NCBI RefSeq assembly: GCF_900105415.1
Contig: NZ_FNSM01000001.1
Coordinates: forward strand, 8,068,001 to 8,132,000
DNA from: Streptomyces sp. TLI_105
GTDB taxonomy: Bacteria > Actinomycetota > Actinomycetes > Streptomycetales > Streptomycetaceae
Direction: 5' to 3'
DNA length: 64,000 nt
Part shown: in pieces, positions 1-64,000 of the stretch
Numbering within the stretch: position 1 is the stretch's first letter
How the letters are laid out: each line of letters opens with the position of its first letter
The notes under the pieces: model-generated
Databases searched by the model: none
The model's input: the letters and a program-made list of their open reading frames with translations, nothing else
Told to the model about the DNA's origin: nothing
Made by a program: the position numbers and the translations under genes

Positions 1-654
1 CTCGGCGGCGACGACCTGCACCGGCCGGTCCACGGCCAGGGCCGTGCCCGGCGCGTTCGTCCCGGCCGCCGCCTCCGACCAGCGGGCCCCGGCGACGAAG
101 TTCATCCCCCGGGCCTTGCGCAGGGTGCCCGGGTGCCCTTCGACCCACAGCATGCGTCCGGCGGCGTCGCAGACCGCGAGAAGATGCTCGCCGTCCGTCG
201 CGTACGCCCCCATCAGCTCCCGGATCACCGGCATCGCCGCGGAGAGGGGGTGGGCCTCCCGGCACGCGGCGAGCTCGTCCTCGTCCAGTTCCACCCGCGC
301 CGCCCCGTCAGGGCTCACGCGCGCGCGTACGGACCGGCGCCAGGACGCGGCCACCAGCGGGCGGGCCTCCCGGGCGGGCAGGTCGGCGTCCGTGCCTGGG
401 TGGGCGTCCGCGCCCGGGCCGGTGCCCGTGCGTCCGTCGGTGCTTCGGCCGGTGCTCGTGCCCCGGTCTGCCGATGCGCCCCGGGTGGTTGTCGCACCCC
501 GGGCGGTCGTCGCACCCCGGCCCGCCTTCGGGCGGGGAGAGGCTTCCGCTCCCGGATCCGCCGCCGGTGCCCGTTCCGGCCGTGGCTCCGCGGCCACCCA
601 CACATCGCTCAACTCGGCCTCCTCGTCGAGGTCGTCCCGGCCCGTCGCGCTCAT
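1..654 (-). CDS. GAF-domain transcriptional regulator, partial (3' end off window)
   Basis: An open minus-strand frame starts at ATG 654 and runs in phase off the window edge, giving 218 codons. Residues 1-100 are low complexity, with repeated R-G-A-T-T units and many Gly, Asp and Thr. From about residue 104 it becomes ordered, with an A-A-S-W-R-R-S segment, a block around LLAVCDAAGRMLWVEGHPGT and a G-T-N-A-P-G-T-A-L-A motif near the end. This combination is typical of the N-terminal GAF sensory domain of AcoR-like activators and of streptomycete GAF/HTH regulators; the DNA-binding part would lie outside the window. It diverges from the folD leader. The family call is by motif; the ligand is unknown. 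Its codon use is high in GC at third positions, which argues against it being a shadow frame. Confidence 0.72.
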   Translation of the reverse strand, partial: MSATGRDDLDEEAELSDVWVAAEPRPERAPAADPGAEASPRPKAGRGATTARGATTTRGASADRGTSTGRSTDGRTGTGPGADAHPGTDADLPAREARPLVAASWRRSVRARVSPDGAARVELDEDELAACREAHPLSAAMPVIRELMGAYATDGEHLLAVCDAAGRMLWVEGHPGTLRKARGMNFVAGARWSEAAAGTNAPGTALAVDRPVQVVAAE

Positions 655-738
655 CGTGGTGCGCCCGCGGGCACCCGACAAGCCACCTCGCACCACGGCA
701 TGCGCACCCTGTCCGGGACCGGCCCCCGACCGCTCACG

Positions 739-744
739 TAGAGT
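739..744 (+). promoter_or_regulatory. Candidate -10 element (TAGAGT) of the folD transcript
   Basis: TAGAGT fits the streptomycete vegetative -10 pattern (TANNNT) and lies 6-10 bp before the first paired base of the ZTP aptamer, where a start of transcription is expected. No good -35 hexamer sits at 17-18 bp spacing, so the promoter is tentative. Confidence 0.4.
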
Positions 745-749
745 GGGGT

Positions 750-848
750 CCGGGCCGTGACTGGCGCTTGAGGTGGATCACCACCGGGGAGCGGCCCGGC
801 GGAGCGTGCCGCAGCGGCGCGACCGTGCCGATGCCGTGCGCCTGGGCG
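750..848 (+). ncRNA. ZTP (pfl motif) riboswitch in the folD leader
   Basis: The conserved 5' domain is present: GGGCC at 752-756 pairs with GGCCC at 793-797 (P1), GTGACTGGCG follows at 757-766, and GGTGG(ATCA)CCACC at 772-785 forms P2 and leads into CGGGGAGCG. The 3' domain signature CGCCTGGGC is at 839-847. ZTP riboswitches sense the folate-stress alarmone ZMP/ZTP and control purine and one-carbon genes, folD among them, so the context fits. The 3' segment CCTGGGCG (841-848) is exactly complementary to CGCCCAGG (868-875), which holds the Shine-Dalgarno bases. Ligand binding would free the ribosome site, which indicates a translational ON switch. Aptamer identification is strong; the switching model is inference. 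Confidence 0.93.
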
Positions 849-867
849 AACCACCGGTCAGAGACGA

Positions 868-877
868 CGCCCAGGAG
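868..877 (+). promoter_or_regulatory. folD ribosome binding site inside an anti-aptamer sequence
   Basis: AGGAG at 873-877 lies five bases before the folD ATG. The overlapping CGCCCAGG (868-875) can pair over 8 bp with the riboswitch segment CCTGGGCG at 841-848, which would hide the site when no ligand is bound. Confidence 0.7.
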
Positions 878-882
878 TTTCC

Positions 883-1737
883 ATGTCCACCAGCACCGCC
901 ACCCTCATGGACGGCACGGCCCTCGCCCGCCGTACGGTCGAGGAGACCGCCGCCCGAGCCGCCGAGATCACCCGCCGCACCGGCGTCACGCCGTGCCTCG
1001 CGACCGTCCTGGTCGGCGCGGACCCGGCCTCCGTCACGTACGTGAAGATGAAGCAGAACCGCTGCGCGAAGGCCGGAATCCGCTCCAAGCACGTCGAACT
1101 GCCCGCCGAGACGACGACCGAGGAGCTCGTCGCCGCCATCACCGCCCTGTCCGAGGACCCCGAGGTCCACGGCATCCTGCTCCAGCACCCGGTCGGCCCC
1201 CACATCGACGAGCGCGCCGCCTTCGAGGCCATCGCCCCCGAGAAGGACGTCGACGGCGTCACCATGGCCTCCTTCGCCGCCATGGGCTTCGGCCTGCCCG
1301 GCTTCGTCTCCTGCACGCCCGGCGGCATCATGCGCCTCCTCGACGCCTACGACGTCGAACTCAGCGGCAAGCGCGCGGTCGTCGTGGGTCGCAGCGCCAT
1401 CCTGGGCAAGCCGGCCGGGCTGCTCCTCCTCGGCCGCGACGCCACCGTCACCTACTGTCACTCCCGCACCCAGGACCTCTCCTCGGTGGTCCGTGAGGCC
1501 GACGTCCTCGTCGCCGCCGTCGGGAAGCCGAACTTCATCAGGGGCGAGGACATCAAGCCGGGCGCCGTCGTCATCGACGCCGGCTACAACCCGGGCAACA
1601 TCGGCGACGTCGACTTCGCGTCGGCCGCCGAGCGTGCCTCCCTCATCACCCCGGTGCCCGGTGGTGTCGGCCCCATGACCATCGCCGTGCTCCTCGCCCA
1701 GACGGTCGAGGGCGCGGAGCGCCAGCTCGGCCTGTAG
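883..1737 (+). CDS. folD: FolD-type methylenetetrahydrofolate dehydrogenase/cyclohydrolase
   Basis: A 284-residue protein of normal FolD length. FolD oxidises 5,10-methylene-THF to 5,10-methenyl-THF with NADP and hydrolyses it to 10-formyl-THF, feeding purine synthesis in the cytosol. Visible signatures are the catalytic YVKMKQ segment (Lys near residue 56), the nucleotide-binding GRSAILGKP motif (about 170-178), CTPGGIMRLL (about 145) and the C-terminal PVPGGVGPMT. Two usual motifs are altered: the Q-L-P-L-P loop reads QHPVG, and the D-V-D-G-F-H-P stretch reads DVDGVTMAS. This marks a divergent FolD subgroup; both activities are likely but not certain. The start has a good AGGAG site. The upstream ZTP riboswitch independently supports a role in folate metabolism. 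Confidence 0.93.
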   Translation: MSTSTATLMDGTALARRTVEETAARAAEITRRTGVTPCLATVLVGADPASVTYVKMKQNRCAKAGIRSKHVELPAETTTEELVAAITALSEDPEVHGILLQHPVGPHIDERAAFEAIAPEKDVDGVTMASFAAMGFGLPGFVSCTPGGIMRLLDAYDVELSGKRAVVVGRSAILGKPAGLLLLGRDATVTYCHSRTQDLSSVVREADVLVAAVGKPNFIRGEDIKPGAVVIDAGYNPGNIGDVDFASAAERASLITPVPGGVGPMTIAVLLAQTVEGAERQLGL

Positions 1738-1883
1738 GCGGCTGTGACCGGGCGGCGGCGGTGACGGGGGAGCGGCGGGGGCGCGAGCGCGCGCGGTCGG
1801 CGATCGTCACGATTCTGTACAGGTCGAGGCCGGCGGCCGGTGAAAGCTGGCCGCGCCGCCGCCGAACGGCGAATCTGGTCCCT

Positions 1884-2963
1884 GTGTCCCACCCGCCGAC
1901 CGCCACTCCGCAGCCCGAACCGGGCCGCCCGGGCCCGCCCGGTCCCACCGATGCCGATACGGGCCCTTCGACTTCCCTCGGTACGGATCCCACTGTCACG
2001 GATCCCCCCGCCACAGGTCCCACGGACACGGGCTCTCCGACGAGTCCGAACCCGATCGGATCGAGCGCAGCCGCATCGATCGCACCCGACTCCGCCGAAC
2101 GTCGTCCGATCGAGTCCCTCACGGTCGAGTCCCTCACGGTCGAGCGCCTCGCGACCGGTGCCGAGTCCGCGTGGTCGGCCCGTTTCGTGCGGCTCGGCGC
2201 GGCCCGGCCGGGGCCGGCGGCGCGGCGCGCCCGCTGGTTCGGTGTGCCGCTCGTTCCGCTGCTCACGGCCGCCCTGGTGGCCGGCGCCTTCCTGACCGCA
2301 CAGGGCGGGACGGCAGGTGGCGGACTCGCCGACGGCCCACCGGGCGGGGACGCGGCCGGCACGCCGGCCCCCGTCGTCACCGGCGAGACGGGACAGGCCG
2401 TCCCCACCCCGACGGCCGGAGCGGGGACGGCCGACACGCCGAGCGCCGGAACGTCCACGAACCCCACGCCGACGAGCGCCACGCCGAAGCGGACGGCAGC
2501 CGGAGACCGGGCCGGGCAACCACAGGGCAGTACGTCACCGGCCCCTTCCCGCTCCCGGAGCACCGACCCCGCCACCGGCGCCACCCCGTCCGGCAGGCCG
2601 ACGGGCGCTCCGGCGCCCGAGCGACCCGTCTCCTACGAGGCGCTGCGCGTCGGCGACTGCTTCGACATGGACCGCGACGCGCCCGGCACCGCCCTCCGGC
2701 GGCGCTGCGACACGCCGCACCAGGGCGAACTCGTCGTCCGCCCCCGTCTGGTCGGCACCTTCGCCACCGATGAGGCGGTACGCGAGGCGGCCACCGTGCT
2801 CTGCCGCGAACCGCTTCGCCGTAAGGCCGCCCGGCAGCCGCTCGGCACGCGCTGGACGACCTTCGTGCAGTACCCGTACCGGACGAGCTTCCTCCTCGGC
2901 GAGGACACCGTCGCCTGCAGCCTGGCCGTCACCAGCGGCACGCTCAGCCATCCGCTCCAATAG
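1884..2963 (+). CDS. Membrane-anchored protein with septum-formation-like C-terminal domain
   Basis: About 359 residues from GTG 1884; a longer form from GTG 1761 is possible and neither start has a clear ribosome site. The N-terminal 115 residues are Pro/Thr/Ser rich, followed by one membrane helix (VPLLTAALVAGAFLTA, about 115-138) and a long Pro/Thr linker. From about residue 249 a compact domain begins with LRVGDCF and carries conserved Cys residues (CF, RRRCDTPHQGE, TVLCREP, TVACSL). That Cys spacing and the VGDCF and C-x-x-P-H motifs match the actinobacterial septum-formation domain (PF13845), whose proteins sit in the membrane near the division septum. The domain assignment is by motif; a role in division is inferred. 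The 3' end overlaps the convergent SWIM gene by 20 bp. Confidence 0.65.
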   Translation: MSHPPTATPQPEPGRPGPPGPTDADTGPSTSLGTDPTVTDPPATGPTDTGSPTSPNPIGSSAAASIAPDSAERRPIESLTVESLTVERLATGAESAWSARFVRLGAARPGPAARRARWFGVPLVPLLTAALVAGAFLTAQGGTAGGGLADGPPGGDAAGTPAPVVTGETGQAVPTPTAGAGTADTPSAGTSTNPTPTSATPKRTAAGDRAGQPQGSTSPAPSRSRSTDPATGATPSGRPTGAPAPERPVSYEALRVGDCFDMDRDAPGTALRRRCDTPHQGELVVRPRLVGTFATDEAVREAATVLCREPLRRKAARQPLGTRWTTFVQYPYRTSFLLGEDTVACSLAVTSGTLSHPLQ

Positions 2964-4344
2964 CACCGGGCCCGGGGGCACCGGCTTCACCGGCACCGGC
3001 GGCGAACGCCGTCGCCAGAGCCGCCGCCGGGTCACGGTCCGACGGGCCGGCCGGGGACCAGCGGACCCCGGCCTTCACGTACGGCCACCAGCGCCCGTCC
3101 TCGCCGAGCCGCAGTTGCGCGTCGGCTCCCACGGCCGTCCACCGCGCGCCGCCCGCGCGCCGCAGCGCCGGGCGATCATCCTCCGCCCACGCCTCGGTGA
3201 GCCGGACCGCGGCCCGTTCCAGTGCCTCGGCGTCCGGTGTCCACTCCTCGTCCAGTACGGCGAGGGCGGCGGCGCCGCCGAACCGCCACGCGCGCGTGGC
3301 CGGCTCCAGCTCAGCCCGCGACCTGCCCGAGCCGCCGGCGAGCCGCGCCGCGATCGAGGGAGCGGGGGCGCCCGCCGAGAGCCGTACCGCGTCCTGGGCG
3401 ACCGTCAGGCGGGGCGGACGCGGCAGGCCCGCCCCGTCCGGAGCGCTCCCGTCCCCGCCACCCGTCAACTCGCCGAGCAGCCGGTGCGCGAGTGCCGCCG
3501 CGTCGGCCGCGAGGAACTCCAGGGCCGCAGGGTCGACCCCCGGCTCCGGCGGCGTGTCCGTGTCCAGGGACGGCGGCCGACCCGGCACGGCCGGGGCGAC
3601 CGGAGGGGCGGGCAGCGGCGCCACGAGGAAACCCGCCGCGAACGCCTCCTCGGCCGACACGCCGGGCATCCCGCCGGCCTCTCCGAGCCCGCCGCCCGGC
3701 GCGCCGCCGGTCTGCGCCCCGCCCCGCGCGGACGGCGCGGCGGCCCGTGCCGTACTGCGCGCCTGCAGCTGCTCCAGAAGGGTGCGCTCGCCCCGCCCGC
3801 GCATCAGGAGGAGCACGAACGGGTCCTCGTCGAGGAGGCGGGCGACCTGGTAGCAGAGCGCCGCCGTGTGCGGACAGTGGTCCCAGGCCTCGCAGCCGCA
3901 CTCCGCGTCGAGGTCCCCGATGCCCGGCAGCAGGTCGAGCCCGGCGGCCGCCGCGTCCTCCACCAGGTGCGGCGGCATCTCGCGGTCGAGGAGCGCGGCG
4001 ATGTGACCCGCGCTGTCCACGGCGAGGTCGAGGAGCCGTTCCCACTGCTCCTCCGAGAACTCCCGCACCAGCACGTCGCCGCGGTACGCCGTGCCGTCGT
4101 GGTCCTTGACCACCGCGGTGATCCGGCCGGGCCGCACCGAGACGGCGCCCACCGCCCCCGCGCGCGCGTGCCGCCGTCCCGCCTTGAGCTGCTGCCCGTC
4201 GAGCGCCGTGTCCTCCAGGGCCTTCAGCCATGCCCGTCCCCACCAGGTGCGGGTGAACCCGCCGCCGTGCGCCGGCGGCAGCGCCTCGAAGGTCCGCTCG
4301 TCGTCCCCGTGCCCGTGGCCGCGCCCTTGTCCGTACTCGCTCAT
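2944..4344 (-). CDS. SWIM zinc-finger protein
   Basis: 466 residues from ATG 4344. A C-x-C-x5-C-x-H zinc motif (CGCEAWDHCPH) lies near residue 148-158, which defines the SWIM finger, a likely DNA- or protein-binding module. The N-terminus GGGFTRTWWGRAWLKALE is the usual opening of bacterial SWIM proteins paired with SNF2 helicases. The C-terminal half is Ala/Pro/Gly rich with no recognised enzyme motif. The start codon overlaps the stop of the upstream helicase gene by 4 bp (ATGA), so the two are translationally coupled and probably act in one complex. The true cellular process is not established for the family; chromatin or DNA repair remodelling is a guess. Confidence 0.85.
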   Translation of the reverse strand: MSEYGQGRGHGHGDDERTFEALPPAHGGGFTRTWWGRAWLKALEDTALDGQQLKAGRRHARAGAVGAVSVRPGRITAVVKDHDGTAYRGDVLVREFSEEQWERLLDLAVDSAGHIAALLDREMPPHLVEDAAAAGLDLLPGIGDLDAECGCEAWDHCPHTAALCYQVARLLDEDPFVLLLMRGRGERTLLEQLQARSTARAAAPSARGGAQTGGAPGGGLGEAGGMPGVSAEEAFAAGFLVAPLPAPPVAPAVPGRPPSLDTDTPPEPGVDPAALEFLAADAAALAHRLLGELTGGGDGSAPDGAGLPRPPRLTVAQDAVRLSAGAPAPSIAARLAGGSGRSRAELEPATRAWRFGGAAALAVLDEEWTPDAEALERAAVRLTEAWAEDDRPALRRAGGARWTAVGADAQLRLGEDGRWWPYVKAGVRWSPAGPSDRDPAAALATAFAAGAGEAGAPGPGAIGADG

Positions 4345-7300
4345 CGTCCGTCCCCTCGCAGTCGCACCAGCTCGGCCAGTTCGGCATCGGTCAGTTCGGT
4401 CAGCTCCGGCGGGGCGCCCCCGCCGGTTCCGAGGACGGTGTCCGCCAGCTCGCGCTTGCGGTCGAGCATCGCGGCGATCCGGTCCTCGATCGTGCCCTCG
4501 GCGATGAGCCGGTGGACCTGCACCGGCCGGTCCTGCCCGATCCGGTACGCGCGGTCGGTGGCCTGTGCCTCCACGGCCGGGTTCCACCAGCGGTCGTAGT
4601 GCACGACGTGTTCGGCGCGGGTCAGGTTGAGCCCCGTACCGGCGGCCTTCAGGGAGAGGAGGAAGACCGGGACGTCCCCGCTCTGGAAGCGGGCGACCAT
4701 CGCCTCCCGTTCGGCGACCGGCGTGCCGCCGTGGAGGAACTGCGTCCGCACGCCCCGCGCCGCGAGATGCGCCTCCAGGAGCCGGGCCATCCCCACGTAC
4801 TGGGTGAAGACCAGGGTGCACGCGCCCTCGGCGAGGATCGTGTCGAGGAGTTCGTCGAGCAGCTCCAGCTTGCCCGAGCGGCCCTCGATCCTCGGCCGCT
4901 CCTCCTTGAGGTACTGGGCGGGGTGGTTGCAGATCTGCTTGAGTCCCGTCAGGAGCTTCACGACGAGGCCGCGGCGCTCCATGCCGTCGGCTTCGGCGAT
5001 CGCCGCGAGGGTCTCCCGCACCACCGCCTCGTACAGACCGGTCTGTTCGGGCGTGAGGGAGACGGTCCGGTCGGTCTCGGTCTTCGGCGGCAGCTCGGGG
5101 GCGATCCCGGGATCGGACTTGCGCCGGCGCAGCAGGAAGGGGCGCACGAGGGCGGCGAGCCGCGCGGCGGCGGCCGGGTCCCGCCCGTCCTCGACGGCGG
5201 CGGCGAACCGGGTCCGGAAGGCGCCCAGACCGCCGAGGAGCCCAGGCGTGGTCCAGTCGAGGATCGCCCACAGCTCGGAGAGGTTGTTCTCCACCGGCGT
5301 GCCGGACAGCGCCACGCGTGCGCGTGCCCCGATGGTCCGCAGCTGACGGGCCGTCGCCGAGTACGGGTTCTTGACGTGCTGTGCCTCGTCGGCGACGACG
5401 AGCCCCCAGTTCCGGGCGGCGAGCCGCTCGGCGTCCAGCCGCATGGTGCCGTACGTGGTGAGCACGAAGCCGCCGTCGGCGAGCTCCTCCAGGTCACGGG
5501 CCGCGCCGTGGAAACGGCGCACCGGAGTGCCGGGCGCGAACTTCTCGATCTCCCGCTGCCAGTTGCCCATGAGCGAGGTCGGGCAGACGACGAGGGTCGG
5601 CCCGGCGGACGCCGGGTCGGTCTGCCGGTGCAGATGCAGGGCGATGACCGTGATCGTCTTGCCGAGTCCCATGTCGTCGGCGAGACAGCCGCCGAGGCCG
5701 AGCGAGGTCATCCGGTGGAGCCAGTCGAGTCCGCGCAGCTGGTAGTCGCGCAGGGTCGCGGCGAGCGCCGCCGGCTGCGAGATCTCCGGGCGGCCGCCCT
5801 CGGGTTCGGCGAGCCGCTCCCGCAGGCGCTCCAGCCAGCCCGTCGCGGCCACTTCGACGGGGCGCCCGTCGACCTCGGTCGTGCCGGTGAGGACGGCCGA
5901 GAGGGCGTCCACCGGTGTGACCTTGCGGTCCTGCTGGGCCCTGGCCCGGCGCACCTCGGCCGGATCGACGAGGACCCAGCGGTCGCGCAGCCGTACGAGC
6001 GGCCGTCCCGCCTCGGCGAGCCGGTCGAGCTCGGCCCGGGTGAGCTCGTGGTCGCCCATGGCGAAGCGCCAGTTGAAGGCGAGCAGGGAGTCGGCCGCGA
6101 GGAAGGAGGGCAGCGCGGAGGCGCGGGCGCCGCTGGTGGTGTCGGCGGGGTTCGCGGCGCCCGTGACGTCCATGCCGAGGCCGAGGCCGTCACGGAGTAC
6201 GGAGCCCCCGGCACCGAGACCGACGTCGTCCCCGCGCCCGGGGTCCCCGGCGCCGCCTTCTGTTCCCTCCGGGCCGATCACCGCGCGGGCGGTGAGCCGG
6301 TCGGCCGGCTCACGCGGCCAGTGGACCTGGACGCCCGCCGCCGCGAGGGCCGTGGCCGCCGGGCCCAGGAGCTCCGCGACCTCCTCGTCGGCGAGTTCGA
6401 CCGTGTCGGGCACGGCGGCCGACAGGAGCGGGGACAGCGGAGGCCAGGCGCGGGCGGCACGCCGGAGGGCCAGGAGGGCGTCCATCCGGGCCCGGGGCCC
6501 GAACGCGGCCCCGGCGCGGCCGGATCCCGCCCACACCTCCGCCGCGTCCGCGACCAGGGCAGGATCGGCGACCCCGTGCAGCTGGAGCACCGCGCGGAAG
6601 GCGGGCGCCTCCCGGGATTCCGTGGTGAAGCCGGGCAGTTCGAGCCGGAGCGAGAGCCGGACGCCGGCGTCGTGCACGGCCGCCACGTCGGCGGCCCATG
6701 CCCGCTGTTCGGGAACGGTCTGCGGTGCTTCGGCCGCGAAGGCGGGCCCGCCGGCGGCCAGTGGGGCCGCCGGGGTACGGGGCAGCGTGTCGGCCACCGC
6801 GTCGGCGAAGGCACGCAGCAGCGCCTCGGGCTCGGGCAACAGCAGTACTGGTTCGTCGTCGGACAGAGGCGCGTCGTCGGTCGGGGGTACGGGGGCGGAC
6901 AGGGGTACGGCGTGCGCGACGGGCGGCATCGACGCGGCGAGCGTGCGGAGTTCGGCCAGTTCCTCCGGGCCGAGCGGTCCGACGCGCCACGCGTCGTGGT
7001 CGCCGGGCGTGAGGCCGGGCAGCAGCAGGCCGCGCGCGACGAGGTCCAGGGCGAACAGGGACGCGGCACCCCAGAACGCGGTCGCGGGGGAGGCGGCGTC
7101 CGAGAACCGGGCGCGGGCGAGGAACGGCAGGGCGTCCCGTACGGACAGGGTGCGGGCGGCGACGGTCATGGCCTGGAGCGAGTCGCCGTCGACGACGGTG
7201 ATCTCGGTGTCGCCCGGGTGACCGGCGCGGCCCGGGTGCGCGGTGTCGTCCGCGTCTCCGGCGTGACCGGCGTGGGCATCCGGCAGGGGCTCGCCGTCCG

Positions 7301-7451
7301 GTGACCAGAAGGCGATCCGCCCGGCGCGGGGCGGATCGGCGGGCAGGAAGACGGCGGAGTGCCGGAAGAGTTCGGGCGAGGGGGAGAGGTCCTGGGCGGG
7401 TTCGCGGGCGGAATCATCGGGTCCGTGCGAGAGCGACAACGCATTCCTCAA
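4341..7451 (-). CDS. SNF2-family DEAD/DEAH-box helicase (HepA-like)
   Basis: 1036 residues. The C-terminal half holds a complete SNF2 ATPase: GGCLADDMGLGKT (Walker A, about residue 585-597), VVADEAQHVKN (motif II, about 685), SGTPVENN (motif III), VFTQYVGMA (motif IV region) and RIGQDRPVQVHRL (motif VI, about 970). The first ~480 residues are an acidic, Ala-rich region found ahead of the ATPase in the bacterial SNF2 subgroup that co-occurs with SWIM proteins. These enzymes use ATP to translocate on double-stranded DNA and displace proteins. It is the first gene of a two-gene operon with the SWIM gene. The substrate is unknown. Confidence 0.92.
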   Translation of the reverse strand: MRNALSLSHGPDDSAREPAQDLSPSPELFRHSAVFLPADPPRAGRIAFWSPDGEPLPDAHAGHAGDADDTAHPGRAGHPGDTEITVVDGDSLQAMTVAARTLSVRDALPFLARARFSDAASPATAFWGAASLFALDLVARGLLLPGLTPGDHDAWRVGPLGPEELAELRTLAASMPPVAHAVPLSAPVPPTDDAPLSDDEPVLLLPEPEALLRAFADAVADTLPRTPAAPLAAGGPAFAAEAPQTVPEQRAWAADVAAVHDAGVRLSLRLELPGFTTESREAPAFRAVLQLHGVADPALVADAAEVWAGSGRAGAAFGPRARMDALLALRRAARAWPPLSPLLSAAVPDTVELADEEVAELLGPAATALAAAGVQVHWPREPADRLTARAVIGPEGTEGGAGDPGRGDDVGLGAGGSVLRDGLGLGMDVTGAANPADTTSGARASALPSFLAADSLLAFNWRFAMGDHELTRAELDRLAEAGRPLVRLRDRWVLVDPAEVRRARAQQDRKVTPVDALSAVLTGTTEVDGRPVEVAATGWLERLRERLAEPEGGRPEISQPAALAATLRDYQLRGLDWLHRMTSLGLGGCLADDMGLGKTITVIALHLHRQTDPASAGPTLVVCPTSLMGNWQREIEKFAPGTPVRRFHGAARDLEELADGGFVLTTYGTMRLDAERLAARNWGLVVADEAQHVKNPYSATARQLRTIGARARVALSGTPVENNLSELWAILDWTTPGLLGGLGAFRTRFAAAVEDGRDPAAAARLAALVRPFLLRRRKSDPGIAPELPPKTETDRTVSLTPEQTGLYEAVVRETLAAIAEADGMERRGLVVKLLTGLKQICNHPAQYLKEERPRIEGRSGKLELLDELLDTILAEGACTLVFTQYVGMARLLEAHLAARGVRTQFLHGGTPVAEREAMVARFQSGDVPVFLLSLKAAGTGLNLTRAEHVVHYDRWWNPAVEAQATDRAYRIGQDRPVQVHRLIAEGTIEDRIAAMLDRKRELADTVLGTGGGAPPELTELTDAELAELVRLRGDGR

Positions 7452-7720
7452 ATTTGACTACCTGGAGACCGAGTCGCCGAGGATACCCCACGAAGTCGCC
7501 GGATGTGGGAGCCCTTCAAGTGATCCACGACACAACTGCCCGCCTCTCGTGGAGGGGTGGGGCTCGCCCCACCCCCGCCCCCCGGTGTGCCCCCGGCGGT
7601 GGACGGGTGGTGACGCCATGGCCCCGGAAGGTCACGGATCCGTACGTTCTCGGTAGGCGCCCAGAGACCAGAACCGGCCGTGAACCCACGGCACCGACCG
7701 ACCGAGAACCGGAGCCCGCC
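7452..7720. promoter_or_regulatory. Divergent intergenic region with a GC-rich hairpin
   Basis: This 269-bp gap separates the divergent helicase and desaturase genes and must hold both promoters. It contains a perfect hairpin: GGGGTGGGG (7554-7562), loop CTCG, CCCCACCCC (7667-free numbering: 7567-7575). No T-run follows. It would sit in the desaturase leader or act as a transcription block between the units. I saw no convincing -35/-10 pair or riboswitch. Confidence 0.4.
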
Positions 7721-8809
7721 ATGTCCCAGGCCACCGTCCTGCCCCCGGCCGCCGCCCCCGTCGCGGCGCCCGCCCGCGCCCGGGGCGGCAGCGAGTTCAG
7801 CCCCCTCCTGCGGACGGTCAGGGAACAGGGCCTCCTCGAACACCGCCCCGGCTGGTACGCACGCGGCATCGTCGTCAACCTCCTCGGCATCGCCGCCGTG
7901 GTGGCCGGGCTCGCCCTGATAGGGCCCTCCTGGTGGACGCTGCTCCTCGCGGTCCCCCTCGCCCTGTTCTCCGCACGTGCCGCCTTCGTCGGACACGACG
8001 CCGGCCACGCCCAGATCACCGCGAACCGCAGGGCGAGCCGCATCCTCCAGCTCGTCCACGCGAACCTCCTGCTCGGCATGAGCCGGGAGTGGTGGAACGA
8101 CAAGCACAACCGCCACCACGCCCACCCCAACCACCTCGACAAGGACCCGGACGTCGCCGCAGACATCCTCGTCTTCGCCGAGCACCAGACGGCGGGCCGC
8201 ACGGGCCTGCGCGGGTTCCTCACCCGCCACCAGGCCTGGCTGTTCTTCCCGCTGACCACCCTGGAGGGCATCGCGCTCAAGGTGTACGGGGTCCAGGCCC
8301 TGCTCGCCGAGGACGGTCCGTGCCGCGACCGGCGCGAGCGGCTCGTCGAGGGCGCCCTCCTGCTTGCCCACTTCGCCGGATACGCGGCGCTGCTCCTCAC
8401 GGTCCTGACGCCCGCCCAGGCCCTCGTCTTCGCCCTCGTCCACCAGATGCTCCTCGGCGTGCACCTCGGCATGGCCTTCGCCCCCAACCACAAGGGCATG
8501 GAGCGGCCGGACGAGCACGCGGACGGCGACAGCTGGGGCCATCTGCGCCGTCAGGTCCTCACCTCGCGCAACATCCGGGGCGGTGCCCTGACCGACTGGT
8601 TCCTCGGCGGGCTCAACTACCAGGTCGAGCACCACCTCTTCCCGAGCATGCCGCGCCCGAACCTCCGGCTGGCCCAGCCCGCCGTCCGGGCCCACTGCGC
8701 CGCGCTGGGCGTCCCGTACACGGAGACCGGTTTCGTGGACTCGTACCGCCAGGCACTCGGCCATCTGCACGAGGTGGGGGCACCGCTCCGCGGCGAGGAC
8801 GCGGAGTAG
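7721..8809 (+). CDS. Fatty acid desaturase (membrane di-iron)
   Basis: 362 residues, start at ATG 7721 after GGAG at 7711-7714. All three histidine boxes of membrane desaturases are present: HDAGH (about residue 92), HNRHH (about 129) and QVEHH (about 301), which bind the di-iron centre. Hydrophobic segments cluster at about 45-85 and 205-245. The spacing suits an acyl-lipid or acyl-CoA desaturase that places double bonds in membrane lipid chains with an external electron donor. No fused cytochrome b5 or ferredoxin domain is seen and no reductase lies next door, so the electron source is elsewhere. Regiospecificity cannot be told from sequence. Confidence 0.9.
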   Translation: MSQATVLPPAAAPVAAPARARGGSEFSPLLRTVREQGLLEHRPGWYARGIVVNLLGIAAVVAGLALIGPSWWTLLLAVPLALFSARAAFVGHDAGHAQITANRRASRILQLVHANLLLGMSREWWNDKHNRHHAHPNHLDKDPDVAADILVFAEHQTAGRTGLRGFLTRHQAWLFFPLTTLEGIALKVYGVQALLAEDGPCRDRRERLVEGALLLAHFAGYAALLLTVLTPAQALVFALVHQMLLGVHLGMAFAPNHKGMERPDEHADGDSWGHLRRQVLTSRNIRGGALTDWFLGGLNYQVEHHLFPSMPRPNLRLAQPAVRAHCAALGVPYTETGFVDSYRQALGHLHEVGAPLRGEDAE

Positions 8810-8899
8810 GGTCGTACGTCGAGGCGTGATGTGATCATCGGTCCGGAAGGGCGGCGGGAAGCCGCTCACCGGACCGGAAGAGAAGGGGGAGCTCCCACC

Positions 8900-9445
8900 A
8901 TGACCAGCGGCACCGTCACCACGGTCAGCAGCAACGGCACGTACTCGTTCACCAAGCCCAACCGGGAGGGCATCACCCTCCTCGCCGGGCTCGGTGTGGA
9001 GGGCGACGTCCACGCGGGCGTGACGGTGAAGCACCGGTCCCGCGTCGCGCAGGACCCCACCCAGCCCAACCTCCGTCAGGTCCACCTCATCCACGCCGAG
9101 CTCTTCGACGAGGTCGCGGGCGCCGGCTTCGAGGTCGCCCCCGGCGACCTCGGCGAGAACGTCACGACCCGGGGGATCGACCTCCTCTCCCTGCCCACCG
9201 GCACCCTCCTCCACCTCGGCGCGGAGGCCGTCGTCGAGGTCACCGGACTGCGCAACCCCTGTGCGCAGATCGACGGCTTCCGGCACGGCCTGCTCAAGCA
9301 GGTCCTCGGCCGGGACGAGAACGGCGAGATCGTGCGCAAGGCGGGCATCATGGGCGTCGTGCTCACCGGCGGGGAGGTGCGGCCCGGCGACCCGATCCGG
9401 GCCGAACTGCCGCCGGAGCCGCACCGCCCGCTGGAGCGGGTCTGA
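8900..9445 (+). CDS. MOSC domain protein
   Basis: 181 residues from ATG 8900. It shows the MOSC pattern: GVEGDVHAG near residue 30-38, GDLGENVTTRGIDL (about 80-93), then GLRNPCAQIDGF with the conserved Cys (about 119) and G-I-M-G-V-V toward the end. MOSC domains bind molybdenum cofactor or handle sulfur in Moco sulfurases; stand-alone versions such as YiiM reduce hydroxylated purine analogues or carry persulfide. No partner domain is fused. It is probably a single-gene transcript, convergent with the esterase gene 18 bp away. Confidence 0.88.
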   Translation: MTSGTVTTVSSNGTYSFTKPNREGITLLAGLGVEGDVHAGVTVKHRSRVAQDPTQPNLRQVHLIHAELFDEVAGAGFEVAPGDLGENVTTRGIDLLSLPTGTLLHLGAEAVVEVTGLRNPCAQIDGFRHGLLKQVLGRDENGEIVRKAGIMGVVLTGGEVRPGDPIRAELPPEPHRPLERV

Positions 9446-9463
9446 GCCGCCCGAAGCCCCTGC

Positions 9464-10840
9464 TCAGCCCTCCAGGGCGCAGGAGTTGACCACGTCACCG
9501 CTCGCGGGCCGCGCGATCGTACGGTCCGAGGGCGGCGTCGTACCCTCCTCGACCCAGCGCGTCAGGGCGTCGAACGCGGAGCGGTAGCACGGCAGGATCG
9601 GCCGCAGCCGGTCCGGATACGCGTCGTAGAGGCCGTCCGTGTGCGTCCCGTCCTGCACCGTGTAGTAGCGGTGCAGTCCGCCCCGGCCCCGCGCGTCGAT
9701 CATCCGCGCGTACACGTCGGAGTCAGTGGCGATCGGCAGCAGGGTGTCGAGATCGCCGTGGAGCGTGATGAGGGGCTTGCCGATCCTTCCGGTGAGCGCG
9801 ACCTTCGCGACCGCGCGGTGGACGGACGCCGGCCGCGAGGCGTAGTCGTACGTGGCGTCCGAGGCGCAGGGCGCGAAGATCTGCTCCACGGTCCCGCCGG
9901 CGGTGGAGCCGGGGCAGGCCGGGTCGTACGAGGGGTCGAACTCGGCCCGGAAGAGCTTCTGCGTCAGACCCCAGTAGGCCTTCTCGTGGTACGGCCACAG
10001 GAAGCGCGAGCCGGGTGCGAAGCCCGCCGCGATCAGGTCCTCGTCATCGGCGAGACCCTGGGACCGGGCCACCGTCACCGGCAGGCTCGTCAGGAGGTTC
10101 GGGCCGTGTGTCGTCCACAGCACGCCCTCCCAGTCGACCCCGCCGTCGTACAGCTCGGGCCGGTTCTCCAGCTGCCAGCGCGTGAGGTAGCCGGCGTTGG
10201 AGATGCCGGTCATGTACGTGCGCTCCGGAGCCCGGCCGTAGCGCTGCCGTACGACCTTCTTGGCGGCTCGCGTCAGCTCGGTCACGCGGCGGTTCCACTC
10301 GACGACGGCGTCGCCCGGCTCCCGCCCGTCGGTGAAGAAGTCCGGGCCGGTGTTGCCCTTGTCGGTGGCTGCGTAGGCGAAGCCCCGGGCGAGCACCTGG
10401 TCGGAGATCAGTGCGTCCGTGGAGTACTGGCGCCGGCTTCCGGGGGAGCCGGTGACGACGAGCCCGCCGTTCCAGTGGTCGGGCAGCCGGATGACGAACT
10501 GCGCGTCATGGGTCCAGCCGTGGGTGGTGTTGAGGCGGGAGTCGTCGGGGAAGTAGCCGTCGACCTGGATGCCGGGCACCCCCGAGGGGTTGCGGGTCGC
10601 CTTCGCGGCGAGACCGGCCTGGTCCGCCAGATCGGTGTACGGGGTGCCGGCGAGCCCGGTGGTCGTGAGGTCGTCCAGACAGGCGGACTGCCGGCGTTCG
10701 GCGCCGGGCACATGGATCCGGCTCTGGCGCGCGCAGTGCGCGGCAGCCGGCGCTTCGGCCCCGGCGGGGCTCGCCGGGGCGAGGACGGTGACCCCGGCGA
10801 GGAGCGCGGTGATCAAGGAGACGCCTGGGAACAGGCGCAT
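9464..10840 (-). CDS. Secreted tannase/feruloyl-esterase-like alpha/beta hydrolase
   Basis: 458 residues from ATG 10840, preceded by GGAGG at a good distance. A Sec signal peptide covers residues 1-26 (LLAGVTVLAPASPAGAEA). The catalytic serine is in GISNAG (about residue 212); an Asp in HGDLDTLLP (about 360) and a His in DGTHTDGL (about 400) complete a plausible triad. Cys residues near both ends suggest disulfides outside the cell. The arrangement resembles 3-hydroxybutyrate oligomer hydrolases and the tannase/feruloyl esterase group, so it likely cleaves an ester polymer or plant-derived ester outside the cell. Exact substrate unknown. Confidence 0.75.
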   Translation of the reverse strand: MRLFPGVSLITALLAGVTVLAPASPAGAEAPAAAHCARQSRIHVPGAERRQSACLDDLTTTGLAGTPYTDLADQAGLAAKATRNPSGVPGIQVDGYFPDDSRLNTTHGWTHDAQFVIRLPDHWNGGLVVTGSPGSRRQYSTDALISDQVLARGFAYAATDKGNTGPDFFTDGREPGDAVVEWNRRVTELTRAAKKVVRQRYGRAPERTYMTGISNAGYLTRWQLENRPELYDGGVDWEGVLWTTHGPNLLTSLPVTVARSQGLADDEDLIAAGFAPGSRFLWPYHEKAYWGLTQKLFRAEFDPSYDPACPGSTAGGTVEQIFAPCASDATYDYASRPASVHRAVAKVALTGRIGKPLITLHGDLDTLLPIATDSDVYARMIDARGRGGLHRYYTVQDGTHTDGLYDAYPDRLRPILPCYRSAFDALTRWVEEGTTPPSDRTIARPASGDVVNSCALEG

Positions 10841-10982
10841 GGCGGGCCTCCGGTGGGACGACGGAAAGGGGTGCGGCGCCACATCGTGCGGCGCACCCCT
10901 GTCGTCGGGCCATGGCTGGGAACCACACCTCGGGCCGTCGTTCTATGGGGAGTCAAGACGGGGCAGAGACGGGCGGGGGATC

Positions 10983-11074
10983 TCAGGGGGAGCGGACGGC
11001 CATGGCGTCGAGCGTTTCGAGGAGGCCTTCAGGAGGAGCGCACGGCCATCGCGTCGAGCGCTTCGAGGAGAGCG
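10983..11074. repeat. 46-bp tandem duplication of a gene 3' end
   Basis: The last ~46 bp of the following minus-strand gene (11029-11074, including its stop) are repeated immediately downstream at 10983-11028 with a few substitutions. Read on the minus strand, the copies encode ALLEALDAMAVRSS-stop and GLLETLDAMAVRSP-stop. The second copy is not translated because the first stop precedes it and 46 is not a multiple of three. Confidence 0.8.
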
Positions 11075-11850
11075 GGCAGCTGCGGCCCCCGCGTCACGGG
11101 CAGCACCTCGCGCGGCAGCTCGTCGAGGAGGACGAACGCCATGTCGTCGGCCTTGGCCACGAGCGACCAGCCCGGACCGTCGGCACGCAGCATCCCGGAG
11201 GCCGACCGCACCCGTCCCACCGGCGGCGGCTCCTCCAGATAGCCGCGCAGCTCGTGCAGGGCCTTCCTGACCCCGGTGTACGGGTCGGAGGCCGTGGTGC
11301 CGGATCCCGTGGTCTCCGCGCCGGAGGCCGCCGCCGGCGGCCCTCCGTCCGGTCCCTCGTCGCCCACCCGGGCCCGCCAGGCGTCCCACTGGAGCGCCAC
11401 CTCGTCGGCGCCCAGCCGGCGCTGCGCCGGCCCCCACTCCGCGCCGGAGGGCGGGACCAGCGGTGCGGGATCGCCCTCTTCGGGCTCCGGGTCGTGCGGG
11501 GCCGGGACACCGGGGGCGACGGTCGCCACGGGGAGCGGCCAGCCCGGCAGCCCGGCCACCACCGAACGCTCGTCGGGGGACAGGTCGTAGGCCATGCCGC
11601 AGTCCCAGGAGGAGATGGCCACCGCGACGAGCGACACGTCGTCGACGACGACCGTCCAGCGGGCCCCGTGCCCGTCCTGGCCGAACACGAGCCCGTACCC
11701 CTCGGCGTACGGCCGCAGGCCCAGCGCGGCGCAGGCCGCCGGGTAGTCGTCACCGAGCACGCTCGGGAAGCGCCCGGGCGTCAGCAGTGCCGCGGTCAGC
11801 ACAAACAGCGCGTCGGCGTCGGCGTCGGCGATCGGGTCCGTCCCAGCCAC
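11029..11850 (-). CDS. Conserved hypothetical protein, function unknown
   Basis: About 273 residues. I chose GTG 11850 because GGGGAGG lies five bases before it; a longer form from ATG 11880 is possible. The protein is soluble, with no signal peptide, membrane helix or catalytic motif that I recognise. The N-terminal half (LGDDYPAACAALGLRPYAEGYGLVFGQDG, then WTVVVDDVSLVAVAISSWDCGMAYDL) looks like one folded domain; a Pro/Gly/Glu linker follows at about 120-200, and a short C-terminal domain ends in LLEALDAMAVRSS. It may be an immunity or ligand-binding protein, but nothing in the sequence settles this. It appears monocistronic. Confidence 0.7.
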   Translation of the reverse strand: MAGTDPIADADADALFVLTAALLTPGRFPSVLGDDYPAACAALGLRPYAEGYGLVFGQDGHGARWTVVVDDVSLVAVAISSWDCGMAYDLSPDERSVVAGLPGWPLPVATVAPGVPAPHDPEPEEGDPAPLVPPSGAEWGPAQRRLGADEVALQWDAWRARVGDEGPDGGPPAAASGAETTGSGTTASDPYTGVRKALHELRGYLEEPPPVGRVRSASGMLRADGPGWSLVAKADDMAFVLLDELPREVLPVTRGPQLPALLEALDAMAVRSS

Positions 11851-11949
11851 GGTGTCCTCCCCATCTGGTCGTCGGCGCACCTTAACCAGTGGGTAACCCG
11901 CGCGTCGAGGGTCTCCGCCCCGGAACCTCGCGCCTTCGGGTCGCCTCCG

Positions 11950-12285
11950 TCACGCGTCGCCAGCCCGCCGGGCGGTCGACTGGTCACGCAGGCCGAGCAG
12001 AGAGCGGGCCACGGTGCGGGGGGACTGGTTCCGTTCCCGGGCGAGGGTGATCAGGGCGCGGCAGGCCAGTTCGTTCACTCCGAAGGAGAGCATGCCGGGG
12101 GAGACCCGGCTCGCCGCCTCCTCCGCCCGCGCCGGGTCGTCCTCGGCGCAGGCGGCCACGTACTCGGCGGCCGCCTCGAAGAGGTTGTGCCCCTGGCGGG
12201 GGCGCGGTGGCGCCGGAGCGGCGGCTTCGGGCGCCTTCCGGCCGGAGGGGAGGAGTCTGCGCAGTCTTTCCGGAACTCGTGCCAC
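11950..12285 (-). CDS. Small conserved hypothetical protein
   Basis: 111 residues from GTG 12285, preceded by GGAAAGG; a start 42 bp upstream is also open. The N-terminus is basic and Arg/Pro rich (RVPERLRRLLPSGRK). The rest is helical: NLFEAAAEYVAACAEDDPARAEEAASRVSPGMLSFGVNELACRALITLARERN, then a positively charged tail. The Ala/Glu-rich helices resemble small streptomycete proteins of unknown role. No membrane segment. Coding potential is supported by codon bias; function is not. Confidence 0.6.
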   Translation of the reverse strand: MARVPERLRRLLPSGRKAPEAAAPAPPRPRQGHNLFEAAAEYVAACAEDDPARAEEAASRVSPGMLSFGVNELACRALITLARERNQSPRTVARSLLGLRDQSTARRAGDA

Positions 12286-12510
12286 GGCCCGCCGCCTTTC
12301 CCGGGCACGACTGCCCGGCACCTCCACGGTAGACAGTGAAGTGCCGGTAAAGAAGGGGGCGTTGGCATCCGTGAGAGGTATGTGGGGGCGCGCGTCCGGT
12401 GGGCTCGGTCGGTGAGTGGGAGCGCGTCCGCGCGCAGGCCCCTGAGGATCCCGCGCCCCGGCTGGCCGCCTCGTCGGGCGCGTACCGTCCCTTTCGCCGG
12501 CCGAGGCGGC

Positions 12511-13116
12511 TCAGGACTCGCGGACCGCGAGGGCCAGGTAGCGCGCGTCCTCGTCGACGTAGTCGACGAGCCGCCAGCCGGCCTCGGCGAGCAGGGGACG
12601 CAGCCGGGGCTCCGCGCGCAGGTCGTCCGGCGTGATCTGCCGGCCGTGACGGGCGGCGAGGGCGGCTCGCCCGATCGGGTGGAAGAGGGCGAGGCGGCCC
12701 CCGGGCCGTACGACGCGGGCGAGTTCCCGCAGGCCGACGACGGGGTCCGCGAGGTGCGAGACGAGGCCCGCCCCGAACACGGCGTCGAGCGCGCCGTCGT
12801 GCACCGGGAGCCGGCCGACGTCGGCGAGCAGCAGCGTCCCGCCTTCCTCGCCGCCGCGTCCGGCGGCGACGGCCCGCTCGATCATCTCGGGGGTGAGATC
12901 GGCGCCGAGCACCGTGCCGGAGGGGCCGACGGCGGCCCGGAGCGGCGGGAGCGCCCGGCCAGTCCCGCAGCCGGCGTCCAGCACCGCGTCGCCGGGGTGC
13001 AGGCCGAGCTCGCCCACGGCGGCGGCGTACGCGGGGCCGTCGTCGGGGAACCGGCTGTCCCAGTCGGCGGCGCGGGCGCCGAAGAATTCTCGTACCTGAG
13101 TGGGGTCATCGCTCAT
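12511..13116 (-). CDS. Class I SAM-dependent methyltransferase
   Basis: 201 residues. The SAM-binding motif I is VLDAGCGTG (about residue 45-53), with the acidic loop VLGADLTPEM (about 70), motif II LLLADVGRLP and V-R-P-G-G-R-L-A-L-F (motif III area, about 138). This is the methyltransferase type 11 fold used on small molecules such as ubiquinone-like or secondary-metabolite acceptors. No lipid-binding or membrane segment. It stands alone, divergent from the MHYT gene, so the acceptor cannot be inferred. Confidence 0.88.
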   Translation of the reverse strand: MSDDPTQVREFFGARAADWDSRFPDDGPAYAAAVGELGLHPGDAVLDAGCGTGRALPPLRAAVGPSGTVLGADLTPEMIERAVAAGRGGEEGGTLLLADVGRLPVHDGALDAVFGAGLVSHLADPVVGLRELARVVRPGGRLALFHPIGRAALAARHGRQITPDDLRAEPRLRPLLAEAGWRLVDYVDEDARYLALAVRES

Positions 13117-13277
13117 GAGTTCATGATCTCGCAGGATTCGTTACCCGGAGGGGTGAACGTTCTGCGTGCCCGTTCGAACTCGGCCTGATCGTTCGGAACC
13201 ATCTCTCTGTCATATTCCAGCAGCTTTCGAAATGCGCCCCCGATGCGCCCCCCGATGCGCACTAGCGTCCCTGGGCC

Positions 13278-14138
13278 ATGGGACACCTGGACCACGCCAC
13301 CTTCGGCTGGCTGACACCCGCGCTGTCGTACGCGATGGCCTGCATCGGCGCCGCCCTCGGGCTGCGCTGCACCGTGCGAGCGCTCGACGCGACCGGCCGG
13401 TCACGGCGCAACTGGCTGATCACCGCCGCCTCCGCGATCGGCACCGGCATCTGGACGATGCACTTCGTGGCGATGCTCGGATTCGGAGTGACGGGCACCG
13501 ACATCCGCTACGACGTTCCGCTCACCCTCCTCAGCCTCGTCATGGCGATGGTCGTCGTCGGGATCGGCGTCTTCGCCGTCGGCTACGGACGCGACCGGGT
13601 CCGTTCGCTCCTGATCGGCGGTCTGACCACGGGCGTCGGTGTGGCGAGCATGCACTACATGGGCATGGCCGCACTCCGGCTCCACGGCCAGGTGCGATAC
13701 GACCCGCTCCTCGTCGGACTCTCCGTCCTGATCGCCGTCGTCGCCGCCACGGCAGCCCTCTGGGCTGCGCTCAACATCCACGCGCCCGCGGCCGTGGCCG
13801 TCGCCTCGCTCGTGATGGGAGCGGCCGTCACCAGCATGCACTACACCGGCATGTTCGCCGTGCGGATCGAGGTCGTCCCCTCCAGCGCCCCTCTCCCGGG
13901 AGCCATGCTCATGCAGTTCATCTTCCCCCTCGCCGTCGGCCTCGGCTCGTACCTGTTCATCACCTCCGCCTTCGTCGCCCTCACCCCGACGGCCGGCGAA
14001 CGCGCCGCGTACGCCTCGGCCGGCCGTCTCACCGAACCGGACAAGCGCGCGGTCGACGTCGCACCGCCCGGCTTCCGCGCCGGGGAAGCGGCCCATACGT
14101 TCCGCGCCGGGGAAGCGGCCCGTACGCCCACGACCTGA
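13278..14138 (+). CDS. MHYT-domain integral membrane sensor
   Basis: 286 residues with seven predicted membrane helices. Three copies of the MHYT signature lie at helix ends: TMHFVAM (about 60), SMHYMGM (about 125) and SMHYTGM (about 188). The MHYT family is proposed to bind copper or haem through these Met/His/Tyr residues and sense oxygen, CO or NO. Here no cytoplasmic output domain is attached; the C-terminus only has a short repeated tail (FRAGEAA twice). It starts 72 bp before cvnA and points the same way, so it may feed a signal to the conservon. That link is inference from position. Confidence 0.9.
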   Translation: MGHLDHATFGWLTPALSYAMACIGAALGLRCTVRALDATGRSRRNWLITAASAIGTGIWTMHFVAMLGFGVTGTDIRYDVPLTLLSLVMAMVVVGIGVFAVGYGRDRVRSLLIGGLTTGVGVASMHYMGMAALRLHGQVRYDPLLVGLSVLIAVVAATAALWAALNIHAPAAVAVASLVMGAAVTSMHYTGMFAVRIEVVPSSAPLPGAMLMQFIFPLAVGLGSYLFITSAFVALTPTAGERAAYASAGRLTEPDKRAVDVAPPGFRAGEAAHTFRAGEAARTPTT

Positions 14139-14209
14139 TCCGACCCCTGGCGCACCCCACGCCGCGCCCTACCGCACCAGAGCACAGACGCAGCCGGAAC
14201 GAGGAGGCC

Positions 14210-17200
14210 ATGCGAACTCCCCGCAAGACCAAGGACGCCGAGGCGGCCACGCCGCCACCGGCGGCCGCGCGCGGGCGGCGCGCACACGCGGGCCCGCCCG
14301 CCGACGAGCCGGGGGACCGGACCCCCGGGACCCCACCGACCGCGGGGCACGCGGGCACCGCGACGCCGGGCGCCGCCGGCGGGGGCGCCGGTGCGACCGC
14401 ACAGCCCTCGGGACCGATCTCCGGGCGGCCTTACGCGCGGTCCGGGGCCCCCGCCGGGCCTCCGCCGCCCGACGAGCACCGCGTCCGTCCCGCGTTCCAC
14501 GGCCTGCGCCCCCGCTCGGTCCGCGCCAAGATCGTCTCGCTCCTCATGGTTCCGGTCGTCTCGCTCTTCGCCCTCTGGGGCTTCGCCACCGTCACCACCG
14601 CGCAGGACGTCGCCGGCCTCCGTCGGCTCCAGCGCGTCGACGCCGAGATCCGCGAGCCCGTGACGGCCGCCCTCACCGCGCTCCAGGCCGAACGACGCGC
14701 CGCCGTACGGCAGGTCGCGGCGCCCGGCACCGCCCGGGCCGCCGAGCTCAAGGACCGGATCCGCCGGACGGACGAGGCCGTCGCCCGGCTCCGCCTGGAC
14801 GGCTCGCACACCGTCGGCGACACCGGGGACCTGCCCGGCGACGTCGCCGTCCGGGTGAGCGCGTTCGTCGGCAAGGTCGAGGGCCTCGCCCGGCTCCGTA
14901 CCGCCGCGGCCGACGGGCGCGCCGACTGGGACCAGGTGTACGAGGAGTACACGGACGCCGTCTCCGCCGCCTTCGCGGTCGACGGCGCCCTCACCGGCAT
15001 CCAGGACGCAGAGCAGGGGGCCGACGCGCGCGTACTCCTCGAATTCGGCCGGGCCGGCGAGATGCTGTCCCGCGAGGACGCCCTCCTCACCTCCGCCCAC
15101 CTCACCGGCCGGCTCTCCGCCGACCGACTCCGCGACTTCTCCGGGGCCGTCGAGACCCGGCGCGCCCTCACCGACTCGGCCACCCCCGACCTGCCCGCCG
15201 CCGCGCGCACCGCCTGGGCCCGCCTCTCCGCCGGCGGCGACCACGCCCGGCTCACCCGGGCGGAGGACCGGGTCAGCGCCGCCGACCCGGGCCGCCCCGC
15301 CGCACAGGCGGTCACCTCCACCGAGTGGGACGACGCCCTCGCGGCCGTACACGGCGGACTCGCCGCGATCGAGACCGACGCGCGCCGCGCGGCCGCCGAC
15401 CGCTCCGACCCCTTCGCCGGCGTCCTCACGGCGAGCGGTGCGGCGGTCGTCCTCGGTCTCGCCGCCGTCGCCGCCTCGCTCGTCATCTCCGTACGGATCG
15501 GTCGCGGCCTCGTCGTCGAGCTCGTCAGCCTCCGCAACACCGCCCTCGGCATCGCGCGCCGCAAACTCCCCGCCGCCATGCGCCGGCTCCGAGCGGGCGA
15601 GGAGATCGACGTCCAGGCCGAAGCGCCGCCCGGGCCCGTCTCCCAGGACGAGATCGGCCAGGTCGGCGAGGCACTCACCACCGTCCACCGCGCGGCGCTC
15701 TCCGCCGCCGTCGAACGCGCCGAACTCGCCAGCGGCATCTCCGGGGTGTTCGTCAACCTCGCCCGCCGCAGCCAGGTCCTCGTCCATCGCCAGCTCAACC
15801 TCCTGGACAGCATGGAACGGCGCGCCGACGATCCCAACGAGCTCGGCGACCTCTTCCGGCTCGACCACCTCACCACCCGTATGCGGCGCCACGCGGAGAG
15901 CCTGATCATCCTCTCCGGAGCCGCCCCCGGGCGCGCCTGGCGCATGCCCGTCCCCCTCACCAACGTCGTCCGCGCCGCCGTCTCCGAGATCGAGGACTAC
16001 GCGCGCGTGGAGGTGCGCCGGCTTCCCGAGACGGCCGTCGTCGGCGGAGCCGTCGCCGACCTCACCCACCTCCTGGCCGAACTCATCGAGAACGCCGCCC
16101 AGTTCTCCCCGCCCCACACCAAGGTCCGGGTCAGCGGCGAACCCGTCGGCAACGGCTACGCCCTGGAGATCGAGGACCGGGGGCTCGGCATGGGCAAGGA
16201 GACCCTCGCCGAGGCGAACGCCCGTATCGCCCAGTCCGAGGCCCTCGACCTCTTCGACAGCGACCGGCTCGGCCTCTTCGTGGTCAGCCGCCTCTCCTCC
16301 CGCCACGACATCAAGGTCCATCTGAGGACGTCCCCCTACGGCGGTACGACCGCCGTCGTCCTGCTCCCGACCGACCTGCTCCAGGGCGCGCTGCCACCCG
16401 GCCGCGGCACGCCGGCGGCCGACTCCGACACGCCCCACGACGGAACCCCGCGCGCGGGGAGCCCCCGTACCCACACGTCGGGCGGGCCGGGTGCCGACGC
16501 CGCACGGAGCGGAGTCCGACCCGAAGGGGCCCCGTACGACGACAACGAACGCGCCGCGCGGGAGCGCGAGGAGGCGCGCCGCGCCGAGGCCCGCCGCTTC
16601 GGCCGGCCCCAGATCGCCCAGCCCGCCCCGCCCGCCGCCCCGACGAACCCCGCGCTCCCCGGGAACCCGGCCTCTCCCGCCGCGTCCGGACGCCGGGCCG
16701 CCCCGCAGCCGCAGACGGGAACGCGCCCCGCGAGCCTGTCCCAGCAGCCGGACGGATCGCGGCGCGCGGGCCCGCCGCAGTCCCCTCCGGCCTCCCGCCC
16801 GCAGCCGCCGGCACGCCCGACCGCCGTGCCCGCGCCCGCTCCCGCACCCGCCCTTTCCTCCGCACCCGCTCCCGCCTCCGCCGCAGTGACCGAACTCCGC
16901 CGACGCGACTCCTCCGTACCGACGCCTCCGGCGGAGCAGCCGCCCGCCGCACCGGCCGACCGGGCCGATGCGGGGAGCGAACTGCCCCGACGCGTACGAC
17001 AGGCGAGTCTCGTTCCGCAGCTGCGCGAGGCACCCGCCCCGACACCGGTGTCCGCACCGGTCGCACCCGGCACGGACACGCGCACCCCGGAACAGGTCCG
17101 GGACCGGATGGCGGCGTACCGGGACGGCTGGCAGCGGGGCGGCGGCGCCGCCCCGGGCGCCAGGCGACCCCTCGGCACGGGCTTCGGAACCGACACGGGC

Positions 17201-17260
17201 CACGGCCTCGGCCACGGCACCGCACCTCTCGACCCTCGCTCCGAAGGAGACGACGCATGA
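14210..17260 (+). CDS. cvnA: Conservon sensor histidine kinase-like protein CvnA (NIT domain)
   Basis: 1016 residues from ATG 14210, with GAGGAGG before it. Order: disordered basic/Pro-rich N-terminus (1-100), membrane helix 1 (about 106-126), extracellular nitrate/nitrite-sensing NIT domain (about 130-395), membrane helix 2 (about 403-428), a HAMP-like linker, then a kinase core with LDHL in the phosphoacceptor helix, HLLAELIENAAQFSPP (N box, about 620-636) and DRGLGMG (G box), followed by a Pro/Ala-rich tail of ~280 residues. CvnA proteins act at the membrane in a G-protein-like complex with CvnB, C and D. The stop overlaps the cvnB start (ATGA). The phosphoacceptor region is degenerate, so phosphotransfer is unproven. 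Confidence 0.92.
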   Translation: MRTPRKTKDAEAATPPPAAARGRRAHAGPPADEPGDRTPGTPPTAGHAGTATPGAAGGGAGATAQPSGPISGRPYARSGAPAGPPPPDEHRVRPAFHGLRPRSVRAKIVSLLMVPVVSLFALWGFATVTTAQDVAGLRRLQRVDAEIREPVTAALTALQAERRAAVRQVAAPGTARAAELKDRIRRTDEAVARLRLDGSHTVGDTGDLPGDVAVRVSAFVGKVEGLARLRTAAADGRADWDQVYEEYTDAVSAAFAVDGALTGIQDAEQGADARVLLEFGRAGEMLSREDALLTSAHLTGRLSADRLRDFSGAVETRRALTDSATPDLPAAARTAWARLSAGGDHARLTRAEDRVSAADPGRPAAQAVTSTEWDDALAAVHGGLAAIETDARRAAADRSDPFAGVLTASGAAVVLGLAAVAASLVISVRIGRGLVVELVSLRNTALGIARRKLPAAMRRLRAGEEIDVQAEAPPGPVSQDEIGQVGEALTTVHRAALSAAVERAELASGISGVFVNLARRSQVLVHRQLNLLDSMERRADDPNELGDLFRLDHLTTRMRRHAESLIILSGAAPGRAWRMPVPLTNVVRAAVSEIEDYARVEVRRLPETAVVGGAVADLTHLLAELIENAAQFSPPHTKVRVSGEPVGNGYALEIEDRGLGMGKETLAEANARIAQSEALDLFDSDRLGLFVVSRLSSRHDIKVHLRTSPYGGTTAVVLLPTDLLQGALPPGRGTPAADSDTPHDGTPRAGSPRTHTSGGPGADAARSGVRPEGAPYDDNERAAREREEARRAEARRFGRPQIAQPAPPAAPTNPALPGNPASPAASGRRAAPQPQTGTRPASLSQQPDGSRRAGPPQSPPASRPQPPARPTAVPAPAPAPALSSAPAPASAAVTELRRRDSSVPTPPAEQPPAAPADRADAGSELPRRVRQASLVPQLREAPAPTPVSAPVAPGTDTRTPEQVRDRMAAYRDGWQRGGGAAPGARRPLGTGFGTDTGHGLGHGTAPLDPRSEGDDA

Positions 17261-17691
17261 TCGACCACGAGCGGACCTCGCACCACCGGTCCGGCGAGCT
17301 GGACTGGCTCCTCGACGACCTCGTCATGCGGGTCCGCGAGGTCCGCCACACCGTGGTGCTCTCGAACGACGGACTCGCCGTGGGCGCCTCCAACGGGCTC
17401 AGCCGTGAGGACGCCGAGCACCTGGCCGCCATCGCCTCCGGCTTCCACAGCCTCGCCAAGGGCGCCGGACGGCAGTTCCACACCGGCGGAGTCCGCCAGA
17501 CGATGGTCGAGATGGACGACGGCTTCCTCTTCGTCGCCGCGGCGGGAGACGGCTCCTGCCTCGCCGTCCTCAGCTCCGTGAGCGCCGACATCGGCCTCAT
17601 CGCCTACGAGATGGCCCGGCTCGTGAAGCGCGTCGGCGAGCACCTGCACACCCCGCCGCGCCTCACGGTGACCCCGCCGGCCGCCGGCTGA
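17257..17691 (+). CDS. cvnB: Roadblock/LC7-domain protein CvnB
   Basis: 144 residues. The whole protein is a roadblock/LC7 domain: LDWLLDDLVMRVREVRHTVVLSNDGL at the start and a hydrophobic C-terminal helix ending VKRVGEHLHTPP. Roadblock proteins in bacteria bind small GTPases and can act as activators; in conservons CvnB bridges the kinase-like CvnA and the GTPase CvnD. It overlaps cvnA by 4 bp and cvnC follows after 13 bp, so it is in one transcript. Confidence 0.93.
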   Translation: MIDHERTSHHRSGELDWLLDDLVMRVREVRHTVVLSNDGLAVGASNGLSREDAEHLAAIASGFHSLAKGAGRQFHTGGVRQTMVEMDDGFLFVAAAGDGSCLAVLSSVSADIGLIAYEMARLVKRVGEHLHTPPRLTVTPPAAG

Positions 17692-17704
17692 CCCGGAGAG
17701 ACCC

Positions 17705-18121
17705 ATGAACGACGACAGCGCCGGCGACGGCCCGCCCGTACCGGGCAGTCAGTGGTACGACGCCGACGCGGGACCGCTCGTACGTCCGTACGCGATGACC
17801 GGCGGACGGACCAAGCCGGGCCCCAGCAACGTACGGTTCGACCTCATCGCCCTCGTCGTCGTGGACGACGAGCCGCCCGGACCGGCAGAGGAAGCACTCC
17901 TCGGCCCCGAACACCGGTCCCTGCTGACCCTGTGCCGGGCCGAGACCCAGTCGGTGGCCGAACTCGCCGCCGACGCCGACCTGCCCGTCGGGGTCGTCCG
18001 GGTCCTCCTCGGCGACCTCCTCGAATCGGGCTTCGTGCGCGTCAGCCGACCCGTACCGCCCGCTCAGCTCCCTGACGAAAGAATCCTGAGGGAAGTAATC
18101 GATGGCCTACGAGCGCTCTGA
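17705..18121 (+). CDS. cvnC: DUF742 protein CvnC
   Basis: 138 residues. The DUF742 pattern is clear: RPYAMTGGRTKP near residue 27-38, then LALVVV-type strand and a winged-helix-like part (TQSVAELAADADLPVGVVRVLLGDLLESGFV, about 80-110). The DUF742 fold is predicted to be a winged helix, and CvnC is the third standard member of conservons. The last 20 bp overlap the start of cvnD, so translation is coupled. Confidence 0.93.
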   Translation: MNDDSAGDGPPVPGSQWYDADAGPLVRPYAMTGGRTKPGPSNVRFDLIALVVVDDEPPGPAEEALLGPEHRSLLTLCRAETQSVAELAADADLPVGVVRVLLGDLLESGFVRVSRPVPPAQLPDERILREVIDGLRAL

Positions 18122-18719
18122 GAGCACCGGCGAGGGCGACGCAGCGGACACCTCCGCCCTCGCGCTGAAGATCCTGGTCGCCGGCGGATTCGGCGTCGGG
18201 AAGACCACCCTCGTCGGCGCGGTCAGCGAGATCCGGCCCCTGCGCACGGAGGAACAGCTCAGCAGGGCCGGGGAACTCGTCGACGACACCGGTGGCGTCG
18301 ACCAGAAGACCACCACGACCGTCGCCATGGACTTCGGCCGCATCACGATCCGCTCCGGGCTCTCGCTCTACCTCTTCGGCACGCCCGGCCAGGACCGGTT
18401 CTGGTTCCTCTGGGACGAGCTGTCGCAGGGCGCCCTGGGGGCCGTCGTCCTCGCCGACACGCGACGCCTGGAGGACTGCTTCCCGGCGGTCGACTACTTC
18501 GAGCACCGGAAGATCCCCTTCGTGGTCGCGGTCAACTGCTTCACGGGCGCGCGTGCGTACGGGGCGCACGACGTGTCCCGCGCCCTCGACCTGGACCGCG
18601 GCACGCCCGTCGTGCTGTGCGACGCGCGCGACCGCGACTCGGGGAAGGAAGTGCTGATCCGTCTGGTCGAGTACGCGGGGCGGATGCACACCGCCCGGCT
18701 CCTGGACACGGTCGGCTGA
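18102..18719 (+). CDS. cvnD: Conservon small GTPase CvnD
   Basis: 205 residues. GTP-binding motifs are visible: GGFGVGKTT (G1, about 27-35), a Thr-rich switch I region (KTTTTVAMDFG), FGTPGQDRF (G3, about 90-98) and VNCF in place of the usual N-K-x-D (G4), a change common to the conservon ATP/GTP-binding family. It is the Ras-like switch of the conservon complex, working at the membrane with CvnB and CvnC. The overlap with cvnC marks it as the last gene of the operon. Confidence 0.93.
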   Translation: MAYERSESTGEGDAADTSALALKILVAGGFGVGKTTLVGAVSEIRPLRTEEQLSRAGELVDDTGGVDQKTTTTVAMDFGRITIRSGLSLYLFGTPGQDRFWFLWDELSQGALGAVVLADTRRLEDCFPAVDYFEHRKIPFVVAVNCFTGARAYGAHDVSRALDLDRGTPVVLCDARDRDSGKEVLIRLVEYAGRMHTARLLDTVG

Positions 18720-18893
18720 GGTGGCGTCACCGCGTCCGCGGCACGCGCGGGCGTGGTGTGGTGCTTGCCCTGTCCACGACAGTGCGTAAGGCTTGCGGCG
18801 ATACGCGGACCACGACGGGACGGACCACGCAGGCCTTGAGGACCACCAGGGTCCGGGCCGAGGGGGCCGCAACCGCTAGGGGGAGGACCACTG

Positions 18894-19307
18894 ATGGCGT
18901 TGGACAAGGAACTGGACTGGCTCCTGGACGACCTGACGCAGCGGGTCGGATACATACGGCACGCACTGGTGCTGTCGAACGACGGCCTGGTGACGGGCGC
19001 GAGCAGCGGACTCGTCCGCGAGGACGCCGAGCACCTGGCGGCCGTCTCCTCCGGTCTGCACAGCCTCGCACGGGGCTCGGGGCGGCACTTCAGGGCGGGC
19101 CGGGCACGGCAGACGATGGTGGAGTTCGACGACGCGCTGCTCTTCGTGACGGCGGCGGGCGAGGGCAGCTGCCTGTGTGTCCTGAGCGCGGCGGAGGCGG
19201 ACGTCGGTCAGGTGGCGTACGAGATGACGCTGCTGGTCAACCGGGTCGGCGAACACCTCGGCGTGGCGGCGCGGCAGCCCGGCCTCCCGGGCGGCGGCGT
19301 GCTCTGA
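18894..19307 (+). CDS. Orphan roadblock/LC7 protein, CvnB paralogue
   Basis: 137 residues, closely similar along its whole length to CvnB: ELDWLLDDLTQRVGYIRHALVLSNDGLV, then LVREDAEHLAAVSSGLHSLA and a C-terminal VNRVGEHLG. It has its own ribosome site (GGGGGAGG) and lies 174 bp after cvnD, a gap long enough for a separate promoter. It has no DUF742 or GTPase partner of its own, so it could form mixed dimers with CvnB or replace it under other conditions. The duplication is seen; the regulatory role is inferred. Confidence 0.9.
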   Translation: MALDKELDWLLDDLTQRVGYIRHALVLSNDGLVTGASSGLVREDAEHLAAVSSGLHSLARGSGRHFRAGRARQTMVEFDDALLFVTAAGEGSCLCVLSAAEADVGQVAYEMTLLVNRVGEHLGVAARQPGLPGGGVL

Positions 19308-19322
19308 CGCTGCTGCCCGGAG

Positions 19323-19345
19323 TTGTCCACAGGTCGTTTTCCACA
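19323..19345 (+). promoter_or_regulatory. Two DnaA boxes
   Basis: TTGTCCACA (19323-19331) is the preferred Streptomyces DnaA box, and TTTTCCACA (19337-19345) is a one-change variant in the same orientation 14 bp on. They lie about 100 bp before the DUF6397-like start, where DnaA binding could affect transcription or titrate DnaA. There is no origin context (no AT-rich element or further boxes noticed). Confidence 0.6.
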
Positions 19346-19443
19346 GGCGGTGCGGCTGTCGTCACTCTGCGTTACGTTCTTCTGTGTGGGCCCGAGAGGC
19401 CCGCTGCCTGAAGAGGACACGGACGCAGGGGGAGGGCCGCGAA

Positions 19444-20616
19444 ATGACGGTGGACGAAGGAGCGCGCACGGTGGCACCGGGGCGGGCCGCGCAGGAACTG
19501 GAGCTGAGGCGCGACGAGTTCCGGCTCGCGGTCCAGCTCGGCTTGGTGAGGACGGTGCCGGCCGGCGAAGGGGAGCGGCGGCGGGTCGAGCGGCGCGAGC
19601 TCGACCGCCTCAGGGCCGCCCCGGACTTCCCCGCCGGCCTGCGCGAGCGGGTGCGCGCGGTCGGTACGGGGGAGGCCGCCGCCCTCCTCGGAATCACCGC
19701 CGACCGGTTCACCCGGCTGGCCCGGACGGGACACATCAGCCCGGTGCGGTTCTCGCTGAACCGGTACCGGATGGTGGTGTGGCTGTATCTGGCGCAGGAG
19801 GTCGTCGAGTTCGGCCTCACCTGCCCGGCTCTCCTCACCGGGCGGCTGCCGCTGTACCTCCGCGAGCGTCTCGCCGCGCACGAGGACCTGCGGGCGAGGA
19901 ACTGGCGGGCGCGGCGGCTCTCCCTGTTGCTCCGAGCCACCGAGGACCCCTGGGCGCGCGCCGCCGCCATCGCCTCCCTGCTCGACCCGGTCCAGGTGGC
20001 CGAGGTCGTCGACGATCCGTACGAGCGCACGCACCTCGACCGGTTGCGCCCGCCTCCGCCGCCCGGGATGCCGGTGCCGCCGGTCGCGCGGGAGATCGCC
20101 GAGCGGCTGACGCTGGCCGACGACCCGGACGAGATCCTCTGGCACCGACTGAGCCTCGCCCTGGCGCTGGACGAGGCACGCGCGGAGCGACAGGCCCCGC
20201 ATCCCGGCGAGACGCGCGCGGTCGGAGTCGGTGCGTCGGCATCGACGGTGCCACTGGCTGGGCCGGTTCGGGCGGAGGCGGTTGCGATGGTGCCGGTCGC
20301 CGGGGAGGTGGTTCCGGAAGTGCCGGTGCACGGGGTGCCGGCGACGGCGGCTTCGGGTCCTGCGGCTCCAGTGTCGATGCCGGCCGTTCCCGCGGTGCCT
20401 GTGCCGACAGCGCCCGTTCCGGCAGCGCCCGTTCCGACAGTGCTCCTTCCGGCAGTGCCCGTTCCAGCAGCGTCCGTCCCCGCGGGGCGGGCCGTGGCGA
20501 TCGACCCGTCGGCGGGCCGTCCGGTGCGGACGAGGTTCCTGGAGCGTTTCCGACGGGGGAGGGCGGCGGGTGCGGCGCGGTCCCGGCGGCGGAGGCGTCC
20601 GGTGGCCTGGCCCTGA
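19444..20616 (+). CDS. DUF6397-like protein with N-terminal helix-turn-helix
   Basis: 390 residues from ATG 19444, after GGAGGG. Residues 1-110 are compact and basic with two helix-turn-helix-like stretches (ELELRRDEFRLAVQLGL and GEAAALLGITADRFTRLARTG), followed by RVRFSLNRYRMVVWLYLAQEV. The middle (about 150-250) is helical with paired Arg/Glu. The last 130 residues are low complexity, with repeats of P-V-P-x-A-P. The overall look matches DUF6397 proteins of streptomycetes, which lie beside the ATP-dependent ligase; the DUF number is from memory and not checked. It may be a DNA-associated protein. Confidence 0.65.
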   Translation: MTVDEGARTVAPGRAAQELELRRDEFRLAVQLGLVRTVPAGEGERRRVERRELDRLRAAPDFPAGLRERVRAVGTGEAAALLGITADRFTRLARTGHISPVRFSLNRYRMVVWLYLAQEVVEFGLTCPALLTGRLPLYLRERLAAHEDLRARNWRARRLSLLLRATEDPWARAAAIASLLDPVQVAEVVDDPYERTHLDRLRPPPPPGMPVPPVAREIAERLTLADDPDEILWHRLSLALALDEARAERQAPHPGETRAVGVGASASTVPLAGPVRAEAVAMVPVAGEVVPEVPVHGVPATAASGPAAPVSMPAVPAVPVPTAPVPAAPVPTVLLPAVPVPAASVPAGRAVAIDPSAGRPVRTRFLERFRRGRAAGAARSRRRRRPVAWP

Positions 20617-20665
20617 CGGGGCGCTCTGACATGCGGTCGGGGCGGGCGGTGGAGAGGATGGGCCC

Positions 20666-22213
20666 ATGCTGCTGGCGCGTGTCGCGGAAGTGTCCCGGGA
20701 GGTCACCGCCGCCTCCGCGCGCTCGCGCAAGATCGCTCTGCTGGCCGAGCTGTTCGCCGAGGCCGGGCCCGACGAGAGCCCGCTCGTCATCGCGTATCTG
20801 TCCGGGCGGCTGCCGCAGGGGCGGATCGGGGTCGGATGGAGCGTCCTCAAGGACGTCGTCCCGCCGGCCGTTCCGCCTGCCGAAGGACCCGCTCTCACGC
20901 TCGGGCAGGTCGACGCGACGATGACGGAGCTCGCCGCCGTGTCGGGCGCCGGAGCCCGTGCCGAGCGGAGCCGACTCGTCCACGGACTGTTCTCCGCCGC
21001 CACCCACGACGAGCAGGAACTCCTGGTGCGGTTGCTGACGGGAGAGGTGCGGCAGGGGGCTCTCGACGCCATCGCCCTGGAGGGGGTCGCGCGGGCGGCC
21101 GGGGTGCCCGCCCTCGAACTGCGGCGCGCCGTGATGCTCGAAGGCTCGCTGCCGTCGGTCGCCCAGGCCGTGCTCGCCGAGGGGGCCACCGCGCTGGAGC
21201 GGTTCACCCTGCGGGTCGGCAGTCCCGTGCAGCCCATGCTCGCCCACACCGCCGCTTCCGTCGCCGAGGCGATCGCCGACCTGGGGCCGTGCGCGGTCGA
21301 GGAGAAGCTCGACGGGATCCGCATCCAGGTGCATCGGCGCGGCGACGACGTCCGGGTGTACACCCGGACGCTCGACGACATCACCGACCGCCTCCCCGAG
21401 GTGGTCGCGACGGCCCGCGCGGTCGCCGCCGACGGGTTCGTCCTGGACGGCGAGGTGATCGCGCTCGACGCCGGGAGCGGCAGGCCCGCCTCCTTCCAGA
21501 CGATCTCCGCCCGGGTCGGCTCCCGGATCGACGTGGCCGGTGCGCGTGCCGTGCTTCCTCTCACGGCGGTCTTCTTCGACGTCCTCGCGATGGAGGGGGA
21601 GGAGCTGATCGACCGGCCGGGCCTGGAGCGGCACGCGGTCCTCGCCCGTCTGCTGCCGGAGTCGCAGCGGGTCCGCCGCGCCGTCGTCACCGATCCGGCC
21701 GAGCCCGCGCAGACCGAGGCCGCCGAGCGGTTCTACGCGGACACCCTGGCCCGGGGGCACGAGGGCGTGCTCGTCAAGGCGCTGGAAGCGCCCTATGTGG
21801 CCGGTCGCCGGGGGCGCACCTGGCTGAAGGTGAAACCCGTCCACACCGTCGACCTCGTCGTGCTCGCCGTGGAGCGGGGTCACGGCCGCAGAACCGGGCT
21901 GCTCTCCAACCTCCACCTCGGCGCACGGACCGCCGACGGCGGCTTCGTCATGCTCGGAAAGACCTTCAAGGGGCTCACCGACCAGATGCTGCGCTGGCAG
22001 ACCGAGCGGCTCCGGGAGCTCGCCGTGTCGGACGACGGCTTCACCGTACGCGTACGGCCCGAGCTCGTCGTGGAGATCGCGTACGACGGGCTCCAGGTCT
22101 CCACGCGCTACCCGGCGGGCGTCACGCTCCGCTTCGCCCGGGTCGTACGGCACCGGCCCGACAAACGTGCCTCGGAGGCCGACACCGTCGAGCGCGTCGT
22201 CGAAGGCCGCTGA
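20666..22213 (+). CDS. ATP-dependent DNA ligase (LigB-like)
   Basis: 515 residues, usual for the actinobacterial LigB/archaeal-type class. The adenylated lysine is in EEKLDGIR (motif I, about 211-218). Motif III is near TAVFFDVLAMEG (about 310), motif IV at HEGVLVKAL (about 370), and motif V at WLKVKP (about 390). The N-terminal ~190 residues form the DNA-binding domain and the C-terminal ~110 an OB-fold. It seals nicks in duplex DNA using ATP. The start at ATG 20666 follows GGAGAGG. No Ku or polymerase domain is nearby, so it is not an end-joining cluster. A 9-bp hairpin follows the stop. Confidence 0.93.
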   Translation: MLLARVAEVSREVTAASARSRKIALLAELFAEAGPDESPLVIAYLSGRLPQGRIGVGWSVLKDVVPPAVPPAEGPALTLGQVDATMTELAAVSGAGARAERSRLVHGLFSAATHDEQELLVRLLTGEVRQGALDAIALEGVARAAGVPALELRRAVMLEGSLPSVAQAVLAEGATALERFTLRVGSPVQPMLAHTAASVAEAIADLGPCAVEEKLDGIRIQVHRRGDDVRVYTRTLDDITDRLPEVVATARAVAADGFVLDGEVIALDAGSGRPASFQTISARVGSRIDVAGARAVLPLTAVFFDVLAMEGEELIDRPGLERHAVLARLLPESQRVRRAVVTDPAEPAQTEAAERFYADTLARGHEGVLVKALEAPYVAGRRGRTWLKVKPVHTVDLVVLAVERGHGRRTGLLSNLHLGARTADGGFVMLGKTFKGLTDQMLRWQTERLRELAVSDDGFTVRVRPELVVEIAYDGLQVSTRYPAGVTLRFARVVRHRPDKRASEADTVERVVEGR

Positions 22214-22226
22214 CGGAGGGAGACGG

Positions 22227-22253
22227 CCCTCGCGGGGCGGCCGTCCGCGAGGG
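22227..22253 (+). terminator. Hairpin after the ligase gene
   Basis: CCCTCGCGG (22227-22235) pairs perfectly with CCGCGAGGG (22245-22253) across a 9-base loop, 14 bp after the stop. No T-run follows, as is common for streptomycete terminators. Confidence 0.6.
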
Positions 22254-22314
22254 ATGCTGGAGGCGTGGCACGAGGAGCGCGTGGCACCACGACAGGCCGG
22301 CGGGCCGCGAGGAG

Positions 22315-22689
22315 ATGAGCGACGTGTACGACTTGCACATCGACACCGACGTCACCGTGCAGCTCAACGACTGCTGCAAGGAGGACGCCCAGGCGGTGTT
22401 CGACGTCCTCGACCGGGTCTACCGGCTGGAGGACACGACACCGAACCCCCAGGCGGCCACGGGACCGGCTCCCACTGTCTGGACCGCCACGTTCGACACG
22501 GCCGGCGGACGGCACGAGGAGGTGGGCCCCGTCCACCTGACCGCCCCGGTCGGAGTCACGCTCAACGGCGGCTACCGAGCCGTCGACGAGGTCGAGAAGG
22601 TGCTCGCCACCGGCTTCGACATCCAGTCCCTGCAGGCCGTCTCCGGTGACCAGGAGACCGAGGCCCGGCTGTTGCTCGCGTCCCGCTGA
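22315..22689 (+). CDS. Small conserved hypothetical protein
   Basis: 124 residues, start at ATG 22315 next to GAGGAG. The opening VYDLHIDTDVTVQLNDCCKEDAQAVFDVLDRVYRL has a Cys pair (CC), and the end is DIQSLQAVSGDQETEARLLLASR. The sequence is acidic and soluble. I do not recognise a family. It is followed by a separate promoter region for the deacetylase gene. Confidence 0.7.
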   Translation: MSDVYDLHIDTDVTVQLNDCCKEDAQAVFDVLDRVYRLEDTTPNPQAATGPAPTVWTATFDTAGGRHEEVGPVHLTAPVGVTLNGGYRAVDEVEKVLATGFDIQSLQAVSGDQETEARLLLASR

Positions 22690-22786
22690 GCGGGACGCAT
22701 GGACGCTCCGGGCGGCGCGGACGGGCGCCGCCCGGGGTTCTCGTGTGCCCGTGAACGGTCGGCGGACCCCGCCGACATCCCCGGTA

Positions 22787-22803
22787 TACACCGTGTGTAG
22801 AGT
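22787..22803 (+). promoter_or_regulatory. Palindrome overlapping the core promoter of the deacetylase gene
   Basis: TACAC-CGT-GTGTA at 22787-22799 is a perfect inverted repeat, and its last base pair runs into TAGAGT (22798-22803), a good -10 hexamer. A repressor bound to the palindrome would block RNA polymerase, so the gene may be controlled by an unlinked GntR- or TetR-type protein. Confidence 0.5.
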
Positions 22804-22879
22804 GCCTTCCGGCCGCGCACACCGCACTGACCGGCGGTGACGGCCGTACCGAAGACACCACGGGGAAAGCGGGTCCACC

Positions 22880-23665
22880 ATGTTCCGATCCAGGCCTGGC
22901 CGCGGCAGAGCGGTGGGCACGGCACTGCTCGCCGCGGTGTCGCTGATGCTGACTCTGGGGGCCTGCGGAGTCGATCCGGTCACCCCGCAGGACGCCCGGC
23001 AGGAGGGCGGCACGGACGACAAGGCGGGGGGCACGGCCCGCCGCGTCGACTGCGCCGAGGTCACGTGCATAGCCCTGACCTTCGACGCGGGGCCGGGCAA
23101 GGACACCCCCCGTCTCCTCGACGTCCTCAAGGAGAAGCAGGTGCCCGCCACCTTCTTCCTCCTCGGCAGCAAGCACGTCGACCGCTACCCCGAGGTGGTC
23201 AAGCGCATCGCCGACGAGGGCCACGAGGTCGCCAACCACACCTGGTCGCACCGGATCCTGACCGACCTCGACGAGTCCGAGATCCGCGACGAGCTCTCCC
23301 GCACCCAGGACGCCATAGAGAAGATCACCGGCCGGAAGCCCACCCTCATGCGCCCGCCGCAGGGCCGCACCGATGGCACGGTGTCCGACGTCAGCCGGGA
23401 CCTCGGCCTCGCCCAGGTCCTGTGGAGCATCACGGCCAAGGACTACTCCACCACCGACTCGGCGCTCATACGGCAGCGCGTGCTCGACAACGCGCACCGC
23501 GACGGGATCATCCTGCTCCACGACATCTACGACGGGACGGTGCCGGCCGTTCCCTCGATCATCGACGAGCTGAAGCGGCGAGGCTTCACGTTCGTGACGG
23601 TGCCGGAGCTCCTCGCGCCCGGCAAGGCCGAGCCCGGCACCGTCTACCGCCCCGAGAGGGACTGA
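22880..23665 (+). CDS. Polysaccharide deacetylase lipoprotein
   Basis: 261 residues. A lipobox (LTLGAC, Cys29) directs it to the outer face of the membrane. The NodB domain runs from about 57 to 245: TFDAGPG (motif 1; the usual second Asp is Ala), HTWSH (motif 2, metal-binding His pair, about 120-124), RPPQGR (motif 3), and LLHDI (motif 5). It likely removes acetyl groups from peptidoglycan or another cell-wall glycan. The D-to-A change in motif 1 is seen in some active members, so activity is likely but not certain. It is a single-gene unit. Confidence 0.9.
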   Translation: MFRSRPGRGRAVGTALLAAVSLMLTLGACGVDPVTPQDARQEGGTDDKAGGTARRVDCAEVTCIALTFDAGPGKDTPRLLDVLKEKQVPATFFLLGSKHVDRYPEVVKRIADEGHEVANHTWSHRILTDLDESEIRDELSRTQDAIEKITGRKPTLMRPPQGRTDGTVSDVSRDLGLAQVLWSITAKDYSTTDSALIRQRVLDNAHRDGIILLHDIYDGTVPAVPSIIDELKRRGFTFVTVPELLAPGKAEPGTVYRPERD

Positions 23666-23718
23666 CGGACCCGGCGAAAACGGGTGAGGTGACTCACATC
23701 GCCCACCTGGGGTGCCCC

Positions 23719-23745
23719 GGAACATTCGGGAAAGGTTTACCGTTC
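23719..23745 (+). promoter_or_regulatory. ECF-sigma-type promoter (GGAAC-N17-CGTTC)
   Basis: GGAAC at 23719-23723 and CGTTC at 23741-23745 are separated by 17 bp, the pattern of streptomycete sigma-E-type promoters. A start near 23752 would feed directly into the structured sequence that ends at a strong terminator. Confidence 0.5.
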
Positions 23746-23751
23746 ATATGT

Positions 23752-23863
23752 ACGTGACTGCGAAGGGGCCCGGTCCCCAAGGTCCCCCCCAAGAGGTGAC
23801 CGCCCTTCGCCCCGTCACGGCAATCGGCCCCGGTTGGAATCCCCCGTCCAACCGGGGCTTTGT
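23752..23863 (+). ncRNA. Candidate structured small RNA
   Basis: Between an ECF-type promoter and a terminator lies ~110 nt with nested helices: CGTGAC (23753-23758) pairs GTCACG (23814-23819); GCGAAGGG (23760-23767) pairs CCCTTCGC (23803-23810); CGGTC (23771-23775) pairs GACCG (23798-23802). They stack into one arm with a C-rich apical loop, holding a run of seven C, which could pair with purine-rich ribosome sites. No frame inside looks coding. It is antisense to the tail of the MreB-like remnant. No known family was recognised; the call rests on promoter, helices and terminator in the right order. Confidence 0.5.
23827..23863 (+). terminator. Intrinsic terminator of the candidate RNA
   Basis: GCCCCGGTTGGA (23827-23838) pairs perfectly with TCCAACCGGGGC (23847-23858), giving 12 bp with an 8-base loop, followed by TTTG. 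It is the cleanest terminator in the window and has no + strand gene just before it other than the candidate RNA. Confidence 0.8.
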
Positions 23864-24566
23864 CGTTCCCCTGCGCGCCGTTCCCCCTGGGTCTTTCCCC
23901 TGCGCGTCGTTCCCGTGCACCCGTCCGTCAGCCGCGCGGGAGGGCGCCGGCCGGGTGGCGGGGGCGGAGGCCGGCATCAGACCCGCGCCGCGGACGACGC
24001 GGGTGGACGGGTCTTCCGCCAGCCGGAGCCGGGCGCGCAGGAGGTGGGCGAGGCGTCCCGTCACGTCGAGTCGCAGGGCGCCACCGCCGGTCACCAGGAC
24101 GCCCCGGCGCAGCGCCCCGCGGACGGCTCCGGTGCGGTCGTGCCGCCACAGGCCGCTCACCATGTCGGTGGTCGTCGTGGCGATCGCGTCCGGCCCGCTC
24201 CCCGGCTCCGGAAGGTCGTCGGGGCCCACTTCGGCCTGCCGGGCGTCCTCGACGAGGCCGTCCACGACGAGCGTGACCTCCGTCAGCTGGGCGCCGAGGT
24301 CGACGACCAGCAGCGGCCCCCCGTCGGGCGGCGCGGCGTAGGCGGCCGCCGCGCGGGCGCTGTCCACGGCGATGACCCGCACCGGGTCGAGACCGTCCAC
24401 CATCCGCTTCGCCGCCGCCCGCTCCCGCGGACCCGCGAGGACCGGACGGGTCAGCATGACGACGGTGTCGTGCCCGTCGCCGCCCGGGGCCGAGGCGGCC
24501 AGGCGTCGGAGCAGGCGCAGCTGGGAGTCGGGATCGATCACCCGATCGAAGGAGGGGGGAGGCGGG

Positions 24567-25754
24567 TCAGCCCTCGGTGCCGAGCCACAGGTCGGGGCCG
24601 AACACCTCGTAGTGGATGTCCGCCGCCGCGAGGCCCCGGCCGAGGAGGTCGCCCCGCACAGCGCGGAGGAAGGGCAGCGGCCCGCACAGGTACGCGGTGG
24701 TGCCCGCCGGAAGGTCGAGGAGCGTGACGTCCGCCCGGCCCGGCCGGGCGCCGGACTCGCCCGGCTCCTCGTACCAGAGGTGCAGCGTCCCCTGCGGCAG
24801 CGCGTCCACGAGTCGCCGCAGCTCGTCGGCGTGCGCGTGGGAGGCGGGGGCGCGGTCGGCGTGCACCACGACGACCGGGCGGTTCGACCCGGTGGCGACC
24901 AGGTGGTCGAGCATCGCCAGCATCGGGGTGCTGCCGATCCCGGCGGAGGCGAGCAGCAGGGGGCTCTCGCCCTCGGGCAGGACCAGGTCGCCGAAGGGGG
25001 TCGAGACCTCCACGGTGTCGCCCGCACCGGCGTGGGCGTGCAGCCAGGAGGAGACCTCGCCCGCCGGATCGCCGTCGACCCGCTTCACCGTGATCCGCCA
25101 CTGCGGGTGTCCGGGGGCGGCGGACAGGCTGTACTGACGGATCTGCCGGGCGCCGTCGGGCAAGGTGACCTGGACGCTCACGTACTGGCCCGGCCGGAAG
25201 GGGGCGGTGGGGGTGCCGTCGGTGTGCCGCAGGACGAGGGACACCGTGTCGGCCGTCTCCTCCCGCCGCTCGGCGATCTCCATGGACCGCCAGACCTGGC
25301 CCTCGGCGACACCGGCCTCCTGGTAGAGGCGGGCCTCCACGGCGACGAGCGCGTTCGCCATCAGCCAGTACACCTCGTCCCAGGCCTGTGCGACCTCGGG
25401 GGTCACCGCGTCGCCGAGGACCTCCACGATCGCGGCGAAGAGGTGTTCGTGCACGATCTTGTACTGCTCGGAGGTGACGCCGAGCGAGGCGTGCTTGTGC
25501 GCGATCCGGGACAGCATGACGTCGGGGCGGCCGTCCGGGTTCTCCAGCAGGGCGACGGCGAAGGCGGCTATGGAGCCGGCGAGCGCCTTCCGCTGGTCGC
25601 CGTTGGCCTGGTTGCCCCGGTTGAACAGGTCGCGCAGCAGCTCGGGGTGGGCGGCGAAGAGGCGACCGTAGAAGCGCTCGGTGATCTCGTCGAGCGCCCC
25701 TCCGACGGCGGGCAGGGTGGCGCGGACGACCGGAACGGCCTGCTCGGACAGCAT
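24567..25754 (-). CDS. hmp: Flavohaemoprotein Hmp (NO dioxygenase)
   Basis: 395 residues from ATG 25754, preceded by GGAAG. An N-terminal globin domain (1-135) has the proximal haem His in IAHKHASLG (about 84), followed by an FAD domain with RQYSLS (about 205) and an NAD domain with LLLASAGIGSTPML (about 270) and a C-terminal EVFGPDL. Hmp turns nitric oxide and oxygen into nitrate using NADH. The gene is downstream of nsrR, and its leader carries a palindrome typical of an NsrR operator, so it is expected to be induced by NO. Translation could also start at TTG 25766, but that would overlap the operator. Confidence 0.95.
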   Translation of the reverse strand: MLSEQAVPVVRATLPAVGGALDEITERFYGRLFAAHPELLRDLFNRGNQANGDQRKALAGSIAAFAVALLENPDGRPDVMLSRIAHKHASLGVTSEQYKIVHEHLFAAIVEVLGDAVTPEVAQAWDEVYWLMANALVAVEARLYQEAGVAEGQVWRSMEIAERREETADTVSLVLRHTDGTPTAPFRPGQYVSVQVTLPDGARQIRQYSLSAAPGHPQWRITVKRVDGDPAGEVSSWLHAHAGAGDTVEVSTPFGDLVLPEGESPLLLASAGIGSTPMLAMLDHLVATGSNRPVVVVHADRAPASHAHADELRRLVDALPQGTLHLWYEEPGESGARPGRADVTLLDLPAGTTAYLCGPLPFLRAVRGDLLGRGLAAADIHYEVFGPDLWLGTEG

Positions 25755-25764
25755 GGGAACTTCC

Positions 25765-25788
25765 AATCTGGTAGATCATCTACTTATT
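25765..25788 (-). promoter_or_regulatory. Putative NsrR operator before hmp
   Basis: The centre TAGAT-C-ATCTA lies within an AT-rich block (A-A-T-C-T-G-G...C-T-T-A-T-T) just upstream of the hmp start. Its size and core (ATCTACC) resemble the known Streptomyces coelicolor NsrR sites at hmpA and nsrR. Likely bound by the [4Fe-4S] form of NsrR. Confidence 0.65.
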
Positions 25789-25825
25789 AAAAGGCGTGCG
25801 GATGCCTCCCCGGGGGCGGGTGCCG

Positions 25826-26275
25826 TCAGGGCGATCCCGCGGGGTGCGGACTGAGGGTCAGCAGCAGCGGACCGGTCGGCGACTCCACGAGCTCCGCCAC
25901 GGTCAACGGATCCAGCACGCGGTAGAAGGCCTCCTGCGCCTCGCGCAGCGCTCCGCGCAGCCGGCACGCGGTGCGCAGCGGGCACGGCGGATCGCCCTCG
26001 CAGGCGACGACCTCCTCCTCGCCCTCCAGGGTCCGGGCCAGCCAGCCCACCGACGAGCGCCGCCCCAGCTCCGTCAGGGCCAGACCGCCGCCCCGGCCGC
26101 GCCGCGCCTCGACCACGCCGAGGTGCTGGAGCCGGGTGACCACCTTCGCCATGTGGGCGTAGGGCACGTCCATCGACTCCGCCACCTCGCGGGTGGTGAC
26201 GGACTCCTCGGGTGCGGTGACCGCCAGGCGCATCACGGCACGGAGCGCCAGGTCGGTGAACTTCGTCAGCCTCAC
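25826..26275 (-). CDS. nsrR: Nitric-oxide-sensing repressor NsrR (Rrf2 family)
   Basis: 149 residues from GTG 26275. The winged helix is at the N-terminus (MRLTKFTDLALRAVMRLA ... TTREVAESMDVPYAHMAKVVTRLQ). The Fe-S ligands are present as C-x5-C-x5-C (CEGDPPCPLRTAC, about 93-105), and Asp8 corresponds to the fourth ligand described for the Streptomyces NsrR cluster. NO destroys the [4Fe-4S] cluster and releases DNA. It lies directly upstream of hmp on the same strand, and a second operator-like sequence lies before it, which suggests autoregulation. Confidence 0.93.
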   Translation of the reverse strand: MRLTKFTDLALRAVMRLAVTAPEESVTTREVAESMDVPYAHMAKVVTRLQHLGVVEARRGRGGGLALTELGRRSSVGWLARTLEGEEEVVACEGDPPCPLRTACRLRGALREAQEAFYRVLDPLTVAELVESPTGPLLLTLSPHPAGSP

Positions 26276-26289
26276 GGCCCGACCGTATC

Positions 26290-26313
26290 AAAGGCATATT
26301 TCGGATACGTATT
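26290..26313 (-). promoter_or_regulatory. Putative NsrR operator before nsrR
   Basis: An AT-rich stretch 15-38 bp upstream of the nsrR start has A-A-A-G-G on one side and T-A-T-T on the other, around a GCATATTTCGGATACG core. The symmetry is weaker than at hmp but the position suits autoregulation. Confidence 0.45.
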
Positions 26314-26977
26314 AAGGGGGCTGCTTTCGGCGTCGCCGGCGCCGCCACAGCCACCACCCGCCCGTGACCAGACAGCTCGTCGTCAGGACGATCCCGACCA
26401 CCGGCCACCGCCCGCCGGCGATCCGGGTGTCGGTGGCGACGACCAGGAGCAGGGCCACCGCCGGCAGCATCATCGATCCCAGCGAGCGCAGCCCCGCCAC
26501 GGCCATGGCGGGATCGACCCGGACGCCCCGCGGAGTGCGCAGGTCGCGCGAGCCGGCGTAGAAGACGGTGGCCCGGTCGGCCAATCGGGTGGTGGCGCGG
26601 TTGTACGAGAAGGCCATGTACGGCAGCCAGACGAGCGGGGCCACCAGGCCCACCAGGAACACGCAGCCGACGAGCGCCCACTGGCCGATCCGGGTCCATG
26701 GCCCCACCTTCTCGTCGGAGGGCGTGAGCAGTCCGAGCAGCCAGGCCATGCGCAGCACCAGGTCGCGGAAGGCGGCCACCCGTCCCCGCCGCTTCCCCGA
26801 CCGAGACCTGTCGGGGGCGGTGTCGAGGGCGGCCCGGGCCGCCGCGGTGTCGGCGTACACCCCTTGCAGGACGAGCAGTTCGGCCGCGCGCTCCGGGTCC
26901 GTGGTGTCGCGCCCCTCGGTGGCGGCGAGTTCGAGCACGATACGTGCCTGGGACAGCAGGGCTCCGCAGAACGCCAC
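26312..26977 (-). CDS. Unknown multi-pass membrane protein; 5' end unresolved
   Basis: The frame ends at 26312 and its only usual start codon is GTG 26977 (221 residues). Coding-like sequence clearly extends further upstream in the same frame to about 27220 (LLREIAAEPGRLPEALASFALRH, and a membrane segment GGPFLVFVPVAFCGALLS that GTG 26977 would cut in half), yet no ATG, GTG or TTG is found there. The protein has about four membrane helices and a basic C-terminus (RRRRRRK). I do not recognise a family. An 18-bp tandem repeat and GC-rich runs at 27215-27290 are a likely place for a frameshift that hides the real start, for example GTG 27287 in another frame. Confidence 0.5.
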   Translation of the reverse strand: MAFCGALLSQARIVLELAATEGRDTTDPERAAELLVLQGVYADTAAARAALDTAPDRSRSGKRRGRVAAFRDLVLRMAWLLGLLTPSDEKVGPWTRIGQWALVGCVFLVGLVAPLVWLPYMAFSYNRATTRLADRATVFYAGSRDLRTPRGVRVDPAMAVAGLRSLGSMMLPAVALLLVVATDTRIAGGRWPVVGIVLTTSCLVTGGWWLWRRRRRRKQPP

Positions 26978-27297
26978 GGGGACGAAGACCAGGAAGGGGC
27001 CACCGACGAAGGACCCCTCCGCCGTGACCCTCCGGCGTCCGCGTGCGACGACGAGGGCTCGCAGGGCCGTCCCGTCGGCGTCGGGATGGGCGGCACGCAG
27101 GCGTTCGACCGATGCCCCTGCCCCGGGGCCCAGGTGACGCAGGGCGAAGGAGGCGAGCGCTTCCGGAAGCCTCCCGGGCTCCGCCGCGATCTCCCGCAGC
27201 AGGGAACCCTTGAGCCCGTCGCCGCGCCCGCCTCCGTCGCCGCGCCCGCCTCCGTCGGCTCCGGCGCGCCGCCGCCCCGCCCGCCACTTGTGGAGTC

Positions 27298-27696
27298 TCA
27301 GGACAGGACCTTGGCCTTGGCCTTCTCGAACTCCTCGGCCGTGATGGCGCCCTTCGCCTTGAGGTCGGCGAGCCGGGCCAGTTCGTCGGCGGCTCCGCCA
27401 CCCCCGCCCGGCGAACCGGCGGTCTTGCGGATGTAGTCCTGGAACGCCGCTTCGCTCTCCTTCACCTGCTTGATGTCCCGCTGCCCCATGCCCTTGCCGC
27501 GTGCGATGACGTACACCAGCACGCCGAGGTAGGGGAGCAGGATGCAGAAGATCAGCCAGCCGGCCTTGCCCCAGCCGCCGAGCGAGTGGTCACGGAAGAT
27601 GTCGGTGATCACCTTGAACAGCAGGAACAGCCACATGATCCAGAGGAAGAACCACAGCATCGTCCAGAAGAGGTTGAGAAGGGGGTAGTCGTCCAT
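27298..27696 (-). CDS. PLDc_N/SHOCT-domain membrane protein
   Basis: 132 residues from ATG 27696. The N-terminal half is the phospholipase D nuclease N-terminal type: two membrane helices (FWTMLWFFLWIMWLFLLFKVI and AGWLIFCILLPYLGVLVYVIA) with RDHSLGGWGKA between. The C-terminus is an SHOCT helix pair (LARLADLKAKGAITAEEFEKAKAKVL). SHOCT is an oligomerisation or short-tail module of unknown exact role. Such proteins sit in the inner membrane. The start has GGAG and AGGA sites just before the ATG. Confidence 0.88.
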   Translation of the reverse strand: MDDYPLLNLFWTMLWFFLWIMWLFLLFKVITDIFRDHSLGGWGKAGWLIFCILLPYLGVLVYVIARGKGMGQRDIKQVKESEAAFQDYIRKTAGSPGGGGGAADELARLADLKAKGAITAEEFEKAKAKVLS

Positions 27697-27899
27697 TCCT
27701 GCACACTCCGTTCCCGCGCGGACCGGGGAAGGCCCGGCGATGCAGCGAGTCTCACCCGACCCTCGCGCGTCCGCATGTCGTGACCGCCCGCGTGCGGGCC
27801 CTCCGCCGCCGTGTTCGGATGGAGGGCGCGGACCGCCGAGCCGACGCATCACACGCCCGCGCGGAGCCGCGAACCGTACGAGGAACGGGACGGAGCACC

Positions 27900-28340
27900 A
27901 TGGGTCCGGTGGAATGTGTCGTGCTCGCCTTCCCGGGAGAGCGGCTGAAAGTGGCGGCGGTGACGGCCATCGCGGAGCTGCGCAGAGCGGGACAGGTACG
28001 GCTGATCGACTCGCTCGTCGTCGTCAAGTCCGTCACCGGCGAGGTCTCCACCTCAGAACTCGTCGAGTACGAGGAGTACGACGAGGCCACCGCCGAGATC
28101 GGCCCCGAGGTCAACCTGCTCGGCCCCGAGGACGCGGCCGAGGCCGCCGAGGCGCTCGAACCGGGTTCGTGCGCGCTGGTGCTGCTCGTCGAGCACGTCT
28201 GGGCCGCGCGGGCGGCGGACGCGATCCGCGAGGCCGGCGGCCGGATCGCCGGGACGGTGCGCATCCCGCCCGAGGTCGTCGAGGAGGCGCGGCGCGCCTA
28301 TCGCGAGGCCGTGGCCGCCGCCGCGGTCGGAAAGGGCTGA
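27900..28340 (+). CDS. DUF6325-like protein
   Basis: 146 residues from ATG 27900. The start MGPVECVVLAFPG and the pattern IDSLVVVKSVTGEVSTSEL plus SCALVLLVEHVWA match small DUF1269/DUF6325-type proteins. There are Gly/Ala-rich helices and no membrane segment. It is followed after 2 bp by an SHOCT gene, and the pair probably forms one transcript. The family name is from memory; the function is unknown. Confidence 0.7.
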   Translation: MGPVECVVLAFPGERLKVAAVTAIAELRRAGQVRLIDSLVVVKSVTGEVSTSELVEYEEYDEATAEIGPEVNLLGPEDAAEAAEALEPGSCALVLLVEHVWAARAADAIREAGGRIAGTVRIPPEVVEEARRAYREAVAAAAVGKG

Positions 28341-28342
28341 TC

Positions 28343-28678
28343 GTGTTCATGCGACGACGCCCTCTCGGGAGACCGGTCGTCCGGCCCGTGGGCGCGCCCC
28401 TGTTGCGCGGCGCCCTCGTGGGCGGCGCGGCCTACGCGGCGGGCCGCAACTCCGCCCGCGCCGCGCGCCGGGAGGAGGACCAGGAGCAGGCCGTCGTCGA
28501 ACTCCAGGACCGGCAGCAGCCCCCGGCGGCCCCTCCGTCGGCGCCGAGCGCGCCGACCGCCGCCGGCGGGGCACCGTCGATCACCGACCAGCTGGCCCGG
28601 CTCGGCGAGCTCGCCCAGCAGGGCCTGCTCACCCCCGAGGAGTTCGCCGCCGCCAAGGCGAAGCTGCTCGGCATCTGA
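28343..28678 (+). CDS. SHOCT-domain protein
   Basis: 111 residues from GTG 28343 (ATG 28349 also possible; GGAAAGGG fits the GTG better). A basic N-terminus, a short hydrophobic segment (LLRGALVGGAAYAAG), an acidic and Pro/Ala linker, and a C-terminal SHOCT helix (ITDQLARLGELAQQGLLTPEEFAAAKAKLLGI). It is translated right after the DUF6325-like gene. Role unknown. Confidence 0.85.
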   Translation: MFMRRRPLGRPVVRPVGAPLLRGALVGGAAYAAGRNSARAARREEDQEQAVVELQDRQQPPAAPPSAPSAPTAAGGAPSITDQLARLGELAQQGLLTPEEFAAAKAKLLGI

Positions 28679-28746
28679 CCGGCAGCGAAGCCCTTCGGCA
28701 CCCGAGGGTCCCGCCCCGAGCAGGCACGGCGCAGGAAGAGCCCCGG

Positions 28747-29196
28747 TCAGGCGCCGCGCAAGGCGGCCAGGGCGCGGTCCGCGTGCGCGCTCATCCGCAG
28801 TTCGCTGCGGACGACCTCCCGGACCCGCCGGTCCTGGCCGATCACGAAGGTGACCCGTTTCGTCGGGGCCAGCGAGAACCCTCGCTTCACGCCGAACCGC
28901 TCCCGTATGGCGCCGTCCGCGTCGGACAGCAGGGGGTAGCCGAGCGAGTGCCGCTCGGCGAACTCCTGCTGCCGCTCCACCCCGTCGGAGCTGATGCCGA
29001 CGGGCAGGGCGCCGACGTCGCGGAACTCGGCCGCCAGGTCACGGAAGTGACAGGCCTCGGCGGTGCAGCCCGGCGTGAGGGCCGCCGGATAGAAGAAGAG
29101 GACGACCGGGCCTTCGGAGAGCAGGCCGGTCAGCGAGCGCGGAGCGCCCGTCTCGTCCGGAAGGGTGAAGTCCTCGACGAGGTCACCGACGTTCAT
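28747..29196 (-). CDS. bcp: Peroxiredoxin (BCP/AhpE type)
   Basis: 149 residues. The peroxidatic Cys is in LTPGCTAEACHF (about 44) with a second Cys five residues on, the arrangement of atypical two-Cys BCP proteins. FFYPAALTPGC and SDADGAIRERFG are typical of the family. It reduces peroxides with thioredoxin-type partners in the cytosol. Monocistronic and convergent with the SHOCT gene. Confidence 0.93.
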   Translation of the reverse strand: MNVGDLVEDFTLPDETGAPRSLTGLLSEGPVVLFFYPAALTPGCTAEACHFRDLAAEFRDVGALPVGISSDGVERQQEFAERHSLGYPLLSDADGAIRERFGVKRGFSLAPTKRVTFVIGQDRRVREVVRSELRMSAHADRALAALRGA

Positions 29197-29258
29197 TTCA
29201 GGCCCGCCCGATCCGTCCCTGTGTCGCCCCCGGTGCCTCCGGCGGCCGGGCGGTGACG

Positions 29259-29861
29259 TTACCGCAGAGTAGAGGCGGCGTCATCCCTCCGCGGGGCGAC
29301 GTCGCGCGCGGCGGCGCGCCGGTCGAGCACGGCGAGGGCGCGCTCGCCCCAGCGCAGGTTCTCCTCCTCGAAGAACCGCCCGCGCATCAGCGTGAGGTAC
29401 GGCCCGACCCGCTCCGCCTCACCCAGATAGGTGTCCTCGTCCCGGCCGTCGAGCATCCACTCCCGCAGCCGGTCGTAGCGGGCCAGCTTCGCCCGGGCCG
29501 TCTCCATCCGCTGGGCCACGAACTCGCGGACGGCCGCGGTGTCGCCCTCGTCGCAGGCCTGCACCTGCACCAGCAGTTCGTCGCGGACGGCGCTCGGGCG
29601 CGGCGGTGTCGTCGTGTAGGCGACCAGATCCTGCCTGCCGGGCTCGGTGAGGCTGAACATCCGCTTGTTGGGGCGCCGTTCCTGCTCCACCACGCGGGCC
29701 GTGATCAGACCGGCCTCGGCGAGCCGCTCCAGCTCGCGGTAGAGCTGCTGCGGGGTGGCGGCCCAGAAGTTGGCGACGGACACGTCGAAGATCTTGGCCA
29801 GGTCGTATCCGGAGGCCTCGCCCTCCAGGAGAGCTGCGAGGACGGCGTGCTTGAGGGACAT
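29259..29861 (-). CDS. PadR-family transcriptional regulator
   Basis: 200 residues. The N-terminal winged helix is clear (LKHAVLAALLEGEASGYDLAKIFD ... PQQLYRELERLAEAGLI), and the C-terminal part (from about 95) is the helical dimerisation arm (DLLVQVQACDEGDTAAVREFVAQRME) of the longer PadR group. PadR proteins repress detoxification or transport genes and respond to small aromatic compounds. It is divergent from an SRPBCC gene, with an inverted repeat in between, so that gene and itself are likely targets. Confidence 0.9.
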   Translation of the reverse strand: MSLKHAVLAALLEGEASGYDLAKIFDVSVANFWAATPQQLYRELERLAEAGLITARVVEQERRPNKRMFSLTEPGRQDLVAYTTTPPRPSAVRDELLVQVQACDEGDTAAVREFVAQRMETARAKLARYDRLREWMLDGRDEDTYLGEAERVGPYLTLMRGRFFEEENLRWGERALAVLDRRAAARDVAPRRDDAASTLR

Positions 29862-29880
29862 CCGGACACGCTAGCAGCAC

Positions 29881-29910
29881 GTTGAATAGTTTCCTCCGCA
29901 CCTAATCAAC
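29881..29910. promoter_or_regulatory. Inverted repeat between PadR and SRPBCC genes
   Basis: GTTGAATAG (29881-29889) and CTAATCAAC (29902-29910) form a 9-bp inverted repeat with one mismatch and a 12-bp spacer, 20 bp before the padR start. A PadR operator is plausible. Confidence 0.4.
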
Positions 29911-30020
29911 CGACGGGGCGCCCCGTGCCGGACGGCGGTTCTTCGCTGGCACGTCCGTCCGGCGCCTGCCTAGGGTGGAGAGGGGCAGGCCGCGGGGGAG
30001 CAGATCCGAGGGGCAGCACG

Positions 30021-30506
30021 ATGGACAGCGACTCGTTCGTCTACACCACCTACATCCGGACCACCCCCGAGGAGCTCTGGCAGGCGCTCACCGACCCGGA
30101 GCTCACGCGCCGCTACTGGGGCGTCGCCTTCGAATCGGACTGGACCCCGGGCGCGCCGATGGTCTGGGACGAGAACGGCCGCAGGACCGAAGACCCCGAG
30201 CAGGTCGTCCTCGCGGCCGAGCCCGGTCGCCTCCTCTCGTACACGTGGCACACCTTCACCCCCGCCTGGGCGGAGGCGGTCCGTCTGGAGGAGGAGGCGT
30301 ACGAGCGCCTCGTCCGCGAGCGCCGGTCCCGGGTCACCTTCGTGATCGAGCCGTCCGGCGACATGGTCAAGCTCACGGTCACCCATGGGGACCTGGAGCC
30401 CGACGGCACCATCAAGGGGCTGATCGGCGAGGGCTGGCCCGCGCTGATCTCCAGCCTCAAGTCCCTTCTGGAGACCGGTGAGGAGCTTCCGGAACCGGCC
30501 CGCTGA
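30021..30506 (+). CDS. SRPBCC (AHSA1/Hsp90-activator-like) protein
   Basis: 161 residues from ATG 30021. TTPEELWQALTDPELTRRYWG at the start and GWPALISSLKSLLETG at the end are the hallmarks of AHSA1-type START/SRPBCC proteins with a hydrophobic ligand pocket. Such proteins often pair with ArsR or PadR regulators, as here. The ligand is unknown. Confidence 0.9.
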   Translation: MDSDSFVYTTYIRTTPEELWQALTDPELTRRYWGVAFESDWTPGAPMVWDENGRRTEDPEQVVLAAEPGRLLSYTWHTFTPAWAEAVRLEEEAYERLVRERRSRVTFVIEPSGDMVKLTVTHGDLEPDGTIKGLIGEGWPALISSLKSLLETGEELPEPAR

Positions 30507-30641
30507 CCCATTCGAGTCGTCTCGCCCCCGACTCCGCCGCCACGCCCGGTGCCTTGATCATCTTTTTCTCCTCTCATCCGCTTTGATGCTGCGGTCGGCA
30601 CCGTCCGCCGATGTCGCCGGATGAAGGAGAGGGAGTCCGAC

Positions 30642-31994
30642 GTGTCGTCACGCCGATACGCACGGGGGTGGGGAGCCCTCTCCCTCGCCGTCGGGGCCGT
30701 CCTCGTCAGCACGGCGGCCCAGTCGCCGGACCGGGACTCCGAGGACGAGCGGCGGGCCGCCGCCTCCCGCGGCGCCACCGCCGTCGTCGCGGTGGACGGC
30801 TGTGCCGCCGGCGGAGGCCTCTGCTCCGACCCGCGCCACTCGGTCGTCCTCGGCGGCGACCGCGTCCTCACGGGCCGCCCGTTCACGCTCGGTCCGAAGG
30901 CCACCGGGCCCGTGGAGCTCGCGCTCCGCACCCCCGGAGTGCTCGCCGACGTCACCGTCACCGACCAGCGCGGCCGCCGGATCGCCGGAGCGCAGAGCGC
31001 GGACCACACCCGGTGGACCAGCGCCGCACCCCTGCCGGCCGGAGCCCGGTACGCCGCCCGGCTCGTCGTCGACGGGGCGGGGGCGGGCGGCGCGCGCCGC
31101 GCCCGCCTCGACTTCCGGACCGCCCCGATGCCCGCCGGAGAGCGGCTGACCGTCACCTTCGGACCCGAGGACGGCGGCACGTACGGGGTGGGCCGGCCGG
31201 TCACCGCCGAGCTCAGCCGGCCCGTGCCGGAGGACGCCCCCGATGCCCGCCGCGCCGTGGAACGGGCCCTCGACGTGCGGTCCGAGCCCCACGTCGACGG
31301 CGCCTGGCACTGGGTCGACTCCGCCACCCTCCACTACCGGCCCCGCACGTACTGGCCCGCCCACGCCACGGTCCGCGTCCACAGCGGCCTCGACGGGGCC
31401 CCCATCGGCGGCGGCCTCTACGGCGGCCCCTCACGCCCCCTCACGTTCACCACGGGCGCCCGGATCGAGGCCGTCACCGACGTCTCCGCCCACCGGATGA
31501 ACGTCTTCCGCGACGGAGAACTCCTGCGCGCCCTCCCGGTCACCACCGGCAAGGCCGGCTACCGCACCCGAGGCGGCGTCAAGGTCGTCCTCGGCAAGGA
31601 GCCCCTCGTCCGCATGCGCGGCGACTCCATCGGCATCGCCCGCGGCAGCACCGACTTCTACGACCTCAAGGTCCGCTGGGCCACCCGGGTGACCTGGAGC
31701 GGCGAGTACCTGCACGCCGCGCCGTGGTCGCTCGACTCCCAGGGCAACGAGGACGTCAGCCACGGCTGCACGGGCATGAGCACCGAGGACGCCGCCTGGC
31801 TCTTCCACACGGTGCGCGAGGGAGACCTCGTACGGGTCGTCAACGGGTACGGGAAGCCCATGACGCCCTTCGACAACGGCTTCGGCGACTGGAATCTCAG
31901 CTGGCCCGAGTGGCTCCGGGGCAGCGCCCTCGCCACGGACGCCACCGGCCCCGCTCCCAGGTCGCTCGCGGGTGCGCTGGGCCCGACACTCTGA
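30642..31994 (+). CDS. L,D-transpeptidase (YkuD) with Ig-like domains
   Basis: 450 residues from GTG 30642, chosen because GGAGAGGGAG stands just before it (ATG 30621 lacks one). A signal-type helix (LSLAVGAVLVSTAA) at 12-28 has no lipobox Cys. Residues 130-270 form an Ig-like domain, and the catalytic YkuD domain follows, with GYRTRGGVKVVLGK and the active-site motif SHGCTGM (Cys about 377). It makes 3-3 cross-links in peptidoglycan outside the membrane and resembles mycobacterial LdtMt2-type enzymes. Single gene. Confidence 0.93.
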   Translation: MSSRRYARGWGALSLAVGAVLVSTAAQSPDRDSEDERRAAASRGATAVVAVDGCAAGGGLCSDPRHSVVLGGDRVLTGRPFTLGPKATGPVELALRTPGVLADVTVTDQRGRRIAGAQSADHTRWTSAAPLPAGARYAARLVVDGAGAGGARRARLDFRTAPMPAGERLTVTFGPEDGGTYGVGRPVTAELSRPVPEDAPDARRAVERALDVRSEPHVDGAWHWVDSATLHYRPRTYWPAHATVRVHSGLDGAPIGGGLYGGPSRPLTFTTGARIEAVTDVSAHRMNVFRDGELLRALPVTTGKAGYRTRGGVKVVLGKEPLVRMRGDSIGIARGSTDFYDLKVRWATRVTWSGEYLHAAPWSLDSQGNEDVSHGCTGMSTEDAAWLFHTVREGDLVRVVNGYGKPMTPFDNGFGDWNLSWPEWLRGSALATDATGPAPRSLAGALGPTL

Positions 31995-32073
31995 ACGAAC
32001 CGATCCGTCCCTCCCGACCGCCCCTCGGTGATACTGACGTCCTGCCCGTTCCCGCCGACCTCAGGGAGCTTCG

Positions 32074-32449
32074 ATGCCGGACGTCACCAAGGTCGAGGTC
32101 GGGGACGCGACCGCTCTTCGTGGAGACGCGACGCCTCGGCCCGCAGCGGGACCTCGAAGAGCCCGGCCCGGACCGCGAAGGGTCGGGACCGGACCTCGAC
32201 GGACCCGGTTCGGACCTCGAAGGGATCGACGGTCGCCTGCCCGACCTGTCGAGCGTCACCGAGGCCCTCTCCTCCTTCGCCGGACAGATCGGCGAGGCGC
32301 TCCATCAGGCGGCCCCCGACCGCGCGACCGTCGAGTTCGGCTGCCGGCTCGGCCTGGACGCGGGCGGGCTCACCGCGCTCGTCGTGCAGGGCAGCGCGAA
32401 CGCGAGCCTGCGCGTGACCCTCGAATGGGTGAAGAAGACGCCCCGCTGA
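32074..32449 (+). pseudogene. CU044_2847-family (trypsin-co-occurring) gene with frameshift
   Basis: An ATG at 32074 with a very good AGGGAG site opens MPDVTKVEVG, but the protein continues sensibly only in the next frame: TRPLFVETRRLGPQRDLEE ... TVEFGCRLGLDAGGLTALV ... LRVTLEWVKK, stop at 32449. The switch falls in the GGGG at 32101-32104; with three G the gene would read through as a normal ~125-residue protein. The C-terminal part is the CU044_2847 domain, found next to trypsin-like proteases and NTPase systems. Either this is a base-call error or a real slip that breaks the gene. The function of the family is unknown. Confidence 0.7.
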
Positions 32450-32451
32450 CC

Positions 32452-33267
32452 TCACACCCGTCCGCCGCCCGGCGTGTCCGAGGAGAGCCGCTGTGCCGCG
32501 TAGATCGGGATCACCGAGAGCAGGACGAGCGCCGCCGCCACCACGTTCACCACCGGGGCCTGCTGAGGGCGGGTCATGTTGTTGAAGATCCACACCGGCA
32601 GGGTCTGCACCCCGGGCCCCGCCGTGAACGTCGTCACCACGATCTCGTCGAAGGACAGCGCGAAGGCGAGCAGCCCGCCCGCGAGCAGCGCCGAGCGCAG
32701 CAGCGGGAAGGTGATGTCCCGGAAGACGCGGAACGTGTCCGCCCCCAGGTCCATCGCCGCCTCCTCGTACGAGCCGGGCAGCCGCCGCAGCCGCGCCACC
32801 ACGTTGTTGAAGACGACCACGATGCAGAAGGTGGCGTGGCCCACGACCACCGTGAACATCCCGAGGCCGACGCCGAGGGGTTCCAGGACCGTGCCGAAGG
32901 CCGAGTTGAGCGCGATGCCCGTGACGATGCCGGGCAGCGCGATCGGCAGCACCACCGCGAAGGAGACGGCCTCCCGTCCGAAGAAGGTGTACCGCTGCAC
33001 CGCGAAGGCGATGAGCGTGCCGAGCACCAGGGCCACCGCCGTCGCCGCGAGCCCCGCCCGGACCGAGGTCCACAGCGCCTCGCGGGCGCCCTCGTTCTCC
33101 CAGGCCGCCGCCCACCAGTCGAGCGTGAGGCCGGGCGGCGGCCAGCTCGCCGAGCGGTCCGGGTTGAGCGAGCCGAGCAGGACGAGCAGCAGCGGGAGGT
33201 AGATCGCCGCGAAGCCGAGGCCGGCCGCGGTGCGCAGCGCGATCCGCGCGGGACGGGAGAGGTTCAT
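32452..33267 (-). CDS. potC: ABC transporter permease, polyamine type (PotC-like)
   Basis: 271 residues from ATG 33267 (GGAAGGA site). Six membrane helices; the EAA loop EEAAMDLGADTFRVFRDITFP (about 175-195) is the coupling contact for the ATPase. It matches the second permease of spermidine/putrescine importers. Last gene of the four-gene transporter operon; the upstream permease gene ends 23 bp before. Confidence 0.9.
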   Translation of the reverse strand: MNLSRPARIALRTAAGLGFAAIYLPLLLVLLGSLNPDRSASWPPPGLTLDWWAAAWENEGAREALWTSVRAGLAATAVALVLGTLIAFAVQRYTFFGREAVSFAVVLPIALPGIVTGIALNSAFGTVLEPLGVGLGMFTVVVGHATFCIVVVFNNVVARLRRLPGSYEEAAMDLGADTFRVFRDITFPLLRSALLAGGLLAFALSFDEIVVTTFTAGPGVQTLPVWIFNNMTRPQQAPVVNVVAAALVLLSVIPIYAAQRLSSDTPGGGRV

Positions 33268-33289
33268 CGGTCGCGGTCCTTCCGGCCGT

Positions 33290-34213
33290 TCACAGGCTGC
33301 GCAGCGCACCGGAGCGCCGCACCGCGAGGAGGTACACCACGATGACGGCGACCGGCACGGTGCCGAGCGCGGCCGCCAGCGGCATGTTCAGGGTGACGTT
33401 GGAGTAGACGAGGTTGCCGATCAGCTGGGTCTTGCCGCCGACGATCTGCACGGTGATGTAGTCGCCGAGGCTCAGGGAGAAGGTGAAGACGGACCCCGCG
33501 GCCACCGCCGGCCACACCAGCGGCAGCACCACCGAGACGAAGGTCCGCCAGGTCCTCGCCCCGAGGTCCGCCGAGGCGTTCAGGAGGTTGTCGGGCAGCT
33601 GGACGAGCGCGGTGTGGATCGGCAGCGCCATGTACGGCAGCCAGAGGTACGTCAGGACGAGCACCGTCGCCGTGAGCCCGTACCCCGGCCCGCTGAGGCC
33701 GAACGGCCGCAGCGCCCAGTCGAGCGGCCCCCCTTCGGAGAGGATGAGCCGCCACGCGTACACCTTCACGAGGTAGCCGGCCCACAGCGGCATGAGCAGC
33801 GCGACCACGAACAGCGGGCGGCGGCGCGGGTGCGCGACGCGCGCCGTGTAGAAGGCGAGGGGGAAGGCGATGACGGCGCAGAGCGCGGTCACGACCAGGG
33901 CGACGCCGATGGTGCGCAGGGCGACCGTGCGGTAGACGGGAGAGCTGACGAGTTCCTCGAAGTTCTGCGAGGTCCAGATCCGGACGACCTCGGAGGTGAA
34001 GGTGTCGGTCGTCCAGAAGGCGGAGAGGAACAGGGCCGCGAGGGAGCCGAGGTAGGCGAGGACCAGCCAGAGCAGCGGGGCGGTGAGCAGGGCGGCGAGG
34101 CGCAGCCGGGGCCGCTGGTGCAGGGCCCCGGCGAGCCGCCGGACGGCACCGCGGCCGGGGCCGGCGGCTCGCTTCGCGGACTCGGGGGAGAGGCCGGGGG
34201 TGAGTGCGGTCAT
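33290..34213 (-). CDS. potB: ABC transporter permease, polyamine type (PotB-like)
   Basis: 307 residues, six membrane helices, EAA loop near NASADLGARTWRTFVSVVLP (about 220-240). PotB-type first permease of a polyamine importer. The stop of the binding-protein gene lies 11 bp upstream, so the two are co-translated. Substrate specificity cannot be read from the permease. Confidence 0.9.
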   Translation of the reverse strand: MTALTPGLSPESAKRAAGPGRGAVRRLAGALHQRPRLRLAALLTAPLLWLVLAYLGSLAALFLSAFWTTDTFTSEVVRIWTSQNFEELVSSPVYRTVALRTIGVALVVTALCAVIAFPLAFYTARVAHPRRRPLFVVALLMPLWAGYLVKVYAWRLILSEGGPLDWALRPFGLSGPGYGLTATVLVLTYLWLPYMALPIHTALVQLPDNLLNASADLGARTWRTFVSVVLPLVWPAVAAGSVFTFSLSLGDYITVQIVGGKTQLIGNLVYSNVTLNMPLAAALGTVPVAVIVVYLLAVRRSGALRSL

Positions 34214-34223
34214 GGCGCCGGGG

Positions 34224-35423
34224 TCAGCCCTTGATCTCGGTCCAGGCCTGGACCCACTGGGCGTACGGCACGCAGCGGACGTCCGTGCGGCCGTCCAGGC
34301 ACTGCTCGATGGGCGTGGTCCAGAAGTGGACCTGCTTCCAGTACCCCTCGTCGGCGGCGTGGAAGACGGCGCAGTGGTTCTTGTCGGCGGTCTCGGCGCA
34401 CGACTTCGCGTTGGCCGGGGCCTCTCCGAAGTACTCGGCGACCTGCGCGTTGGTCTTCGGCGAGACGATCCAGTCGAGCCACTTGTAGGCGCAGGCGGGG
34501 TGCTTGGCCTTGGCGGAGACCATCCAGGTGTCGGACCAGCCGGTGGAGCCCTCCTTCGGCAGGACCGCGTCGATCTTCGCGCCCTCGGACTCGGCGAGGT
34601 TGGCGATCACCTGCCAGCTGGTGCCGACGACCGAGTCTCCGCTCTTGAAGGCGGAGATCTCCTTGAGGTAGTCGCTCCAGTACTCGCCGATGTGCGCGTT
34701 CTGCTCCTTGAGCAGGGCCACGGCGGCGTCGAACTGCTTCTTGTCGAGGGCATAGGGGTTCTTGATGCCCAGCTCGGGCTTGGTCGCCTTGAGGTAGAGG
34801 GCGGCGTCCGCGAGGTAGATGGGGGAGTCGTAGGCGGTGACCTTGCCGCTGTGCGCCGAGGCCTTGTCGAAGACGGCGGACCAGGAGTCGGGAGCCGGCT
34901 TCACCTTCTCCGTGTCGTACATGAGGAGGTTGGCGCCGCGGCCGTGCGGGATGCCGTAGGCGACGCCCTTGACGGAGTTCCACTCCTTGTTCTTGAGACC
35001 GGCGAAGACGTCGGCGTAGTTCGGCACGAGCGCGGTGTTCACGGGTGCGGCGTCGCCGGAGGCGATGAGGCGGAGGGAGGCGTCACCGGAGGCGGAGACG
35101 GCGTCGTACGCGCCGGTCTTCATCAGGGAGACCATCTCGTCGGAGGTCGCGGCGGTCTTGGTGTTGACCTGGCAGCCGGTCTGCTTCTCGAAGGCGCTGA
35201 CCCAGTCGACCTTCGGGTCGTTCGAGCCGTCCTCGACGTATCCGGCCCAGGCGATCAGATTGACCTCGCCCTCGGCCTTGCCGAGCGCCGTCGGCGCCTT
35301 CAGGTCGGGCGGGTTGAGGCCGCCGGACTTCCCGGACCCCGCCGGGTCGGCCGATCCGCAGGCGGTGACGAGGAGCAGCCCGGAGAGGGCGGCTGCGGTC
35401 AGGAGGGAGCGGTGCGGGCGCAC
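34224..35423 (-). CDS. potD: Extracellular solute-binding lipoprotein, polyamine type (PotD-like)
   Basis: 399 residues. The lipobox LLLVTACG gives Cys22, so it is anchored outside the membrane. The sequence contains LNLIAWAGYVEDG and DVFAGLKNKEWNSVKGVAYGIPHG, as in spermidine/putrescine-binding proteins. KQTGCQV and SCAETADKNHCAV add Cys residues that may form a disulfide. It captures a polyamine or a related amine for import. A small substrate difference (for example GABA or putrescine) is possible. Confidence 0.9.
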   Translation of the reverse strand: MRPHRSLLTAAALSGLLLVTACGSADPAGSGKSGGLNPPDLKAPTALGKAEGEVNLIAWAGYVEDGSNDPKVDWVSAFEKQTGCQVNTKTAATSDEMVSLMKTGAYDAVSASGDASLRLIASGDAAPVNTALVPNYADVFAGLKNKEWNSVKGVAYGIPHGRGANLLMYDTEKVKPAPDSWSAVFDKASAHSGKVTAYDSPIYLADAALYLKATKPELGIKNPYALDKKQFDAAVALLKEQNAHIGEYWSDYLKEISAFKSGDSVVGTSWQVIANLAESEGAKIDAVLPKEGSTGWSDTWMVSAKAKHPACAYKWLDWIVSPKTNAQVAEYFGEAPANAKSCAETADKNHCAVFHAADEGYWKQVHFWTTPIEQCLDGRTDVRCVPYAQWVQAWTEIKG

Positions 35424-35518
35424 GTGGTTCTCCGTTGCGTGAGGGGGCGAAGGACGAGGGGCGTGGGGGGGAGGGGGGGTTCACGGGGTCGGGCGGCCGG
35501 CAGGGGGAGGGAGGTCGC

Positions 35519-36556
35519 TCACGCGCTCTCGGGGACGCGCACGGCATGGTCCGGATGCCACTGGAGGCCGATCCGGGCGCCCCGGAAGGCGGCGAGGTCG
35601 GCGGAGGAGGTCTCCAGGTTCTGCTGGAGGGCGGTGAGCCGGCCGCCGCCGTCGAGGTCGACCAGGAAGCGGGTGGAGTCGCCGAGGTAGACGACCTCCG
35701 CCACCGTGCCGGCGGCGGTGGTGTGCCCGGGGTCGCCGGGCGCCTTGTGGTCGGGGAGGATCCGGATCTTCTCCGGGCGGATGCTGTACGTGCCCGCCGC
35801 CCCGACCACCTGTCGGGCGGTCTCCCCGGTCAGCAGGTTGGAGGTGCCGACGAAACCGGCGACGAAGGGGGTCGCGGGGCGCTCGTAGATCTCGGCGGGA
35901 GCGGCGACCTGCTCGATCCGGCCCTGGTGGAAGACGGCGATCCGGTCGCTCATCGTCAGGGCCTCCTCCTGGTCGTGGGTGACGAAGACGAAGGTGATCC
36001 CGACCTCCCGCTGGATGGCCTTGAGTTCGACCTGCATCCGCTCGCGGAGCTTGAGGTCGAGCGCGCCGAGGGGTTCGTCGAGGAGCAGGACGCGGGGGCG
36101 GCCGACGAGCGCGCGGGCCAGGGCGACCCGCTGGCGCTGGCCGCCGGAGAGCTCGGCGGGCCGGCGCCTGCCGAGACCGTCGAGGCCGACCTGGGCGAGG
36201 GCGGCCCGGGCGCGCACCAGGCGCTCGGCGCGGGGCACGCCGCGGACCTTGAGGCCGTAGGCGACGTTCTGTTCGACCGTCATGTGCGGGAAGAGCGCGT
36301 AGTCCTGGAAGACGGTGTGCACGTCCCGCTCGAAGGGGGCCAGCCGGGTGACGTCGCGGCCGGCCAGCTCGACGGTCCCGGCGGTCGGTGCTTCGAAGCC
36401 GGCGATCATCCGCAGCACGGTCGTCTTCCCGGAGCCGGAGGGACCGAGCATCGAGAAGAACTCACCGTCCGCGATCTCCAGGTCCACCCCGGCCACGGCC
36501 TCGGTCCGGCCGTAGGTCTTGCGCAGTCCCGTCAGCCGGATCGCCATTCCCTCCAT
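35519..36556 (-). CDS. potA: ABC transporter ATPase, polyamine type (PotA-like)
   Basis: 345 residues from ATG 36556; a longer start at 36610 would lie before the inferred transcription start. Walker A GPSGSGKTT (about 35-43), Q-loop FQDYALFPH, signature LSGGQRQR (about 135), Walker B VLLLDEP, and switch THDQEEA are all intact. A C-terminal TOBE-type regulatory domain (about 265-345) is present. It powers the amine importer. First gene of the operon; a TTGAGA/TATGTT promoter lies upstream. Confidence 0.93.
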   Translation of the reverse strand: MEGMAIRLTGLRKTYGRTEAVAGVDLEIADGEFFSMLGPSGSGKTTVLRMIAGFEAPTAGTVELAGRDVTRLAPFERDVHTVFQDYALFPHMTVEQNVAYGLKVRGVPRAERLVRARAALAQVGLDGLGRRRPAELSGGQRQRVALARALVGRPRVLLLDEPLGALDLKLRERMQVELKAIQREVGITFVFVTHDQEEALTMSDRIAVFHQGRIEQVAAPAEIYERPATPFVAGFVGTSNLLTGETARQVVGAAGTYSIRPEKIRILPDHKAPGDPGHTTAAGTVAEVVYLGDSTRFLVDLDGGGRLTALQQNLETSSADLAAFRGARIGLQWHPDHAVRVPESA

Positions 36557-36605
36557 GGGCGGGAACCTTTCTGGTGCGGTGGAGCGTTGCTCGGGCGTGG
36601 ACGTA

Positions 36606-36634
36606 AACATATGAAGTCATAGTTCAAATCTCAA
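36606..36634 (-). promoter_or_regulatory. Promoter of the potADBC operon
   Basis: TTGAGA (36634-36629) and TATGTT (36611-36606) with a 17-bp spacer form a good vegetative promoter on the minus strand, 50 bp before the potA ATG. The AT-rich gap to the divergent GntR gene likely holds its operator. Confidence 0.65.
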
Positions 36635-36687
36635 GACCCCTTTAAGGTAAAGCCTGAGTCAACGCCCGACGCGCGAGGTGGTTAACC

Positions 36688-37539
36688 GTGAGACCGAACG
36701 GCAGGCCGGACGAGGCAGGCGGCGCGGCCGGGACCGGCGCGGCCCGCAGGGCCGTCTTCGCCCCCGTCGACACCCGGGCCCGGGTCGACACCGTCGTCCG
36801 CCGCATCGGCGACGCCATCGAGCTCGGACTCCTCGCCGACGGGGAACAGCTGCCCGGCGAGACCGAACTCGCCGGACAGCTCGGCGTCTCCACCGTCACC
36901 CTGCGCGAAGCCCTCATGGCCCTGCGGCAGCAAGGCCTCGTCACCACGCGCAGGGGCCGCGGCGGCGGCAGCTTCGTCACCCTGCCCGACAACCCGCCGG
37001 AGGAGCGGCTACGCGCCCGCCTCGCCGACTGGTCCACCGAGGAACTCCGCGACCTCGGCGACCACTGGGCCGCCGTCTCCGGCGCCGCCGCCCTGCTCGC
37101 CGCCCGCCGCACCCAGCCCGGGGACCTGCGCCCCCTCACCCGTACGGTCGAGGAACTCGCCGCCGCCGGAGATCCGGCGACCCGCAGCAGGCTCTACGGC
37201 CGCTTCCACGTCGAACTCGCCGCCGCCGCCCAGTCCGCCCGCCTCACCCGCGAGGAGATCGCCCTCCAGACGGACCTGGGTGCGCTCCTCTGCCTCGTCC
37301 TCGACGACCCCGTCCATCTCGCCAATGTGTCGGATCGTCACCGCGCCGTGATCTCCGCCGTGCAGGATGAGGCCGACGAGCGGGCCAGAACGCTCGCCGA
37401 GACGTGTGTACGGGAGTCGGTGGGGCGGCTGATCGCGCTGCGCCTCGGCACCCCCGGCCACGCAACCGAGCCTCGTCCCGAGGAGGACACGCATGGGCAG
37501 GAGCACCGGGCTCGCGGGCCCCGCGGGGGCCGTCGCTGA
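36688..37539 (+). CDS. GntR-family (FCD) transcriptional regulator
   Basis: 283 residues from GTG 36688. The N-terminal winged helix is strong (RRIGDAIELGLLADGEQLPGETELAGQLGVSTVTLREAL, about 38-75), followed by the FCD effector domain with metal-binding His/Asp residues (WSTEELRDLGDHW, RFHVEL). FadR-type regulators sense small acids or amines. It is divergent from the amine importer and followed by a Cache-type gene that overlaps its 3' end by 47 bp, so it probably controls the transporter. Confidence 0.92.
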   Translation: MRPNGRPDEAGGAAGTGAARRAVFAPVDTRARVDTVVRRIGDAIELGLLADGEQLPGETELAGQLGVSTVTLREALMALRQQGLVTTRRGRGGGSFVTLPDNPPEERLRARLADWSTEELRDLGDHWAAVSGAAALLAARRTQPGDLRPLTRTVEELAAAGDPATRSRLYGRFHVELAAAAQSARLTREEIALQTDLGALLCLVLDDPVHLANVSDRHRAVISAVQDEADERARTLAETCVRESVGRLIALRLGTPGHATEPRPEEDTHGQEHRARGPRGGRR

Positions 37540-38278
37540 CACGGACCCGGTCGACGCGGTCATCGGCCGCGTCCGGGACGCCCTCGAAGAGGTCTTCGCC
37601 GCCGTCGCCGAGACCGGCGCCGACACCGGCGCCCTGCTCGCCGGGGCGACCGGAGCGGGCCGCGAACCCGTCGCCGCCGACCTGACCGGACTGCGCCCCG
37701 GACTGCACGCCCGGCTCGGGGCCCATCCGCTGGTCTCGGGCGTCGGCTTCGTCGCCGCTCCCGGGCTCCTCACCGACGTACCGGGCTGGCTGGAGTGGTG
37801 GCAGCGCGGCCCCGACGGAGCCGTCCGGCCGCTCCTCCTCGACCTCGACCCGGAGCACTCCGCCTACTCCGACTACACCCACTGGGACTGGTACACCCTG
37901 CCCCGCGAGACCGGGCGCCGGGCCGTCGCCGGGCCCTACGTGGACTACCTGTGCTCCGACGAGTACAGCCTCACGCTCTCCGCGCCGGTCGCCCTCGACG
38001 GCCGGTTCGTCGGTGTGGCCGCCGCCGACGTCTATCTGCGGCACTTCGAGGCGGCCGTCCTCCCCGTGCTCCAGCGGCTGGCCGCACCGGCCCGGCTCGT
38101 CAATGCGCGGGGCCGGGTCGCCGCCTCCACCGACCCGGCCCATCTCGCCGGATCCCTCACCAAGGGCCCCGACTTCGCCGCCGTCCTCGCCGGGCCGCCG
38201 GCCGAACACCGCGCCGGCGGCCTGCGGCTGCTGCCCTGCGGCGGCACCCCGCTCGTCCTGGTCACGGCGGACGACTGA
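37493..38278 (+). CDS. PDC/Cache-domain sensor protein without membrane anchor
   Basis: 261 residues from ATG 37493, with GAGGAGG before it and 47 bp of overlap with the GntR gene. The middle holds a PDC/Cache-like domain: HWDWYTLPRETG near 130-142 and GPYVDYLCSDEYSLTLSAPV (about 148-167), typical of periplasmic amine- and amino-acid sensing domains. Yet there is no signal peptide or membrane helix, so it acts in the cytosol. With the GntR regulator and the amine importer nearby, it may bind the same ligand. The link is inferred from context. Confidence 0.85.
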   Translation: MGRSTGLAGPAGAVADTDPVDAVIGRVRDALEEVFAAVAETGADTGALLAGATGAGREPVAADLTGLRPGLHARLGAHPLVSGVGFVAAPGLLTDVPGWLEWWQRGPDGAVRPLLLDLDPEHSAYSDYTHWDWYTLPRETGRRAVAGPYVDYLCSDEYSLTLSAPVALDGRFVGVAAADVYLRHFEAAVLPVLQRLAAPARLVNARGRVAASTDPAHLAGSLTKGPDFAAVLAGPPAEHRAGGLRLLPCGGTPLVLVTADD

Positions 38279-38296
38279 GCCGCCGACGGGGCGCAT

Positions 38297-39064
38297 TCAC
38301 CTGGGCAGGTTCGGTTCCGAGCCGGAGCCTCGGCCGGCGCCCAGGGTGCGGTCCAGGAGCGGGAGCAGACGGTCCCAGTGGCGCTTCAGCCCGGACGCGC
38401 TGAAAGCGTCGGTGTCGGCCATGGTGAAGCCGTGGATCGTGCCGGGGTAGATCTCGGAGGTGTGGTGGACACCTGCGGCGTCCAGAACCTCGTTGAGTTC
38501 GCCGAGGGCTTCGGGCGTCATGTCGCCTTCGGCGTGCCCGAGGTGGACCTGGGCGGTGAGCTTGGAGAAGAGGTCGGGCCCGTCGACGCCCACGGGGCCG
38601 TGGAACGCGGCGACGGCCGCCACCTGGTCGGGGTGGGCAGCGGCGGTGCGCACCGCGTAGAGACCGCCGATGCAGTAGCCGGTCACCGCGACCGGTCCGG
38701 CGCCGACCTCGGGCTGGCCGGTGAGGAACCTGAGGTAGGCGTCGGCGTCGCTCAGGACACGCTCGGTGGTGTGCGCCTGGAGCAAGGGCATCAGCTGGGC
38801 GAAGACGGCGGGCCGGACCTCCTCTCCGATGTGCTCGGGAAGCTCGACCACCGGTGCCGGGCCGTGCCGGTAGAAGGGGTTGGGGACGAGCACGTAGTAC
38901 CCGTGCCCGGCCAGTTCGCGGGCCAACTCCCGCAGCACGGGCCGGATGCCGAAGCCGTCCGCGTACATCAGCACCCCTGGGTGCCGCTCGCCGCGGTCGG
39001 GGAAGGCGGCGAACGCATCGGCCTGGCCGTCTTCGGTGGGAATCCGCAACGTCTTGGTGCGCAT
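38297..39064 (-). CDS. Dienelactone hydrolase family protein
   Basis: 255 residues from ATG 39064 (GGAGAG). The nucleophile is Cys in GYCIGG (about 120), and the His is in GTIHGF (about 220); an Asp in GHAEGDM completes the triad. This is the DLH arrangement, which hydrolyses dienelactone or related esters in the cytosol, often from aromatic degradation, although no ring-cleavage genes are near. Single gene. Confidence 0.9.
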   Translation of the reverse strand: MRTKTLRIPTEDGQADAFAAFPDRGERHPGVLMYADGFGIRPVLRELARELAGHGYYVLVPNPFYRHGPAPVVELPEHIGEEVRPAVFAQLMPLLQAHTTERVLSDADAYLRFLTGQPEVGAGPVAVTGYCIGGLYAVRTAAAHPDQVAAVAAFHGPVGVDGPDLFSKLTAQVHLGHAEGDMTPEALGELNEVLDAAGVHHTSEIYPGTIHGFTMADTDAFSASGLKRHWDRLLPLLDRTLGAGRGSGSEPNLPR

Positions 39065-39330
39065 GAACTCTCCTGTCGTGGTTGACGAATCGAGCCTGTG
39101 ATCAACACGACGGAGGCGGAGCCCGCGCGGCAGCGCCAGCTCCTCGATCGAACAGTGGGCCTGCACCGGCCCGTACGGCGCTCAGAAGAGCACCGGGTCA
39201 CCGATCCGTGTGTGGCGTGATGCCGTCCCGGTAGTCATCCCCCCAACATAGCCACAGCCCCGGTCATCCGGTGCGAAAACCTGACCATGTCCCTTGCGGG
39301 AGTTCGGCACGGCGGCTCCGTCCGTGAAGG
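39065..39330. other. Intergenic region without a recognisable gene
   Basis: 266 bp separate the dienelactone hydrolase start from the end of the TOPRIM gene. I see no ORF with codon bias, no RNA signature and no strong terminator; it should hold the promoter of the hydrolase gene. Confidence 0.5.
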
Positions 39331-39987
39331 TCACAGACTCGCCAGAAGGCCGTCGAGCGGCTCCGGTACCCGGGCGGCGTCGACGGCTTCCACCAGGAGG
39401 GCGCCGTAGCGGATCTTGCGGCCCTTCTTCGTGCCGAGGAAGCGCCGGAGCTGCTGGTGCCGGGGCCGGCCGTGCTGGGCGGGCTGGGTCAGGAAGGTCT
39501 GCCAGGGGCGCAGGTCGCCCTCCGCCCGGATGATCTCCTCGACCCTCGCCGGGCCCAGCGCGCGGATGAGCTCGTCCTCCAGGTCCGCCACGCAGACGAA
39601 GAAGTCCTCACGCGGGGCTCCGGCCCGCATCAGACCGCGCTCGTAGAAGCCCCGCTCGCGTTCGTCGCACAGGCCCGTCAGGCGCAGGTCGAGCCCCGGC
39701 GGCCCGAGCAGTTCGGCGTAGCGGGCGATGCTCATCGCCCCGCCCATCGACACCACGCACACGCCTTCCGCGGCGAGGTCCCGACCGCGCCGCGCGGCCA
39801 GCGTCTCGACGGCCGCGAAGTCGCTCGGTCCTTCCAGGAGCACCGCCGTGCGCAGCCCCAGGGACACGGCCAGGTCCCGCGCCGTGTCTCCGTCGGAATC
39901 GCCGGCCGCCCAGCGGCCCATCTCGTCCTGGAACGCCCTCGTGTCCGCCGACGCCCTGGTGTCCGCCGATGCCCTCATGTCTGCCAT
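39331..39987 (-). CDS. TOPRIM domain protein (OLD-type, stand-alone)
   Basis: 218 residues. The TOPRIM fold is indicated by LLEGPSDFAAVETLA (conserved Glu, about 50), VVSMGGAMSIARYAELL and GLCDERERGFY (the acidic D-x-D-type residues, about 108). There is no ATPase domain as in full OLD nucleases. The C-terminal part (PWQTFLTQPAQHGRPRHQQLRRFLGTKKGRKIRYGALL) is basic. The N-terminus has two copies of R-A-S-A-D-T encoded by an 18-bp tandem repeat. Family members are annotated as TOPRIM nucleotidyl transferase/hydrolase; the substrate is unknown. Confidence 0.85.
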   Translation of the reverse strand: MADMRASADTRASADTRAFQDEMGRWAAGDSDGDTARDLAVSLGLRTAVLLEGPSDFAAVETLAARRGRDLAAEGVCVVSMGGAMSIARYAELLGPPGLDLRLTGLCDERERGFYERGLMRAGAPREDFFVCVADLEDELIRALGPARVEEIIRAEGDLRPWQTFLTQPAQHGRPRHQQLRRFLGTKKGRKIRYGALLVEAVDAARVPEPLDGLLASL

Positions 39988-40049
39988 GGGGGTGAGTCTG
40001 CCCGTCCACCGGCCGACGGGGCAGCGAATATTCGACCGGAGCCGGTCTC

Positions 40050-40370
40050 TCAGTCGTTCACGGCCGTGAGGAGCACCACCGCGTCCTCCAGCGCCGTCAG
40101 CCCGTGCCGTTCCTTGGGGATCATCCGCAGCGTGCCGGCCCGCAGCTCCTCGGCCCGCCCGGCCGCCGTCAGGCTCACCCGGCCCCGCAGCACCTGGAGG
40201 CTCGCGGCCGGTGGCGCGTTGTGTTCGTCCAGGGAGGTGCCCGAGGTCAGGGCGATGACGGTCTGCCGCAGCACCCCGTCGTGCATCACCAGATGGGCGC
40301 TGCGCCCGTGCGGCGCCGTACGGGCCGCGGTCAGGTGCTCGTCGGCGAGGGCGGTGAGGTCCAGCATCAT
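40050..40370 (-). CDS. Small cupin-domain protein
   Basis: 106 residues from ATG 40370, preceded by GGGAGAG. The cupin barrel is suggested by LDEHNAPPAASLQVLRGRVSL and AGTLRMIPKERHGLTAL, with conserved His/Glu positions. The start overlaps the stop of the MFS gene, so it is translationally coupled to the transporter. A sensor or small enzyme role is possible; the substrate is unknown. Confidence 0.88.
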   Translation of the reverse strand: MMLDLTALADEHLTAARTAPHGRSAHLVMHDGVLRQTVIALTSGTSLDEHNAPPAASLQVLRGRVSLTAAGRAEELRAGTLRMIPKERHGLTALEDAVVLLTAVND

Positions 40371-41626
40371 GACTCTCCCTGCGGGATGCGCGGGCGGATA
40401 CCCCCAGCCTCCCGTGTGACGTCCCGGACGCAACTCGGGACCGCCGGTCGCGCGGAGACCACCACGAGCCCGCCGACGGCGACGCACGCCCCGGCCGCGA
40501 GCAGCGCGGCCGGCCAGCCGTGCGCCGCGTACAGCCAGGACCCGGCGAGGGATCCGAGGGCTCCGCCGCCGAACGTGGCCAGCATGAAGACCGTGTTGAC
40601 CCGGGCCGCCACCGCCCGGCCGATCCCGAAGATCCGCGCCTGGTTGGCCACCTGGCACGAGCTGACCCCGACCACCAGCAGGTTCGCCCCGGCCACCAGG
40701 GCCACCGGGGAGTACGGGGCGAGCCCGGCCGCCGCGAGGCCGAGCCCCGCGCAGACCAGCCCCCCGGCGTTCACCACCGAGGCCCCGCACCGGTCGGCCA
40801 GCGGCCCGGCCGCCGCCGAGAGCAGCGCCGCCGGCAGGGTCAGCACCCCGAAGAGGCCCGCCGCCCCCGGCCCGTACCCGAGCGGCGGGGCCGCCAGGTG
40901 GAAGGCGAGCACGGACCAGAAGACGCTGAACGCCGCGAAGACGCACGCCCCGAGCAGCGCCGAGGTCCGCAGCTCCCGGTGGACCCTGAGGAGCCGGGGA
41001 AGCCCGGCCAGGAGCCCTGCGTACGAGGCGCCTCCCCGCGATCCCAGCCGTTCGGGCAGCCGGCGGGGGAGCACGAGGACCAGCGCCGCCGTCGCCACGG
41101 CCGCCACCGCGTAGGCCCCCCGCCAGCTGCCGCTCGCGTCGGCCACGGCGCCCGAGACCGTACGGGAGAGCGTCGACCCCAGCGTCAGCCCCAGGCCCAC
41201 CAGACCCACGACGCGGCCCTGCCGTCCGGGGCCGGCGAGCACTGCCGCCACCGGGGTGAGGATCTGCGGCAGCACCGTCGTGGTGGAGAGCGCGAGGGTC
41301 GCGAGCGTCAGGGTGACCACGTCGGGCGCCGCCGCCGCGACGAGCAGGGCGCCACTGGTCAGGGCGAGCAGCACCGAGGTGAGGCGGCGCAGCCGCGCGG
41401 AGTCGGCGAGCGGCACGAGCAGCAGGATGCCGAGCGCGTACCCGATCTGGGCGGCCGAGGCGATCAGCCCCGCAGTCCGCTCCGACACGTCCAGACCGCG
41501 CGCCACGGCGGCGAGCAGCGGCTGCGGGAAGTAGATGTTGGCGACGGTGACCGCTCCCGCCACGGCGAGGAGCAGGACGTTCACGCGCGGGGCGGAGTCG
41601 GCGGGGGCGGGGGTGCGTGGGACCAC
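40367..41626 (-). CDS. MFS transporter
   Basis: 419 residues from GTG 41626. Twelve membrane helices with the MFS pattern and a gap after helix 6 (PRRLPERLGSRGG). The N-terminal half carries ANIYFPQPLLAAVARGLDVSERTAGL, seen in the YgaY/EmrD-like sugar and drug group. It is probably an efflux or uptake pump of the cytoplasmic membrane. It forms an operon with the cupin gene and is divergent from the LysR gene. Confidence 0.92.
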   Translation of the reverse strand: MVPRTPAPADSAPRVNVLLLAVAGAVTVANIYFPQPLLAAVARGLDVSERTAGLIASAAQIGYALGILLLVPLADSARLRRLTSVLLALTSGALLVAAAAPDVVTLTLATLALSTTTVLPQILTPVAAVLAGPGRQGRVVGLVGLGLTLGSTLSRTVSGAVADASGSWRGAYAVAAVATAALVLVLPRRLPERLGSRGGASYAGLLAGLPRLLRVHRELRTSALLGACVFAAFSVFWSVLAFHLAAPPLGYGPGAAGLFGVLTLPAALLSAAAGPLADRCGASVVNAGGLVCAGLGLAAAGLAPYSPVALVAGANLLVVGVSSCQVANQARIFGIGRAVAARVNTVFMLATFGGGALGSLAGSWLYAAHGWPAALLAAGACVAVGGLVVVSARPAVPSCVRDVTREAGGIRPRIPQGES

Positions 41627-41711
41627 GGAGCCTCTTCCGTACGGGGGAGGGGGACGCCTCCAGGCTCCCGGCCGCCACCCCGGCCGATCAAGGTGTCATC
41701 ATGAAACCGGC

Positions 41712-41728
41712 GTTGAGCCACACTCAAC
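41712..41728 (+). promoter_or_regulatory. LysR-type operator (GTTGAG-N5-CTCAAC)
   Basis: GTTGAG (41712-41717) and CTCAAC (41723-41728) form a perfect inverted repeat containing the T-N11-A motif of LysR sites. It lies between the divergent MFS and LysR genes, just before the preferred LysR start, fitting autoregulation and control of the transporter. Confidence 0.65.
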
Positions 41729-41754
41729 GATCAGTGGACGTCAAGGGGGGGCCG

Positions 41755-42762
41755 GTGCTCGAACGGTACGAACTGGAAGCGTTCCTCACGCTCGCCGAGG
41801 AACTCCACTTCGGGCGCACCGCCGAGCGCCTCGGCGTCTCCACCGGCCGGATCAGCCAGACCGTCAAGAAGCTGGAGCGCCGCGTCGGCACCCCGCTCTT
41901 CGCCCGCACCAGCCGCAGCGTCCGGCTCACCCCCGTCGGCCACGCCCTGTACGAGGACCTCCTGCCCGCGTACCGGCAGATGCGGGCCGCTCTCGAACGC
42001 GCCACCGCCGCCGGGCGCGGCGTCCACGGCAGGCTGCGCGTCGGCTTCGGCACCCCCTGGGGCGGCGAGCTGCTCACCGCCGCCGCCGAGGCCGTGGCCG
42101 CGCTCCACCCGGGCTGCGAGATCACCGTCCGCGAAGTCCCCCTCGACGGCGGGGTCCGCGCCCTCCAGGACGGGACGCTGGACCTCCAGTACGCCGCCTT
42201 CCCCGTGCGCGAACCGGACCTCACCACCGGGCCCGTCGTCGTCACCGACGAGCGGGTGCTCCTCCTGCCCGTCGGCCACCCGCTGGCCGGCCGCGCGTCC
42301 CTCGGCCCGGAGGACCTCGCGGGCCTCGACCTGATCGCCCCCGCCGGCGCCGTCCCCCGTTACTGGGTCGCCCACCACTACCCGCGCAGCACCCCGTCCG
42401 GCGCCCCCGTCGGCCGGGGCCCGGCCGCCGCCACCTGGCAGGAGGTCCTCTCCCACGTGACCGCGGGCCGGGGCGCCTCCCCCGGCGCGGCCCGGGGAGC
42501 CCGGTACCACCCGCGCCCCGGCATCGCCTACGTCCCCGTGCGCGGCGTCCCGCCCCTGGAGTACGGCCTGGTGTGGCCGACCGCCTCCGACTCCGCTCTG
42601 CTCAGGGCCTTCGTGGCGGCGGTCGGCACGGCCGCGGCCGGGGGGAAGACGACGGCTCCCGAGGCCGGGCCCGTGAAGAAGGGGGCTACTCCTCCTCACG
42701 CGGGACCAGGGTGCCCGCCAGATGGTCGTACGCCACGTGCGCGTGGAGGCGGACGCCGGTGA
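41755..42762 (+). CDS. LysR-family transcriptional regulator
   Basis: 335 residues from GTG 41755, chosen because a GGGGGG tract lies just before it and a LysR-type operator precedes it (ATG 41701 is an alternative). The N-terminal winged helix is clear (ELEAFLTLAEELHFGRTAERLGVSTGRISQTVKKLERRVGTPLF). A LysR substrate-binding domain follows (about 85-290). It most likely controls the divergent MFS-cupin operon in response to the transported molecule. The 3' end overlaps the convergent peptidase gene by 77 bp. Confidence 0.9.
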   Translation: MLERYELEAFLTLAEELHFGRTAERLGVSTGRISQTVKKLERRVGTPLFARTSRSVRLTPVGHALYEDLLPAYRQMRAALERATAAGRGVHGRLRVGFGTPWGGELLTAAAEAVAALHPGCEITVREVPLDGGVRALQDGTLDLQYAAFPVREPDLTTGPVVVTDERVLLLPVGHPLAGRASLGPEDLAGLDLIAPAGAVPRYWVAHHYPRSTPSGAPVGRGPAAATWQEVLSHVTAGRGASPGAARGARYHPRPGIAYVPVRGVPPLEYGLVWPTASDSALLRAFVAAVGTAAAGGKTTAPEAGPVKKGATPPHAGPGCPPDGRTPRARGGGRR

Positions 42763-43996
42763 CGAGGGTGTCGTCGTCCGCGTAGAAGTGCGGATTGTGG
42801 TTGGTGACGAGGCCCCGCCCGCCCTCCACCGGAACCGGTCTGCCGGAGGCGTCCGGCGTGGCGTCCTGGACGCCCAGCATCACGTACAGGCCGCCGAACC
42901 GGCCGATGAACTCGGAGACGTCGTCGTACCCGAGCGTCGCCCCCGTCTCCAGCACGCGTCCCCCGCCGGCCACCCGGCGGAGGGTCGGCAACCCGGCCTC
43001 CACCCACGGCCCGCTGTTGTGCACGGGCGGCACGGACTGCAGGTACTCCACCGCGGCCGTCGCGCCGTACGCCGCGGCGGAGTGCTCGGCCAGCGTCGTC
43101 AGACGGCGCTGGACCTCCGCCATGCCGGACTCCACGGCGCAGCGGACCGTGCCCCACAGGGTCACGGTCTGGCCGATGACGTTGAAGCGGCCCACGTCCT
43201 CGACGTGCCCGATCGTCACCGTCACCGCGTCGAAGGCCGAGACCTGTCGGTAGAGCTGGCCGATGCCCGTCAGGACCGCCCCGGCCGCCGGCATCGGGTC
43301 GATTCCCTCCCAGGGCGTGGAGCCGTGCACCTGCTTTCCGGTGACGACGATGCGGACCAGGGTGGACGCGCCGTACTGGTTGCCGGTCCTGTACCCCACG
43401 TACCCCTTCGGATACGGCGTCACGTGCATGCCGAAGGCCATCGTCGGCACGGGCTCGGCGAAGGCGCCCGCCTCGACCATCGCCCGCGCCCCGCCCTCCT
43501 CCGTCACCGGCGGGCCCTCCTCGGCGGGCTGGAACACGAAGAGGACCGTGCCGGGAAGCCGCTCCCGGACACCCGCGAGCACCGTCGCCGCACCCATCAG
43601 CATCGCCGTGTGGCAGTCGTGCCCACACGCGTGCGAGACGGGGAACGGGCCGCCCGGGTAGTCGGCGTCCACCACCTCGGAGGCGAAGTCCGCCCCGCAC
43701 AGGTCCCTCACCGGCAGCGCGTCCATGTCCGCCCGCAGCGCCACGACCCGCCCGCCGCCCGGCGCGGCGCCCGGCGCCGTCCCCCGCAGGACGCCCACGA
43801 CCCCGTGCCCCGCGATGCCCGTACGGACCTCGTCGAGACCCAGGGCGCGCAGGTGGTCCGCCACCAGACGGGCCGTGTTCACCTCCCGGTTGGACAGCTC
43901 CGGATGCCGGTGCAGATGACGTCGCCAGGCCACCACCTGACCGGCCACCCCGGCCGCCCGCCCGTCCAGTTCGTCGTGGATCGCCTCGCTGCCCAA
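42686..43996 (-). CDS. M20 family metallopeptidase (amidohydrolase)
   Basis: 436 residues from TTG 43996, with GAGAGGGAG before it; no ATG or GTG fits better. The metal-binding signature is HACGHDCHT (about 100-108), preceded by ADMDALPV, and the acid/base Glu is in AEEGPPVTEEG (about 150). This is the M20D group that hydrolyses N-acyl amino acids or peptides in the cytosol. Member lengths (~430) agree. The start codon is unusual but the ribosome site supports it. Confidence 0.9.
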   Translation of the reverse strand: MGSEAIHDELDGRAAGVAGQVVAWRRHLHRHPELSNREVNTARLVADHLRALGLDEVRTGIAGHGVVGVLRGTAPGAAPGGGRVVALRADMDALPVRDLCGADFASEVVDADYPGGPFPVSHACGHDCHTAMLMGAATVLAGVRERLPGTVLFVFQPAEEGPPVTEEGGARAMVEAGAFAEPVPTMAFGMHVTPYPKGYVGYRTGNQYGASTLVRIVVTGKQVHGSTPWEGIDPMPAAGAVLTGIGQLYRQVSAFDAVTVTIGHVEDVGRFNVIGQTVTLWGTVRCAVESGMAEVQRRLTTLAEHSAAAYGATAAVEYLQSVPPVHNSGPWVEAGLPTLRRVAGGGRVLETGATLGYDDVSEFIGRFGGLYVMLGVQDATPDASGRPVPVEGGRGLVTNHNPHFYADDDTLVTGVRLHAHVAYDHLAGTLVPREEE

Positions 43997-44130
43997 CGGG
44001 GACTCCCTCTCGTACCGGCTGACGCCGCGGCCCGGGAACGGTGCGCCACCAGCCTGCCACCCGGGAGGCGCCGGGACGAGGCACGGACCGCCCGGGTCGG
44101 CCGTTCGGACCGCGGACGGCGCGGCACCGG

Positions 44131-45789
44131 TCAGGCCGGCGTGCTCACCGCGTCCGGCCCGCTCCGCGCGATGATGGCCGCCGTGTCCACGCCTGCGGGC
44201 AGCGTCCCGAAGGCGAGGCCCCGGTCCCCGTCGAGGCGGGAGGCGCAGAACGCGTCCGCGATCGCCGGGTGGCCGTGCCGGACGAGCAGGGAACCCTGGA
44301 GGACCAGGGCGAGGCGCTCGACAAGCCGCCGTGCCCCGTACGCCACCGCATCCGGGTCGCCGAGCCCCGCGAGGTCCTTGCGGAGGCCCGCGACCGCCGC
44401 GTCGAACCGCCGGTCGGCTCCCGCGCCCCGGTCGACCTCCGCGAAGTACGCCTCCACCGCCTCCGGCTGACGGGACATCGCCCGCAGCACGTCGAGCGCG
44501 GCGACGTTCCCGGAGCCCTCCCAGATCGACGGCAGCGGCGACTCCCGGTAGAGCCTCGGCAGGCCCGAGTCCTCGACGTAGCCGTTGCCCCCGAGGCATT
44601 CGAGGGCCTCGGCCGCGTGCGCGGGGGCCCGCTTGCACACCCAGTACTTGGTGACCGCGAGACCGAGCCGGCGCAGCTGCTCCTCCTCGGCGTCACCGCG
44701 GGCCGCCCGGTCCACCGCCCCGGCCAGCCGCAGCGACGCGACCGTCGCGGCCTCCGCCTCCACCGCCAGGTCCGCCAGGACGTTCCGCATCAGCGGCTGG
44801 TCCACGAGGCGTGCCCCGAACGCCGCGCGGTGCGTGGCGTGGTGCACGGCCTGCACGAGCCCGAGGCGCATGCCGGAGGCCGAGCTGACGGCACAGTCGA
44901 GGCGCGTCATGTTGACCATCCGGATGATGGTGGCCACCCCGCGCCCCTCCTCGCCGACCAGCCGGCCGAGGGCTCCCTCGTACTCGATCTCGGAGGAGGC
45001 GTTGGACCGGTTGCCCAGCTTGTCCTTGAGGCGCTGGAGCCGGATCGCGTTGCGGCTGCCGTCGGGCAGCACCCGGGGCACCAGGAAGCAGGACAGGCCG
45101 CCGGGAGCCTGCGCCAGGGTAAGGAAGACGTCCGACATCGGCGCCGAGGTGAACCACTTGTGCCCGGTCAGCGCGTACTGCCCGGGCTCTCCCGTCGGCA
45201 CGGCCCGGGTCGTGTTCGCCCGGACGTCCGAGCCGCCCTGCTTCTCGGTCATCGACATCCCGGCGATGATCCCGCGCTTCTCCGTCGGCACCCGCAGCCC
45301 GAAGTCGTACGCGGAGGAGGTGAGCAGCGGCTCGTACACCTCGGCGAGCTCGGGCTGGACGCGCAGCGCGGGCACCGCCGCGTACGTCATGGAGACCGGG
45401 CACAGGTGCCCCGCGTCGGCCTGCCCCCACACGAACACCTTGGCCGCGCGCGCCACGTGCGCGCCCGGCCGCTCGTCGCGCCAGGGGGCGCCATGCAGCC
45501 CGTGCCGTACGGCCACGTCCATCAGCTCGTGCCAGTACGGATGGAACTCGACCTCGTCGATCCGGTGACCGTACCGGTCGTGGGTGTGCAGCACGGGGGA
45601 GCGGCGCTCGGCGAGCCGCCCCCACTCCTGGGCCTCCTCGCCTCCCGCCTTCGCCCCGAGCTCGCGGACCTCGGCCTCGGCCCAGCCCGCGCCCTCCCGG
45701 CGCAGCGCCTCCAGGAGCGCGGGGTCGGCGGAGACGTCGTGACCGGTCAGTGGCGGTACCTGGTTGGTGACCTCATGCGTGGTCGGCAT
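44131..45789 (-). CDS. aidB: AidB-like acyl-CoA dehydrogenase family protein
   Basis: 552 residues, the size of E. coli AidB rather than the ~380 of normal acyl-CoA dehydrogenases. MSMTEKQGGSDVRANTTRA (about 178-195) and GHKWFTSAPMSD (about 205) are AidB hallmarks, and KDKLGNRSNASSEIEYEG is conserved. AidB binds FAD and protects DNA in the adaptive response to alkylation. It overlaps the tetR gene by 17 bp and so is the second gene of a regulator-target operon. Confidence 0.92.
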   Translation of the reverse strand: MPTTHEVTNQVPPLTGHDVSADPALLEALRREGAGWAEAEVRELGAKAGGEEAQEWGRLAERRSPVLHTHDRYGHRIDEVEFHPYWHELMDVAVRHGLHGAPWRDERPGAHVARAAKVFVWGQADAGHLCPVSMTYAAVPALRVQPELAEVYEPLLTSSAYDFGLRVPTEKRGIIAGMSMTEKQGGSDVRANTTRAVPTGEPGQYALTGHKWFTSAPMSDVFLTLAQAPGGLSCFLVPRVLPDGSRNAIRLQRLKDKLGNRSNASSEIEYEGALGRLVGEEGRGVATIIRMVNMTRLDCAVSSASGMRLGLVQAVHHATHRAAFGARLVDQPLMRNVLADLAVEAEAATVASLRLAGAVDRAARGDAEEEQLRRLGLAVTKYWVCKRAPAHAAEALECLGGNGYVEDSGLPRLYRESPLPSIWEGSGNVAALDVLRAMSRQPEAVEAYFAEVDRGAGADRRFDAAVAGLRKDLAGLGDPDAVAYGARRLVERLALVLQGSLLVRHGHPAIADAFCASRLDGDRGLAFGTLPAGVDTAAIIARSGPDAVSTPA

Positions 45790-46390
45790 CGGGGGCTCCC
45801 AGTGCTCGCAGGGTGAACGTGACGAGTGCGGGTACGGTCTCGGGGCCGACGGACCCCTCCGCCAGCGGCCCCACGAGCGCCTCCGCCCCCGCCCCGACCA
45901 GCGCCGAGGCCGTCAGGACCGCGTCCTGGGGCGGCAGTTCGCCCGAGCGCACGCCCTCCTGGACGCGCGCGGCGAACACGTCCCGGAACGCGCGCCGGAA
46001 GACGAGCCGCTCCGCGTCCACGGCCGGGTCGACCGGTTCGGCGAGCAGCGCGTAGGCGAGGCGCGGCGACTTCAGGGCCCGCTGGGCGAAGGTCTCGATC
46101 ACGGCGACCACCCGCTCGGCCGCCGAACCGTGCCCGGGGTGCCCGGCCGCCTCGGAGACGGCCGCCACTTCCCGGCTCACCACCGTCCTGAACAGTTCGA
46201 CGGCGAGTTCGGCCTTGCTCGGGAAGTGGCGGTAGACGCTGCCGGTGGCGATTCCGGCGCGCGCGGCGACGGCGGCCATCGTGCAGCCCGCGTACCCCTG
46301 CTCGGCGAGCAGCTTGAGGGCCGCGTCGACGACCGACGCGCGCTGGGCGTCGAGCCGGGCCTGGACGGCGGGGGTGCGTCGGTAGGGCAT
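45773..46390 (-). CDS. TetR-family regulator of the aidB operon
   Basis: 205 residues from ATG 46390; a second ATG at 46414 lies inside a near-perfect palindrome and is less likely. The HTH is DAALKLLAEQGYAGCTMAAVAARAGIATGSVYRHF (about 21-55). The C-terminal ligand domain has no recognised partner. Its 3' end overlaps aidB, so the two share an mRNA; the palindrome at the promoter indicates autorepression. Confidence 0.9.
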   Translation of the reverse strand: MPYRRTPAVQARLDAQRASVVDAALKLLAEQGYAGCTMAAVAARAGIATGSVYRHFPSKAELAVELFRTVVSREVAAVSEAAGHPGHGSAAERVVAVIETFAQRALKSPRLAYALLAEPVDPAVDAERLVFRRAFRDVFAARVQEGVRSGELPPQDAVLTASALVGAGAEALVGPLAEGSVGPETVPALVTFTLRALGAPDADHA

Positions 46391-46398
46391 GGAAGGAG

Positions 46399-46421
46399 TG
46401 AAGCAGTGATTCATTGCTTCA
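46399..46421. promoter_or_regulatory. TetR operator: palindrome TGAAGCA-N9-TGCTTCA
   Basis: TGAAGCA (46399-46405) and TGCTTCA (46415-46421) are exact reverse complements, and the nine bases between are also nearly symmetric, giving a near-perfect 23-bp palindrome 9 bp before the tetR start. It overlaps the alternative ATG 46414. Confidence 0.75.
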
Positions 46422-46434
46422 TCAAGAGGCCGGA

Positions 46435-46471
46435 CGAAGGCGCCCTCCCGGAGATGGGGAGGGCGCCTTCG
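46435..46471 (-). terminator. Hairpin downstream of the hemerythrin gene
   Basis: CGAAGGCGCCCTCCC (46435-46449) pairs perfectly with GGGAGGGCGCCTTCG (46457-46471), 15 bp with a 7-base loop. It lies after the hemerythrin stop and repeat block on the minus strand and separates that unit from the tetR promoter. Confidence 0.6.
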
Positions 46472-46483
46472 CGCGTAAGCGGC

Positions 46484-46553
46484 CGGTCGTCAAAGCCCGG
46501 TCGTCAAAGCCCAGTCGTCAAAGCCCGGTGGTCAAAGCCCAGTCGTCAAAGCC
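46484..46553. repeat. Five 14-bp tandem repeats (CGGTCGTCAAAGCC)
   Basis: Five units of 14 bp with the consensus CGGTCGTCAAAGCC follow one another without a gap, differing at one or two bases, and further degenerate copies continue to about 46610 into the hemerythrin 3' end. Fourteen is not a multiple of three, so this is not a coding repeat. Confidence 0.85.
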
Positions 46554-46587
46554 CGGCGGGCAAAGGCCGGTCGTCGGCGGCCGGCTG

Positions 46588-47118
46588 TCAGAGCCCGGTC
46601 GTCGGCGGGCCGGTCAGGTCGCGGAGCGCGAAGTCGTCCGGCAGCGGGGTGCCGAGCTCGTTGAGGGCCGTGACGAGCTTCTTCTCCTCGTACGTGAAAT
46701 GCGACTCCACGAGCGCGATGAGGCCGTCCAGCTCGCCGCCGACCCGTCGTACCCCTGCCGGGTCCGGGGCGCTCGTCGGCTCGGCCGGGAGGGTGTCGAG
46801 GAGACCCTGGAGGCGGACCAGGATCTCCTCCACCTGCACGTGGTCCCGGGCCAGTTCGTCGAGCACGGGCCGCAGCGCGGGGTACGCCTCGGCGAGGACG
46901 GGGAAGACGCCCCGGTCCTCGGCGGTGTGGTGGCGGGTGAGCGCGGAGCAGAAGGCGAGGCAGTGCGCCCGCAGGTCGCGGGGGCGGGCGCCGCCGGAGA
47001 AGAAGGAGTCCAGCTCCTCGCGGAGGCGGGCGAGCTCCTCGCGGAGCCAGAGGTGCACGTCGACGAGTTGGTTCCCGAACGCCGTGAGGCGGTCGGCCGG
47101 TTCGGAGGTGGTGGCCAT
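46588..47118 (-). CDS. Hemerythrin domain-containing protein
   Basis: 176 residues from ATG 47118. The four-helix hemerythrin fold is shown by LVDVHLWLREEL (His near 22), RHHTAEDRGVFP (H-H-x-x-E, about 67-71), LARDHVQVEEI and VESHFTYEEKKL (His/Glu ligands). These bind a di-iron centre and sense or carry oxygen or NO, or store iron, in the cytosol. It is alone, downstream of the TMEM165 gene but separated by a 19-bp hairpin. Confidence 0.9.
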   Translation of the reverse strand: MATTSEPADRLTAFGNQLVDVHLWLREELARLREELDSFFSGGARPRDLRAHCLAFCSALTRHHTAEDRGVFPVLAEAYPALRPVLDELARDHVQVEEILVRLQGLLDTLPAEPTSAPDPAGVRRVGGELDGLIALVESHFTYEEKKLVTALNELGTPLPDDFALRDLTGPPTTGL

Positions 47119-47146
47119 GGGGCGCATGCTGCCAGCCGACGCGGGA

Positions 47147-47187
47147 CGGCGCACGTCCCTTCCCGGGGCGGGAAGGGACGTGCGCCG
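47147..47187 (-). terminator. 19-bp hairpin between the TMEM165 and hemerythrin genes
   Basis: CGGCGCACGTCCCTTCCCG (47147-47165) pairs perfectly with the sequence at 47169-47187 across a 3-base loop (GGG). It lies just after the TMEM165 stop on the minus strand and before the hemerythrin start, so it likely ends the Mn riboswitch transcript. Confidence 0.65.
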
Positions 47188-47201
47188 GAGCCGGGGCGTG
47201 C

Positions 47202-47786
47202 TCAGCCGGTGAAGACCTCGGTCAGCGACCAGATCGCGAGCCCGGCCATGCAGACGCCGCCGATCCGCTGCACGGTCTTGAGGGGGACGCGCTTGGCGAT
47301 GAAGCGGCCGGCGACCAGGGCCAGGGCGGAGACCGTCGTCAGGGCGGCGAACGAACCGATCGCCGTCGACCAGGTGCCGTTGGTGGCGGCCAGGTTCGCG
47401 GTGGTGATCTGGGTCAGGTCGCCCCACTCGCTGATGAAGACGGCCGTGAACGCGGTCGAGAAGACGGGCCAGAAGCCGCTGACCGTCCGGCCGCCCTCGT
47501 CGGCGTCGTCGTCATCGCTCCCGCCGCGCAGCAGCATGAAGGCGCCGAAGCCGAACATCAGGGCCGAGACCAGTTTGACGGTCCAGCCCGGCAGCAGCCC
47601 GAGCAGGCTGCCGGCGCCCACCGCGATGGCGACGTGGGCCAGGAAGGCGGTGGAGGTGCCGATCCACACGTACAGCGGACGCATGCGCGTGCCCATGGCG
47701 AGGGACGCGAACATCGTCTTGTCGGGAAGCTCGGCGAGGAAGATCAGCCCGAAGGCGGTGAGGATCGCCAAGGGGTCGAGGTGCAT
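47202..47786 (-). CDS. TMEM165/GDT1 family cation transporter
   Basis: 194 residues. Two copies of the family motif are visible: E-L-P-D-K-T in FLAELPDKTMFASLA (about 17-31) and E-W-G-D-L-T in FISEWGDLTQITTANLA (about 117-133). The family (UPF0016) forms six membrane helices and moves Mn2+ or Ca2+ out of the cytosol. An acidic run (GGSDDDDADEGG) separates the halves. The leader carries a yybP-ykoY Mn2+ riboswitch, which supports manganese export. Confidence 0.92.
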   Translation of the reverse strand: MHLDPLAILTAFGLIFLAELPDKTMFASLAMGTRMRPLYVWIGTSTAFLAHVAIAVGAGSLLGLLPGWTVKLVSALMFGFGAFMLLRGGSDDDDADEGGRTVSGFWPVFSTAFTAVFISEWGDLTQITTANLAATNGTWSTAIGSFAALTTVSALALVAGRFIAKRVPLKTVQRIGGVCMAGLAIWSLTEVFTG

Positions 47787-47909
47787 ACCGGGGCTCTCTG
47801 CTCGGTCCGGGCCCCGTGGCTCCGGGCGCCACCTCGGTGGGCGACGGGAGGACCACTCGGCCCGGCATGACGGACCACGCCCACGGGAACGCGGACGCGG
47901 CTGTTGCCT

Positions 47910-48014
47910 GGCCGAAGGTCTCGCCCGTCCGCGTGATCCGCGGACCCGGTCACCGGGAACCCGGGGGTTCCAGTGTGTCGACGACCGGTTCGCAGGGCTA
48001 CTCCCCTTCGCTGT
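47910..48014 (-). ncRNA. yybP-ykoY manganese riboswitch
   Basis: On the minus strand the leader holds the two hallmark loops of this class: AAGGGGAGTAGC (48008-47997) and GAGACCTT (47922-47915). The closing stem P1 pairs CGAAGG (48011-48006) with CCTTCG (47918-47913). yybP-ykoY riboswitches bind Mn2+ and turn on exporter genes including UPF0016/TMEM165. The region to the ATG (47786) would be the expression platform; no simple terminator was found, so control may be translational. Confidence 0.85.
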
Positions 48015-48047
48015 CGCCCAGTGTAACGGACGAGAGCGCGAAGGTGA

Positions 48048-48086
48048 GTAGACACTGTCTACTCGATCTTGGTAGACAGTGTCCAT
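48048..48086. promoter_or_regulatory. Two TetR operator-like palindromes
   Basis: GTAGACA-C-TGTCTAC (48048-48062) is a perfect inverted repeat, and GTAGACA-G-TGTCC (48072-48084) is a partial copy 24 bp on, reaching to the TetR start. They would block the promoter of the tetR-MFS operon; they may also affect the divergent Mn riboswitch transcript. Confidence 0.7.
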
Positions 48087-48708
48087 GTCACTGAAAGAGC
48101 ATGAGGACGGGCTGCGCGACCGGCTCGTCCGGGTCGGCGTCGACCTGGTGAACGCCGAGGGCGCCCAGGCCCTCTCGCTCCGCGAGATCGCCCGCCGCGC
48201 CGGCGTCTCCCACGGAGCCCCGCGACGGTACTTCCCCACCCACCTGGAGCTGCTCTCCGCCATCGCCCGCCGAGGCTTCGCCGAACTGGCCGCCCGCGTC
48301 GCCGAGGAGGACCCCGAAGAGGCCGCGGCCCGCGAACGGATCGGAGTGCTCGCCCGCGTCTACCTCGACTACGCCGACACCCGGCGCGGCATGTACGAGC
48401 TGATGTTCCGGCACGACCTCCTCGAGAGCGGACGGCTCGGGCTGCGCGAGACCAGCCTGCCGCTCTTCGCCCACCTCACCGGGCTCGTCGCCCGCGTCCG
48501 CCCGACGGCCGACCCCGTCCTCCTCGCCGGCGTCCTCTGGGCCAACCTGCACGGCCTCGCCCAGCTCTGGCACTGGGGCAGCCTCCGCCTCGCCACCGGC
48601 GGAGACGACCCGGGCCCCCTGCTGGCCGCCGCGCTCGACGCCCACCTCGGCCCCGTGGAGCCCGCCGCGCTCGACGCCCACCTCGGCCCCGTGGAGCCCG
48701 CCCCGTGA
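48085..48708 (+). CDS. TetR-family regulator of the MFS efflux operon
   Basis: 207 residues from ATG 48085. HTH LVNAEGAQALSLREIARRAGVSHGAPRRYFP (about 22-52), then a ligand-binding domain. The C-terminus ends in a 36-bp perfect tandem repeat coding for a duplicated ALDAHLGPVEPA unit. Its stop overlaps the MFS start (GTGA), so the regulator and pump are translated together. It likely represses both and responds to the pump substrate. Confidence 0.92.
   Translation: MSLKEHEDGLRDRLVRVGVDLVNAEGAQALSLREIARRAGVSHGAPRRYFPTHLELLSAIARRGFAELAARVAEEDPEEAAARERIGVLARVYLDYADTRRGMYELMFRHDLLESGRLGLRETSLPLFAHLTGLVARVRPTADPVLLAGVLWANLHGLAQLWHWGSLRLATGGDDPGPLLAAALDAHLGPVEPAALDAHLGPVEPAP
48628..48699 (+). repeat. 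36-bp tandem duplication in the tetR 3' end
   Basis: 48628-48663 and 48664-48699 are identical in sequence and in frame, adding a second copy of a 12-residue unit at the protein C-terminus. Perfect identity marks a recent event. Confidence 0.85.
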
Positions 48709-50336
48709 ACCGCACCCTCGCCTGCAGCGTCGTCGGCGCCGCCGTCGTCGCCCTCGACGGCACGGTCCTGACCGTCGCCCAACCCGCCCTCCAGCGCGAC
48801 CTGGGCGCCGAGGTCGGCCAGGTGCAGTGGACCAGCACCGGCTACCTCGTCGCCGTCGCCGGCCTCCTCGTCCTCGCGGGCCGCCTCGGCGACCGGTACG
48901 GCCACCACCGGGTCTTCGCCGTCGGCGCCCTCGGCTTCGCCGCCGCCTCCACCGGAATCGCCCTGGCCCCCGGCATCGGCACCGTGATCGCGCTCCGCGT
49001 GCTCCAGGGCGTCTGCGGGGCGCTCCTCCAGCCCGCCACCCTCGGCATGCTGCGCACCGCCTTCCCGCCCGAACGGCTGGCGAACCCGATCGCCGTGCGC
49101 ACCGCCGCCATCGGCCTCGCCGCCGCGGCCGGCCCCCTCGTCGGCGGCGCGCTGGTCTCCTCGTACGGCTGGCGCGCGGTCTTCCTCCTCGGCGTCCCCC
49201 CGACCCTCGCCATCGGCCTGCTCGCCCTGACCGCACCGACCCACCGACAGCCGGTTTCCCCTGACGGCAGAGGGCCCGGCCCGCTCGGCGCCTCGCCCTC
49301 GCCGGGGCCTCGGCCGACGGGTTCCCCTGACGGCAGGGGACCGGGCCCGCTCGGCGCCTCGCCCTCGCCGGGGCCTCGGCCGACGGATTCCCCTGGCCGT
49401 CGGGCAACCGACTCCGCCGAGGCCGACCCGTTCGGCGCCCCGGCCTCGCCGGGCCCCCGGCCGACGGTTTCCCCCGACCGCCCGGCGTCCAGCCTCGCCG
49501 CGCTCGACCCGTTCGGTGCCCTTCTGCTCGCCGCCACGCTCGGGCTGCTCGTCCACGGTCTCGACGGGGCGTCCCGCCCCGGTGGCCTCGGTGCCGCCGT
49601 CCTCACCTGGGGCGCGGCCCTCGGCGCCGGAGTGGCCTTCGCGCGGCACGAACGGCGCGTCGCGGACCCGCTGCTGCCCCCGGCGCTGCTCCGGAGCGTG
49701 CCGGTCGTCGCGGGACTCGCCGTGCTCCTCGCGGCCTCCGCGGCCCTCTTCGGCGCGCTCTTCGTGGCGACGTACTTCCTCCAGGACGTCCAGGGGCTCG
49801 ACCCCCTCGACTGCGCGCTGCGCGTCCTGCCCCTCGCCGTCCTCATGGTCCTCGGCGCGCCGCTCTGCCCGCCGCTCCAGCGCCGCTTCGGCCCCCGGCG
49901 CACCGCCACCACCGGGGCCGCGCTGCTCACGCTCGGGGTCCTGCTGCTCTCCCGGCTCGACGCGACGGCCGGCGCGGCCCCCGTCGGCGTCGCCTCCGCG
50001 CTCCTCGGCGCCGGGTTCGTCACGCTCATGGTCACCGCGACCTCCGTCGTCGTGCACCGCGCCCCCGAGGCCCACGCCGGGGTCGCCGGCGGGCTCCAGC
50101 AGACCGCGATGAACGTCGGCCCGGCGCTCGGCGTCGCCATCGCGACCCTCCTCCTCGCCCTCGTCCCCGGCGGCGGCTTCGTGCCGGTCCGGGGCGCCGC
50201 CCTTCCGGCCCTGGCGGCGCTCGCCGCGCTCGCCGTCCCGGCCGCCCTGGCCCTGCCCGGCCGGGCCGACCGCCGGGGGACACGCCCGGACCCGACGGCA
50301 CCCCGGCCCGGCGGACGGCCCTGCGTACGATCATGA
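48705..50336 (+). CDS. DHA2-type MFS efflux transporter (QacA/EmrB family)
   Basis: 543 residues from GTG 48705, 14 membrane helices predicted. Motif A RLGDRYGHHRVF (about 62-73) and the antiporter motif in helix 5 (AAIGLAAAAGPLVGGAL) are present. The central loop between helices 6 and 7 (about 180-260) is expanded by two 22-residue repeats (S-P-D-G-R-G-P-G-P-L-G-A-S-P-S-P-G-P-R-P) plus related half-copies. It should export drugs or dyes with proton exchange. Expression is tied to the upstream TetR. Confidence 0.92.
   Translation: MNRTLACSVVGAAVVALDGTVLTVAQPALQRDLGAEVGQVQWTSTGYLVAVAGLLVLAGRLGDRYGHHRVFAVGALGFAAASTGIALAPGIGTVIALRVLQGVCGALLQPATLGMLRTAFPPERLANPIAVRTAAIGLAAAAGPLVGGALVSSYGWRAVFLLGVPPTLAIGLLALTAPTHRQPVSPDGRGPGPLGASPSPGPRPTGSPDGRGPGPLGASPSPGPRPTDSPGRRATDSAEADPFGAPASPGPRPTVSPDRPASSLAALDPFGALLLAATLGLLVHGLDGASRPGGLGAAVLTWGAALGAGVAFARHERRVADPLLPPALLRSVPVVAGLAVLLAASAALFGALFVATYFLQDVQGLDPLDCALRVLPLAVLMVLGAPLCPPLQRRFGPRRTATTGAALLTLGVLLLSRLDATAGAAPVGVASALLGAGFVTLMVTATSVVVHRAPEAHAGVAGGLQQTAMNVGPALGVAIATLLLALVPGGGFVPVRGAALPALAALAALAVPAALALPGRADRRGTRPDPTAPRPGGRPCVRS
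49256..49387 (+). repeat. 66-bp tandem repeat in the MFS loop
   Basis: 49256-49321 and 49322-49387 are nearly identical 66-bp units, coding two 22-residue Pro/Gly/Ser-rich copies in the cytoplasmic loop. Shortened copies follow to about 49470. Confidence 0.85.
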
Positions 50337-50337
50337 G

Positions 50338-51450
50338 ATGCCCGCAGCCGGTCACCGCCGTCCCCCCGGCACGGCGACGCGTACCCAGTTCAACCTCGGT
50401 CGCGCGCTGCCCTTCCTGGTCCTGGTCCTGACGGTCGCCGCCGACCTGCTCACCCCCGACCGGGAGCGTTTCGACCGGCTCCTCGTCGCCGCGCCCGCGC
50501 TCGCCGCCGTCACCTGGAGCGTGCGCGGGACCGTCGGCATCGGGCTGTTGGCCATGGTCGTCCGTGTGCTCCTCGACCCGACCCGGGAGGTGACGACCGC
50601 CACCGAGCTCATCGCCAGCGAGACGGTGCTCGCGGCGGCGACCGCCGCCGCGGCCTGGGTCAGCCAGGTCAGGGCCCGATACGAGCGGGACCTGCGCGAG
50701 GTCACCGCCGTCGCCGAGGTCGTCCAGCGGGTCGTCCTGCGCCCGCTGCCCGAGCGCCTCGGCCGCTTCGACCTGCACCTGCTGTACGTCGCGGCCGCGG
50801 CCAAGGCGAGGATCGGCGGAGACTTCTACGAGGCCGTCAGGATCCCCGGCGCGGTGCGCGTCATGCTCGGCGACGTCCAGGGGAAGGGGCTCGGCGCCGT
50901 CGAGACCGCCTCCGTCCTGCTCGGCTCCTTCCGCGCCGCCGTCAACGAGGCCCGCGACCTCGCGGATCTCGCGGACCGGCTCGACGAGGGCCTCGCCCGC
51001 TACGGCGCCTGGGACCCGGACTCCGACGCCGCCGAACGCTTCGCCACCGTCGTCCTGGTGGAGCTCCCCGACGGCCGCGACGTGGCGCGGCTCCTCAGCT
51101 GCGGCCACCCCGCCCCGCTGCTCCAGCGGGCGACCGGCGTCGAGCCCGTGCACTTCGCCGACCCCTCGCTGCCCGTCAACCTCGCCGGTCTCGCCGACAG
51201 CCACCACCGGATCGAGGAGGTCCCCTTCGGGCCGGGGGACCGGCTGCTCCTCTACACCGACGGCGTCAGCGAGACCCGCGACCGGGCCGGCACCTTCTAC
51301 CCGCTGGAGCTGCGCCTGCGGGGCTGGGCCCGGGAGCCGGCCGCGGAGCTGCCCGCGCTGCTCCACCGGGACCTCGCCGCCTACGGGGCGGACGGCCTCG
51401 ACGACGACGTGGCCGCCGTCCTCGTGGTCCGCCCGCCCGCAGTCCCCTGA
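50338..51450 (+). CDS. PP2C-type phosphatase (SpoIIE domain) with N-terminal membrane region
   Basis: 370 residues. Three or four membrane helices (about 25-110, for example LPFLVLVLTVAADLL and LLAMVVRVLL) are followed by a SpoIIE/RsbU-type phosphatase domain: RIGGDFYEAV (about 158), VMLGDVQGKGLGAVETASVL (metal-binding Asp/Gly, about 180), LLYTDGVSETRD (about 305) and DDDVAAVLVVR. It removes phosphate from anti-sigma antagonist proteins, so it may regulate a sigma factor at the membrane. Starts 1 bp after the MFS stop but is probably a separate function. Confidence 0.92.
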   Translation: MPAAGHRRPPGTATRTQFNLGRALPFLVLVLTVAADLLTPDRERFDRLLVAAPALAAVTWSVRGTVGIGLLAMVVRVLLDPTREVTTATELIASETVLAAATAAAAWVSQVRARYERDLREVTAVAEVVQRVVLRPLPERLGRFDLHLLYVAAAAKARIGGDFYEAVRIPGAVRVMLGDVQGKGLGAVETASVLLGSFRAAVNEARDLADLADRLDEGLARYGAWDPDSDAAERFATVVLVELPDGRDVARLLSCGHPAPLLQRATGVEPVHFADPSLPVNLAGLADSHHRIEEVPFGPGDRLLLYTDGVSETRDRAGTFYPLELRLRGWAREPAAELPALLHRDLAAYGADGLDDDVAAVLVVRPPAVP

Positions 51451-51464
51451 CGGGGCCGCGCCGC

Positions 51465-52328
51465 TCAGTCGCGCGCCGGCACCGGCCGGAACGTGCCTCC
51501 GTACATGGGCAGCTCGATCCGGTCGCCGTAACGGGCGAGCTGGGCCCAGGGCCGGTTGATGCCGGCGGAGCCGTACGTACGGACGCGGGTGACGGTGTCG
51601 AGGTCGAGGACGTCGACGAGGACCTCCTCGCCGGTCCCCGCCTGCTGCCGGACGGTCCCCTCCGGGTCGACGATGACGCTGGCGCCGACTCCGGCCGGGT
51701 CGGCGGCGTTGACGTTGACGACGTACACCTGGTTGGTCCAGGCGTTGGCCCGGGCGCAGACCAGTTCCATCTCGCGGTCGCGGGTGGTGGTCAGCGTCGG
51801 CTGGATGACGACCTCGGCGCCCAGCCAGGCCAGCTGGCGAGCGGTCTCCGGGAACGAACCGTCGTAGCAGATGGCGAGCCCCGCGCGGCCGATGCCGGGC
51901 AGGTCGAAGACGACGAACTCGCTGCCGGGCCGCGTCCGCTCGTACGGCTGCCAGGGGAAGACCTTGCGGTAGCGGGCGACGATCTCGCCCGAGGGGGAGA
52001 CGGCGAGGGCGGTGTTGTAGACGTGGTCGTCGTCGGCCCGCTCGTAGACGCTGCCCGGGACCAGCCAGAGGCCGGTCTCGCGGGCCAGGGCGCGGAGCCG
52101 GTCCGTCAGCGGCCCGGGGACCGGTACGGCGGCCTCCCGCATCCACTCCGCGCGGGACCGGAGCAGCGGTGCCTCCGCGGAGAGCAGCAGCTCCGGGACG
52201 ACGACGAGCTGGACGTGCGGGAAGGTGTCGCGTACCGCGCGGACCTGGTCGGCGAACCGTTCCCAACTGGCCTTCGGGTCGTGGGCGACGGGCGTGGTCT
52301 GGAGGGCGGCGAGGGCGAGGGTGCGCAT
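51465..52328 (-). CDS. Carbon-nitrogen hydrolase (nitrilase superfamily)
   Basis: 287 residues. The Glu-Lys-Cys triad is visible: VVPELLLSAEAPL (Glu about 47), RYRKVFPWQPYERTR (Lys about 121) and AICYDGSFPETARQLAW (Cys about 153). It hydrolyses an amide or nitrile bond in the cytosol. The gene follows the APC permease on the same strand with a 5-bp gap, suggesting use of an imported amine or amide. The group resembles N-carbamoylputrescine amidases and aliphatic amidases, but the exact substrate is unknown. Confidence 0.92.
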   Translation of the reverse strand: MRTLALAALQTTPVAHDPKASWERFADQVRAVRDTFPHVQLVVVPELLLSAEAPLLRSRAEWMREAAVPVPGPLTDRLRALARETGLWLVPGSVYERADDDHVYNTALAVSPSGEIVARYRKVFPWQPYERTRPGSEFVVFDLPGIGRAGLAICYDGSFPETARQLAWLGAEVVIQPTLTTTRDREMELVCARANAWTNQVYVVNVNAADPAGVGASVIVDPEGTVRQQAGTGEEVLVDVLDLDTVTRVRTYGSAGINRPWAQLARYGDRIELPMYGGTFRPVPARD

Positions 52329-52333
52329 GGGTG

Positions 52334-53827
52334 TCAGTTCTCCGTGACGGACAGGGCGGTGACGGCCGTGCGGCCGTCCTGGAAGAAACGGCGGTGGCGG
52401 ATGCGGACGAGCAGCATCACGACGACGCCGAGGACGATCGAGCCGACGCCGAGGAGGAAGACCCCGCCGACTCCGCCGACCGACGTGGACCCGTAGCCGG
52501 GGTCGGCCATGTCGTAGGCGCTGCGGACGAAAGCCGCCAGCATCATCAGGCCGCCGGTCGCCGGCAGGACGCCCTTGACCAGCAGGTCGCGCGGGGAGTC
52601 CCGCAGCTGCCGGCGGAAGTACCAGGCGCAGGCGAAGCCGGTGACGCCGTAGTAGAAGGCGATGAGGAGGCCGATCGACAGGATGGCGTCGCCGAGGAAG
52701 TCGGCGGAGACCAGGGTGAGCAGGACCAGGGCGACGGCCGCCACGGCTCCGCAGAACACGGTCCCGAAGGCGGGGGTGCGGAAGCGCGGGTGCATGCGGC
52801 CGAAGGCGGCGGGCAGGGCGCCGTGCGCGCTCATCGAGAGCGTGCTCCGGGGGGTGGAGCCCGCGCAGGTCAGCAGGGCGCCGACGGCCGAGACGGCGAT
52901 GGCGAGCGTGACGACCCGGCTCGCGGCGCCGCCGAGCACGGTGGGCGCGAGGTGGGTGAGGACGTCGGCCGCGTTCTCCTCGTCGCCGAGTCCGAGCCCG
53001 CCGGTGCCGGTCCCGGCGAAGGAGATCGCGGCGAACGCGGTGAAGAGATAGGTGACGAGCAGGACCAGGGTGGAGACGATCGCGGCCCTGCCGGGCGTGC
53101 GGCCGCTGTCGACGGTCTCCTCGTTGAAGGTGATCAGGGCGTCCCAGCCCCAGTAGACGAACAGGCAGAGGAGGACCGCCTCGGCGAAGGCGCCGAAGTC
53201 GTCGAAGGCGAAGGGGTCGACCCAGCTCGGGGAGGGGGTGGCGGCGCCGTCCCGGGCGAAGGCCGCGACGCCGAAGGCGAGCAGCGCGAGGAGCTGGAGG
53301 CCGAGCATCGCGTACTGCACGTGGGCGGCGAGCCGGATGCCCCGGTAGGCGACGACGACGACCAGGGCGAGCAGGAGGACGGCGACGGCGGTCACGGCGA
53401 AGGTGCTGCCGGCCGCCGCGTCGAGCCCGAGGAAGGCGAGCAGCGCGGAGGCTCCGACCTGGGCGAGCGCGGTCATCGCGAGGACGGTCGCGACCAGGAC
53501 CGTCCAGCCGCCCGCCACCCAGCCGACGGCCGGGCCGAACGCCCGCGTGTTCCACACGAAGGTCGTGCCGCAGTCCGGCATGCGCCGGTTCAGCTCCCGG
53601 AAGGCGAAGGCCGTGAGGAGGATCGGCACGAAGCCGAGGAGCAGGGCGGCCGGGGCCCGGTCGCCGACCACGAGGGTCACCAGGCCCAGGGTGATCGCGA
53701 TGCTGTAGGCGGGGGCCACGGAGGCGAGCCCGAGGGCCGTCGTGGCGAGGAGACCGACGGAGTCGCCTCGCAGCCCCTTCCCTGGGGGTGGTGTCGAAGG
53801 GGGTGGCGTGTCGGATGCGCGGGTCAT
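52334..53827 (-). CDS. APC family amino acid/polyamine permease
   Basis: 497 residues with 12 membrane helices. PAYSIAITLGLVTLV in helix 1 and WNTRAFGPAVGWVAGGW in helix 3 region fit the APC superfamily, as does FNEETVDSGRTPGRAAIVSTL. It imports an amino acid or amine by proton symport. It forms an operon with the nitrilase gene; its promoter faces a TetR gene. Confidence 0.92.
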   Translation of the reverse strand: MTRASDTPPPSTPPPGKGLRGDSVGLLATTALGLASVAPAYSIAITLGLVTLVVGDRAPAALLLGFVPILLTAFAFRELNRRMPDCGTTFVWNTRAFGPAVGWVAGGWTVLVATVLAMTALAQVGASALLAFLGLDAAAGSTFAVTAVAVLLLALVVVVAYRGIRLAAHVQYAMLGLQLLALLAFGVAAFARDGAATPSPSWVDPFAFDDFGAFAEAVLLCLFVYWGWDALITFNEETVDSGRTPGRAAIVSTLVLLVTYLFTAFAAISFAGTGTGGLGLGDEENAADVLTHLAPTVLGGAASRVVTLAIAVSAVGALLTCAGSTPRSTLSMSAHGALPAAFGRMHPRFRTPAFGTVFCGAVAAVALVLLTLVSADFLGDAILSIGLLIAFYYGVTGFACAWYFRRQLRDSPRDLLVKGVLPATGGLMMLAAFVRSAYDMADPGYGSTSVGGVGGVFLLGVGSIVLGVVVMLLVRIRHRRFFQDGRTAVTALSVTEN

Positions 53828-53865
53828 GAGGGCCTCCCGGTGAGGGGCGTACGGACGCCCTGTTT

Positions 53866-53906
53866 CGTTAAACGGAGATTTAATGAATCGCGCGTGGTGC
53901 GGTCAA
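53866..53906 (-). promoter_or_regulatory. APC permease promoter with overlapping operator
   Basis: TTGACC (53906-53901) and TTAAAT (53883-53878) with a 17-bp spacer form a good promoter on the minus strand. A small palindrome CGTTAAACG (53866-53874) lies just downstream of the -10 box, where a repressor would block. The divergent TetR is the likely binder. Confidence 0.6.
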
Positions 53907-53964
53907 GGACTGGGGCTGTATCTTTTGGTTCCGATTTAGTTCACGAGACGGTGGAGGGGTCCCG

Positions 53965-54567
53965 GTGGCGCGGAACAAGGACCAGGAGGCCCGGCGCGCC
54001 CAGCTGGGCGAGGCCGCGGCACGGGCCCTGCTCAACCGCGGGCTCGAAGGGCTCCGGCTGAGGGACGTCGCCGAGGAGGCCGGGGTCACGCCGGCGGCGG
54101 TCCTGTACTACTACGAGGACCTCGACGCCCTGATGTACGAGACCTTCCGGCAGGCCATGGAACGCTTCTGCCGGGAGCGCGAGGCGGCGGCCGAACGGCA
54201 CGCCGACGCCCGGGAGCGGCTCACCACCTGTATCGCGTCCGGAGTGGCGTCGGGCCCCCAGGACCGGCTGCCCCGACTGCTGTTCGAGTACTGGCCCCGC
54301 ACGCTCCGCGACCCGAAGGCCGCTGCCCTCGACAGCGTCCTGACGGAGCGCCAGATCGGCGTCTACCAGGGGATCCTGGTCCTCGGCGAGGCCCAGGGCC
54401 ACTTCACCCTGACGGACCCGGCCCGCCTCGTCGCCGCCAACTTCGTGGCGATGGAGGACGGCTACCAGATGGACGTGCTCGCCGGCCGCCGCTCACCCCG
54501 CGAGGTGATCACCGCCCTGCACTCCTATGCCCGCGCGGCGACCGGATACCTGCCGGACGCGCCTTAG
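53965..54567 (+). CDS. TetR-family regulator (BetI-like)
   Basis: 200 residues from GTG 53965, after GGAGGGG. HTH AAARALLNRGLEGLRLRDVAEEAGVTPAAVLYYY (about 17-50); C-terminal domain FEYWPRTLRDPKAAALDSVLTERQIGVYQG resembles the BetI/AcrR group. Divergent from the APC permease/nitrilase operon, which it probably represses until an amine or choline-like ligand is present. A 7-bp hairpin (GGGCCTG/CAGGCCC) starts at its stop codon. Confidence 0.9.
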   Translation: MARNKDQEARRAQLGEAAARALLNRGLEGLRLRDVAEEAGVTPAAVLYYYEDLDALMYETFRQAMERFCREREAAAERHADARERLTTCIASGVASGPQDRLPRLLFEYWPRTLRDPKAAALDSVLTERQIGVYQGILVLGEAQGHFTLTDPARLVAANFVAMEDGYQMDVLAGRRSPREVITALHSYARAATGYLPDAP

Positions 54568-54585
54568 GGCCTGTCCGGCAGGCCC
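54567..54585 (+). terminator. Hairpin at the TetR stop codon
   Basis: GGGCCTG (54567-54573) pairs with CAGGCCC (54579-54585), beginning on the last base of the TetR stop codon. Short and without a T-run; probably the gene's terminator. Confidence 0.5.
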
Positions 54586-54806
54586 TGGTCCGCCGGAGAG
54601 ACCCCGAGGGTGCCCTGCCGATCAGGGCCGGCCGCCCCTGGGGCCCCGTGTCCTCCCAAACGTCGTGCCCGGGGCGGCTTGTGTCGTTGCCGCCCGGTTG
54701 AGCGTCCCGTGCGCCGTTCGTGCGCTCTGGTCGCTCCGTTCCCGGTACGTGAGGCTTGCGACCGTCCGCAGAGCGGACCGCCAGCAGCCCAGTCGAGAGG
54801 AAACGG

Positions 54807-56709
54807 GTGCCCGTGCCCCAGGACAGCCCCTTCGCCAACGGATCGTCCGAAGAGTTCCCCGGCTTCCCGGGCACCACGACGGTCCTCACCGCGGCCGAGG
54901 CCTCCCGCCTCACCGGTCGTGGCCCCTGGGCCGCCGACGGCACCGTCGACCCGGACGTCGTCCGCCTCGGCCGGACCCTGGCCACCGCCCTCCTGAACGG
55001 AAGCGGCGACGCCCCCCCGGGCCCTGCTCCCCGCCGCACTCGCCGCGCGCGTCGAGGAGGTACGGGGCCTCGCCCTGCCCGCGTACCACCGCATCGAGGC
55101 CACGGACGGCATCCGCCTCTCCGCCCTCAGCCTCCGGCAGTCGGCCCCCGGCCCCCACCCGCTCGTCGTCGTCCCGGCCGGCTGGACCCCCTACGGCTGG
55201 CCGCTGTTCCTCTGGTCCTACCTGGACCTCGCCCGCAGGGGCTACCACGTCCTCGCCTACACGCCCCGCGGCCTCGGCATCCCCGGACTGCCCTCCACCT
55301 CCGAAGGCTTCGTCGACGTCGCGGGGCCCCACGGCTGGGCCGACGGCTCCGCCGTCATCGACTTCGCGATCGAGTACCTCGCCCCGAGCGCGATCGGCTT
55401 CCTCGGCGAGTCCTACGGCTCCGGCATCAGCCAGCTCGTCGCCGCCCACGACGACCGCGTCACCGCCGTCGTCGCCCTCAGCACCTGGGGGAACCTCGCC
55501 ACCAGCCTCTACGCCCACGGAACCCGCCACCTCGCGGCCGTGAAGGCCCTCCTCGCGCTCACCGGCGGCCCGGTGGAGACCAAGTTCGACAAGGCGAACC
55601 AGGAGATCCTGGCCGACTTCCTCGCCGACCGGAACCTCGACCGGATCGTCGAGTGGGGCCGGCTGCGCGCCCCCGAGTCGTACCTCCACCTCACCAACGA
55701 GAACGAGACCCCCACCTTCTTCTCGAACACCTGGCACGAGGGCCTCTTCGCCGTCAACCAGCTCCTGGAGACCTTCGACGGCCTCGAGGTCCCCAAGCGG
55801 CTCAACCTCTGGATCGGCGACCACGCCGCCCCCGAGGGCCCGGGACTCGTCGGCACGGAGCCCGGCAGGGCGAACCTCCCCCTGACCGAGGCGTACGCCT
55901 GGCTCGACCATCACCTCAAGGGCGAGCGCAACGGCGTCGAGGAGTGGGAACAGGTCTGCGGTCAGGTGATGTTCACGTACGTCACCGAACCCGTCCTCGA
56001 CCCCGGCACCGGCGAGCCCACCGGCGAGAACCGCATCGTCGAAGAGGCCTCCCGGGAGAGCCGCGCCGACTGGAGCCGGGTCACCACCGGCGTCGAGGTC
56101 TTCGGCCTCACCGGCGACGGCGCCGGCGGCACCGACGGCCGACTCCTCCCCGCGGGCGAGACGACGGCTCCCTCGGAGGTCATCGGCTGGCGCCGCGCGT
56201 TCCTCGCGGGCGTGGACACCGAGGCCACCGCCATGGACGGCCTCATGCGGACCGGTCAGGCGGAACGCGCCGGCAGCCCCAAGACCTACGACACCCGCAA
56301 GATCGACCGCCGGCACGCCGTCGTCTGGACCACCGCACCGCTCACCCCCCTGGCGGGCGACGGCGCGGCCGGCCGCCGCGTCCGGGGCGTCCCGCGGCTG
56401 CGCCTCACGGTCCGCTCCACGGCCGGCTCCGCCGGTCTCGTCGCCCATCTCTTCGACGTCGCCGAGGACGGCACGGCCCGGATCATCACCCACGAGCCGC
56501 TCAACGTGTACGGGCTGACGCCCGACCAGGACCGCACCGTGACCTGGCGGCTCCAGGCCGCCGCGTACGACATCGCCCCGGGACACCGTCTGATGCTGGT
56601 GGTCGACAGCAAGGACCCGCTGTACGGGGACGCCTCCGTGACCTGGACGCAGACCGTCCTCAGCTCCCCGGAGGAAGCACCGGCCTTCCTGGAATTGCCC
56701 CTGGGCTGA
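54807..56709 (+). pseudogene. CocE/NonD-type X-Pro dipeptidyl-peptidase-like hydrolase, frameshifted
   Basis: GTG 54807 has a good GAGAGG site and opens VPVPQDSPFANG ... LNGSGDAPP, but the protein then continues only in another frame as RALLPAALAARVEEV ... and ends at 56709. The shift lies in the C7 run at 55012-55018; with six C, one frame would give a ~634-residue CocE-type protein. The hydrolase motif GESYGSG (catalytic Ser) and a C-terminal X-Pro-peptidase-type domain (VAHLFDVAEDGTARII ... DIAPGHRLMLVVD) are intact in the second frame. It may be a sequencing slip or a broken gene. It should hydrolyse ester or peptide bonds of bulky substrates. Confidence 0.75.
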
Positions 56710-56725
56710 AGCCGCGTGCGCCGCC

Positions 56726-56753
56726 GCGGGTGCCCGGGTCCTCGGGCACCCGC
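56726..56753. terminator. Bidirectional terminator between convergent genes
   Basis: GCGGGTGCCCG (56726-56736) pairs perfectly with CGGGCACCCGC (56743-56753) across a 6-base loop. It lies between the convergent CocE-type and LLM genes and can end both transcripts. Confidence 0.75.
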
Positions 56754-56762
56754 AACGAGAGG

Positions 56763-58127
56763 TCACACCGCCGGCGCGAGCCCCAGATGCTCCCGCAGCG
56801 TCGTCCCCGTGTACGCCGTCCGGTACACGCCCCGCTCCTGGAGCTCCGGCACGAGCAGCTCCACGATGTCGTCGAGTCCGTCCGGCACCAGGTACGGCGA
56901 GACGTTGAAGCCGTCGACGGCGCCGTACCGGGCGAACCGGGCGAACTTCTCCGCGAGCCCGGCCGGGGTGCCGACGTGCCCGCGCTGCGGACCGAGCTCG
57001 ATGACCGTCTCGCGCAGCGACCAGCCGTTGGCGTCGGCCTTCGCCCGCCACTCGGCCACTACCTCCAGGGTTTCGCCCAGCTGGCGGGTGCCGAACTTCC
57101 CCCTGTCCTCGGCGACCACCGGATCCTCGGCGGGCAGCGGGCCGTCCGCGTCCCGCCCGGACAGGTCGAAGCCCCACAGCCGGCTCGCGATGCCCAGCGC
57201 GACGGCGGGCGTGACCTGTTCGAGGCGGACCCAACGGGCCTTCTCCTCCGCCTCCTTCTCGGTGGCCCCGATGACGATCTCCGTGCCCGGCAGGATCCGC
57301 AGGGCGTCCTCCCGCCGCCCGGCCGCCCGCAGCCGGCCCCGGATGTCCTCGGCGAAGGCCAGCGCGTCGTCGAAGTCCGTACCGTGCGCGGAGAAGATCA
57401 CGTCCGCGTTGCGGGCCGCGAAGTCCCGCCCCTCGCCGGAATCGCCCGCCTGGAAGATCACCGGATGCCCCTGCGCGCTGCGCGGCAGCGTCGGCGCCAG
57501 ATCGACGTCGAAGTGGTCGGTCCGCGACCGTACGCGTCCCACCGCACCCGGCACCGACCAGGACCGGGACTCGGCGGAACCGGCGACCGCGCCCTCCGCC
57601 CAGCCGTTCCACACGGCGCGCGCGACGGAGAGGAACTCCTCGGCGCGCCGGTAGCGGTCGGCGTGGTCGAGGAAGCCGCCCCGCCGGAAGTTCTCGCCGG
57701 TCCAGGCGTTGTGGGTGGTCACCACGTTCCAGCCGGCCCGGCCGCCGGAGAGCAGGTCGAGTCCCGCGAGCCGCCGGGCGAGGTCGCCGGGCTCGTTGAA
57801 GGTGGTGTTGGACGTGGAGACGAGACCGATCCGTTCGGTCGCGGCGGCGAGCGCCGACAGCTGGGTGATCGAGTCCGGGCGGCCGGCGACGTCCAGCTCG
57901 TGGATGCCGCCCTCCGACTCGCGCAGCCGCAGGCCGTCCCCGAGGAAGAACGCGTCGAAGAGTCCGCGCTCGGCGGTCCTGGCCACCCGCAGGAAGGACG
58001 CCGGATCGATCTGGGAACCGCTGGACGGGTCCGACCAGATCGTCCAGTGGTTGACGCCCTGGAAGAACACCCCGAAGTGCAGCTGGGCGTCCGGGCGCGG
58101 GACGTCGTTCACATCGGCGCGGGTCAT
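56763..58127 (-). CDS. LLM-class flavin-dependent monooxygenase (NtaA/SnaA/DszA family)
   Basis: 454 residues. The luciferase-like barrel shows GVFFQGVNHWTIWSDPSSGSQIDPASF, then ARTAERGLFDAFFLGDGL and the family stretch RAGWNVVTTHNAWTGENFRRGGFLDHADRY. Length and motifs match the NtaA/SnaA/DszA (nitrilotriacetate, sulfonate or dibenzothiophene) group, which uses reduced FMN from a separate reductase. The start overlaps the preceding LLM gene by 4 bp (ATGA). Likely substrate is an organosulfur or chelate compound. Confidence 0.9.
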   Translation of the reverse strand: MTRADVNDVPRPDAQLHFGVFFQGVNHWTIWSDPSSGSQIDPASFLRVARTAERGLFDAFFLGDGLRLRESEGGIHELDVAGRPDSITQLSALAAATERIGLVSTSNTTFNEPGDLARRLAGLDLLSGGRAGWNVVTTHNAWTGENFRRGGFLDHADRYRRAEEFLSVARAVWNGWAEGAVAGSAESRSWSVPGAVGRVRSRTDHFDVDLAPTLPRSAQGHPVIFQAGDSGEGRDFAARNADVIFSAHGTDFDDALAFAEDIRGRLRAAGRREDALRILPGTEIVIGATEKEAEEKARWVRLEQVTPAVALGIASRLWGFDLSGRDADGPLPAEDPVVAEDRGKFGTRQLGETLEVVAEWRAKADANGWSLRETVIELGPQRGHVGTPAGLAEKFARFARYGAVDGFNVSPYLVPDGLDDIVELLVPELQERGVYRTAYTGTTLREHLGLAPAV

Positions 58128-59245
58128 CGGATCTCCTCCCCGGCGAGCGCGGCGGCAGCGTCGGTCGTGAAGCGGCTGAGGGGCCGGGGGAGGCCCAGGG
58201 AGCTGCGCAGGGTGGTGCCCGGCAGCGGGCGCGCGGCGAGCCGCCGCACGAACAGTTCGGGCAGGACGAGACGGGAGAGCACCGCCAGGTCCTCGTCGAG
58301 GACGAGCGGCCGCAGCCGCACCCCGTCGACATGGCCGCCGAGCTCCGCCAGAAGATCCACGAGACCGGCCGCGGGCCCGGTGTACCGCAGCCGGTCCGGG
58401 TCGGCCTCCCAAGGGGAGTACCGCTCCAGGTCGGCGACCCGCTCCCGGGCCGTCTCGCCCGGGGTGTCGAGGGCGACCTCCAGCTCGGCGAAGGCGAGAG
58501 GTGCGCCCGCTGCCGCTGCCGCCTCGCCGGCCTCGGCCGGATCAGCCCCGCCGACCAGCGCCACATCGGCGAGGCCGGCCGGGACGAGACCCGGGTGGGC
58601 GAGGACCACGGGCCGGCCCTGCGGCGGGCGCGGCACGATTGACGGGCCCTTCACGGAGTACGTCTCTCCCGTGAAGTCGACGGCGTGGAGCCGCGACCGG
58701 TCCAGGTAGCGGCTGGTGGCCACCGACCGGATCACCGCGTCGTCCTCCCATGAGTCCCACAGGTCCCGTACGACTCGGAGGCCGTCGTGCGCCTCACGGG
58801 CGAGGGCGTCGGCACCCTCGACGACCGGCCGTCCCCAGGCGCGCGCGGCGGCCGGATCCTCCTCGACCCCCACGACCCAGCCGGCCCGGCCGGCCGAGAC
58901 GTGGTCGAGCGAGGCGAGCTGTGAGGAGACGTGGAACGGCTCGGCGTACGTGGTCGCCACGACCGGCGCCACACCGAGGACGCTCGTCGACGCGGCCACG
59001 AACGCGGCCCGCTCCACCGCGCCGATCCGGCCCACGGGACCGGTGCCGTTCCCGGAGCCGGGCGGCAGGATCGAGTCCTCCAGGGTGACCAGGGTGAACC
59101 CGGCGTTCTCGGCGACGGCCGCGACCCGGGCGAGCCGACGAGGGGCCAGCAGCTCGCCGGGGGAGTGGGCGGCACGGCGCCACGCGGCGGGATGGGCACC
59201 GTCGCCGTCGATCTCGACGGCCAGGTGCAGGGCAGGGCGGGGCAT
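58124..59245 (-). CDS. LLM-class flavin-dependent oxidoreductase
   Basis: 373 residues. Luciferase-like pattern: AVAENAGFTLVTLEDS, ERAAFVAASTSVLGVAPVVATTYAEPFHVSSQLASLDHVSAGRAGWVVG, which is typical of FMNH2-dependent monooxygenases. The C-terminus is longer and more divergent. It is translated first, with the second LLM gene overlapping its stop. A leader peptide with several Cys codons lies 115 bp upstream, pointing to control by cysteine supply. Confidence 0.9.
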   Translation of the reverse strand: MPRPALHLAVEIDGDGAHPAAWRRAAHSPGELLAPRRLARVAAVAENAGFTLVTLEDSILPPGSGNGTGPVGRIGAVERAAFVAASTSVLGVAPVVATTYAEPFHVSSQLASLDHVSAGRAGWVVGVEEDPAAARAWGRPVVEGADALAREAHDGLRVVRDLWDSWEDDAVIRSVATSRYLDRSRLHAVDFTGETYSVKGPSIVPRPPQGRPVVLAHPGLVPAGLADVALVGGADPAEAGEAAAAAGAPLAFAELEVALDTPGETARERVADLERYSPWEADPDRLRYTGPAAGLVDLLAELGGHVDGVRLRPLVLDEDLAVLSRLVLPELFVRRLAARPLPGTTLRSSLGLPRPLSRFTTDAAAALAGEEIR

Positions 59246-59359
59246 GGGAGTCCTTCCGAACGACAGGGACGCGCGACGGCACGGCAGCGGTGCGGGGCAC
59301 GGCTGCGGGGGACCGGGCGACGGGACGTCACGGGACGCGCGGACCCACGCGGGGCGGGG

Positions 59360-59479
59360 TCAGGCGCGGGGGGAAGGACAGATGGCCGAGGAGGTACGGC
59401 AGAAGTCGACGTGCCGGCGGCAGACCAGGCGGGCACGCGAACGGGCGGGGACATGCGTCACGGCGATCGTTGCGAGCAC
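59360..59479 (-). CDS. Conserved actinobacterial leader peptide (cysteine-type uORF)
   Basis: A 39-residue frame starts at GTG 59479 with a perfect GGGGGAGG site and ends at 59360. Its core reads LVCRRHVDFCRTSSAIC, close to the RRHVDL-C-R-x-S-S-A-I-C pattern of actinobacterial leader peptides before sulfur genes, with three Cys (20, 27, 34). In mycobacteria, related cysteine-rich leader ORFs act as cysteine-responsive attenuators. Here the operon downstream encodes flavin monooxygenases of the organosulfur type, which fits. The promoter TTGACA/TATGGT lies about 50 bp before it. Its size is below usual gene callers. Confidence 0.75.
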   Translation of the reverse strand: MLATIAVTHVPARSRARLVCRRHVDFCRTSSAICPSPRA

Positions 59480-59531
59480 GTGCGCCTCCCCCGGTTACGG
59501 TCCCGTCCGGGTGCGTGGACGGGGACGCCTC

Positions 59532-59562
59532 ACCATAGGCAGGCCGCCTTCCGCACTGTCAA
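59532..59562 (-). promoter_or_regulatory. Promoter of the leader peptide-LLM operon
   Basis: TTGACA (59562-59557) and TATGGT (59537-59532) on the minus strand, spacer 19 bp, about 50 bp before the leader peptide start. The consensus -35 is perfect; the spacing is slightly long. Confidence 0.6.
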
Positions 59563-59778
59563 GGCCGTCCCGACCGACGGGACGTCAGGACGGCGGAGGG
59601 GGAGGGGAGTCGGCCCGCCGGTCCCGGCCCGGTTTCCCGCCGGACGTCTGGTCCTGGCCCTGGTCCCGCCCCGCCCTCCGCTCCCCCTCGGGCCGGATCC
59701 CGTGTCAGACCCCGGGCTGACCGAAGGTCGGCCCGGGGACGGACGCGCGGGCCCCGCGCCGGCGCCTAGCGTGCCCCC
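59563..59778. other. Upstream region of the esterase gene
   Basis: 216 bp upstream of the secreted esterase and behind the LLM promoter. It is GC-rich, has no ORF with codon bias and no RNA signature, and should contain the esterase promoter, which I could not identify. Confidence 0.45.
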
Positions 59779-60957
59779 ATGATCCGATTCACCAGGGCGG
59801 CCGCGGCCGCCGTTCTCGTCTGCTCCCTCGCCTTACCCGCCGGTGTCGCCACGGCGGCCGGCCCGGCGACCGGCGCTCCGGCCGTCGCCGGTACGGCACA
59901 GGCGACCCGGGCCGCCACGCTGCCGGCGCCCACCGGACCGTACGCCGTCGGCAGCACGGTCCTGCCGCTCGTCGACCGCTCCCGTACCGACCCCTGGGTA
60001 CCCACCGCCGACGGCCGGGCGCTCATGGTCACGCTGCACTACCCGGCCGCCCACCCCGGCGGCGGCCGCCCCGCCCCGTACGCCACGCAGGAGGAGGCGC
60101 GGCTGCTCGCCGAGCAGCTCGGGCCCGGGGTCTCCGGTGACGTGCTGGCCCGCACCCGCACCCACAGCAGGACCGGCGTCAGGCCCGCGCCCGGCCGGCA
60201 CCCCCTGGTGCTGCTCTCGCCGGGCTTCAGCGTCTCCCGCTGGACGCTCACCCACCTCGCCGAGGACCTCGCCTCGCGGGGGTACGTCGTGGCCTCCGTC
60301 GACCACGCCTACGAGTCGTTCGGGATCAGCCTTCCCGGCGGCCGCACCCTCACCTGCGTCGCCTGCACGGCCCTCGACGGGGGCGGGGTGCACGGCAGTG
60401 TGGTCACCTCCACGCGCGCCGCGGACATGCGGTACGTCCTGGACCGGCTGACCGGGCCCGAGCCCGTCTGGCGGTACGCCGACGTGATCGACGCCCGCCG
60501 CGTCGGCATGGCCGGCCACTCCATCGGCGGGGCGAGCGCGGCCTCCGCCATGGTGGCCGATCCGCGGATCGACGCCGGGATCAACATGGACGGCTCCTTC
60601 TGGGAGGACCTCCCGGCGGAGGGACTGCGGGGCCGCCCGTTCCTGATGCTCGGAACCCACGACAGCATGCACCTGCCCGGCGGGAAGGACACCAGCTGGG
60701 ACCGGGCGTGGACCGCGCTCGACGGCTGGAAGCGCTGGATCACGGTCGCCGGATCCGAACACTTCACCTTCTCCGACGGCCCCGTGATCTCACGTCACTT
60801 CGGACTGCCCCAGCCCGAGCTGCCCGCCGACCGGGCCGTCACCGTCACCCGGACCTACGTCGCGGCCTTCTTCGACCAGCACCTGCGCGGGATACCGCGC
60901 CCGGTCCTCGACGGCCCGACGCCCGAGAACCCGGAGGTCCACTTCCAGCACCGCTGA
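59779..60957 (+). CDS. Secreted PAF-acetylhydrolase-like esterase/lipase
   Basis: 392 residues with a Sec signal peptide (VLVCSLALPAGVATA, cleavage about 27). The nucleophile is in GHSIGGASAA (about 245), a further acidic residue in LGTHDSMHLPGG, and a His in GSEHFTFSD (about 330). The arrangement matches the PAF-acetylhydrolase (PF03403) and Streptomyces lipase family. It likely cleaves short acyl esters outside the cell. The pair of Cys (CVACTA, about 194) may form a disulfide. Confidence 0.88.
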   Translation: MIRFTRAAAAAVLVCSLALPAGVATAAGPATGAPAVAGTAQATRAATLPAPTGPYAVGSTVLPLVDRSRTDPWVPTADGRALMVTLHYPAAHPGGGRPAPYATQEEARLLAEQLGPGVSGDVLARTRTHSRTGVRPAPGRHPLVLLSPGFSVSRWTLTHLAEDLASRGYVVASVDHAYESFGISLPGGRTLTCVACTALDGGGVHGSVVTSTRAADMRYVLDRLTGPEPVWRYADVIDARRVGMAGHSIGGASAASAMVADPRIDAGINMDGSFWEDLPAEGLRGRPFLMLGTHDSMHLPGGKDTSWDRAWTALDGWKRWITVAGSEHFTFSDGPVISRHFGLPQPELPADRAVTVTRTYVAAFFDQHLRGIPRPVLDGPTPENPEVHFQHR

Positions 60958-60975
60958 GCCGCTCCCGGGCGGGGG

Positions 60976-61560
60976 TCAGGAGCGGTACGGGGTGTTCGCC
61001 TCCGCCCAGTCGGCCAGCGCCCGCGCGCACTCGGCGACGGATTCACGCCAGGTGCGCGCGGCACCGTCGCCGGCCTCGTCGCTGACGTGCTTCACGATGC
61101 GCAGCGGCACCCCGGCGAGCTCCGCCGCCGCGGCGAGCGCGTACCCCTCCATGTCCACCAGCGGCGCCCGCTCGGCGAGCCGGGCGCGCGCCGCCTCGTC
61201 CGAGACGAACGTGTCGCCGGTGGCCAGGACCACGTCACCGCCGTCCGGCAGCGTCAGCGGAGCGCCGTACGTCTCGCCGGTCAGCGTGGCGAGCAGCTCG
61301 CCGTCGAGGTCGTGCTGCACCACCGTGCCGATGACGTGCGTCCCGGTCCAGCCCGGCCGCAGGGCCCCGGCCGTCCCGAGGTTCACGATCCCGGACGGCC
61401 GCGGGCCCCGGCCGAGGACGGTGGCGAGCGCGGTCGCCGCGTTCACCTTGCCCATGCCGGTGAGCAGGACGGGCAGCTCCGTGTCGAGGAACTGCGCCTC
61501 CTCCTTGACGGCGAGGACGAGCAGGGGGCGGTCGGCCGTGATCTCTCCCAAGAGTTCCAT
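60976..61560 (-). CDS. MTA/SAH nucleosidase
   Basis: 194 residues from ATG 61560 (GTG 61569 is an alternative). The PNP/UDP phosphorylase fold is indicated by VKEEAQFLDTELPVLLTGMGKVNAA (catalytic Glu near 20), GIVNLGTAGAL and GDTFVSDEAARARLAERAPLVDMEGYALAAAAELAGVP with the purine/ribose contact Glu (VDMEG, about 142). It splits methylthioadenosine or S-adenosylhomocysteine to adenine and a sugar. Length is a little short for the family (~230), so some substrate loop may be trimmed. Confidence 0.88.
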   Translation of the reverse strand: MELLGEITADRPLLVLAVKEEAQFLDTELPVLLTGMGKVNAATALATVLGRGPRPSGIVNLGTAGALRPGWTGTHVIGTVVQHDLDGELLATLTGETYGAPLTLPDGGDVVLATGDTFVSDEAARARLAERAPLVDMEGYALAAAAELAGVPLRIVKHVSDEAGDGAARTWRESVAECARALADWAEANTPYRS

Positions 61561-61609
61561 GGGGGCCACGCTAGTTCGAGGGGCCGTCCGTCGTACAACC
61601 GGGCGGCCC

Positions 61610-61819
61610 TCAGCCCAGGGAAAGGCCCTGCTCCGCGAGCGCCTCGCTCAGCACGCGCAGGGCCTTCGGCCCCACGCCGTGCAGCACGGCCAGCTCGGCG
61701 GCGGGCACGCCGGCGAGCTGAGCGAGCCGGGTGTACCCGGCGGTGACGAGCGCGCGGGTCGCGGGCGCGCCGATTCCCCGGGGGAGGTCCGTCTCGGGCC
61801 GGTCGGATCCGTCTGCCAT
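61610..61819 (-). CDS. Helix-hairpin-helix protein
   Basis: 69 residues. GIGAPATRALVTAGYTRLAQLAGVPAAELAVLHGVGPKALRVL is a pair of HhH turns (GIGAPAT, HGVGPKAL) as found at the C-terminus of RNA polymerase alpha and many DNA-binding proteins. It likely binds DNA or a partner protein. No start-site Shine-Dalgarno is seen. It is preceded by the VWA gene and followed by the nucleosidase, but need not be co-transcribed. Confidence 0.75.
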   Translation of the reverse strand: MADGSDRPETDLPRGIGAPATRALVTAGYTRLAQLAGVPAAELAVLHGVGPKALRVLSEALAEQGLSLG

Positions 61820-61889
61820 GGAGCGATCGTGCCACAGGGGCGGAGCGGCAGGCCGGTCGACGGCGCGGCGGCCGGCGGCGGGCCCCCCG

Positions 61890-63398
61890 TCACACCGGGA
61901 GCAGCCGGCCGATCAGCTCCCCCAGCTGGCGGGCGTTGCGGCACGGGCGCATCTCCACGAGCTCGGCGTAGGCCGGGGCCACCGAGTCGCCCGTCCCCCA
62001 GAGCGAGGGCTGCTCGGGGTTGAGCCAGTGGACCCGGCGCGCGCGGTCCGCGACGAGACGCAGCGCCGCCGGATTCGGATCGGCACCGTTGGTGCGGGCG
62101 TCGCCGAGGACGAAGACGACCGTGCGCGGGCCGACCGCCTCCGCGTACCGCTCGGCGAACTCCCCGAGCGCCGTCCCGTAGTCGCTCTGCCCGTGCCACC
62201 CCGTGAGCTCCGCCTCCGCGAGGATGCGGTCGCCGAGCCCCGCCGGGTCGGCCGCGCCCCGCGCGATCAGCCCGGTCACCTCGTCCACCCGGTTGACGAA
62301 GGCGAAGACCCGCACACGGCTGAACTGGTCGTGCAAGGCCTGCACCAGCAGCATCGTGAACTGCGCGAAACCGGCCACCGAGCCCGACACGTCACACAGC
62401 AGGACCAGTTCGGGACGCCGGGGACGGCGCCGTCGCAGGACCGGGCGCACCGGCACGCCCCCGGTCGACAGCGAGCCGCGCAGAGTCCGCCGCAGATCGA
62501 TCTCTCCGCGCGCCGCCCGGCGCCGCCGCGCCGCGAGCCGGGTGGCCAGCTTCCGCGCCAGCGGCCGTACCGTACGCCGCAACTCGTCCAGCTGCGCCCG
62601 TCCGGCCAGCAGGAAGTCCACGCTGTCCGCCGTCCCCGCGACCGCCCGCCGCGCGACCCGGTCACGGCCCTGCCGCTCGGCGACGCGCCGCCGGGCCTCG
62701 GTCCGCACGCGCTCCCGGAAGGCCTCGATGCGCCGCCGGATCTCGTCGTCGAGCAGCCGCTCGGTGAACTCGGGGTCATCGTCCGTGGCCGTCGCGCGCA
62801 GCCGCTCGCGCACCCGGGCGAGCAGCGTCTCGGGGCGCAGCCGGGAGAGCGTCTGGTACGAGGACCAGCCGTCCGACTCCGGACCGGAGCCGTAGCCGCC
62901 GAACCCGCCCACCGCCTCGGCGGCCAGCCGGTCGAGTGCGGCGCCGTCTCCGGCGGTGAGGGCCTCGGCGAGCCGGTCCCGCAGCGCGGCGAGGCCCGCG
63001 GGCGTGTTCTCGTACGCCTCGGCCGGGCCGGGAGCGGCGCCCAGCGGGAAGTACAGGTCGAAGACCTGGTCGAACACCGTCCGTTGGCCCTCTCCGTGGA
63101 GCAGCGTCGCCGCCAGCGCCTCCCGGACCCGCTCCCGTTCGGTGAAGCCGACGGCTTCGAGGGCCAGTCCCGCGTCCACGGTCTCCCCGGTCCCGATTCC
63201 GAACCCGTGGGCGCGCAGCGTCGAGACGAGCCCGGTGAGCCGCACCACGGCCCCGGCGGCGGCCGCCGGGCGGTCCGTGCCGGCGAGGCTCGCCCCGGCC
63301 CCGGACCCGGCGTCCGCCGGGCGGTCCGTGCGGGCCGGGCCGACCCCGGCCGCAGCCCCGTCCCTGTCCGCCGGGCCGTCCTTGTCCGCCGGGCTCAC
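61890..63398 (-). CDS. VWA-domain protein (CoxE-like)
   Basis: 502 residues from GTG 63398. The C-terminal half has a von Willebrand A domain with the metal-ion site D-V-S-G-S (DVSGSVAGF, about 333), followed by TGWHGQSDYGTALGEFAERY. The N-terminal half is an alpha-helical Arg-rich region (ERLRATATDDDPEFTERLLDDEIRRRIEAF). CoxE-type VWA proteins act with MoxR AAA ATPases in assembling metal centres or activating enzymes. The start overlaps the stop of the ATPase gene (GTGA), so the two make one complex. Confidence 0.92.
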   Translation of the reverse strand: MSPADKDGPADRDGAAAGVGPARTDRPADAGSGAGASLAGTDRPAAAAGAVVRLTGLVSTLRAHGFGIGTGETVDAGLALEAVGFTERERVREALAATLLHGEGQRTVFDQVFDLYFPLGAAPGPAEAYENTPAGLAALRDRLAEALTAGDGAALDRLAAEAVGGFGGYGSGPESDGWSSYQTLSRLRPETLLARVRERLRATATDDDPEFTERLLDDEIRRRIEAFRERVRTEARRRVAERQGRDRVARRAVAGTADSVDFLLAGRAQLDELRRTVRPLARKLATRLAARRRRAARGEIDLRRTLRGSLSTGGVPVRPVLRRRRPRRPELVLLCDVSGSVAGFAQFTMLLVQALHDQFSRVRVFAFVNRVDEVTGLIARGAADPAGLGDRILAEAELTGWHGQSDYGTALGEFAERYAEAVGPRTVVFVLGDARTNGADPNPAALRLVADRARRVHWLNPEQPSLWGTGDSVAPAYAELVEMRPCRNARQLGELIGRLLPV

Positions 63399-64000
63399 AC
63401 CGTGTCCAGGTCGAGCTTGGCCGCCGCCTTCACGATGTCCTCCTGGTGCTTGAGGAGGACGCCGAGGGTCTCCCGTACGACCCCTTCGTCCAGCCGGTCC
63501 GCGCCGAGCGCGAGCAGCGTGCGGGCCCAGTCGATCGTCTCCGACACGGACGGCACCTTCCGCAGGTCCATCGCCCGCAGCGCCCCCACGACCCGTACGA
63601 CGGACGCGGCGAGTTCGGCGTCGAGGCCGGGGACCTTGAGGGTCACGATCCTGCGCTCCAGCTCCTCCTCGGGGAAACCGATGTGCAGGAAGAGACAGCG
63701 GCGGCGCAGCGCCTCGGACAGCTCACGGCTGGCGTTCGAGGTGAGCACGGTGAACGGCCGCCGCGTCGCCGTGATCGTGCCGAGCTCGGGCACGGTCACC
63801 TGGAAGTCGCCGAGCACCTCGAGGAGCAGCCCCTCCACCTCGACGTCGGCCTTGTCGGTCTCGTCGACGAGCAGCACCGTCGGCTCCTCGGAGCGGATCG
63901 CGGTGAGCAGCGGCCGGGGGAGCAGGAACTCCTCGCCGAAGATGTCCGTCCGCGTCTCGTCCCAGGACTCGCCCCGCCCGGCCGTGATGCGCAGCAGCTG
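63395..64000 (-). CDS. MoxR-family AAA ATPase, partial (5' end off window)
   Basis: About 200 codons up to the window end, in phase. MLLVDETDKADVEVEGLLLEVLGD is the Walker B and following Glu/Lys region of MoxR ATPases (the usual Glu reads DETDKAD); TVLTSNASRELSEALRRRCLFLHIGFP contains sensor 1 and the arginine finger. The Walker A motif lies beyond the window. With the VWA protein it forms a chaperone-like pair that matures or loads metal in an unknown partner. The last base matches codon phase. Confidence 0.93.
   Translation of the reverse strand, partial: QLLRITAGRGESWDETRTDIFGEEFLLPRPLLTAIRSEEPTVLLVDETDKADVEVEGLLLEVLGDFQVTVPELGTITATRRPFTVLTSNASRELSEALRRRCLFLHIGFPEEELERRIVTLKVPGLDAELAASVVRVVGALRAMDLRKVPSVSETIDWARTLLALGADRLDEGVVRETLGVLLKHQEDIVKAAAKLDLDTV

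Follow-up and report, generated by a model that had tools for sequence, protein, structure and literature searches.

To our knowledge, few Streptomyces small RNAs (sRNAs) have known regulators or targets. cAMP signalling affects development and antibiotics in Streptomyces, and CRP-linked sRNAs include CyaR of E. coli and the mycobacterial Mcr11. The 6C RNA (RF01066; mycobacterial B11/6C) is an actinobacterial sRNA of two hairpins with runs of C in its loops. In M. tuberculosis, 6C RNA is said, in work by Mai and colleagues from 2019, to bind several mRNAs through these C-rich loops. Within Streptomyces, scr1434/sar6912/svr1031 and scr5583/sar2652/svr5279 are described as conserved sRNAs with predicted C-rich loops (PMC3765725). 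The conserved sRNA scr5239, 159 nt long, pairs with mRNAs, folds into five consecutive stem-loops and is controlled by DasR (PMC4365011, PMC7025569); its Rfam entries are RF02605/RF02673 (PMC8079986).

We analyzed a candidate sRNA gene in a 64,000-nt stretch of the Streptomyces sp. TLI_105 genome, referred to as the window. The element belongs to a conserved sRNA-like gene family that has no Rfam entry. What is new here is a predicted CRP-type dyad, read from the sequence, that stands in front of the element at fixed spacing.

Parts of the element

The element and its upstream signals are as follows (window coordinates).

23684–23697, + strand: CRP-type dyad GTGAGGTGACTCAC (GTGA-N6-TCAC), predicted from sequence and a comparison of spacing
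23719–23723, + strand: GGAAC, -35-like element of an ECF-type promoter, in 39/39 aligned class A copies
23741–23745, + strand: CGTTC, -10-like element, N17 after GGAAC, in 39/39 class A copies
23752–23863, + strand: candidate class A small-RNA element, with the 5′ end inferred at about 23750–23753 and the 3′ end at the terminator tail
23753–23758 / 23814–23819, + strand: outer stem CGTGAC / GTCACG, covarying between classes A and C
23760–23767 / 23803–23810, + strand: second stem GCGAAGGG / CCCTTCGC, covarying between classes A and C
23771–23775 / 23798–23802, + strand: inner stem CGGTC / GACCG, from the predicted fold
23784–23790, + strand: seven consecutive C within the apical loop, read from the sequence and mostly unpaired by prediction
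23827–23858, + strand: terminator hairpin, arms 23827–23838 / 23847–23858, 100% complementary
23839–23846, + strand: C-rich terminator loop ATCCCCCG, with CCCCCG kept in classes A, B and C

An initial annotation, made from the sequence of this locus, had proposed an ECF-type promoter, nested stems, a run of seven C and a terminator, and all of these can be read from the sequence where it placed them. The dyad lies just outside the coordinates of that annotation and was absent from it. With up to one mismatch allowed, the genome contains the core of the terminator hairpin a single time. The tails 3′ of the terminator are T-poor in class A copies, a point against the sRNA reading proposed below.

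Family and size classes

A DNA search of the own genome and 60 relatives gave matches in 20 of the 61 genomes, all of one genus. With the neighboring polysaccharide deacetylase (Pfam PF01522) as bait, the element was found downstream in 36 of 80 named loci, judged by its terminator alone. These 36 loci, the window and two relatives make up the 39 rows of the class A set.

A covariance model built from 38 class A copies found at least 72 places in at least 61 of 150 Streptomyces genomes; searches over more than 40 genomes used stricter filters and their counts are lower bounds. By length, nine of the 72 places measure 108–113 nt, 37 measure 83–98 nt and 26 measure 159–163 nt. We refer to these sizes as class A (~110 nt, as in the window), class B (~85 nt) and class C (~160 nt). 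Each of the nine genomes with a class A-length match has one match; among the 61 genomes, six contain both class B and class C. An end-to-end alignment of class C with class A shows one insertion of ~50 nt. At family rank, matches were found in at least 61 of 297 genomes and at least two of 17 genera.

The initial annotation took the segment to be non-coding. Class A copies vary in length by single bases (80 to 85 from GTTC to the terminator), variation that does not fit a conserved reading frame.

Fold and covariation

The 145-nt segment has a minimum free energy of -68.2 kcal/mol (z -3.39), and none of 200 shuffles folds equally well. The seven-C run was initially described as unpaired; by prediction it is mostly so but not wholly (mean 0.77 over 38 class A sequences). 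A second C-rich loop lies in the terminator, where CCCCCG is predicted to be unpaired with a mean of 0.98 in 38 class A copies. The corresponding predictions for the terminator loop are 0.86 in 26 class B sequences and 0.84 in 19 class C sequences. By prediction, the element has the accessible C-rich loops of trans-acting sRNAs of the C-rich-loop type.

The class A alignment holds 38 of the 39 rows, leaving out the shortened form L074 (L004, L005, L079 and L080 are absent from the 39). The class B alignment holds 26 of 32 distinct sequences, leaving out six longer-stem forms, and the class C alignment 19 of 23 loci, leaving out three whose terminator was missed by the pattern and one duplicate. 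For the joint A+C alignment, 12 of the 38 class A rows were hand-picked for diversity and combined with the 19 class C rows.

Support from covariation comes mainly from the comparison between classes, because class A alone shows little: two of 32 pairs changed on both sides, a count that 41 of 500 shuffles attain. The joint A+C alignment has nine of 23 pairs changed on both sides, compared with 4.2 in shuffles, and none of 500 shuffles reaches nine. Class B alone has six of 23 pairs changed on both sides (1.6 in shuffles; 0/500 reach six). Pairing is kept in 96.9% of cells in the joint alignment and drops to 30–56% when the partners are slid by 1–3 columns. By part, the share of paired cells is 89.0% in the outer stem, 98.6% in the second stem and 99.4% in the terminator. 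Judged from these alignments, the outer stem, the second stem and the terminator covary between classes. Substitutions that break pairs without compensation had been named as evidence that would count against the element, and no such breakage was seen in the second stem or the terminator, with the outer stem at the lower value given above.

The nested stem proposed initially holds up in part. Its outer and second stems covary, whereas the inner stem falls outside the class C consensus fold. In class A the inner stem is near-invariant, with one U-G cell as the sole variation; in its place class C has a local GGGGAC/GUCCCC hairpin within a branched fold. Of the initial interpretation, the anatomy of a small-RNA gene, the conservation, the covarying stems and the C-rich loops are supported.

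Promoter and CRP-type dyad

The promoter-like sequence GGAAC-N17-CGTTC is present in all 39 class A copies, which were picked by terminator. GGAAC is also found in 21/21 class C copies and in 2/34 class B copies. For a separate set of 42 class A promoters, the count of GGAAC is circular because the set was picked by GGAAC and GTTC.

The strongest regulatory signal of the element, as far as can be judged from sequence, is the CRP-type dyad. Its center lies 51 bp ahead of the G in GTTC and at about -61 of the inferred start, a distance typical of CRP at class I promoters in E. coli. GTG-N8-CAC lies 51 bp before GTTC in 36 of the 39 terminator-picked class A copies (38/39 within 1 bp), where the chance rate from other positions predicts ~0.01 dyads at this place. 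The same spacing holds for 9 of the 12 class B copies that were identified by similarity (11/12 within 1 bp) and for 10 of 21 class C copies (16/21 within 1 bp; 5/21 have none within 1 bp). Because the dyad pattern itself was used to retrieve the class B loci L160–L189, independent class B evidence for the dyad is limited to L009–L021. At plasmid places, a dyad lies within 2 bp of the 51-bp spacing in 8 of 12 cases and is missing in 4 of 12. The sequence between the dyad and the -10 element differs widely though the spacing holds. A dyad at a constant promoter position, as expected for a member of a Crp regulon, is thus present on the sequence.

The combined pattern GTGA-N6-TCAC-N44-GTTC-N8-GTG occurs in 117 of 392 genomes, once in each, and the reversed control gives one among the matches listed; four of the 117 (G030, G068, G156, G308) look chance-like by eye. 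A loose dyad pattern, searched in the own genome, gave 91 matches versus 9 for its reversed control. We set this pattern aside because such numbers make it too unspecific to define a regulon.

Published motifs are GTG(N)8CAC for GlxR and GTG(N)6GNCAC for S. coelicolor Crp (PMC10033298). Class B dyads mostly fit both, whereas class A dyads (GTGAG..CTCAC) fit GTG(N)8CAC and mostly do not fit GTG(N)6GNCAC; the window site fits the looser GTG-N8-CAC alone. The own genome encodes a full-length Crp/Fnr-type frame of 249 aa, with Crp/Fnr-family regulators as its best matches among solved structures.

The initial annotation had instead proposed an sRNA that depends on sigma-E and serves envelope stress, an explanation in which the dyad is of no importance. 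Here GGAAC is followed at ECF spacing by a -10 element that contains TC, and the AAC expected of a sigma-E -35 element is found in GGAAC at 23719–23723 and in 39/39 class A copies. The common sigma-E -10 element is CGTC, which occurs in 53 of the 91 promoters in a published sigma-E table, while the CGTT of this element occurs in five (PMC6767563), and dependence on sigma-E is not favored by these counts. sRNA goes unmentioned in the main text of PMC6767563. The dyad is no less constant than the promoter, and the regions read around classes B and C show no conserved envelope gene, which does not favor an envelope-stress role. We consider the sigma-E explanation unlikely.

A single base separates GGAAC-N18-GTT from GGAAT-N18-19-GTT, the consensus for sigma-R (PMC9205884). 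Since CGTC is common in the sigma-E table and sigma-R is one base away, the ECF factor need not be sigma-E. Nor need the sigma factor be common to all classes, because class B mostly lacks GGAAC; it may differ between them.

Genomic neighborhoods and plasmid copies

Class A lies downstream of the deacetylase gene, and class B precedes a small gene; one plasmid record annotates this gene as cyclic nucleotide-binding. Class C places are variable, with many different neighbor genes in either orientation; in two genomes the copy lies just 3′ of a ribosomal L31 protein gene (one Pfam-confirmed). In class B, the cyclic nucleotide-binding gene comes next in the same orientation, an arrangement that would suit a cis-acting leader or attenuator governing read-through into the downstream gene. 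The varied neighbors and orientations of class C speak against such a role, as does the window, where a crude gene call places the next + strand gene at 27780, and we rate a leader as improbable. An element that starts 86 nt past the stop codon of the deacetylase gene, in the same orientation, could also be just the 3′ end of the deacetylase mRNA with its terminator, or an sRNA cut from that mRNA. We rate this as highly improbable, since the intervening sequence has a conserved dyad and conserved promoter elements, and classes B and C show the same anatomy beside other genes.

A search of 72,556 plasmid records found class C at 62 places on at least 49 records. Of these 49 records, 47 are from Streptomyces, one from [Kitasatospora] papulosa and one from Nonomuraea. 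Among 20 plasmid records listed, 18 have no gene under the match and two have no annotation; the plasmid gene table is incomplete, and one of the 18 gene-free records holds a single annotated feature overall. One Streptomyces canus plasmid (NZ_CP109336.1, L218) carries two class C copies ~3.5 kb apart, with promoters at 3986 and 7439, and both have GGAAC-N18-GTTC. Plasmid sigma-factor genes near class C (L217, L219) were considered as partner sigma and rejected: the two proteins look unlike each other, and seven of the nine annotated class C plasmid regions that were read have no sigma gene within 4 kb.

In the window, a flavohemoprotein-like gene (globin, FAD and NAD domains) lies at 24567–26275 on the - strand, convergent to the RNA, and adjoins an Rrf2-family regulator gene. 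These neighbors are presumably a typical NO-detoxification pair. A link to hypoxia or NO was dropped, as no flavohemoprotein or Rrf2 gene was seen in those class B and C neighborhoods that were read. Between about 23880 and 24560, also on the - strand, a frame weakly resembles MreB/actin-like proteins, with a best match of 27.5 bits against a cut-off of 27; it extends into the flavohemoprotein region and is perhaps a gene remnant.

Proposed mechanism

Our best reading of the sequence, which we hold with moderate confidence, is that the element encodes a trans-acting sRNA with C-rich loops, controlled by CRP and an ECF sigma factor. A CRP-family activator and the sigma factor would together switch on the promoter, and an RNA of ~110 nt would be transcribed from an inferred start at about 23750–23753. 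Its C-rich loops may pair with G-rich ribosome-binding sites and block translation of target mRNAs, by analogy with other RNAs that have C-rich loops. Predicted loop duplex energies at 49 gene starts of the window, compared with sites inside genes, were -9.59 versus -8.83 and -9.21 versus -8.12 kcal/mol, slightly stronger at the starts as the mechanism would predict, and given here without a significance test.

A broader reading is more tentative, and we consider it possible but doubtful. The unregistered family with its three classes could form a post-transcriptional arm of cAMP-Crp, in which an AND gate made up of an ECF stress factor and of Crp at -61 would fire a C-rich-loop silencer of many mRNAs; class C on plasmids would then plug foreign DNA into the host circuit.

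The family offers a switch that can be tested, in which an ECF-type promoter is combined with a Crp-type site at a fixed distance. If the switch reading is true, cAMP signalling would be linked to control of mRNAs. Its three sizes form a natural series that reveals the retained parts, namely the outer stem, the second stem and the terminator with its CCCCCG loop. The plasmid copies are part of the value of the family.

Comparison with known RNAs

At Rfam thresholds, neither the element in the window nor the class A–C loci that were scanned gave a match. The sole match in the window is a ZMP/ZTP riboswitch at 747–854 on the + strand (49.7 bits; Rfam cut-off 39). Relaxed searches of 23600–24000 (E up to 10) and of five further loci (E up to 1) gave matches far below the cut-offs. 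One class B copy had a weak match to sX13 (23.9 bits; cut-off 50). The initial suggestion that the element may be new stands as far as Rfam families at threshold are concerned, but is weakened by the list of 176 S. venezuelae sRNAs in the supplement of PMC3765725, which quite possibly includes it. In the literature available to us we found no description of the element.

Identity with 6C RNA was rejected: RF01066 has no match in the window (cut-off 47), nor at E up to 10 in 23600–24000. Elsewhere in the own genome, a separate RF01066 place at C1:4485721-4485796 scores 46.2 bits and narrowly misses the cut-off of 47. Seven of 12 other genomes of the genus that were searched have no RF01066 match above 47. 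Because of these two results the Rfam cut-off for 6C seems strict for Streptomyces. For scr5239, neither RF02605 nor RF02673 matches at the gathering threshold in the window or in the class A–C loci scanned; the scans at threshold included seven class B and C loci, and five further loci gave no match to these models at E up to 1.

The 159 nt of scr5239 come close to the size of class C, but its five stem-loops and its control by DasR set it apart. The scr1434/sar6912/svr1031 and scr5583/sar2652/svr5279 sRNAs resemble the element in conservation and C-rich loops; they are named for other flanking genes, and on these names, in the part of PMC3765725 available, identity with any class of the element is unlikely. 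CyaR and Mcr11 are similar in their CRP-type control, which for the present element is predicted; the latter has an ECF-like promoter and plasmid copies. With 6C RNA the element shares C-rich loops in an actinobacterial sRNA, and it differs from 6C RNA in its promoter architecture and its size classes.
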